Below are positions 1-33,088 of a DNA stretch of 33,088 nt, in pieces. Within the stretch, counting starts at the first letter, position 1; the number at the start of each line of letters is the position of its first letter. The position numbers and the translations under genes are program-made. The stretch is from Thermoplasma sp. (lineage in GTDB: Archaea; Thermoplasmatota; Thermoplasmata; Thermoplasmatales; Thermoplasmataceae), in NCBI RefSeq assembly GCF_023256435.1, contig NZ_JAGDXM010000054.1, forward strand, positions 1 through 33,088. The letters run 5' to 3'. The notes below the pieces were generated by a model. That model ran no database searches, was not told the origin of the DNA, and worked only from the letters and a program-made list of their open reading frames with translations.

Positions 1-2
1 AG

Positions 3-1208
3 TATCTAAACGATCATAAGTATGGAAACGCTGAGGGTTCAGATCTCTGGACTGCAATAGAGGAAGTGTCAGGTAAACCGGTGAAGAGGGTGATGGAGTA
101 CTGGATAAAGAATCCGGGATACCCTGTGATAACGGTCCGCAAAGACGGAAAGAAATTCAGATTCACACAGGATCGCTTCTTCCTTGATGGGACGAGGGGG
201 GAAGGCAAATGGCCCATACCCCTTACGGTGATCACCGGATCAGGGAAGAAATCCATATTGATGGAGGACACTGCCGAAGTTGAGGATCTCATCAAGGTGA
301 ACGCTAACAATAGCGGGTTTTACAGGGTGGCCTATGACTCAGAATCATTTGCAACAGTGATGAAGAACTATGATAAGCTGAGCAACCTTGACAGATGGGG
401 AATAATAAGCGATCTCTATGCATTCCTCATCTCCGGAAGGATCTCTGTGGATGACTACCTGTCCAGGATAAAGGGATTCCTTGATGACACCGACCACCTT
501 GTTGTGGAGGAGGTTTCCTCGCAGCTTACAGGCCTTTATCTCCTCAAACCGGAATCCAAGAAAATAGCGGAATTAGCCTCATCATATCTCAGATCACAGG
601 TTGCGAGGCTAGGAGATAAGAAGAAGGGGGAGGATGACAAGATCTCCAAGCTAAGAGGCATAGTAACGCAGGATCTGGCCATGGTGGACGACGCCTTTGC
701 AAAGGATCTTTCAAGCTCGTTCGGCAACCTGGCAGCCGATCCTGACCTCGCCCTTGCAAGATCCATAGCCGTTGCAAAAACGGCTGGAATTTCTGAACTG
801 GCCAAGGCAGCCAATAACTACAGCGATGACGAGATCCGCGTGAGGATAATTGCCGCCATGGGATGGTGCAATACCACGGATCTGAAGAGCGTTTTTGGCC
901 TGATAGATGACGGAACAATAAGAAAACAGGATATGCTGTACGTCTTCAGCACCATGCCGTCAAATCCAAATGGCAGAGATTTCTTCTTCTCAAACATCGA
1001 TCGGATCGTTGCGCTGATGGAACATGCATTTGAGGGCACAGGCTACACAAGCAGGATACTTGAAAATGCCATACCCTACATCGGCCTCAGCAAATACGAT
1101 GAGGTGAAGAAAAAAGCAGAACAGATAAGGAAACCAAGCTACAGCGTAGGTATTAACAAAGGTCTTGAAACTCTGGAAATTGTAAGAAAGTTATATAATA
1201 AATTATAA
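3..1208 (+). CDS. Tricorn-interacting aminopeptidase factor (F2/F3 type, M1 family), C-terminal half
   Basis: The reading frame is open to the window edge, so the gene starts upstream; the 401 residues seen are about half of the ~780 usual for tricorn factors F2/F3. These are cytosolic zinc M1 aminopeptidases that trim peptides released by the proteasome and tricorn protease to free amino acids. The first visible stretch, with YGNAEGSDLW and then EEVSGKPV, YWIKNPGYPV and a beta-sandwich segment, matches the end of the M1 catalytic region; the rest is the all-helical C-terminal domain. The GAMEN and HExxH zinc motifs would lie in the missing N-terminal half, so activity cannot be judged here. 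It ends 7 nt from the convergent symporter. F2 is favoured over F3 only by my memory of gene order around T. acidophilum F2; the family call is firm, the paralogue is not. Confidence 0.88.
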   Translation, partial: YLNDHKYGNAEGSDLWTAIEEVSGKPVKRVMEYWIKNPGYPVITVRKDGKKFRFTQDRFFLDGTRGEGKWPIPLTVITGSGKKSILMEDTAEVEDLIKVNANNSGFYRVAYDSESFATVMKNYDKLSNLDRWGIISDLYAFLISGRISVDDYLSRIKGFLDDTDHLVVEEVSSQLTGLYLLKPESKKIAELASSYLRSQVARLGDKKKGEDDKISKLRGIVTQDLAMVDDAFAKDLSSSFGNLAADPDLALARSIAVAKTAGISELAKAANNYSDDEIRVRIIAAMGWCNTTDLKSVFGLIDDGTIRKQDMLYVFSTMPSNPNGRDFFFSNIDRIVALMEHAFEGTGYTSRILENAIPYIGLSKYDEVKKKAEQIRKPSYSVGINKGLETLEIVRKLYNKL

Positions 1209-1215
1209 ATTTATT

Positions 1216-2736
1216 TCATATATTTTCTGGCATCGTCTTTGGCTGCCTGTGGAGAGCATAAACTATTACCTCAACCACTGCAACGACAACCAGGTTTATC
1301 AGAAGTGCGGTGAATCCCACGAATATGAATCCCATGGATGATGGCATAAGAGTCGTTTTGATTATGTTGTACTTGAAGTAAACGAAGTTTGAGTAGACCT
1401 CAAAGTATATACCAGAAACTATACCGGCAAGCCAGCCGGACACGACTGCGTATTTCTCCAGATGCTTTACATACATGCCCAGGAAGACTGCTGGCAGCGT
1501 CTGCAGTATGATTATTCCACCTATCAGCTGCAGGCTTATGGAGTATGTTTCCGGCACTATGAAGACGAAGGCCAACGCTAAGAGCTGGAAGAATACCATA
1601 GATAGCTTCGCTATGAAGGTTTCACGCTTTTCCTCAAGCTCTCTGCCAAGATACCTTATGACATTTCTTGTTAGGAGCGTGGCTTGTGACATTGACATTA
1701 TTGCCGCCGGTACTAGACCACCGATGAATATTCCCAGAAAGGCAAAGCCGGTGAACCATGATGGCGTTACGGACGCTATTAGCGTGGGTACCACCATCGC
1801 ACCGTTGTTATGATAGGTGATGTTAAGCATATGGTAGGCTGCAGGAACACCGTATATTATCACTCCGAAGAGCGCCAGAAATGCGAGCCCAATACCGTAT
1901 ATCGGAAGCAACGCCGTGCTCAGCCTCAGCTTTTGCGCAGACATGGAGCTCAGGCTACCGTTTATCGCATGTGGATAGAGGTAGAGAGCTGCCGCACTCA
2001 TTATGAAGAGCGTCCAGTATGCGTTGTAGAATTTAGGAGGAAGATCAGCGTACACAGGCTTTATTGTGAAGGCTTCGTGCAGGGCTGAATGATACGCCAC
2101 GAATACCGTAACGATGACAACGATAACGGTGGTGAATATTATTATATCCTTCATCACCGCTGTCAGCGAGGTACCCCTCAGACCGCTTGTGTACGTGAAT
2201 GCTATCAGCACTATTATTGCAAGCACCAGCGCTATATTGCTGGCTAAATTCACATTTCCACCGAGCGGAGTGAGCATACCTGTGAGTATGGCCCTCATTC
2301 CTACTATCTGAAGCGCTATGTATGGAAGCTCAGCCACTATTCCGGTCAATGCTATGATCATGGCCAGCGCATTGCTGTTGAATCTATCGCTGACGAAGTC
2401 TCCGGCCGTTACATAACCGTTCTTCTTGGAGAGAGTCCATAATTTAGGCATGGTGATCATGGCTATGGCGAAGGCAAGAGATACATAGGGGACAGCGAAG
2501 AAGTATATGGAACCCACCGCGTACATGGAAGATGGTACGGCGATGAATGTGTAGGCCGTGTATAGATCTGCGCCTACCAGGAACCACACAAGGAATGTAC
2601 CGAGCCTTCTGCCGCCCAGAGCCCATTCGGGTAGCTGGTTCAGGTTGCCCTTTCTGAAGTTCTTTGCAAGGAAGCCGACCGCAACGAATATGACAAAGAA
2701 CACCAGGAATACCGCTATCTCAACGTAGTCACTCAT
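1216..2736 (-). CDS. Sodium/solute symporter (SSS family, MctP/PutP-like)
   Basis: This 506-residue integral membrane protein is close to the usual SSS length and has about 13 hydrophobic segments spread over its whole length. The N-terminus has a first helix, then a basic stretch and GGRRLGTFLVWF followed by ADLYTAYTF, the region where SSS proteins form the first cation/substrate helices; VTAGDFVSDRFNS is another typical loop. Family members move acetate, other monocarboxylates, proline or pantothenate into the cell with Na+ (or H+). The start ATG overlaps the stop of the small membrane gene upstream by 4 nt (ATGA), so the two are translationally coupled. That small partner points to the monocarboxylate/amino-acid MctP subgroup, but the substrate cannot be read from sequence. 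The gene converges on the tricorn factor with a 7-nt AT-rich gap. Confidence 0.88.
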   Translation of the reverse strand: MSDYVEIAVFLVFFVIFVAVGFLAKNFRKGNLNQLPEWALGGRRLGTFLVWFLVGADLYTAYTFIAVPSSMYAVGSIYFFAVPYVSLAFAIAMITMPKLWTLSKKNGYVTAGDFVSDRFNSNALAMIIALTGIVAELPYIALQIVGMRAILTGMLTPLGGNVNLASNIALVLAIIVLIAFTYTSGLRGTSLTAVMKDIIIFTTVIVVIVTVFVAYHSALHEAFTIKPVYADLPPKFYNAYWTLFIMSAAALYLYPHAINGSLSSMSAQKLRLSTALLPIYGIGLAFLALFGVIIYGVPAAYHMLNITYHNNGAMVVPTLIASVTPSWFTGFAFLGIFIGGLVPAAIMSMSQATLLTRNVIRYLGRELEEKRETFIAKLSMVFFQLLALAFVFIVPETYSISLQLIGGIIILQTLPAVFLGMYVKHLEKYAVVSGWLAGIVSGIYFEVYSNFVYFKYNIIKTTLMPSSMGFIFVGFTALLINLVVVAVVEVIVYALHRQPKTMPENI

Positions 2737-2933
2737 TGCTTCACCTCTCTATCGAGTATGTAGGCCGCTATGCCGAAGAGCAGAGCAGAGATTCCAAGCC
2801 ACAGGGTCTGATACCAGTAAAAAAATGTCAAACCACCTATCTCCGGATTAACCCTGTTGTACGTTGGTATGGCAAAATAGACTATAAACGGGATAACAAT
2901 AAGTATACCCGCTATCAAGTATTTAGTGTTCAT
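2733..2933 (-). CDS. Small two-helix membrane protein (DUF3311-like), symporter partner
   Basis: A 66-residue protein with two transmembrane helices: IAGILIVIPFIVYFAIPTYN near the N-terminus, then a loop, then WYQTLWLGISALLFGIAAYI, ending in a charged DREVKQ tail. Size, topology and position directly before an SSS symporter fit the DUF3311 family, thought to be an accessory subunit of MctP-type carriers. Its stop overlaps the symporter start (ATGA). An ATG three codons upstream (2942) is possible, but the TATA-like box at 2956-2963 is centred about 26 nt before the ATG at 2933, so a leaderless start at 2933 is preferred. Role as a carrier subunit is inferred from association only. Confidence 0.75.
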   Translation of the reverse strand: MNTKYLIAGILIVIPFIVYFAIPTYNRVNPEIGGLTFFYWYQTLWLGISALLFGIAAYILDREVKQ

Positions 2934-2955
2934 CGATAACATATGATCATAGCAA

Positions 2956-2963
2956 TATTTAAA
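2956..2963 (-). promoter_or_regulatory. TATA box for the symporter operon
   Basis: On the minus strand this reads TTTAAATA, centred about 26 nt before the ATG at 2933. That spacing is the archaeal TATA-to-start distance for a leaderless transcript. Upstream, roughly 2964-3151 is extremely AT-rich with no coding signal that I trust. Confidence 0.6.
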
Positions 2964-3151
2964 TTTTGGCTAGAGAATACTTTTAATCTACAATTATTTA
3001 CTAATCAATTTTACAATAATGAATATAAAAATAGTTCATACATTATTATTTATGGAAATTTTATATATAATATGAAAAAACTTGCTAAGTATATTTCATA
3101 CGACACTTTTAGATTGATAAAAAAAATATTAAATAAAAATTATAAAGTCTT

Positions 3152-5407
3152 TCATTCTATTGAGATTCTCCCATTTTCAATCCTGACTTGATTTCCATTT
3201 AAGGTAGGAGTCATAGAACCGAATCCATGCAGCACTATAAATTTCACGCTGACAGGCCTGTCTGGATTCATCCTTATATCTCTGCCGTCAAATTCGATGT
3301 CCACCTTCACATCATCGTTGCCGCTACTTATATAGAAAGTGCGCTTAGCCCTTCCTGATCCAAGGTACAGATGCACCTCTATACCGTTGTTTTCCCGCAA
3401 TATGGCTGATCCTTCTCTGACAAATATTGGAACTGTGCTTAGATTTACACCGTACGTAATATGACCCTCAACGACGCTGTCATTTGAAATATCATACCAT
3501 CTTCCAGATGGCAGGAATACCTCCCTGTTAATCACATGATCTTCAACTACCGGAGCTATAAGGAGATCATCACCCATCATATATTCATCATCTATGGACA
3601 TGGCAAGCGTATTCTTAGGATCGGCCCAGAATACCGGGCGAAGGATCGGTCTGCCCGTGATAGATGAGGATATCGCCTCGCTGTATATCTGCGGGACAAA
3701 TGAATGCCTCATCCTTATCACGTCAATTATCTCCCTTTCGTGATCGCCGAATGCCCATGGCTCACGCCTCTTCGATCTCTTATCTGAATGCACCCTGTAA
3801 AGCGGGAAGAAGAGCGAAGCCTGCAGCCATCTTATGAAAAGATGCGGAGTGGGGGAACCCGTGAATCCCCCGATATCGCATCCGGTCAATGTTATGCCGG
3901 ACATGGACATGTGAAGTATCGTCACTATATTCTGCTTAAGCTCCTTCCATGAGGTCTCAGTATCTCCAGTCCATATCCATGAATACTGGCTTATTCCAGC
4001 CCATCCGGATCGGGAAAGTATGAAAGGCCTTTCGCTTCTGGAGAGGTGATCGAATGCAGCCTTATCCATATAGTAGCCGTATAGGTTGTGCACCTCCTCA
4101 TGCCTGCCTATGCTGTGAACCGCGGATCTGGGCATAGTGTTGTCTCCCCATGCAACGAATATTGCAGGTTCATTCATGTCATGCCAGAATCCTGATATGC
4201 CCATGGATCGCATGAAATCGTACTTGGAACTGTACCATTCCCTTGCGCCTGCATCTGTGAAATCGGGAAATGCCGCCATTTCTGGCCAGACAGGAGCGTA
4301 CATGACGTTTCCGTCTGGATAGCGCACAAAATAGCCATTCTTTAAACCTTCTTCGTACAGATCGTATCCAGGCTCCATCTTAACACTGGGCTCCATTATG
4401 GTTATGAGACGCACACCATTCTTCATCATGTAGTCGGTGAGCTGCTTAATGTCTCCAAAACGCTTCTGATCGAATGTAAACATCTTAAAGCTGTCCATAT
4501 AATCTATATCCAGATATATAGCGCCAAGTGGTATTCCGCGAGATATGAAGCCATCAACAACGTCTCTGACCTCCTTGGTATCCATATAGCTGTACCTTGA
4601 CTGCTGGAACTCAAAGGCCCAGTATGGAGGCTTGTACGGCTTTCCGGTTATCTCCGCAAACCGTGAGTATATTGAATCAAGATCGCCCGTGATTATGTAA
4701 TATTCCAAGGGTTTTGATCTGAAGGATATCGACAGGCGCCTCTCGTCAGAATAACCAACATCCACCGTGGAATCCCCTGCATTCGCGTAAAAGATAAGCA
4801 CAAATCTGCCCTCATGCCCGTGCAGCATTACTGGCGCATTGAGATACAGAGGATCGCTATCCGGACCGTATGATCCGTTTGCGTCATGGTTCCACAGCCT
4901 ATATACGTGACCAATCATGTTCAGCGGTGCGGCTTTCTCTCCGAGGCCGCTTATTATATCTTCTTCGCCTATTTCAAATGAATGTGTTATATCGCTTCCA
5001 AACGATGGAAAAAACTCGTGATGCAGCACCACACCCTCGGGATCCGCCACCGTAAGCCCATCCTTCTGAAGTGATACGACATTTTTTCCGAACAGGTATC
5101 TCTCCCCGTCCTGTATGGGCTTCACGAACGACGGATCGCTTATAGGCAAGGCGGGTCCATCGGTCCATGTGAATTTGAGTACACCATTATCCGTACCCTG
5201 TATCCTCAGAACATATCCATCGAATTTAACGATCAGGCTATCGCCTTCCACCTGTGTTGATCTCAGTTCACCTAGTTCGGGATACCTAGCATCCCGCAGA
5301 AACATTGAGTCATATTTATCCCTGGTAAGAGAATAATTGACAACATCCATAAACATCGTTTCGCTGAAGGTGTTCAGAAAACCTTTGATATCGTCAAGCA
5401 ATTGCAT
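3152..5407 (-). CDS. Alpha-glucosidase, GH31
   Basis: A 751-residue family 31 glycoside hydrolase that releases glucose from the non-reducing end of maltose-type oligosaccharides with retention. Order: an N-terminal beta-sandwich (about 1-250), then a TIM barrel starting near PYWAFEFQQSRYSY (261-274), then C-terminal beta-domains. YLDIDYMDSFKMFTFD (298-313) lines the sugar site; the nucleophile is Asp410 in WHDMNEPAIF (408-417); the acid/base is Asp482 in the WTGD of SWIWTGDTETSW. No signal peptide is seen, so the enzyme is probably cytosolic. Length is normal and all key residues are present. The ATG at 5407 is supported by a TATA-like box at 5433-5440. An alpha-glucosidase of T. acidophilum has been studied and I believe this is that gene; this was not checked. 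Confidence 0.95.
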   Translation of the reverse strand: MQLLDDIKGFLNTFSETMFMDVVNYSLTRDKYDSMFLRDARYPELGELRSTQVEGDSLIVKFDGYVLRIQGTDNGVLKFTWTDGPALPISDPSFVKPIQDGERYLFGKNVVSLQKDGLTVADPEGVVLHHEFFPSFGSDITHSFEIGEEDIISGLGEKAAPLNMIGHVYRLWNHDANGSYGPDSDPLYLNAPVMLHGHEGRFVLIFYANAGDSTVDVGYSDERRLSISFRSKPLEYYIITGDLDSIYSRFAEITGKPYKPPYWAFEFQQSRYSYMDTKEVRDVVDGFISRGIPLGAIYLDIDYMDSFKMFTFDQKRFGDIKQLTDYMMKNGVRLITIMEPSVKMEPGYDLYEEGLKNGYFVRYPDGNVMYAPVWPEMAAFPDFTDAGAREWYSSKYDFMRSMGISGFWHDMNEPAIFVAWGDNTMPRSAVHSIGRHEEVHNLYGYYMDKAAFDHLSRSERPFILSRSGWAGISQYSWIWTGDTETSWKELKQNIVTILHMSMSGITLTGCDIGGFTGSPTPHLFIRWLQASLFFPLYRVHSDKRSKRREPWAFGDHEREIIDVIRMRHSFVPQIYSEAISSSITGRPILRPVFWADPKNTLAMSIDDEYMMGDDLLIAPVVEDHVINREVFLPSGRWYDISNDSVVEGHITYGVNLSTVPIFVREGSAILRENNGIEVHLYLGSGRAKRTFYISSGNDDVKVDIEFDGRDIRMNPDRPVSVKFIVLHGFGSMTPTLNGNQVRIENGRISIE

Positions 5408-5432
5408 GTATATCGTATGTGTAGCATAAAGA

Positions 5433-5440
5433 TTTATTAA
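5433..5440 (-). promoter_or_regulatory. TATA-like box for the alpha-glucosidase
   Basis: Minus-strand TTAATAAA, centred about 29 nt before the ATG at 5407. It fits a leaderless or very short-leader transcript. Confidence 0.45.
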
Positions 5441-5491
5441 TTTTTTACTAACATTAATAGTATGTTTTTAAGAAAATAACTGCAGGAGAAT

Positions 5492-6613
5492 CTAATCCTG
5501 CATCCGTATCTGTCTGAGGCTCACTCTAGCCATGCGTTCGATCTGGCGCACAGCGTCTTTCTGATTTTCCTCCACTATGCTGAATGCACGACCATCTGAC
5601 CCCAGCCTTGCAGTTCTTCCCACTCTGTGGACGTAAACCTTGGGATCGTCTGGCAGATCAAAGTTTATTATATCTGTCACGTCGCGGATGTCTATGCCCC
5701 TTGCGGCAACGTTTGTCGCAACAAGATATTCCACCCTGTTCCTGAAGAGGTACATGGCTTTTTCTCTCTGGCTCTGGCTCATATCCCCATTGATCATGAC
5801 GGCGTTGTAACCCTTGTTTAGAAGAAAATCGCAAACCATCTTGGTACCAGCCTTTGTCCTTGAGAAGATTATTGTTTTCTGAGGACCATATGTTTTCAGG
5901 TAATTCTGCAGTGCCTGAAGCTTTCTATTTCTCTTCGTTATCGTGTAATAGTGGTCAATTTCTTTAACCGTGACCTCGTCAGAATCGACCATTATCGTAG
6001 TTGGATCGTGCATGAAATCGCTGGCCATCTCCACGATCTGCTCCGGCATAGTTGCCGAAAGTATGAACGTCTGTTTCTCCTCGTTGAGGAATGACATGAT
6101 CTTCCTGATATCGTCTATGAAGCCCATGTCCAGCATGACGTCTGCCTCATCCAGTACGAAGTATCGTATAGCTGATAGGTCCAGAAACCCGCGATCATGA
6201 AGATCAAGTATTCTGCCCGGAGTGCCAACAATGATATCGGTTCCCCTTTCCAGAGACTCTATCTGCCTTGCCATTGAGGATCCACCATAGATGACTGTGG
6301 ATCTTATCCTTGATCTGCGCCCCAGTCTCTCCGCGACTCCATTTACCTGTATCGCCAGCTCCCTCGTGGGAAGCACAACAAGTGCTCTTGGCTTTCTTCC
6401 GCGCCCTATCATGTTAAGTATGGGCACGAGGTAAGCAGCGGTCTTTCCAGATCCAGTCTTCGACCTTATGATGAGATCCTTACCATCGAGGGCAGGTGAC
6501 ATTGCCTGTTCCTGTACAGCCGTCATTTCAACAAAACCAATCCTTTCAAGATCTGCTTTCAGATCATCGTTTATATTGCAATCTTCGAATTTCGACATAT
6601 CTATTCCAACCAT
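5492..6613 (-). CDS. DEAD-box ATP-dependent RNA helicase
   Basis: A minimal two-RecA-domain helicase of 373 residues with no N- or C-terminal extension. In order: Q motif (GFVEMTAVQEQ, 26-36), Walker A SKTGSGKT (51-58), motif Ia PTRELA (82-87), motif Ib TPGR, motif II DEAD (155-158), motif III SAT (186-188), and in domain 2 IIFSRTKAGT, the motif V stretch AARGIDI and motif VI HRVGRTAR. It unwinds short RNA duplexes or remodels RNPs; the target is unknown. The frame stays open to an ATG at 6655, but the TATA box TTTATAAA lies at 6639-6646 inside that extension. The ATG at 6613 (MVGIDMSKFE), or the one at 6598, is therefore the likely start. Divergent from the thiolase. Confidence 0.92.
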   Translation of the reverse strand: MVGIDMSKFEDCNINDDLKADLERIGFVEMTAVQEQAMSPALDGKDLIIRSKTGSGKTAAYLVPILNMIGRGRKPRALVVLPTRELAIQVNGVAERLGRRSRIRSTVIYGGSSMARQIESLERGTDIIVGTPGRILDLHDRGFLDLSAIRYFVLDEADVMLDMGFIDDIRKIMSFLNEEKQTFILSATMPEQIVEMASDFMHDPTTIMVDSDEVTVKEIDHYYTITKRNRKLQALQNYLKTYGPQKTIIFSRTKAGTKMVCDFLLNKGYNAVMINGDMSQSQREKAMYLFRNRVEYLVATNVAARGIDIRDVTDIINFDLPDDPKVYVHRVGRTARLGSDGRAFSIVEENQKDAVRQIERMARVSLRQIRMQD

Positions 6614-6927
6614 TCGACAAAAGCCCGCGAATGGCAAATTTATAAAAAACAACATCAGCGACCTTCGATGAAATCAAGGAGACAGCCGGGATGCTGGATT
6701 TTTAAATATCCCATTTGCGCACTTTTAACTTTCTTAGTATGATGAACATATATATGACCTTTGCCATCGCGATCAATCAAAGCGGATAAGGCATTTCGCA
6801 TGTTTCGTTATTTATATTTCTATTCCATTTTATATATAGAATTATTTTTTTATGTAGAATATGATAAATATAAATATTGTCAGAATAAATTTATATTGCA
6901 TCTTCAACTTATTCATATCGATGTGAA
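6614..6927. promoter_or_regulatory. Divergent intergenic region, helicase / thiolase
   Basis: This 314-nt stretch holds the minus-strand TATA box for the helicase (TTTATAAA, 6639-6646, about 30 nt before the ATG at 6613). It also holds a plus-strand TATA-like box for the thiolase (ATTTATAT, 6889-6896), which would place the transcript start near 6919, about 9 nt before the ATG. The middle (about 6660-6880) is AT-rich; I see no gene, RNA or convincing repeat in it. A two-codon frame ATG-TGA at 6921-6926 sits just before the thiolase ATG and is probably chance. Confidence 0.5.
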
Positions 6928-8118
6928 ATGAACGGAGAGAACGTGTACCTCGTCGACTTCAAAAGGACCGCATTTTCAAGATCTAGGCCCAACGACCCTG
7001 AGCGAGATGTCTTTAATTCCATACGGATGGACGAAGCTATGGCAAAGCTCATCAACGTTGTCATCGATGAAACCGGTATCAAACCGGAGGAGATAAACGA
7101 CGTGATAACAGGATGCGCGCTCCAGATGGACGAGAACTGGACATATGGAGGCAGGCATCCAATACTGCTCGCAAACTTACCAGACAGCGTACCTGGAATG
7201 GCTCTGGACAGGGCATGCTCATCATCGCTCAATGCGATAACCATTGGTGCCATGGAGATAATGACCGGAAACTCGGACATAGTTCTTGCTGGCGGTTACG
7301 AACACATGACGCATGTACCGATGGGAAACAGCCCATTTCTCAAGCCAAACATAAAGCTCATGGTCAGGCCAGAGTATATGCATTACGATATGAATACCGG
7401 TTATTCAATGGGACTAACCGCAGAAAAGCTCGCCGCCCTTAGGGGGATAACAAGGGATGAGATGGACAAATATTCGTTGAGGAGCCATCAACTTGCCTCA
7501 AAGGCGCTAGATGAAGGATATTTCAAAGGCGAGATAGTGCCCATAGAGGTCGAGATAAATGGCGAAGAGAAGGTCATCGATACTGATCAGAGCATCAGGA
7601 AGAACACCTCACTTGAGGATATGAAGAAGTTGAAGCCAGCATTCAGAGATGATGGCGTCATAACTGCAGGAAACTCATCACCGCTTAATGCAGGAGCTTC
7701 TTTGACACTGATCATGTCCGAGAAGAAGGTAAAGGAATACGGTTTAAAGCCAATGGCGAGGATAGTATCATTTGGCTGGGCAGGCGTTGACCCTTCCATA
7801 ATGGGTGAGGGGCCAGTACCCGCAACGAGAAATGCACTGGCGAAGGCCAAGATGGATGTATCCGACATAGACCTGTGGGAGATAAATGAAGCGTTCGCGG
7901 TAGTGGTACTAAACGCCATGAAGGAGCTGGGAATAGAAGAGGATCGCGTCAACGTACACGGCGGAGCTATAGCGATAGGCCATCCCCTTGGAGCAACTGG
8001 GGCAAGGATCGCGGGTACCCTGGCAAGGATCATGAACGAGAAGAAGAAGGACTACGGTGTAGCAACGCTGTGTGTCGGCGGAGGACAGGGTTACTCCGTT
8101 GTTTTTGAGAGGTATTGA
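6928..8118 (+). CDS. Acetyl-CoA acetyltransferase / 3-ketoacyl-CoA thiolase
   Basis: A 396-residue classical thiolase, the usual length. It cleaves 3-ketoacyl-CoA with CoA to acetyl-CoA and shortened acyl-CoA, or condenses two acetyl-CoA. The acylated Cys is Cys97 in DRACSSSLNA; NEAF is at 320-323; His352 lies in GGAIAIGHPLGATGAR; and the second active-site Cys382 lies in CVGGGQG near the C-terminus. This full set marks a bacterial-type thiolase rather than the SCP2-thiolase common in archaea, which usually lacks the CxG loop. It is the first gene of a three-gene unit with two acyl-CoA dehydrogenases (1-nt gap, then a 4-nt overlap), so the degradative direction is more likely. Chain-length preference cannot be told. 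Confidence 0.93.
   Translation: MNGENVYLVDFKRTAFSRSRPNDPERDVFNSIRMDEAMAKLINVVIDETGIKPEEINDVITGCALQMDENWTYGGRHPILLANLPDSVPGMALDRACSSSLNAITIGAMEIMTGNSDIVLAGGYEHMTHVPMGNSPFLKPNIKLMVRPEYMHYDMNTGYSMGLTAEKLAALRGITRDEMDKYSLRSHQLASKALDEGYFKGEIVPIEVEINGEEKVIDTDQSIRKNTSLEDMKKLKPAFRDDGVITAGNSSPLNAGASLTLIMSEKKVKEYGLKPMARIVSFGWAGVDPSIMGEGPVPATRNALAKAKMDVSDIDLWEINEAFAVVVLNAMKELGIEEDRVNVHGGAIAIGHPLGATGARIAGTLARIMNEKKKDYGVATLCVGGGQGYSVVFERY
8107..8113 (+). promoter_or_regulatory. Shine-Dalgarno that fixes the acyl-CoA dehydrogenase start
   Basis: GAGAGGT lies 6 nt before the ATG at 8120, within the last codons of the thiolase. It argues against using the in-frame ATG at 8072, which would overlap the thiolase by 47 nt and add 16 residues foreign to the family. 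Confidence 0.6.
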
Positions 8119-8119
8119 T

Positions 8120-9229
8120 ATGAATTTCGAACTTGATGAGGCGCAGAGGGAGTTCAGGAAGAAGGTAGAGGATTTTGCCAGAAGAGAATTCACCGAGGAG
8201 GAGGCCACGAAATACGATCTCCAGGAGAAATATCCTGAGGAGGTTGTGAAGAGGATGCTGAAGGAGGGGGTTTTTGATTACTCCAATCCCTGGAACATCC
8301 TTGTGGCCACTGAGGCACTTTGCAAGTATGATGCCGGCATGGGAATATCCATGCTTGTGCCGTTCTTCGGAAATGAGGTCATAGCCCTTTTTGGAAATGA
8401 CGACCAGAAGAAAAAATACCTAGGCAGGGTATTTTCCGGTCAGGCCAAGATGGGTCTCGCCGTTACGGAACCGGGCGGTGGAAGCGACGTGGCAAATATA
8501 AAGACGACAGCTGTCAAGGAGGGCGATCATTATGTACTCAACGGATCGAAGATGTTCATCACTAATGGCGACATAGCGGATTTCTTTGTACTGCTTGCAA
8601 GGACATCGGTGGAGAAGAAAAAGCACCAGGGAATGAGCGTATTCATCGTGGAACGCAACTTCGAAGGCTTCAAATCGAATAAGATCCACGGCAAGCTGGG
8701 AGTCAGGGCAACGGATACTGCAGAGATAACTCTGGAAAATGTGAAGGTTCCAGCCGAAAATCTTGTGGGCGAACCTGGAAGGGGCTTCTACTACATAATG
8801 ACCTTCTTCGATATAAGCAGAGCCTACGTGGCGGCGCAGGCCCTTGGAATAGCCGAAGGCATCCTGGAGAGAGCCGTCAACATACTCCAGAAAGATGGGC
8901 CCATAACGTCGCAGCCAGAGCGCGTCCAGTTCACCATAGCCGATATGGCAACACGCATTGAAGCGGCAAAGCTGCTTACCTATGAAGCGGCCTCATTCAT
9001 ATTCAACTTCAATCCAAATCCGGCCGTGACAAGCATGGCAAAGGCCTACGCAGCTGAAACAGCCGTATACGTATCGAGAAAGGCCATGGAGATCACGGGC
9101 ATAGACGGCCTCTCCTCAAGCATAGAGAGATCGTTCAGGGATGCAAAGATAATGGAGATATGGGAGGGCACAAGCGAGATAGAAAAACTGGTCATAGCCA
9201 GAATGCTCAAGGTGGGTGATACCCAATGA
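8120..9229 (+). CDS. Acyl-CoA dehydrogenase, catalytic-type subunit
   Basis: A 369-residue FAD enzyme catalysing the first oxidation of beta-oxidation (acyl-CoA to trans-2-enoyl-CoA), passing electrons to an electron-transfer flavoprotein not encoded in this window. The layout is N-terminal helices (1-~110), a middle beta-domain with LAVTEPGGGSDVANIKTTA (113-131) and KMFITNG (144-150) that hold FAD and substrate, and a helical C-domain ending in DAKIMEIWEGTSEIEKL, where Glu349 aligns with the catalytic base of medium-chain enzymes. It is slightly shorter than the common ~380, with the loss in the N-terminal domain. It starts 1 nt after the thiolase stop with its own SD and overlaps the next dehydrogenase-like gene by 4 nt, hinting that the two proteins work together. 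Confidence 0.94.
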   Translation: MNFELDEAQREFRKKVEDFARREFTEEEATKYDLQEKYPEEVVKRMLKEGVFDYSNPWNILVATEALCKYDAGMGISMLVPFFGNEVIALFGNDDQKKKYLGRVFSGQAKMGLAVTEPGGGSDVANIKTTAVKEGDHYVLNGSKMFITNGDIADFFVLLARTSVEKKKHQGMSVFIVERNFEGFKSNKIHGKLGVRATDTAEITLENVKVPAENLVGEPGRGFYYIMTFFDISRAYVAAQALGIAEGILERAVNILQKDGPITSQPERVQFTIADMATRIEAAKLLTYEAASFIFNFNPNPAVTSMAKAYAAETAVYVSRKAMEITGIDGLSSSIERSFRDAKIMEIWEGTSEIEKLVIARMLKVGDTQ

Positions 9230-10239
9230 TGGAAGAATATGAAATACTGAGGAATACCGTCAGAGAATTTTCCAGCAAGGAGATCGAAGCGGTGTCCAAG
9301 GATATAGAGATAAACGGCATACCGAGATCTCTGAAGGAGAAGATAGCGGCTCAGGGCTTTCTGGGTGCAACCCTTCCCGCTGAAAAGGGAGGATCAGGAC
9401 TAGACGAGAAAGGGTATATGATAATACTGGAGGAGACCGCGAAGGCATCCCCCTCAGTGTCGATGTGGATATTCCTCACAAACCTGTACCTGAAGATCCA
9501 TCCGGACGCCAACGGCAAGCAGGACATATTATCCGGTAAGATCGATGTGACCGTCGATCTTTCTCCATACTATCTGCGCAGCAAAGCACAGCCTTTGAAG
9601 GTGGCGGGCGGCAAGATAAGCGGAAAGCGTGCGAACGTTATTAATGGAACGGCTTCGTCGATAATAGTCAGCGATGGAAGCAGCATATATGCGGTCGGAT
9701 CCGGCATGCACGCTGTTAACAAGAACCATCTCGGCCTGCGCGGTATGGATCTTTCCGATGTTGATTTCGATTCGTCCACTTACGAGAAGGTTGGTTCAGA
9801 GGAGAAGCTCAGGACAGAACTGAAAAACTCTGACGGCGAGATAGCGGCCATCTTTCTTGGAGTTGCCGATGGAACAATGGCCAAGGCAGCGGACTATTCC
9901 AAGGTGAGGACCGCATTCGATCACCCGCTTAAGGATTACACCCCCATCTTCGATGAGATCGTAGCCGCAAGGACGCAGATAGAACTGATAAGGTACTATC
10001 TTTACGGAAACCAGGGCGAATATGCAAAGGCCTTGAGCAAGATAAAGGCCAAGGAGATTGCACTTCTGGCTACGAGAAGCTCATTGCAGATACACGGCGG
10101 CTACGGATACATACACGACTTCGGGATAGAGAAGTACTATAGAGACGCAATGGCTTTGGCAGTCTACTTTGGCGACGATTCATGGGAGAACGGGATCATC
10201 TCTGAGGTGGTGATAGGAGAGAGAGGAGGAATAATTTAA
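9226..10239 (+). CDS. Acyl-CoA dehydrogenase-like, divergent partner subunit
   Basis: A 337-residue acyl-CoA dehydrogenase homologue that is ~40 residues short of the family norm. The N-terminal helical domain is recognisable (GFLGATLPAEKGGSGLD, then YMIILEETAKASPSVSMW), as is the C-terminal helix bundle (SSLQIHGGYGYIHDFGIEKYY cut at RDAMAL). However, the middle beta-domain is reduced: no TEPxxGSD or KxxITNG motif is visible. The C-terminal EGT triplet with the usual base is replaced by FGDDSWENG. It therefore probably cannot act alone and is best read as the non-catalytic or FAD-sharing half of a mixed tetramer with the gene before it. SD-like GGTGGGTGAT (9211-9220) precedes the ATG pair at 9226/9229; either ATG is possible. 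The heteromer idea is inference. Confidence 0.82.
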   Translation: MMEEYEILRNTVREFSSKEIEAVSKDIEINGIPRSLKEKIAAQGFLGATLPAEKGGSGLDEKGYMIILEETAKASPSVSMWIFLTNLYLKIHPDANGKQDILSGKIDVTVDLSPYYLRSKAQPLKVAGGKISGKRANVINGTASSIIVSDGSSIYAVGSGMHAVNKNHLGLRGMDLSDVDFDSSTYEKVGSEEKLRTELKNSDGEIAAIFLGVADGTMAKAADYSKVRTAFDHPLKDYTPIFDEIVAARTQIELIRYYLYGNQGEYAKALSKIKAKEIALLATRSSLQIHGGYGYIHDFGIEKYYRDAMALAVYFGDDSWENGIISEVVIGERGGII

Positions 10240-10257
10240 GATAATTATATTTTATTT

Positions 10258-10656
10258 TTATCTATATATATAATATGTACCCATGGATTTTGAGCAGAGG
10301 TCTCCCTTTCCGTCTATAGCCTCCACATCGACATACGCTATATTCTTCCCTATTCGCACCATGTTGCTTCTGAATACCACCGGCCCTATGCCTATAGGCC
10401 TTATGAACTCCGTGCTGAAGTTCACGGTAACCTGATTTATCACCGATCCATAGGTCAGAACTGTGAGTCCGCCAACTGCGTCTGAGATCGCCATTATGGC
10501 GCCGCCGTTCATGATGTTGCCTATACGCATGAGATTTTCTCTCAACGGTACGCTTATCTCTATGGATCCTTCCCTGATGTAAGATACTTCAAACTCTATA
10601 TTCTTGAGGAATCCATCCATGGCGAATATCTTCTTGAGGTCTTCACCATCAAACAT
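10258..10656 (-). CDS. Hotdog-fold acyl-CoA thioesterase (PaaI-like)
   Basis: A 132-residue single hotdog domain of typical PaaI/YbaW-class size. The hallmark stretch is GNIMNGGAIMAISDAVGGLT (46-65): a helix opening with NGG and carrying Asp59, which corresponds to the catalytic acid of PaaI-type enzymes. Asn50 sits where many family members have His. Then come QVTVNFSTEFIRPI and a final strand. It likely hydrolyses acyl- or phenylacetyl-type CoA esters, freeing CoA when intermediates stall. It stands alone on the minus strand, convergent with the dehydrogenase pair (18-nt T-rich gap) and divergent from the acyl-CoA synthetase. GGAG sits about 6 nt before the ATG. The substrate is unknown. 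Confidence 0.85.
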   Translation of the reverse strand: MFDGEDLKKIFAMDGFLKNIEFEVSYIREGSIEISVPLRENLMRIGNIMNGGAIMAISDAVGGLTVLTYGSVINQVTVNFSTEFIRPIGIGPVVFRSNMVRIGKNIAYVDVEAIDGKGDLCSKSMGTYYIYR

Positions 10657-10794
10657 TGCTCCTGTATTCTTTGATTCAATAAAGCTTTATGATCTCATTA
10701 TCGCATATCTTTTTTGAAAACAAATATCTTATTTCTGGATATCTAAACATGTGATTTTTTCTACATACAGTCACAGAAAATATATTATCATCAA

Positions 10795-11721
10795 ATGCAA
10801 TATAAAGATATGGAATATAGATACGAACTCACCATAGATAAGCTTCTCCAGAGCGGTGTATCATCAAACCCTGCACAGAAGATAAATTATACAGGACGAA
10901 GGGAATTCACCTTCGAGGAATTCAGCAAAAGGGTCGAAAAACTCGCAAAGGCCCTCATCTCAATAGGGGTGAAGAAAGGGGACAGAGTTGCAGTCATCGA
11001 TTGGGATACATATGTTTATCTCGAGGCGTATTTCGCCGTTCCGATGGTGGGTGCTGTTCTCCATACGGTGAATGTTAGGTATCCGCAGGATCTCATATAC
11101 TACACGATGGATCATGCCGAGGACAAATACGTCATCGTGAGGGATGAATTTGTTCCCATCCTATCCAAGAACAGGGAGGCGTTCTATTTCATAAAGGGCT
11201 GGATAGTGTATTCCGAGACAGGCCAGATCCCTGATTCGCTCTCTCCAAAGTACGTCTACGAGGATCTCATGAAGGATTCCTATTCCGATATAGAACTTCC
11301 GCAAATATCGGAAAACGATCTGGCCACAACCTTTTACACCTCCGGCACAACCGGTATACCCAAGGGGGTTCAGTTCACTCACAGGCAGATTGTGCTCCAT
11401 TCTATTTCATCTGGTCTAGCTCTGGGTGATGACCCAATAAACCTAACCTCTAGAGATACCATAATGCCGCTTGTTCCCATGTTCCACGTGCATGCATGTG
11501 GCGTACCATACATGTCCATACTGGCCGGAAGGAGATACGTACTTCCTGGAAGGTACGATTTCGATCATATAATCGATCTAATCGACAAGTACAATGTGAG
11601 CGTAATAGCAATGGTACCTTCGATCCTCTATCTCATCGTCACGAATCCGAACGTGAAGAAGATAGCAGGACGCGGAATAAGAGCCATTGTCGGCGGCGGT
11701 GCCCTGCCAGAAGGTAGATGA
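10795..11721 (+). pseudogene. Acyl-CoA synthetase (AMP-forming), 5' part of a broken gene
   Basis: The frame encodes the N-terminal ~307 residues of an ANL-superfamily fatty acyl-CoA ligase, which activates free fatty acids to acyl-AMP and then acyl-CoA. Visible are the N-domain, the ATP-binding A3 loop FYTSGTTGIPKGVQFTHR, MVPSILYLI, and the end of the large domain VGGGALPEG, where the frame abruptly meets TGA. Homologues continue here for about 60 residues through the A5 motif (YGxTE); these are missing, and the frame resumes out of phase in the following entry. A TATA-like box around 10778-10786 suits a leaderless start at the in-frame ATG 10810 slightly better than the ATG at 10795. It could still make a truncated protein, but adenylation activity is unlikely. 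Confidence 0.8.
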
Positions 11722-12220
11722 CAAGATGAACGATGTCCCGAAGGACGAGAAGACCATAGGTGAGATCGTTGTAAGATCCCCATGGCTCACCAGCGTATAC
11801 GTTAAGAACAACGAAGGCACTGAATCATTATGGCGTGGAGGCTGGATGCACACTGGCGATCTTGCTGTGATGGATGAATATGGATACATACGCATCGTTG
11901 ACAGGGAGAAGGATGCCGTCAAATCGGGCGGTGAATTCATACCATCGCTCGTACTTGAAGACGCCATAAGTTCTTGTCCTGGCGTGATTGAAAATGCGGT
12001 TGTTGGAAAACCGGATGAGAAATGGGGTGAGAGACCCGTGGCATTCTACACAGGAACGGCAAAGCCAGACGATATCAGAAAGCACCTCCTTGACATGGTC
12101 AATGCAGGTAGGATCGCCAAGTTCTGGATCCCTGATGATTTTATAAATGTGAAGGAGTTTGCCAAGACAAGCACGGGAAAGATAGATAAAAAGGTTCTAA
12201 GGGAAATGATTAAAAAATGA
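11687..12220 (+). pseudogene. Acyl-CoA synthetase (AMP-forming), 3' part of a broken gene
   Basis: The +1-shifted frame carries the rest of the ligase. True homology begins near 11711 with KVDDKMNDVPKDEKTIGEI, then SPWLTSVYVKN, the A7 motif HTGDLA, the A8 hinge YGYIRIVDREKDAVKSGGEF and the A10 lysine loop KTSTGKIDKK. The ~8 codons before 11711 are just the other part's sequence read in the wrong frame. An ATG at 11726 could in principle restart translation. Retained parts sum to about 475 residues against roughly 540 in intact relatives, so bases encoding ~60 residues, including A5, are gone and the phase is lost. It ends exactly where the convergent dehydrogenase/hydratase gene ends. Confidence 0.8.
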
Positions 12221-12230
12221 TCATTTTCCC
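12201..12230. terminator. Palindromic convergent-end structure, possible two-way terminator
   Basis: The two convergent stop codons abut (12218-12220 and 12221-12223) inside the perfect palindrome AAAATGATCATTTT (12214-12227). A second pairing joins GGGAAATGA (12201-12209) with TCATTTTCCC (12221-12230) with one bulged base and an 11-nt loop. A-rich on one side and T-rich on the other, it could help end transcripts from both directions. No experimental support. Confidence 0.35.
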
Positions 12231-14191
12231 TGATAGTTTGGTTTTCTCTTGCCAAGAAATGCCGATATGCCTTCCTTGAGATCCTCTGTTCCGTAGAGAA
12301 GCCCCATAGAGATGGCTTCCATCTCAAGGCCATCATCCAGCGAGGTATTCGTGCTCCTCAACACGAGCCTCTTTGCCAGAGCGGCCGATATTGGCGCTAC
12401 CCTTTCTGCAATTGTCTGCGCAAGATTCAGCGTATCGGAATCTATGGTGTCCTTGCTGAAGACCTTCGATACTATGCCCATATCGTAAGCCTCCTTTCCG
12501 GTGAACCTCTCGCCTGTCAGCACGTAATATGCTGCTCTGGACTGACCCACCGCACGTGAGAGCCTCTGTGTGCCTCCCCATCCAGGAACTAGGCCAAGCG
12601 TAACCTCAGGGAAGCCTATCTGTACATCTTCAGTTGCAACTCTTATGTCACAAGCAAGCGCCATCTCAAAGCCACCACCTAGCGTGTAGCCCTTCATCTC
12701 CGCTATTGTCACCTTTGGTATCTCGCTGAGCAGTTTGAACACGCGCTCACCACGTCTGGAAAATTCCATGAAGTCAAAGGTGCTGTTGAAGAATGAATCG
12801 AGCTGTGCTCCTGCAGAGAATACGGATCCGTTCCCCGTAACGATGATTACGCTGATGTCGCGGCTGTTCCAGAGATCGTTCAGGGCTTTCTCCAGTCCAT
12901 CCATGACTGCTGCATTGATCAGGTTGTTTTTAGTATTGTTTATGCGGAGGACGGCTATCTTACCTTTGATTTCAGTTATCACCGGATCGCTTGAAGAAAC
13001 GTATGAAGCCTCCTCCTTCTTCTCCTCTGCCTTAGGAGCGACCTGCATGGATATCACCGACTTCAATTTGCCCTCGGCTATTGACTTTGCAGGCTTGAAT
13101 ATCTCAACCCCAAACTTCTGATATAGCGATTCCAGCTTCGCTTTGACCTCAGCGTTCGTCAGGCCCTTTGCCACCGTTATGGGACCGAAAGGCCTGTTCA
13201 TGCCCAGCTTAACACCCGTCTCTATGTCGTCCGGTGAAGCGACCCCGTCCTCTATGATTTTGACAGCCTCGTTTATCTCAAGAGCGAATATGTCCATGAG
13301 TTCTACGGCCTTTGTGGGCTTGGCCTCAGGTATCTGAGCCTTTCCGTTCACCCACCTGTAGAAGCCCTCGCCTGTCTTCAACCCAAGCTTCTTCTCATTG
13401 AACAGCTTGGTGTACACTTGGCACTTGGAATAATCAGGAGAAAGCTCCTTTGCGTAGTACTGGAGCGAATGATACACTGTGTCTATGCCTACATAGTCCA
13501 TGAGCTCGTATGGCCCCATGGGAAGACCCTGGGATCTAGCGAACCTGTCAACCTCTTCAGGTTTCGCCAGCCCCTTATCTATAACCAGGCAGAAGTACAG
13601 TGATTCCGGCGCATTGATCCTGTTTACAACAAAACCAGGCGTGTCCTTGTACACCTTTATTGGCGTCTTCCCGATCTTCTTTGAGAATTCGAACACGGAA
13701 TCGAAGACCTCGTCCTCAGTGTACTGGCTTCTTATTACCTCCACTAACTTCAGCACGACCGGTGGATTGAAGAAGTGCATGCCGACGACCTTACCCTTCT
13801 TCTTTATGCCTTCAGCTATCTCTGTGAGCCTTATGTTGGATGTATTTGTTGCGAGTATTGCATTATCCTTGGTGCTCTTATCCAGCTGATCGAAGACGCT
13901 CCTCTTTATCTCTAGTACCTCAGGAACGGCTTCTATGACTAGATCCGCATCCTTGACCGATTCAGGTATCTGTGTGAAGTAATGTATCCTGGAGAGCACC
14001 TCTTCCTTGTTTTTCAGCTTGCCAGAATTTACCAGCCTGTCCAGGCTTGCGCTTATGGATGCCTTCGCCTTGTTCAGAACCTCCTCGGATACGTCCTCAA
14101 GGTTGACGTCCAGGCCCGCCAGAGCAATAACCTCAGCTATTCCGTGCCCCATTATTCCGGATCCTATCACAGTTACGTTCTTTATCTCCAT
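12221..14191 (-). CDS. Fused 3-hydroxyacyl-CoA dehydrogenase / enoyl-CoA hydratase
   Basis: A 656-residue bifunctional enzyme for hydration of enoyl-CoA and NAD+-dependent oxidation of the 3-hydroxyacyl-CoA. The N-terminal Rossmann domain has VIGSGIMGHGIAEV (8-21), and the dehydrogenase dyad His139 (VGMHFFNPP) and Glu151. Two helical dehydrogenase C-domains follow (about 185-280 and 295-365), then a charged linker (about 385-400). The crotonase domain (about 405-656) has the oxyanion segment SAGAQLD (459-465) and GYTLGGGFEMALACDIR, with the acid/base Glu509 and Glu529 of the hydratase both present. Order dehydrogenase-hydratase is the archaeal arrangement, reverse of bacterial FadB. It lies 4 nt after SCP2 in one transcript. 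Chain length handled is not evident. Confidence 0.95.
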   Translation of the reverse strand: MEIKNVTVIGSGIMGHGIAEVIALAGLDVNLEDVSEEVLNKAKASISASLDRLVNSGKLKNKEEVLSRIHYFTQIPESVKDADLVIEAVPEVLEIKRSVFDQLDKSTKDNAILATNTSNIRLTEIAEGIKKKGKVVGMHFFNPPVVLKLVEVIRSQYTEDEVFDSVFEFSKKIGKTPIKVYKDTPGFVVNRINAPESLYFCLVIDKGLAKPEEVDRFARSQGLPMGPYELMDYVGIDTVYHSLQYYAKELSPDYSKCQVYTKLFNEKKLGLKTGEGFYRWVNGKAQIPEAKPTKAVELMDIFALEINEAVKIIEDGVASPDDIETGVKLGMNRPFGPITVAKGLTNAEVKAKLESLYQKFGVEIFKPAKSIAEGKLKSVISMQVAPKAEEKKEEASYVSSSDPVITEIKGKIAVLRINNTKNNLINAAVMDGLEKALNDLWNSRDISVIIVTGNGSVFSAGAQLDSFFNSTFDFMEFSRRGERVFKLLSEIPKVTIAEMKGYTLGGGFEMALACDIRVATEDVQIGFPEVTLGLVPGWGGTQRLSRAVGQSRAAYYVLTGERFTGKEAYDMGIVSKVFSKDTIDSDTLNLAQTIAERVAPISAALAKRLVLRSTNTSLDDGLEMEAISMGLLYGTEDLKEGISAFLGKRKPNYQGK

Positions 14192-14195
14192 GATC

Positions 14196-14522
14196 TCACT
14201 TCGCCTTGCCCAGTACTGTAATCATCTTCTGCACGAAGAACAGGTCTCCAGAAACCGTGACCTTACCGCCCATGAAGGCAGAAAACGCATTTAGCTTCCC
14301 GGTTATTATATCGCTGAGCACCTGATCCGTGCATTTCACCGTAGCATCAGCCTTCTCTGCCTTTCCATCCGCGATGGATATTTTGCCGTTTCCAATTACG
14401 ATCTGGAACGGACTGGCATCCGTGAGATCGATGTTGACGATCTTGCTGGATTTAGCGATATCCGACATGTCCTTTTCCGGAACCTTCACTATCATCTTAT
14501 CTATGAGATCCTTTGAACCCAT
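14196..14522 (-). CDS. SCP2-like lipid/acyl-CoA carrier protein
   Basis: A 108-residue single SCP2 domain, normal for the family. The diagnostic half is KADATVKCTDQVLSDIITG, then KLNAFSAFMGGKVTVSGDL and a final amphipathic helix. Such domains bind acyl chains or acyl-CoA in a hydrophobic tunnel and pass them between enzymes or membranes. It is the leader gene of a two-gene unit with the dehydrogenase/hydratase, so a role in feeding or holding long acyl-CoAs is a reasonable inference. The frame extends to an ATG at 14546, but a TATA box at 14545-14552 overlaps that start and lies 26 nt before the ATG at 14522, which is chosen. Confidence 0.88.
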   Translation of the reverse strand: MGSKDLIDKMIVKVPEKDMSDIAKSSKIVNIDLTDASPFQIVIGNGKISIADGKAEKADATVKCTDQVLSDIITGKLNAFSAFMGGKVTVSGDLFFVQKMITVLGKAK

Positions 14523-14544
14523 ATTTATGTATAGAGCCAGACCC

Positions 14545-14552
14545 AATATAAT
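14545..14552 (-). promoter_or_regulatory. TATA box for the SCP2 / beta-oxidation operon
   Basis: Minus-strand ATTATATT, centred about 26 nt before the ATG at 14522. This predicts a leaderless transcript for SCP2 followed by the dehydrogenase/hydratase. Confidence 0.6.
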
Positions 14553-14709
14553 TTTTTACGTTTAAATATCATGAACAGGAATTTACGATCTTTTTATTCA
14601 GAATATACAGATTATAAATTTCAAGATATATAATTCTTATTTCTATTTCGGAGCTCCAGTTTATATGTTAAAACATCTAAAAATTAGTCATTTTGCAAGG
14701 TTAGAGGTC

Positions 14710-15240
14710 TCATTCCTCATAGTCGCAGGAGGGGTTGGAACATCTGAAGACCTTTATCTCGCCTTTCTCATTGTAAACTGGTTCTAGAACACCTATGCCG
14801 CATTTGGGACATATGTGCTGATAATCCTTTGTACGATGCGAAAGCAGGATGTCCGTGATCGATGCTCTGGACAGATATCTTGACAGATCGGTCAGCGTGA
14901 CTATTCCAACAACCTTTCCAGAGTCGTCAACAACTGCGCATCTCTCGAGACCGTTTTCACTAAGATAGGCTGCCACATCCTTAACATCGTAGTCATTTTT
15001 CACCTTAGGTATCGGCTTTCTCATGACGAGTTTGACTGGAACTTCATCTGGCTTCCTGTTCCTCGGTATGAAGCGTTTTATTATGCTGCGTTCACTCAAT
15101 AATCCCACGTCATTGCCATTGTCGTCTTTAACGACTAGGCCGTAGAGATGGTTTTCATTCATTATCTTCACTGCATCGAATACCGTAGCGTTCCAGTTGA
15201 CCGTTTTGAAATTTGAATTCATTATCTTCTCCACTTTCAT
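14710..15240 (-). CDS. CBS-domain pair with C-terminal zinc-ribbon
   Basis: A 176-residue protein with two CBS domains (about 1-60 and 70-130; VGLLSERSIIKRF and VGIVTLTDLSRYL close each repeat) and a C-terminal metal-binding ribbon. The ribbon has CPKC (144-147) and C-x4-C (167, 172) in HICPKCGIGVLEPVYNEKG and then CSNPSC. CBS pairs (Bateman modules) bind adenine nucleotides or related ligands and act as sensors; the ribbon is rubredoxin-like. I believe this is the T. acidophilum protein whose crystal structure founded the CBS/Zn-ribbon family, but this is from memory. Its partner and ligand in the cell are unknown. It is divergent from the radical SAM gene, and the TATA box at 15260-15272 suits a leaderless start. 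Confidence 0.93.
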   Translation of the reverse strand: MKVEKIMNSNFKTVNWNATVFDAVKIMNENHLYGLVVKDDNGNDVGLLSERSIIKRFIPRNRKPDEVPVKLVMRKPIPKVKNDYDVKDVAAYLSENGLERCAVVDDSGKVVGIVTLTDLSRYLSRASITDILLSHRTKDYQHICPKCGIGVLEPVYNEKGEIKVFRCSNPSCDYEE

Positions 15241-15259
15241 AGGCTAGCGATGTTATGAT

Positions 15260-15272
15260 TAAATATAATATT
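15260..15272 (-). promoter_or_regulatory. TATA box for the CBS/zinc-ribbon gene
   Basis: The AT-rich element (plus-strand TAAATATAATATT) is centred about 26 nt before the ATG at 15240. Confidence 0.5.
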
Positions 15273-15359
15273 TTTCAATTAAAAATAAACGGATATTTCA
15301 TAGTGAAAAAATTTCCAGACTGTCAGACAATACAATTTTTATCAGTTTTTGGAGGAAAA

Positions 15360-15370
15360 GTTTATGAATA
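15360..15370 (+). promoter_or_regulatory. TATA-like box for the B12-type radical SAM gene
   Basis: GTTTATGAATA lies about 30 nt before the ATG at 15396, predicting a transcript start close to that ATG. A short frame beginning at ATG 15364 and ending in TGA across the 15396 start would not be transcribed in that case. Confidence 0.4.
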
Positions 15371-15395
15371 AAGAGAGTCTACATATGAAGATAAA

Positions 15396-17072
15396 ATGAC
15401 CAGATTCGTGCTCGTATCTGACACCACACTTAGTTATGAATACAGACATTTTCCACTGCTGGACTTTCTACCATGTGCCCCTGGAAAAGCGATACCCGGG
15501 CCAATATACCGCTTTCTGAAAGGCCCAGAACCTCCCAATGTCAATGGTATAGTGAAGTATGCACCATACGCCATAAGGAAGATAGAGGCGTCACTTGTCA
15601 GAGCTTTCGGAAGAGACAGCGTAGTGGTCGTCGATGAGGATTATCTGGGCGAATACGTTGACGAGAAGACGGAAGTGATAGGAGTATCCACCATGGATCC
15701 GCTTGGCCTTGGACCAACAACGATGTCCTATTATGCGCTGTTTGGAGGAGATCTGGACGCCTGGGTCAGACGCGAATGGGACAGCCTTATGGAAAAGGTT
15801 AACAAGGCGAGGGAGGGCAAGAAAGCCAAGCTGATAGTCGGAGGCCCTGGAGTATGGGAATTCACCATATTGAGGGATGAGATCGACAAGTACAAGGTGG
15901 ATTACTATGTGCAGGGAGAGACGGACGATGTTGTTGCAGAGCTTTTCAGGCAGGTAGCCGAAGACAACATCGATAAGCAGATGTTCTTCAATGGATACAT
16001 GAGCTATGATGAGAATTTCCATAAGGTATTGAAGAAGGACGAAAAATTCCTAGCAAGGGGAATAACACAGTCAGCATATCCAAGGCTTGAGGATATACCG
16101 GAGATTATAAACCCATCCATGAAGGGCATGGTTGAGGTGATGCGTGGATGCGGAGTAGGCTGCGATTTCTGCGAAGTCACGCTCAGACCGTTAAGATACA
16201 TGCCGCTGAACATGATCGTGGATGAGATAAAGATCAACGTTGCAGGAGGCGTAGATAACGCTTGGCTGCATTCTGACGAAATATTTGGTTACAAGCATGG
16301 CCATTTCTTTGAGCCAAACGAAGAAGCGCTGAGCGAACTGTTCTCCACAGTTATGAGTGTTCCAGGCGTTAAAACCTCAAATCCAACCCACGGAAGAATA
16401 TCCATACCGGCAGGATACCCGGAGATGATGGAGAAATTCTCAAAGATACTCAAGGCTGGCCCTAGGAACTGGATAGGTATTCAAACTGGACTTGAAACCG
16501 GCAGCGAAGAGCTGGCAAAGAAGCATATGCCCAACAAGACGCTTCCGCTTAGGATAGGCGTAGACGGATCCTGGCAGGATATCGTATGGCAGGGAGTGGC
16601 TGTTGAGACCAAGTATTACTGGAGATCTGCTTTCACCATACAGGTTGGGCAGGAGGGTGAAACGCCTGAGGATCTCTGGGACACGATCGCGCTGATCAAC
16701 AAGCTCAGCAACTCCTATGTTGACGGCCGTCCATTCGAGTTCACCGTGACTCCGCTCGTTAACGTGCCACTGGGAAGGATCAAATCGAAGAAATTTAATA
16801 CCAGCATGCTGGATGTGAATGGCCTGGCAGTCTATTACGCATCCTACAGGCATCTTGCCAAGATGGCGGCAAGAGACGGATTCAAGGATGCCCATGGCAA
16901 CGCTTTCCTGAAGCTTGCCACCGGCGGCCTCATCTCCTTCGGAGGAAGGCTGATGATGGACTTCATAGAGAAGAAGGCCCAGAAAGCAGGCGTGGACATA
17001 GATAAGGTAAAGAGATGGGGCGTGGAAGGAACTGATGAGATAACTTCTCTGGCACAGTTCGCCAGAGCCTGA
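15396..17072 (+). CDS. B12-binding-type radical SAM protein, unknown substrate
   Basis: A 558-residue protein. Residues ~1-200 include a Rossmann-like segment typical of cobalamin-binding domains fused to radical SAM enzymes: VIGVSTMDPLGLGPTT (94-109), LIVGGPGVWEF (146-156) and YYVQGETDD (170-178). The DxHxxG motif is absent, as in many class B methylase-like members. The radical SAM core follows, with the [4Fe-4S] ligands Cys252, Cys256 and Cys259 in RGCGVGCDFCEVTLRP (CxxxCxxC). A C-terminal region of ~150 residues has no motif I know. Such enzymes methylate or join unactivated carbons; size and architecture resemble the archaeal GDGT ring synthases that build cyclopentane rings in tetraether lipids, which Thermoplasma makes. 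That is inference; only the superfamily call is firm. Divergent from the CBS/Zn-ribbon gene. Confidence 0.88.
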   Translation: MTRFVLVSDTTLSYEYRHFPLLDFLPCAPGKAIPGPIYRFLKGPEPPNVNGIVKYAPYAIRKIEASLVRAFGRDSVVVVDEDYLGEYVDEKTEVIGVSTMDPLGLGPTTMSYYALFGGDLDAWVRREWDSLMEKVNKAREGKKAKLIVGGPGVWEFTILRDEIDKYKVDYYVQGETDDVVAELFRQVAEDNIDKQMFFNGYMSYDENFHKVLKKDEKFLARGITQSAYPRLEDIPEIINPSMKGMVEVMRGCGVGCDFCEVTLRPLRYMPLNMIVDEIKINVAGGVDNAWLHSDEIFGYKHGHFFEPNEEALSELFSTVMSVPGVKTSNPTHGRISIPAGYPEMMEKFSKILKAGPRNWIGIQTGLETGSEELAKKHMPNKTLPLRIGVDGSWQDIVWQGVAVETKYYWRSAFTIQVGQEGETPEDLWDTIALINKLSNSYVDGRPFEFTVTPLVNVPLGRIKSKKFNTSMLDVNGLAVYYASYRHLAKMAARDGFKDAHGNAFLKLATGGLISFGGRLMMDFIEKKAQKAGVDIDKVKRWGVEGTDEITSLAQFARA

Positions 17073-17174
17073 ACCTACCACCATATTTTATCAATTTTTT
17101 GTAAGGTGGCTTTTGCCTTAGATGTTGCAACTGATATACTGAAAACTTTTTCATATATGCGGAAATAGAGACGC

Positions 17175-18191
17175 ATGAAATATGTTAGACTGGGAAATTC
17201 TGGAACGATGGTTTCACAGGTGGCAATAGGCACCTGGCATCTGCCTGGATCTGGCAAGTATCATCTGGATGGTGTTGAAAAAGTAGATGAGGCTGAGTTC
17301 TACAAGATAGTTAGAAGGGCCTATGATGTAGGGATCAATTTCTTCGATACTGCAAATATTTACCATGGCAGAGTTGAAAAGAATGAGGATCATATAGATC
17401 ATATCGGCAACTCAGAGAGAATTCTCGGTAGAACTCTGAAGGGATACGATAGAGAATCGATCGTGGTTGCCACCAAGGTCAGAGGACCTGTTTCCACCTT
17501 TCCAAATGGGGAGGGGCTGTCTAGGAAGCACATTATGTGGCAGATACGAGAAAGCCTGAACAGGCTGGATATGGACTACGTCGACCTGTATCAGATACAC
17601 TGGCCGGATCCGAATACACCGCATCTTGAAACGATGACCACGCTCAGCCATCTAGTTGATCTTGACATGGTAAGATACACGGGCGAGAGCAACCATTCTG
17701 CTTCAGACATCGAGGACTTCATGAAGCTATCGGAAGACCACAGGCTGCATTCATTCGTGACGATGCAGGAGCCTTATAACATACTGCAGCGCGATATAGA
17801 AAAAGATAAATTGAAGGTGGCGGTTAAATACGGACTGGGGCTTCTGGCCTATATTCCGCTGGCGCAGGGCGTTCTCACAGGAAAATACCTAAAGACCCCT
17901 GAATCCGGATCGAGATCCTCATACTATCCAGAGCTCATAGAGTTCAGCAGGAAGAACGAAAAGGTGGTTCGAGATCTTCTAGAGATAGCCAAGGAGAAGG
18001 ATATAACTGGAAGCCAGCTTGCCATAGCATGGCTCATCAAGCGTTCTGAGATCGAGAAGATTCCCATAATACCACTCCTTGGTGTCACGAGAGAGGCTTA
18101 TCTCGATGAGAATCTGGCTGCGCTTGACGTGAAGCTGAGCGACGACGACATGAGGAGGATCGATGAGATAACATCATGCGTAGTGAAATGA
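17175..18191 (+). CDS. Aldo/keto reductase
   Basis: A 338-residue NAD(P)H-dependent (beta/alpha)8 oxidoreductase of the AKR family. The catalytic tetrad is complete: Asp58 (FFDTANIYHG), Tyr63, Lys101 (VVATKVRGP) and His142 (LYQIHWPDPNTP). The C-terminal region with IAWLIKR and VKLSDDDMRRIDEI is typical. Cofactor choice and substrate (sugar aldehyde, ketone or dicarbonyl) cannot be deduced. It is the last plus-strand gene before a convergent GH15 enzyme, with only 4 nt between the stop codons; it does not share a transcript with it. The 100-nt gap before it holds a T-rich stretch after the radical SAM gene and a TATA-like sequence near 17145-17158. Confidence 0.93.
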   Translation: MKYVRLGNSGTMVSQVAIGTWHLPGSGKYHLDGVEKVDEAEFYKIVRRAYDVGINFFDTANIYHGRVEKNEDHIDHIGNSERILGRTLKGYDRESIVVATKVRGPVSTFPNGEGLSRKHIMWQIRESLNRLDMDYVDLYQIHWPDPNTPHLETMTTLSHLVDLDMVRYTGESNHSASDIEDFMKLSEDHRLHSFVTMQEPYNILQRDIEKDKLKVAVKYGLGLLAYIPLAQGVLTGKYLKTPESGSRSSYYPELIEFSRKNEKVVRDLLEIAKEKDITGSQLAIAWLIKRSEIEKIPIIPLLGVTREAYLDENLAALDVKLSDDDMRRIDEITSCVVK

Positions 18192-18195
18192 AATC

Positions 18196-20037
18196 TCATT
18201 CATTTATCTTTGATACTCTTTTCAACAGGGCCTCTTCAAGCTTTGGCGCAACCCTTATTATTCCCAGATGGGATAATGCCTGCGGGAAGTTCCCGAGGAA
18301 ATCTCCAGTTTTCTCGTCGATCTCCTCAGAGTAAAGACCCAGGTGATTTGCCTTCTCTATGATAGACTCCAGAGCCGATCTGGCCGCCTTTAGCCTCTTC
18401 ATCAGGATCAGATCCTCGATGTACCAGAATGTGAGCATGAGGAATGAACCCTCGTCCCCTTTTAGCCCGTCATCCTCCTTGTATCTTCTGAACAGATAGC
18501 CATCCACCATGAGCTCGTTCTCGATGCGCTTCATGGTCCCGATGAATCTCTGATCGTTGGCAGGAATGAAGCCGAGTATGGGCAAGCGCAGCAATGATGC
18601 GTCCACATTCTTGGATCCATAATACTGAACGAAACTGCCGGTTTCCGAATCGAATCCCTTGCTGACGACATCGTTCCATATCTCGTCCTGTATAGTCTTC
18701 CATCTCTTTATCGGTGCACTGAGCCCAAGATCCCTGGCTATGGCTATTGCGCTGTCGAATGCGGCCCATGACATGACCTTCGAATACACATACTGCTTTG
18801 GTTCTGTCCTGAATTCCCATATGCTTGAATCAGGATATTTCCAGAGGTACTCGATCTTGGCCATCATCTCCTCCACAAAGTCCCACAGGTATGAATTGAC
18901 GACTCCTCCGGCTTTTTCCATAGCATGTATTGCCCTGACTATGGAACCGTACTGATCGATCTGCAGCTGATCGACTGCCTTGTTTCCTATCCTCACAGGC
19001 TTCGAACCGCGATAGCCCTCAAAATCAAGCTCTTTCTCCACGAGATCATCCGAGTTGTCTATGCTGTATATGGTCCTGATCTTGTTCTCTCTGGATATGA
19101 CGTCCATCATATCGTAGAGGAACGATACCGCCTCTCTCTTATAGCCTATGGAGGCCAACGCCTCTATTACATAGGCTGTATCCCTTATCCATGTATACCT
19201 ATAGTCCCAGTTCCTCTCGCCGCCTATGGCCTCCGGAAGGCTCGCGGTTGGAGCCGCAACCATCATTCCAGTCGGCTCATAGAACAGAACCTTCAGGGCA
19301 AGTGCGGATCTCATAACCATGCTGTGGTACATGCCCGCATATGTGGAGTTTGATGCCCATTTCCTCCAGTAATCGGTTGTCTCCTGCAGGCGGAGGTATG
19401 ACTTGTAATCTGTTGGGCGATAGAGATGGTGAATGCCGTAAAGTGCAACGAACCACGATGAACTTCTCGGATCCATATCTATATCCGCATACACGTGATC
19501 CGCATTCCTCCTCAGCTGATACTCACTGGATATGCCTATGTTCTCCTTCTCGGTGCTGAAGATAAAGCCATGCTGAACCCTCTCTATCAGTGGCCTCTCG
19601 GTAGCGTAGTTGAACGTTGGTTTGAAGTCAACCGTTATGCGAACTGGATCGGAAAAGGTCTCGACGAATCGGTGCACCTCTGGAAAGCTTATCTTTCCGT
19701 ATTCAGAATCCGGCATGAAGTCCGTCAGCCTCAGCAGAACCTTTCCATTCTTTATGAATTCCGTCACAAGTATGTTGGTGAGTTCCTTGTAGTACTGATC
19801 CACGTAAACATCGGCAGTATCTGATGGATAGATCGCAAAATAGCCTCCCTTCTTCTTATCTAGAATGGATGAGAATACCGCAGGAGAATTGAAGTTCGGA
19901 AGGCAACCCCAATCTATATAACCGTTCATCGCCACGAGCATGGCTGTACGGTTATTGCCGATAAAACCGTGGTACTGTATCTTTGGATAACCATCAACAG
20001 TAATATCACTATATTTAACGAGACCATGAAAGGCCAT
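18196..20037 (-). CDS. GH15 enzyme, probably trehalase (glucoamylase family)
   Basis: A 613-residue inverting glycoside hydrolase. An N-terminal beta-domain (about 1-225; QYHGFIGNNRTAMLVAMNG, IDWGCLPNF) precedes an (alpha/alpha)6 barrel. Family marks are EAIGGERNWDYRYTWIRDTA (269-288), GYRGSKPVRIGNKAVDQLQI (341-360), SIWEFR with the predicted general acid Glu408, and YSEEID near the C-terminus with the predicted base Glu571, followed by LGNFPQALSHL. No signal peptide, so the enzyme is probably intracellular. Glucan and trehalose hydrolases of GH15 look alike; as I recall, a Thermoplasma GH15 protein with catalytic Glu408 and Glu571 was shown to be an acid trehalase, and those positions match here. 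The ATG at 20037 is the only good start. It faces aroB across a 168-nt divergent promoter region. Confidence 0.88.
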   Translation of the reverse strand: MAFHGLVKYSDITVDGYPKIQYHGFIGNNRTAMLVAMNGYIDWGCLPNFNSPAVFSSILDKKKGGYFAIYPSDTADVYVDQYYKELTNILVTEFIKNGKVLLRLTDFMPDSEYGKISFPEVHRFVETFSDPVRITVDFKPTFNYATERPLIERVQHGFIFSTEKENIGISSEYQLRRNADHVYADIDMDPRSSSWFVALYGIHHLYRPTDYKSYLRLQETTDYWRKWASNSTYAGMYHSMVMRSALALKVLFYEPTGMMVAAPTASLPEAIGGERNWDYRYTWIRDTAYVIEALASIGYKREAVSFLYDMMDVISRENKIRTIYSIDNSDDLVEKELDFEGYRGSKPVRIGNKAVDQLQIDQYGSIVRAIHAMEKAGGVVNSYLWDFVEEMMAKIEYLWKYPDSSIWEFRTEPKQYVYSKVMSWAAFDSAIAIARDLGLSAPIKRWKTIQDEIWNDVVSKGFDSETGSFVQYYGSKNVDASLLRLPILGFIPANDQRFIGTMKRIENELMVDGYLFRRYKEDDGLKGDEGSFLMLTFWYIEDLILMKRLKAARSALESIIEKANHLGLYSEEIDEKTGDFLGNFPQALSHLGIIRVAPKLEEALLKRVSKINE

Positions 20038-20093
20038 AGTAGTCAGTTCATTGCGTATTTAGATCATGGATATTAACATTATCTGCGTTCATC

Positions 20094-20123
20094 CACACTT
20101 CGTTTCACCGTCATAGAAGTGTG
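20094..20123. promoter_or_regulatory. Perfect 8-bp inverted repeat in the divergent trehalase/aroB region
   Basis: CACACTTC (20094-20101) and GAAGTGTG (20116-20123) are perfect reverse complements with a 14-nt spacer; centres are 22 nt apart, about two helical turns. It lies 57-86 nt upstream of the trehalase-type ATG and over 80 nt upstream of the predicted aroB start. A regulator binding site is plausible; no regulator is identified. Confidence 0.45.
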
Positions 20124-20177
20124 ATATCAACTGGCAAATACGATATATTATATAGATATATAAATAATACAAAAAAG

Positions 20178-20185
20178 TTTATATT
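20178..20185 (+). promoter_or_regulatory. TATA box for the shikimate operon
   Basis: TTTATATT, centred about 25 nt before the GTG at 20206, so the transcript should begin at or next to the start codon (leaderless). Confidence 0.6.
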
Positions 20186-20205
20186 CATTTAACAATAAGC
20201 AAAAT

Positions 20206-21288
20206 GTGGATGCTCAGAGATTCGTCCTGCCGATGAATGGAGAGAATATATCAGTGGTCATAGGGGACAACGTCACTGGCCACATCAATGATGAGGTTGG
20301 TCGTTATGATACGCTCGTCTTCATGATAAGCAGAAGGGTGGAAGAGCTCTTCGGCCCGAAAATTCCACCACTGGAAGATTATGGAAGCAGTACGATTAAG
20401 ATAACGCTCAACGATGGAGAATCGCTTAAGACCCTGAGGAACTATCAGAGAATAATAAAAGTGCTTGTCGAGAAGAAGGTCAGCAGAAATTCGCTCCTAG
20501 TGTACGTAGGAGGTGGAACGGTGGGCGATCTTGCGGGGTTCGTCGCAGCGACATACAAAAGGGGCATACGCATGATCGCTGTGCCGACGACGCTGCTTGC
20601 GCAGGTCGACAGTTCCATAGGCGGAAAGAACGGCATCGACTTCTCTGATGTGAAAAATGTCATCGGAACGTTCTACAACCCTTATCTCATCATCGATGAT
20701 CTGGAGTTCCTGAAGAGCACTCCGGAGATAATAAGGGAAGGCATGGGTGAGGTGATAAAGTACAGCATCATAGCAGGTGGCGACATGTTCAAGAAGGTAT
20801 CAGAGACAAACCTGTCCAACTTTAACGATCATTCCGCAGATATAGTGAAGATGAGCATAAAGATAAAGGCAGACATAGTGAACCGGGACTATTATGACAG
20901 GAACGGAATACGATCTGTTCTAAATCTCGGTCATACCATAGCGCATGGCATAGAGGGCGCTTCAAAGGGACAGATAAGCCATGGAAGATCGGTCGCAACT
21001 GGCATGATGGTCGAGGCCCACATAGGGGAAAAATATGGAAACACGAAGCCTGAGGTCATAGAACATATAATGAAGCTCGCAGATAATTACGGTATAGAGA
21101 GAGTCAGAATATCAGACATAGGCGTCAATAACATAGTGAGATACGTTTCAAATGACAAGAAGATGGCTGAGGGCTACATAAATATGCCAGTACCTGCAGA
21201 GGTCGGAAACGTGATAACGATGAAGGTGACCGAGAGGATGATAAGCGACGGGCTGAACACATTCATCAGAGAGCATGAGCGGAAATAG
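20206..21288 (+). CDS. aroB: 3-dehydroquinate synthase
   Basis: A 360-residue NAD+- and metal-dependent enzyme that converts DAHP to 3-dehydroquinate, the second shikimate step. Classical AroB motifs: [20 protein letters not shown] (101-120), [19 protein letters not shown] (127-145), and metal ligands Glu182 (GEVIKY), His243 ([11 protein letters not shown]) and His259 ([10 protein letters not shown]). This is the bacterial-type enzyme, not the alternative archaeal DHQ synthase II. The start is GTG at 20206: it coincides with the transcript start predicted from the TATA box at 20178-20185. An ATG at 20204 is out of frame, and the in-frame ATG at 20233 would cut the N-terminal strand. First gene of a four-gene run; its end overlaps aroE by 14 nt. 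Confidence 0.95.
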
Positions 21289-22081
21289 AATCACAGGCCT
21301 CATTGGCCATCCAGTATCTCACTCAATTGGTCAGATAGTCTACAACAGGATATTCCGTGATGAGGACATCGATGCGATGTACCTAGCTATCGATGTACAT
21401 GATTCTGTCCTTCCGATATTCATGAAGAGCTCAGGCTTCATGGAGGCATTCAACGTCACGATTCCGCACAAGGTTTCAGTCATACCGTTTCTAGATCGCT
21501 TGGACCCGATTGCGTCTGAGATCGGATCGGTGAACTTAGTCATAAACCGGGATGGCCTGAAGATGGGATACAATACGGATTATGATGGCATAGATTATGC
21601 ACTGTCGAAGAATGGAGCGAGCGTTACGGGTAAACGCGTGCTTGTCTCAGGCACAGGCGGAATAGCCAGAACAGTCATCAGATATCTGCTTGATCATGGC
21701 GCACGTGAGATTGACATTATCACCAGGAATGTGGATCGGGCCAAAAATAAGCTGGATTTTCCAGGTATAGGCATACTTCAGCATACCGATAAGGATTATG
21801 ACATATTCATAAACTGCACACCGCTTGGAACTTTTGGCCAAGGAAACCCCTTCAGATCCTTCTCCTTCAGGCCTGGAACCACAGGGATCGATATGGTCTA
21901 CAACCCGGTTATGACGGAATTTCTCGAATCTATCAGGGCTGCTGGAGGAAAGGCCGTATCTGGGCTGGATGTTTTCATAGGGCAGGGACTGCGAACCCTA
22001 GATCTTGTCTTTGGCATCAGGCCGGAAAGACTGTTCAGGATGTATTCAGAGGAGGCTCTTGATGAAATTCGTCAGAGTTAG
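21275..22081 (+). CDS. aroE: Shikimate 5-dehydrogenase
   Basis: A 268-residue NADP(H)-dependent enzyme reducing 3-dehydroshikimate to shikimate. Substrate-binding motif [17 protein letters not shown] (8-24) with the two serines, catalytic Lys66 in [15 protein letters not shown], and Asp102 in [11 protein letters not shown]. The nucleotide-binding turn is VSGTGGIAR (124-132), and NCTPLG follows. Length and order are standard. The start lies inside the aroB end (14-nt overlap) and the gene runs 20 nt into aroK, so the four proteins are probably made from one mRNA by coupled translation. Confidence 0.95.
22049..22055 (+). promoter_or_regulatory. Shine-Dalgarno that fixes the aroK start
   Basis: GAGGAGG stands 6 nt before the ATG at 22062 and inside the aroE coding end. 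It decides against the longer in-frame ATG at 22005, which would add 19 residues without family counterpart. Confidence 0.65.
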
Positions 22082-22868
22082 AACACATGGAGGCATCTCC
22101 ATAATATCCGCATTCATAGACGGCATAGGCGGTGCATTCTCAATCGATCTGCCGCTGACAGTTACCGTCAGGGAGGGTACCTGTGATCGCGAGATGAAGA
22201 TATCCGAGGATCTGCGCAGGTCCCTATCCATAGGCACATGCTTTAGGTTTTCCGTCGAGAGCAGGATACCATCTGGTTACGGCCTGAAGAGCAGCAGCGC
22301 CTATATACTGGCACTGGCCAAGGGAATGGCAGTATATTCGGGAAAGGAAATAGACGACCTCGATCTGCTGAGATCCGCCGCAGAAGTATCAAAGATGTCC
22401 GGCTTTTCAATAACCGGCGCGCTGGATGACCTCTGCCAGGCCATGTACGGCGGCTACTGCCTTACAGATAACAGAAAGATGCGAATACTGAGGCACGGCA
22501 TGATCCCGAACTTCGCCGTTCTGGTTTGCGCAGATGGAAACAAACGTTCATCCGGAAACTTGAAAATAGATGGCCATTATGTAAATTCCATACGGAGCGT
22601 TGAGAACCTTGCATTCAGCGGGAGAATCTTTGATGCCGCTGTGGCCAATGGCCTCGTCTACGGTTCAATATTCGGCCTGAACCTCAATGTAATAAACAGA
22701 ATGCTGAGGAATGGATCGATGTATTCATCACAGAGCGGCAAGGGCCCGGCGATCTTCGGCATATTCAGGAACAGATCCTCGGCCATCAAGGCAAGATCCG
22801 ATATCGGTTTCGGGATAGTCACAAAGATAAACAACCAGGGAATACGTTACTGGAAATATGACAGTTAA
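22062..22868 (+). CDS. aroK: Shikimate kinase, archaeal GHMP type
   Basis: A 268-residue ATP-dependent kinase making shikimate 3-phosphate. It belongs to the GHMP kinase superfamily, unrelated to the P-loop shikimate kinase of bacteria. The phosphate-binding motif is IPSGYGLKSSSAYILALAKG (about 68-87), the central segment SITGALDDLCQAMYGGYCLT carries an Asp pair, and a C-terminal SQSGKGPAIFGIF glycine motif closes the ATP site. Position between aroE and aroA settles the substrate, since GHMP motifs alone would also fit homoserine or mevalonate kinases. The start is set by the SD at 22049-22055. It overlaps aroE by 20 nt and aroA by 11 nt. Confidence 0.93.
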   Translation: MKFVRVRTHGGISIISAFIDGIGGAFSIDLPLTVTVREGTCDREMKISEDLRRSLSIGTCFRFSVESRIPSGYGLKSSSAYILALAKGMAVYSGKEIDDLDLLRSAAEVSKMSGFSITGALDDLCQAMYGGYCLTDNRKMRILRHGMIPNFAVLVCADGNKRSSGNLKIDGHYVNSIRSVENLAFSGRIFDAAVANGLVYGSIFGLNLNVINRMLRNGSMYSSQSGKGPAIFGIFRNRSSAIKARSDIGFGIVTKINNQGIRYWKYDS

Positions 22869-24090
22869 AATACATGGAGCTGGTGGCAGCGGTACCGCTG
22901 TCCTACCCTCGTCAAAGAGTTTCACACAGAGGTATATACTCGGATCGGCCTTTCTCAACAAGAACGTCATATTGAACTACGTCACCATAACTGGGGATGA
23001 CGCTATAGCCATCGACATAGCTCAGAAGGCCGGCGCCGATATAACGGTTAATGACAGCAGCATAAGGATAAAGAGTTCGCTGAGATGCCCAGAGGAAATA
23101 TACGTTGGCGAGTCCGCAACATCCTACAGGATAGTCCTGGGGCTTCTCGGTTCCTCCGGCTGCATAACGCATGTATCAGGCGAGCCCGGTCTGGCAAAGA
23201 GGCCCATGGAACCGCTCATCAAGGCCCTTGAAGCCAACGATGTACGCCTCACACTCAACGGTGACGGATTCTACGATGTGGACGGATCCGCGTCCAAGAA
23301 AAGGTATGTGGAGATAGACGGTGTTAGTTCGCAGTTCGTGTCTTCCATGATATTCTATTACGCGAAGAAGGGTGGAGGCGAGTTCCTGGTGAAGAACATG
23401 AGGTCACCAGGATACGTGTACATAACGAAGAGAGTTCTCTATGATCTAGGTTACTTCGTCAATGTGGAACGCACGATCACCATAAACCCTTCAGGTGTGT
23501 GGAAGACGACCATAGATGTAGAACCAGATTATTCGAGCATGGCATTCTTCCTGGTTCTCGGGCTTCTGTCAGAAGAGGTGGACATGCGCTTCAACATAAA
23601 GAGGATGTCCAGAATTCAGCCTGATTCTATACTGCTCGATATTTTCAGGGACAACCTCGCCATAGACAGGGATACGGTGAGGGTTCTCCCGGGCATAAAG
23701 AATCGCATAACCATAGATGCGGATCATAACCCGGATCTTGCTCCGCCGCTTGCCGTAATAGGCATATTCTCTGATGCTGGCGTGGAGATAGATAACTATG
23801 CAAGGCTCAAGACAAAGGAGAGCGATCGATACGAGGCAATGATAGACCTGGCTTCCAGATTTGGCGCAATTGTTGAGGATAACGGAAAGGATCTCTTCAT
23901 AAAGAAGGGAGATCTGAAGAACCCCAGTACGCTGGCCTATGAGGATCACCGCATGATAATGAGCGCTGCAATCGCTGCCGCAGTCTCCGGTTTCGAGATA
24001 GATATAGAGAACGAATCCAGAGTATCCAAGAGCTTTCCAGGTTTCTTCAAAGAACTGTCCAAATTCGCAAGGATTGAGGAATCAAATTAA
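22858..24090 (+). CDS. aroA: 3-phosphoshikimate 1-carboxyvinyltransferase (EPSP synthase)
   Basis: A 410-residue two-domain enzyme that joins phosphoenolpyruvate to shikimate 3-phosphate; a little shorter than the ~430 of bacteria. Visible active-site pieces: LPSSKSFTQRYILGSA with Lys20, Ser21 and Arg25; GESATSYR with Arg91; GEPGLAKRPM; DGVSSQFVSSM (154-164); the catalytic Asp293 in NPDLAPPLAV; LKTKESDR (317-324); and the YEDHRMIMSAA stretch (361-371). The PEP loop that is usually GN(A/S)GTxxR reads GESATSYR, so Ala stands at the position of E. coli Gly96. Last gene of the shikimate unit; argS begins 27 nt later but has its own TATA-like sequence. Confidence 0.94.
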   Translation: MTVKIHGAGGSGTAVLPSSKSFTQRYILGSAFLNKNVILNYVTITGDDAIAIDIAQKAGADITVNDSSIRIKSSLRCPEEIYVGESATSYRIVLGLLGSSGCITHVSGEPGLAKRPMEPLIKALEANDVRLTLNGDGFYDVDGSASKKRYVEIDGVSSQFVSSMIFYYAKKGGGEFLVKNMRSPGYVYITKRVLYDLGYFVNVERTITINPSGVWKTTIDVEPDYSSMAFFLVLGLLSEEVDMRFNIKRMSRIQPDSILLDIFRDNLAIDRDTVRVLPGIKNRITIDADHNPDLAPPLAVIGIFSDAGVEIDNYARLKTKESDRYEAMIDLASRFGAIVEDNGKDLFIKKGDLKNPSTLAYEDHRMIMSAAIAAAVSGFEIDIENESRVSKSFPGFFKELSKFARIEESN

Positions 24091-24117
24091 TTTTATATGC
24101 GGTGTTGATTAACACGC
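24090..24117 (+). promoter_or_regulatory. argS promoter with inverted repeat next to the start codon
   Basis: ATTTTATATG-like TATA sequence at about 24088-24099 is followed by GCGGTGTTGATTAACACGC (24099-24117), an imperfect inverted repeat (7 pairs, one bulged G, 4-nt loop) that ends at the argS ATG. If the transcript is leaderless, the repeat would act at the DNA level only. It could equally be chance. Confidence 0.35.
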
Positions 24118-25758
24118 ATGCTCCTTTTTCAGGACTTGAGAAAATCAATATTTGATACGGTAAATGAGAGGTTCAAGATCTCGGAGAATGATGTATACTT
24201 AGATGACACGGGTCATTCAGACATAACTGTCAGGGTTTTCAGGATCTTGAAGTCTCCGGATGGCGGAGAAAACGTTATAAATGATATAATCACCTCGCTT
24301 TCAGGCAAGGATTATGTTGAAAAGGCGGCTGCCGAAGGCGGCTACATCAACGTGTGGATTAAGCGCCCCTACATGCTTCATGAGGTTATAGATTCCATTG
24401 AAAGATTCGGGATCTATCCAAACGTCTTCCAGGAGAGCGACAGGGTAAGCGTGGAGCATACCAGCGCAAACCCAACCGGACCACTGCATATAGGTAGGGC
24501 TAGGAATTCTATCATAGGTGATTCTGTATACAGAATACTGTCCAGATACGGATACAGAACTGTGAGGCAGTACTTTGTAAACGATTCTGGAAAGCAGATG
24601 ATATCCCTGTACACGGCATATATCAGATATGGCGGCCCTCTGACCATAGACAGCCTCCTCGAGAATTATCAGAAGATATATCGTGATCTCGAGAAGGATC
24701 CAGGGATCGAGAAGGAGATAGAAAAAAATATTGAAAGGTATGAAAACGCCGATCCTGAGGTCTATGGCACGCTGAGAAAGATCGCTGGCGTTATGCTCGA
24801 CGGTATCGCCTCAACGCTGAAGAGGATCGGCATAGAGTTCGATGAGTTCGACTGGGAATCAGACCTACTCAGAGATGGGAGCGTGAAGAAGGTAATAGGC
24901 ATGCTTGAGACGAAGGATGACGACGGCGCTAAATTCATAGAGATCCCTGGAAAGAAGATATATCTGACCAGGAAAGACGGTACTACGCTCTATTTCGCCA
25001 GAGATATTGCCTATCATCTCCTCAAGGCTGAGAACAGCGAATGGATGATCGATGTGCTTGGTGAGGATCATAAGGATCACGCCAGATCCCTCGATCATGT
25101 ACTGAGGAATATGCTCAGGATTGAGAACAGACTGTCGTTTCTCTACTACAGCTTCATAACACTTGAAACCGGTAAGATGTCAACGAGGCGCGGGAACATA
25201 GTGACGCTTCAGGATCTTGTCGACAAGACCTATGAAGAGGCTCTGAAAATCGTAAACGAGAAGAGGCCAGACCTCAGCGACGATGATAGGAAGAGGATTG
25301 CAGAGGCGATAGCAACCTCAGCTGTGAGATACAGCATAATAAGGGTAAGTGCACCGAAGCCGATAACGTTCAGGTGGGATGAGGCCCTCAACTTTGAGGC
25401 GAATTCCGCACCCTTCATAATGTATTCCTATGCAAGAGCCACAAGCATACTGGAAAAGGCTTCTGAACCTGTAGAGGCCTATGGAACGGAAATGGAACCA
25501 GAGGAGGCGGATCTTGTAAAAATAATGTACGTATATCCATACTATCTGAAAGACGCTGCCAATGATCTCAAACCTGATCTCATAGCCGGATACCTCGTCT
25601 CACTTGTGCAGAAATTCAATGATTTCTATGGCGCCTGCAGGGTCATCGGTACAGATCCATCAACCTATGCAAGGAGAATACGTATAGTGAAAGCTTATAG
25701 GGAGATCCTGTCTGATGCCGGAAATCTGATAGGAATAAAAATGATAGAACAGATGTAA
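24118..25758 (+). CDS. argS: Arginyl-tRNA synthetase
   Basis: A 546-residue class I synthetase charging tRNA-Arg. Order: an N-terminal Add-1 domain (about 1-100) for the tRNA D-loop; the Rossmann fold with the HIGH motif HIGR at 124-127 (TSANPTGPLHIGRARN); the KMSKS equivalent KMSTR at 353-357, followed by RGN; and a C-terminal helical anticodon-binding (DALR-type) domain from ANSAPFIMYSYARA on. Length is within the family range and every motif is present. It follows aroA closely but appears to be transcribed from its own promoter. Its 3' end faces the big surface-protein gene with a 20-nt A/T-rich gap. Confidence 0.96.
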   Translation: MLLFQDLRKSIFDTVNERFKISENDVYLDDTGHSDITVRVFRILKSPDGGENVINDIITSLSGKDYVEKAAAEGGYINVWIKRPYMLHEVIDSIERFGIYPNVFQESDRVSVEHTSANPTGPLHIGRARNSIIGDSVYRILSRYGYRTVRQYFVNDSGKQMISLYTAYIRYGGPLTIDSLLENYQKIYRDLEKDPGIEKEIEKNIERYENADPEVYGTLRKIAGVMLDGIASTLKRIGIEFDEFDWESDLLRDGSVKKVIGMLETKDDDGAKFIEIPGKKIYLTRKDGTTLYFARDIAYHLLKAENSEWMIDVLGEDHKDHARSLDHVLRNMLRIENRLSFLYYSFITLETGKMSTRRGNIVTLQDLVDKTYEEALKIVNEKRPDLSDDDRKRIAEAIATSAVRYSIIRVSAPKPITFRWDEALNFEANSAPFIMYSYARATSILEKASEPVEAYGTEMEPEEADLVKIMYVYPYYLKDAANDLKPDLIAGYLVSLVQKFNDFYGACRVIGTDPSTYARRIRIVKAYREILSDAGNLIGIKMIEQM

Positions 25759-25778
25759 AAATATCAAAAATTTTGTTT

Positions 25779-28610
25779 TTATTTCTTCTTCTGCTGCTTC
25801 GGCAGTTCAGTCTTTGGCTGTGTCGTCTTCTGCTGAGTGGATTTACCGCCACCTGACCTTAGCCTGTAATATACGTAGACGATTATCACAAGCACGACTA
25901 TTACCGAGACAACTATAAGAGGCGTCCTGTAGGCGGGCGGATTCACGCTGACCTCCTGCGTCAGTGCACCGGCCTTCACGAATGCTGAAGGCTCATTTCC
26001 AACCTCGGCAGTAGCATAGAGCGATATCTTTCCTGATGTTGGCGGCACCCAAGTGACCGTTGCATTGTATGACTTGCCTGCCTTGATCTCGCTCACGGTT
26101 GTAGATCCAACCACCTTACCATTCACATACAGAGTTATGTTGACATCGTATGCATTGACAGTCCCGAGGTTAGACACGTTAACATAAACTTTGGCTGAGG
26201 AACCCTGATATGCTGCCTTTGGCGAGTATATGGAGTTCACAACCAATCTCGGACTCTGTACGATCATGGAGACCGTTTTATTGTAATATCCAGATATGCC
26301 AGACGGATTTGTCACGTTCAATGACACTATCATGCTGTTAACGGTGTTGAACTGTATAACGAGATAGCTCATGTTCATCGATGTTATATTCGTATAGGTT
26401 GTGGAAGAAGGCTGGGCGACGGTTCCATTCACATATTCTATCTTCCACTGGAACTTGAGCTGACTGAACGGATAGTACGGATCCGTTGTGTTGTTTGCGC
26501 TTATCACTATGGTCTTACCGGCTATCGGGTTCTTTATGTAAGTTCCGTTGTATGTCATGAAGAAAGTAGCCGATGGCGGTGTAGTATCGTTGACGTACAC
26601 GTGCATTATAACATGCGTTATGTTTCCGACTTCACTGGTAACGTTTGCATACGCATATTGGTTCAGATAACCTGGTGCAATGCTCGGATGCTGGAATGCG
26701 TATGATACGTTCTGCCCTATGAAGGTCTGGCCTGGGAAGTGCCAGCTGTACATCAGAAAGACGCTGTATGATGATACCTTGAGGGATGTGCCATAGAGGC
26801 TGTAGCTCACACTTGCTGACTGAGGAACGCTCAGCGATATGAAATATGTATTGTTAGCGGAATAATATTGCTGTGATACACCTATGGCCTTTCCATTGAG
26901 GGATGCAGAGAATTTAAACGCGGTGAGAGGTGTCTTGTTGCTCAGTCCTACAACTGTGAAATTAGAATAGGCCACACCACCGGATGGGCTCATCACCCTT
27001 ACGCTGACAGAATTGGTTCTGTCATAGAATTTATATGAGACGTTGTAGCCATATTCAGTTGTTCCATTTATGGTCCATGTGAAGTTGGCCTGAGCATAAT
27101 CGTTGGAATTTGTTACGGGATTGAAGTAGGCTGTGGATGCGTTTATATAAACCGTCTGGTTCAGAGGTACTACGTAGTATGCGTTAGACGCATTGTTGTT
27201 CAGGACATAGTTCTTTGACACCATGTTCTTCCAGAACAGCGTGTAGGTATTGTTCGACATCACTGGTTTCTGTACTGGTGAGAACTTCAGATTCACCATT
27301 GTGTTTGCAGAGAGAGGTGATATTTTCACATAACGGTACGAGGATATCAGAGGAACATTGGATGAGGATACTGCAAGGCTGCTGTTATGGTATGTCAGAT
27401 TGAAATTGTACTGTATTGAACCAGGCGTGTTCTGAGTACCATACACGTAAATATTAACCGAGCTCAGGCCTGAGATCGACGACATGTTTCTGTATGTGGC
27501 ATTCACATATGCGAGAACTGAGTTATCAGTGCTGTATACCTTTACGCTTGGTGTTCCAGTTATATTATAATAAACGCCATTTACAAGGAATGTTTTGGAT
27601 GTGTAATTCTGTGCGAGCCCATAGAAATATTTCTGAAGTGCCGCTGTCGTTATTCCGTCAAGCTTCATCTGCCAGTATAGAGATCCAACGCTTGAATTGG
27701 GGAAATAGTTGGGGAACGCCGTTCCATTATTTAGCTGAAATGTTATGTTCTGGTACATCATCTGAAGGTTCTGGCTTATGCTGTAGTTATAGTATACATT
27801 CGAAACATCCTTGGTCAGAGTTATCGATGCGCCATTTTGGGCTGATGCGAAAACATACGGCTGATATCCTGGCGATTCAACCAGTATTATATCCGTTGTT
27901 GGCGCATAAACAGCAAATGAACCGTTTGTGAAATGAGAAACCGTATAGTTATAAGGCGCTACAGGATCGATGGCCACCACAGTTCCAGAATTCACATTTG
28001 GATAACCATAGAATGTAGCGCTGATTGGACTTATAGTTAAGGTTGCCGTTGGGCTGCTGAGATCCTCCAGATACGTTGAATTTGTACCTGTATTTGCGTA
28101 ATTCAACACAACATAGAAAGGCACTTTTATGGGTAGCTGGAATGTGTAGGTTCCCGTGAATACCTTGCTCTGGTTGAACACAAATCCATCCTGTGTCTGG
28201 AACTGCACTACTGCCCCTTTCGGAATGCTGGAGAATGTAACGTTAATTCCATAGGTGGGGAATGCAGTCAGCGAAACTGGCACATTCATATATGGCGAGG
28301 TTAGATTGAATGCTACTGATTTCTCATAATATATCGTGAAATTTCCTGTGGAACCCGGCCCTATGTAGTTCGGAACCTGGACGTAATACTTACCATATGG
28401 AAGAGAAACATTAAGATGCGGGCCGCTTCCTGACGCTACAACAACTCCATTGAAATTGAGTACCTCTACCGGTACCTTTGCTGGCCCTCCATAATACGAT
28501 ACCGTTATATTGGCATAGCCAGCCTGTGGCGTCATGGCAAAGCTCATTCCCGCAAGGGAACTCAATGCTATTATTGAAACAATAGCAATAGCAATTGTAG
28601 ATTTGTTCAC
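25779..28610 (-). CDS. Large secreted, membrane-anchored surface protein, likely N-glycosylated
   Basis: A 943-residue protein I cannot place in a named family. It has an N-terminal signal helix (IAIAIVSIIALSSLAGMSFA), about 850 residues of Ser/Thr/Asn/Tyr-rich beta-type sequence, one C-terminal transmembrane helix (about 898-915) and a short Lys/Gln-rich cytosolic tail. By eye there are more than 40 N-x-S/T sequons spread evenly, fitting a heavily glycosylated ectodomain. The segment before the anchor (YVNVSNLGTVNAYDVNITLY) resembles a CARDB-like beta-sandwich used in cell-surface adhesion. The frame reaches an ATG at 28667, but a TATA box (28649-28658) lies within that extension. A GTG at 28610, 6 nt after the strong SD GGGAGG, is the better start. 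It could be a main cell-surface glycoprotein of this wall-less archaeon; inference only. Confidence 0.8.
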   Translation of the reverse strand: MNKSTIAIAIVSIIALSSLAGMSFAMTPQAGYANITVSYYGGPAKVPVEVLNFNGVVVASGSGPHLNVSLPYGKYYVQVPNYIGPGSTGNFTIYYEKSVAFNLTSPYMNVPVSLTAFPTYGINVTFSSIPKGAVVQFQTQDGFVFNQSKVFTGTYTFQLPIKVPFYVVLNYANTGTNSTYLEDLSSPTATLTISPISATFYGYPNVNSGTVVAIDPVAPYNYTVSHFTNGSFAVYAPTTDIILVESPGYQPYVFASAQNGASITLTKDVSNVYYNYSISQNLQMMYQNITFQLNNGTAFPNYFPNSSVGSLYWQMKLDGITTAALQKYFYGLAQNYTSKTFLVNGVYYNITGTPSVKVYSTDNSVLAYVNATYRNMSSISGLSSVNIYVYGTQNTPGSIQYNFNLTYHNSSLAVSSSNVPLISSYRYVKISPLSANTMVNLKFSPVQKPVMSNNTYTLFWKNMVSKNYVLNNNASNAYYVVPLNQTVYINASTAYFNPVTNSNDYAQANFTWTINGTTEYGYNVSYKFYDRTNSVSVRVMSPSGGVAYSNFTVVGLSNKTPLTAFKFSASLNGKAIGVSQQYYSANNTYFISLSVPQSASVSYSLYGTSLKVSSYSVFLMYSWHFPGQTFIGQNVSYAFQHPSIAPGYLNQYAYANVTSEVGNITHVIMHVYVNDTTPPSATFFMTYNGTYIKNPIAGKTIVISANNTTDPYYPFSQLKFQWKIEYVNGTVAQPSSTTYTNITSMNMSYLVIQFNTVNSMIVSLNVTNPSGISGYYNKTVSMIVQSPRLVVNSIYSPKAAYQGSSAKVYVNVSNLGTVNAYDVNITLYVNGKVVGSTTVSEIKAGKSYNATVTWVPPTSGKISLYATAEVGNEPSAFVKAGALTQEVSVNPPAYRTPLIVVSVIVVLVIIVYVYYRLRSGGGKSTQQKTTQPKTELPKQQKKK

Positions 28611-28616
28611 CGATAT

Positions 28617-28658
28617 CCTCCCTTTTTTTGGGCTAAACAAAACTTTTCTTATAAATAT
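28617..28658 (-). promoter_or_regulatory. Promoter and Shine-Dalgarno of the surface-protein gene
   Basis: On the minus strand the TATA box ATATTTATAA (28649-28658) predicts a transcript start near 28627. The SD GGGAGG (28617-28622) follows 5-10 nt later, 6 nt before the GTG at 28610. This is a short-leader arrangement with a strong ribosome site, unlike the leaderless genes elsewhere in the window, and suits a highly expressed protein. Confidence 0.6.
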
Positions 28659-28752
28659 TGTGATCATTCTGCATCATTGCCCTTCCCTGACAGCATTTGT
28701 CATTGCGTTTATGAACGATCAAGAGACTGTCCTGTTCGATGAGTATAAGATT

Positions 28753-30153
28753 TCAGCCCTTCACCACGGATAACGGCACCATTCTGGCAACTGGCCTTGC
28801 CAGGCGAGCCCCATATACAGCTTCGACAACTTCATCGACGTTCTTATAGCTCTCCGGAGCCTCTTCGTACAACACCTGTTTTGTCGCAGGCCTTGCATAG
28901 ACGTTCTTCCTCTCCAGCTCCTTTTCTACAATACCAGCATATCTCTTGACAGCCTGGCTTCTGCTCAGCACACGACCTGATCCATGGCAAGTTGTACCAA
29001 ATGACTTAGTCAAATTATCTGGAAGGCCAACAAGTACGTATGAAGCTGTTCCCATGCTACCTGGTATTAGTACAGGATGGCCAGTATCTTCAAAAGGGGA
29101 TGAAGAGACATTAGATGGGAATGCCCTAGTTGCACCCTTACGATGGACAATGACCCTTATCCTTGAACCGTCAACCGCGTGAGTTTCCTCCTTAGCTATG
29201 TTATGCGCCAGGCTGTATACCAGCTTTGGTCTTACACCGAAGTGCCTTTCGAAGACCTCTCGAATACGGTATATGGCGATCTGTCTGTTGACAAATGCAA
29301 AATTCGCAGCGGATCTCATAGCATCCAGATATTTTTCACCAAGAGAGGATTTTACGTGAGCGGATATGAGTTCAGCATCTGAAGTCCTTATTGCCTGATC
29401 GCTCTCTCTGAGCATCCTGATATAGTCTGTTGCCACCTGGTGACCGAGACCTCTTGATCCGGTATGGATCATAACGGTAACTTCGTTCTCCATTAAGCCA
29501 AATCTGCTCGCGGAATCCTTATCGAATATATCGGAGACCTTTTGAACCTCCAGAAAGTGATTCCCAGCACCAAGAGTACCTATCTGGCTCATTCCACGCT
29601 GCTGAGCTGCCTTGGATACGTTTGATCCTGTATTCTCTATGGAACCCCCATCCTCGGTATGAGTCAAATCATCACGTATGGCAAGATCATGATCCATGGC
29701 CCATTTAAGGCCGAACCTTAGTATCTCGTTGAGATCAGAGGATGAAACCTTCAGGCCCTTCCTTGAGGTCAGCCCGCTTGGGATTTCATTGAAGAGATCA
29801 TCGGTGACCACCTTCAATTTCGGCTTAAATTCTTCATAAGTTAGACCCGTTGAAACCAGAGCCACGCCACAGTTTATATCATACCCTACACCGCCTGGAG
29901 AAACTATTCCCTCTTCAGCATCAAAGGCAGCCACACCACCTATGGGAAATCCGTAGCCAAGATGTATATCTGGCATTGCGTATGACGCTTTAATTATACC
30001 TGGGAGCTTAGCAACGTTCATGACCTGTTTCAGCGAACCCTCATCAATGCTTTCTTTGAAGAGAGCTTCGCTGGAATAGACTATACCTGGCACCAGCATA
30101 TCGTCCTCTTTATCGATCATGTAGGTATAGTCATCTATCCTCCTAACATTCAT
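28753..30153 (-). CDS. rtcB: RtcB RNA ligase (tRNA-splicing ligase)
   Basis: A 466-residue GTP- and Mn2+-dependent ligase that joins 2',3'-cyclic phosphate and 5'-OH RNA ends, as in tRNA exon joining after intron removal. Metal and catalytic residues line up with the archaeal RtcB structure: Cys95 (GVGYDINCGV), His199 (GAGNHFLEVQ), His230 (IHTGSRGLGHQ), His317 (AHNIAKEETH) and the guanylylated His390 in TCHGSGRVLSRSQA. PDIHLGYGFPIGG (61-73) is another signature. Length is near the usual ~480. No archease gene is adjacent. The TATA-like box at 30175-30182 puts the transcript start at the ATG (30153), a leaderless gene. Confidence 0.96.
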   Translation of the reverse strand: MNVRRIDDYTYMIDKEDDMLVPGIVYSSEALFKESIDEGSLKQVMNVAKLPGIIKASYAMPDIHLGYGFPIGGVAAFDAEEGIVSPGGVGYDINCGVALVSTGLTYEEFKPKLKVVTDDLFNEIPSGLTSRKGLKVSSSDLNEILRFGLKWAMDHDLAIRDDLTHTEDGGSIENTGSNVSKAAQQRGMSQIGTLGAGNHFLEVQKVSDIFDKDSASRFGLMENEVTVMIHTGSRGLGHQVATDYIRMLRESDQAIRTSDAELISAHVKSSLGEKYLDAMRSAANFAFVNRQIAIYRIREVFERHFGVRPKLVYSLAHNIAKEETHAVDGSRIRVIVHRKGATRAFPSNVSSSPFEDTGHPVLIPGSMGTASYVLVGLPDNLTKSFGTTCHGSGRVLSRSQAVKRYAGIVEKELERKNVYARPATKQVLYEEAPESYKNVDEVVEAVYGARLARPVARMVPLSVVKG

Positions 30154-30174
30154 AATCCATGATGTCCAATAGAA

Positions 30175-30182
30175 TCATAAAG
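30175..30182 (-). promoter_or_regulatory. TATA-like box for rtcB
   Basis: Minus-strand CTTTATGA, centred about 26 nt before the ATG at 30153. Confidence 0.4.
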
Positions 30183-30352
30183 TTTCATGGCGAATATGGG
30201 CGGACAACTTTTTAACATCGAAAAAAGGAAATAATGCGTCAGCTATGAATTCACAGATCGATTAAAAACCATAAAAGGATATGCCTGCTGAGTGTTTCAA
30301 TGAAAGATGGAACTGTTTATAGATTGAAGAACCATCTTCGACCATCGATATG

Positions 30353-30360
30353 ATTAATAA
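30353..30360 (+). promoter_or_regulatory. TATA box for the 85-residue gene
   Basis: ATTAATAA, centred about 28 nt before the TTG at 30385, so transcription should start at that codon. In the 190 nt before it the only other structure is a 7-bp inverted repeat (AAGATGG near 30304 with CCATCTT near 30333). Confidence 0.4.
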
Positions 30361-30384
30361 TTCCTTTAAGATGTTAGATATAAG

Positions 30385-30642
30385 TTGCCCAAAGAGACCT
30401 ATGATCTGCTATCCTTCGATGAGAACACGCGGTTCAAACTGAAGACCGAGGCCGCGCTCATACTGAATGCACAGAGAATAAAGAAGCTGTCTGAAGATCC
30501 CTCGAAATTTGATAGATACATAGAGGAAAGACTGGCTATAATGAGAAAAATACTGAATAGCAGCGGTCCTTTCAGGCTAAAGGAAGGTGAGAAAATCATA
30601 GTGGATTATGACGGCAATGATGTAAAGATAAGTTTTGATTGA
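30385..30642 (+). CDS. Small hypothetical protein (85 aa), leaderless TTG start
   Basis: I do not recognise this protein. It is soluble and charged: a long helical first part (FKLKTEAALILNAQRIKKLS, then FDRYIEERLAIMRKIL) followed by a small beta part (FRLKEGEKIIVDYDGNDVK). The codon pattern resembles neighbouring genes rather than random sequence. An in-frame stop lies at 30367-30369, so the only available initiator is TTG at 30385, and the TATA box at 30353-30360 is spaced for a leaderless transcript there. No operon partner; rtcB is divergent and the next gene on this strand is ~90 nt away with its own promoter. Function unknown. Confidence 0.65.
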   Translation: MPKETYDLLSFDENTRFKLKTEAALILNAQRIKKLSEDPSKFDRYIEERLAIMRKILNSSGPFRLKEGEKIIVDYDGNDVKISFD

Positions 30643-30700
30643 ACGTCTGGTGCTGGTTCATAATCAGGGTCTATATCTCTTTGTTTATGGTATCCATCGA

Positions 30701-30708
30701 TATTTAAA
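30701..30708 (+). promoter_or_regulatory. TATA box for an unlisted small gene
   Basis: TATTTAAA, a near-ideal archaeal box centred 28 nt before the ATG at 30733. It is the main reason to believe the short frame that follows. Confidence 0.55.
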
Positions 30709-30732
30709 AATGTTCAAGAGATCAAAGGATGG

Positions 30733-30906
30733 ATGAAAAGTCAGAAGGATCGGTTGGAGACTGCTGAATCAATTCATGATATCGCAATATCGGGATACAC
30801 GATAAGAGTTATACAGATAGATCATGCATCTGGTCTTGTGGATCAGGGGCTTTTTCATAGGTCCATGAAAATTTTTCAGAATTATATGGAGTTATCTGAG
30901 ATCTGA
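30733..30906 (+). CDS. Small hypothetical protein (57 aa)
   Basis: A complete short frame from ATG 30733 to TGA 30904-30906, with plausible composition: a charged N-terminal helix (KSQKDRLETAESIHDIA), a hydrophobic strand-like centre (GYTIRVIQID) and an amphipathic end (LFHRSMKIFQNYMELSEI). The TATA box at 30701-30708 would start transcription within a few bases of the ATG. It occupies a 390-nt stretch (30643-31032) otherwise empty of listed genes. An overlapping ATG at 30729 in another frame stops after 12 codons. I do not recognise a family and infer no function; conservation in T. volcanium or Picrophilus would settle whether it is real. Confidence 0.55.
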   Translation: MKSQKDRLETAESIHDIAISGYTIRVIQIDHASGLVDQGLFHRSMKIFQNYMELSEI

Positions 30907-30916
30907 GGGTTTCAAC

Positions 30917-30997
30917 ATGACAGATCACGCCAATTATGGTCAAATATTTCTTAGAGAACCCAGAAAATGCCAATTTGTTGACCATCTTCGAGACTAG
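30917..30997 (+). CDS. Possible 26-residue peptide gene
   Basis: ATG at 30917 opens a 26-codon frame ending at TAG 30995-30997, 10 nt after the 57-residue gene. GAGGGT (30905-30910) lies 6 nt before it, an acceptable SD, so it could be the second cistron of the same short mRNA. Composition is polar and basic (IFLREPRKCQFVDHLRD). Its end runs into the promoter of the next gene. A chance frame or the remnant of a longer gene is as likely. Confidence 0.2.
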   Translation: MTDHANYGQIFLREPRKCQFVDHLRD

Positions 30998-31016
30998 CTA
31001 TAAAAATATATGCTAG
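30994..31016 (+). promoter_or_regulatory. TATA box flanked by an inverted repeat, possible operator
   Basis: CTAGC (30994-30998) and GCTAG (31012-31016) form a 5-bp inverted repeat exactly enclosing the TATA element TATAAAAATATA (30999-31010). The box is centred about 28 nt before the ATG at 31033. A repressor sitting here would block TBP directly; the downstream winged-helix protein is the obvious candidate for autoregulation. Confidence 0.45.
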
Positions 31017-31032
31017 CATGTGATATACGAAC

Positions 31033-31356
31033 ATGAAGGAATACTCAATATTCAGAGAGCTCATAAATGACATGGAGACTCTCAAAAGGCATATCTCAGT
31101 CATAGATGTGCTATTGAAGGAGCAGCCCATTGGTATAATCAAACTATCTCAGGAGACTGGAATTCCTGAACACAAGATACGGTACTCTCTCCGTATACTG
31201 GAGCAGGAGAACATAATCTCACCGTCAAGGGAGGGTGCAATACTGACACCAGATTTCATAGAGCATAAGGATCAGATAATAAGCGACGCTGAAAAAGCCG
31301 TAGAGGAGGCTAATGCGATCCTTGAGCAGGTAAAGAGGATGCTCCAAAAGAAATGA
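31033..31356 (+). CDS. Winged-helix transcriptional regulator
   Basis: A 107-residue DNA-binding protein. A short N-terminal helix precedes a winged helix-turn-helix (about 22-70): ISVIDVLLKEQPIGIIKLSQ, TGIPEHKIRYSLRILEQENI and the wing SPSREGAILTPDFIE. A C-terminal amphipathic helix (DAEKAVEEANAILEQVKRML) likely makes a dimer coiled coil. This is the common archaeal arrangement of small repressors. Its target is not known, but an inverted repeat around its own TATA box (30994-31016) suggests autoregulation. It is followed after 31 nt by an acetyltransferase gene on the same strand, possibly cotranscribed. Confidence 0.75.
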   Translation: MKEYSIFRELINDMETLKRHISVIDVLLKEQPIGIIKLSQETGIPEHKIRYSLRILEQENIISPSREGAILTPDFIEHKDQIISDAEKAVEEANAILEQVKRMLQKK

Positions 31357-31387
31357 TTAATTAGTTGTTTTACATTTTTTAAATCGA

Positions 31388-31927
31388 ATGCTTTGGAAAA
31401 AACCCACTGAACTCACACATGAATATGTAATCAGGAAAGCGGAGCCGGGTGATGCCGCTGGCATTATAAACTGCATGCAGAGCGTCATGGATGAGAAGGT
31501 ATATCTGGTGGGCGAATACTATATGCTCACAGAGAGGGCTGAGCAGGAGAGGATAAAGAGCCTCGATGATCTGACGCTTGTGGCCGTCCTAGACAGGAAA
31601 GTTGTAGGCGTTTTGACCGTACAGCGCGGCATATACAGAAAGAACAAGCATACCGGAAGCCTCGGCATCGCCATCATGGCAGGGCATAGGCATAAGGGCC
31701 TCGGCACGAAGATGATAAGGCAGGCAATTGAGTGGTGCGAGGATCAGGGAATAAAGAAGCTCAATCTGGAAGTTTTTTCTACAAATACCAACGCAATTAA
31801 TGCTTATAAGAAGATCGGCTTTGAGGTGGAAGGCTACAGAAAAAAACAATTCATCATAGAGGGACAATTCGTTGATGACGTTCTCATGACGTATTACGTT
31901 GATCCTGCTTTAAAGGATCTGCAATGA
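31388..31927 (+). CDS. GNAT-family N-acetyltransferase
   Basis: A 179-residue single GNAT domain that transfers acetyl from acetyl-CoA to an amine. The N-terminal strand YVIRKAEPGDAAGIINCMQS opens the fold; LVAVLDRKVVGVLTVQR gives strands 2-4. The CoA-pyrophosphate loop is GHRHKGLGTKMIRQAIEWC (about 99-117, the R/QxxGxG/A motif). LNLEVFSTNTNAINAYKKIG is motif B, with EGYRKKQFIIEGQFVDDVL typical of RimJ/RimL/SpeG-like or antibiotic-acetylase relatives. Substrate (ribosomal or other protein N-terminus, polyamine, small molecule) is open. It sits between the winged-helix regulator and the second radical SAM gene, which has a separate promoter. Confidence 0.88.
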   Translation: MLWKKPTELTHEYVIRKAEPGDAAGIINCMQSVMDEKVYLVGEYYMLTERAEQERIKSLDDLTLVAVLDRKVVGVLTVQRGIYRKNKHTGSLGIAIMAGHRHKGLGTKMIRQAIEWCEDQGIKKLNLEVFSTNTNAINAYKKIGFEVEGYRKKQFIIEGQFVDDVLMTYYVDPALKDLQ

Positions 31928-31961
31928 TCTCTTTTCTGTTCTTGATTTTGACTGAAAATGT

Positions 31962-31969
31962 TAAATTTA
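31962..31969 (+). promoter_or_regulatory. TATA box for the second radical SAM gene
   Basis: TAAATTTA, centred about 26 nt before the ATG at 31991, predicting a leaderless transcript. Confidence 0.5.
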
Positions 31970-31990
31970 AAAAGATGTTACTAAAGCAAT

Positions 31991-32941
31991 ATGAAAACAA
32001 TGATATGGAATATCGATTATTTCTGTAATTTGAGATGCAAGAGTTGCAATGCATGGCAGGGCAAGATTTTCTTTCCTGAGGATCAAATAGATAAACATAT
32101 AAGGGAAATGAAAGAAAATGGCATCAAGATCGTTTCAGTAACAGGTGGAGAACCAACCCTCAACAAGAACGTAGTAGATATAATTCGTAAATTGAAGGAG
32201 AATCATTTCTTCACTCATATAGCTACAAATGGAACGAACCCATATGTGTTAAGGAAGCTTTATCCATATCTTGATGCTGTGACCATATCTCTAGATAGCA
32301 ATGTACCAGAGGAACACAATGCCTATAGAGGCTTGAAAATTTTTGATACTGTAGTTTCAAATATTAAGGAAGCAAAGAATAAAGTGAAAATAGTAACAGC
32401 GAATATGCTCGTCACGAATTTCAACTATTTCAAGGTAGGCGAGATCGCAGACTTCGCGAACAATGAACTTGGCGTTCCTCTATCGATGTGCTTTCCGGAA
32501 CAGGATGCATATTATTTCCAAGACTTCCAAGTGACAAACGAAATGATAAGAAAGGCTTTCAGTTATGCCTATGAAAACTATCACAGGCATGTCTTCGGCA
32601 ACATGCGCACCTATTACAAAGAAGCTGTGGATTTCATTGATGGCAAGGGTTCAAGGGCATGCAAGGCCGGCCAAGAAATATTTTACACAGACTATAGAGG
32701 CAAGGTTCATCCATGTTTTGAACACGTAGAAGTTGTCCTTAATAAGAAGCCACAGTGGGATATATATGATAATCAGTGCCATAAATGCTTCACTGAGTGC
32801 TTCCTCGAGCCTTCCATCGATCATACTTTTGAAGCAGCATCGTTAATTGGAAAGATATGGTGGTTTAACCACGTGAAGAGAAGGGATATAAAATATATAG
32901 ATTCAAGAAGACCGAAGCAGAATGTACCTGAAATTCAGTGA
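31991..32941 (+). CDS. Radical SAM protein with Cys-rich (SPASM/Twitch-like) C-terminus
   Basis: A 316-residue enzyme that cleaves S-adenosylmethionine with a [4Fe-4S] cluster held by Cys12, Cys16 and Cys19 (DYFCNLRCKSCNAW). VSVTGGEPTL (48-57) is the SAM-binding GGEP motif; ATNGT and TISLDSN follow as further core strands. After the barrel come more cysteines: Cys224 (SRACKAGQE), Cys242 (VHPCFEH), and Cys263, Cys266 and Cys270 (QCHKCFTEC), a spacing that suggests an auxiliary cluster as in SPASM/Twitch or HpnH-like proteins. The substrate is unknown; peptide-modifying, cofactor and lipid enzymes share this plan. Its coding sequence is more AT-rich than the metabolic genes of the window. A perfect hairpin spans the stop codon. 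Confidence 0.85.
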   Translation: MKTMIWNIDYFCNLRCKSCNAWQGKIFFPEDQIDKHIREMKENGIKIVSVTGGEPTLNKNVVDIIRKLKENHFFTHIATNGTNPYVLRKLYPYLDAVTISLDSNVPEEHNAYRGLKIFDTVVSNIKEAKNKVKIVTANMLVTNFNYFKVGEIADFANNELGVPLSMCFPEQDAYYFQDFQVTNEMIRKAFSYAYENYHRHVFGNMRTYYKEAVDFIDGKGSRACKAGQEIFYTDYRGKVHPCFEHVEVVLNKKPQWDIYDNQCHKCFTECFLEPSIDHTFEAASLIGKIWWFNHVKRRDIKYIDSRRPKQNVPEIQ

Positions 32942-32954
32942 TCTTTTCACTGAA
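32934..32954 (+). terminator. Hairpin across the stop codon, possible terminator
   Basis: TTCAGTGA (32934-32941) pairs perfectly with TCACTGAA (32947-32954) around a 5-nt TCTTT loop; the stop TGA lies in the left arm. There is no long T-run after it, so it may stabilise the 3' end rather than stop transcription. Beyond it, to the window end, I see no gene. Confidence 0.4.
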
Positions 32955-33088
32955 ACTGATTTCCGGATTCTGCCAGTGAACTTCAACCATATTTTTAGTC
33001 GATACGATCTGATTCGCCTGATAATATCGTCCAAGATAGAGTTCCTAAAGAGTTGATGATCCGATTCGGGCTAGACATTCGACTGACT

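Follow-up and report, generated by a model that had tools for sequence, protein, structure and literature searches.

The protein encoded at positions 15,396 to 17,072 of the 33,088-nucleotide Thermoplasma sp. stretch analysed here (the window) belongs to a third clade of Grs-type radical SAM proteins, which we call clade C and which lies beside the clades of the archaeal ring synthases GrsA and GrsB. This protein (W; host genome G000, 1.55 Mb) is present in nearly all genomes of its own and the sister family, where no GrsA-type protein was found, and we consider it probable that W is a clade-C GDGT ring synthase which, in Thermoplasmatales, would most likely make the first ring of each arm, at C-7, the position served by GrsA. 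GDGT rings underlie archaeal acid and heat tolerance as well as the TEX86 sea-temperature proxy. The excerpts of the literature examined describe two characterised ring synthases, both from Sulfolobus.

The gene and its protein

The features of W referred to below are as follows.

15396..17072, + strand: W gene with its stop codon, encoding the 558-aa Grs-type radical SAM protein of clade C (ATG start, conserved ORF)
15474..15482, + strand: N-terminal C27-A28-P29, invariant in 15 aligned clade-C proteins
15693..15698, + strand: M100-D101, with D101 kept in all Grs groups (residue alignment)
15789..15944, + strand: residues 132-183, weak likeness to the second half of the B12-binding (Rossmann) domain (Pfam E 0.051, below cut-off)
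16131..16697, + strand: radical SAM core, residues 246-434 (Pfam, E 5e-9)
16149..16172, + strand: CxxxCxxC, residues 252-259, expected [4Fe-4S] cluster ligands (residue alignment, cysteine count)
16698..17069, + strand: C-terminal region, residues 435-558, varying between Grs clades (alignment)

The reading frame is a conserved gene and not a chance frame, since third codon positions hold 261 of the 284 nucleotide differences between W and its orthologue from the same genus (L029; nucleotide identity 83%, protein identity 98%) and dN/dS for the pair is 0.007, indicating strong purifying selection. Length is nearly equal in W orthologues throughout the family. A match to PF04055 (Radical_SAM) above the cut-off, covering residues 246 to 434 at E 5e-9, makes W a member of the radical SAM superfamily, and the preliminary description of this frame as a radical SAM protein of about 560 residues with a CxxxCxxC motif is confirmed, the exact length being 558 aa. 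W has four cysteines only (27, 252, 256 and 259), three of them in CxxxCxxC, and because a single cysteine lies outside this motif an auxiliary cysteine-bound cluster is unlikely. This is a feature in which W matches GrsA and GrsB, neither of which has an auxiliary cluster according to excerpts of PMC11186832; the same excerpts describe two long hydrophobic C-terminal helices in GrsA, to which residues 435-558 of W may be equivalent.

The cobalamin-type Rossmann region that was also claimed for W is weakly visible, with PF02310 (B12-binding) giving E 0.051, below the cut-off, and reaching E <= 0.01 in 4 of the 25 Grs family members tested. With respect to family models, the closest NCBIfam matches of W are B12-binding radical SAM families, the best being TIGR04013 (B12_SAM_MJ_1487), which matches 25/25 Grs proteins tested, and TIGR04072 (ladderane lipid). 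Membership of W in TIGR04013, TIGR04014 and TIGR04072 was rejected at 39/251, 28/360 and 32/360 bits, respectively, all far below the cut-offs. Judged by these nearest families, cobalamin use by W is plausible. The structure predicted for W from its single sequence was too poor for use (mean pLDDT 33.5, pTM 0.23), and searches of solved structures returned general radical SAM and MiaB-type proteins only.

The CBS and aldo/keto reductase neighbours of W are kept in 4/4 other Thermoplasma loci and were found in 0/33 of the other W loci examined. Since they are kept in Thermoplasma only, we rejected gene neighbourhood as functional evidence. Elsewhere in the window, an acyl-CoA synthetase gene is split (10795-12220, + strand; AMP-binding domain 10795-11721, C-terminal domain 11687-12220) by a frameshift that is either real or derived from sequencing, and a gene at 31991-32941 (+ strand) encodes an unrelated second radical SAM protein (316 aa), which matches Fer4_12 and whose C-terminus weakly resembles DUF3463.

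Clade C and its relationship to GrsA and GrsB

As a yardstick we used genome G091, reached together with other Sulfolobales through a Sac7d search, which we take to be that of S. acidocaldarius DSM 639. A search of G091 with a W paralogue of the host genome (paralogue A, described below) recovered Grs-type genes at 199 kb and 1.354 Mb and a shorter third one at 1.83 Mb; by chromosomal order, we take the first to be Saci_0240 (GrsB) and the second to be Saci_1585 (GrsA). An OMP decarboxylase gene lies 7 kb from the presumed Saci_1585, consistent with our assumption that pyrEF corresponds to Saci_1597/1598.

W is 28.5% identical to GrsA over 466 aligned residues and 28.9% identical to GrsB over 457 (174 bits in both cases), with shared residues spanning P34 to P453, and judged by these alignments it is a member of the Grs superfamily with homology that extends beyond the radical SAM core. 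Four groups were compared across the superfamily, namely clade C (40 rows), GrsA (17), GrsB (14) and a further group, N2 (10), and 28 residues of W are kept by 90% or more of the rows in every one of them; among these residues are the three cluster cysteines, D101, W154, G174-E175, H332, E367, K381 and P384. The N-terminus, regarded earlier as distinctive of the family, is so in part: P34 recurs as a conserved residue in each of the four Grs groups, and none of the 15 clade-C proteins in alignment A2 deviates from C27-A28-P29. Position 100 is a second marker, with H in about 90% of GrsA and GrsB and M in clade C and N2. W is therefore like GrsA in its radical SAM core, its one cluster motif and the residues conserved along most of its length, but differs in forming part of a separate clade, in having M100 where GrsA has H and in a longer C-terminus (558 versus 489 aa). 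With GrsB, W has C27 and several other residues in common.

Long homologues of W at 37 to 43% identity were found by a six-frame search of 250 Thermoproteota genomes in two groups, P1 and P2, the latter from ammonia oxidisers. In a 103-row tree, W, P1, P2 and the V types fall together in a single group of 40 rows (SH-aLRT 100), separate from the GrsA group (100), GrsB together with paralogue A (100) and N2 (100). This tree was built by a quick method after the removal of 15 rows from an earlier set, these being near-duplicates, two short paralogues with few cysteines, three remote outgroup rows and T_G028b, which has a long branch. In a bootstrapped tree of 53 rows, W plus P1 is supported at 100/99 and the whole of clade C at 92/77, so that the P1 proteins are nearer to W than those of the ammonia oxidisers are; a tree of 54 rows built before P1 and P2 were included placed W and V beside, not within, the GrsA clade (92/85). 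W thus appears to belong to a third Grs clade with Thermoproteota proteins, the larger clade being not fully secured. Orthology of W to either Sulfolobus enzyme was rejected, both for joining to the Saci_1585 clade (AU p 9.7e-7) and for joining to the Saci_0240 clade (AU p 1.3e-5). Thaumarchaeal Grs have been reported to form their own cluster (excerpts of PMC8473941).

The comparison with Saci_0240 and Saci_1585 that the preliminary description proposed therefore places W in the Grs superfamily, in a third clade, and the link to the ring synthases that it drew from architecture holds at the level of the superfamily, by alignment score and conserved residues, with W being an orthologue of neither enzyme. 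The objection that was to count against this link, a better Grs orthologue elsewhere in the genome, applies in part. Paralogue A (G000:C44, 538 aa, on another contig) shares 55% identity with GrsB across 527 aa (635 bits) and is by this measure clearly the GrsB orthologue of the genome; it is a different gene from W, to which it is 28.6% identical.

A second paralogue in the host genome, B (G000:C9, 529 aa), is distant from both W and A. Its S. acidocaldarius orthologue (1,550,894-1,552,648; 53% over 535 aa) presumably is Saci_1785, which it fits by position and whose deletion reportedly left rings unchanged. As the orthologue of this protein, B (L025 7981-9570) was rejected as the missing C-7 enzyme. 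Saci_1785 served Li et al. as an outgroup (excerpts of PMC8473941).

Additional Grs-type genes were observed in other genomes. In G060, the W orthologue directly adjoins a divergent Grs-type gene (557 aa) as a tandem pair (L116, G060:C11:319-3669), and a similar second copy is found in G011 (L187). In Sulfolobales, a short Grs-like protein (364-398 aa) is without CxxxCxxC in 4/4 cases checked, namely L104:22-1215:- (the 1.83 Mb gene of G091), L074, L075 and L076, and third Grs matches of this short type occur in 17/31 genomes of the Sulfolobales family. The short protein looks like a non-catalytic GrsB paralogue, perhaps a regulator or partner.

Distribution in Thermoplasmatales and lipid rings

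In an order-wide search of 61 genomes, with W counted at at least 60% and the GrsB orthologue at at least 50% identity, W was present in 21/21 genomes of its own family (f1) and 13/15 of the sister family (f3), together 34/36. The GrsB orthologue was found in 12/21 and 2/15 of these genomes, respectively (14/36), and in 0/25 other genomes of the order. No GrsA-type protein was detected in the 36 f1 and f3 genomes by a search that did find such proteins in families f4 and f5. The GrsB orthologue is absent from all 12 genomes of genus g12, which have W-type matches in 11/12 cases and include G015, presumably Cuniculiplasma divulgatum. Both proteins are present in G031, which we take to be Picrophilus. 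G050, a single contig of 1,959,588 bp, lacks the GrsB orthologue and carries a W whose cluster cysteines are all present. In f5, to which a probable Aciduliprofundum boonei genome belongs, W homologues have 38-45% identity in matched stretches, and a GrsA orthologue and a clade-C protein stand side by side. At the level of the phylum, 173/292 genomes have no match, among them all 17 listed members of f8, indicating that W is not a general housekeeping enzyme. G100 (family f1, genus g32; 96% complete) showed no W or GrsB-type match.

With respect to lipids, excerpts of published accounts attribute ring closure at C-7 to GrsA and at C-3 to GrsB (PMC9385802, PMC8473941) and report that GrsB favours substrates that already carry C-7 rings (PMC8473941). 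Picrophilus torridus GDGT is given as having 0-8 rings (PMC5003844) and that of Oxyplasma 0-4, GDGT-2 and GDGT-4 being the main forms; Cuniculiplasma and other Thermoplasmatales are said to have a distribution similar to that of Oxyplasma (PMC11349054).

Because of this preference of GrsB, a C-7 enzyme would be needed in Picrophilus, and because no GrsA orthologue was found in f1 and f3, W is the most likely C-7 enzyme of Thermoplasmatales, where it would probably do the job of GrsA. In g12, with no GrsB orthologue, no Grs-type protein other than W was found that might account for the rings reported for Cuniculiplasma, and a limit of four rings agrees with the single ring in each arm that a C-7 enzyme should produce. 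From this distribution we infer a pathway in which W would close the first cyclopentane on each GDGT arm, at C-7, and the GrsB orthologue, where present, would add a second ring at C-3.

Against this proposal, W and GrsA are only 28% identical. Furthermore, f5 has retained a GrsA orthologue alongside its clade-C protein, so that the functions of the two may differ. W could therefore form GDGT rings without being the equivalent of GrsA, for instance by acting elsewhere on the chain or by working second, with the help of a partner, a reading with which its place outside the GrsA clade and the M100 that clade C shares with N2 (H in GrsA and GrsB) also agree. Yet GDGTs with at least four rings are made in f1 and f3, where no GrsA-type protein was found, and GrsB prefers C-7-ringed substrates, so that we regard this alternative as rather unlikely.

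The published ring counts mostly fit the distribution of W, with one related organism, reported as nearly ring-free, to the contrary. In Ca. Scheffleriplasma hospitalis, a close relative of Cuniculiplasma, GDGT-0 makes up as much as 97% of lipids, as measured by a method that would detect 0-4 rings (excerpts of PMC8975820). G050 may be Ca. Scheffleriplasma, in which case W would either be silent in the culture studied or make no rings. In the latter case W might carry out another radical reaction, such as methylation, on GDGT or on a different isoprenoid such as a quinone, with rings coming from the GrsB orthologue or an unrelated enzyme. The family-model scores of W, all weak and some of them to methyltransferases, would suit such a role, as would gene neighbours that are not lipid genes. 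Against it, both characterised proteins of the superfamily cyclise GDGT, the ammonia oxidisers that share W's clade make ringed GDGTs, and Cuniculiplasma is described with ringed GDGTs although the GrsB orthologue is found in 0/12 genomes of its probable genus. We consider this role unlikely, and prefer ring closure at C-7; the proposed ring formation by W is now better grounded than it was by architecture alone, and the Scheffleriplasma report counts against it.

Clade C and N2 in ammonia oxidisers

Archaeal AmoA (PF12942) was found in 37/37 P2 genomes given, 0/17 P1 genomes, 0/12 other genomes and 0/14 controls, and since AmoA is present in all P2 genomes and nowhere else among those examined, P2 is a Grs of ammonia oxidisers. 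When 13 AmoA-positive genomes were searched with GrsA, all 13 had a clade-C and an N2-type protein, these being the only two in 11/13; three matches were found in G621 and six in G592. Four P1 genomes searched in the same way had the clade-C protein only (N2 in 0/4). The search for N2 covered 20 genomes, and placement by tree covers 9 P2 and 10 N2-type rows, the remaining members being assigned by frame length and score only. N2-type loci are L254, L255, L259, L261, L262, L264, L266, L267 and L274, along with L285 (G592). No GrsA-clade protein was seen among the ammonia oxidisers in the tree.

Ammonia oxidisers are described as having cyclopentanes at C-7, four at most, plus one cyclohexane at C-11, and a 2022 review calls the enzyme for the crenarchaeol cyclohexane unidentified and expects a GrsA homologue beside it (both from excerpts of PMC9385802). 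If W's clade makes cyclopentanes, N2 becomes a candidate for the cyclohexane, as no GrsA-clade protein was seen. That clade C makes the C-7 cyclopentanes in Thermoplasmatales and ammonia oxidisers alike, with N2 by elimination the cyclohexane synthase of crenarchaeol, the marine biomarker lipid, is a possibility to which we give somewhat less than an even chance. If true, clade C would be a third ring enzyme beside GrsA and GrsB. Some organisms that probably make rings have clade C and no GrsB orthologue, and in ammonia oxidisers clade C is accompanied by a single other Grs type; this makes both the rings of Thermoplasmatales and the cyclohexane accessible to simple expression tests. A grsA grsB double deletion mutant of S. 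acidocaldarius exists and yields GDGT-0 (excerpts of PMC11186832). No test of a clade-C, Thermoplasmatales or ammonia-oxidiser Grs was found in the literature examined, which does not cover Zeng et al. 2019, the Grs paper.

The six Grs-type genes of G592, a deep ammonia oxidiser of 1,577,284 bp that is perhaps, on our assumption, Nitrosocaldus, lie on G592:C1 (L239, L282-L285), with two of them adjoining at 1.110-1.113 Mb. In addition, an NAD-binding oxidoreductase with a DHODB-type Fe-S domain adjoins the clade-C gene in three ammonia-oxidiser loci read (L242:3115-3927:-, L245:3248-4072:- and L251:478-1290:+); a role in pyrimidine synthesis or as an electron donor is possible.
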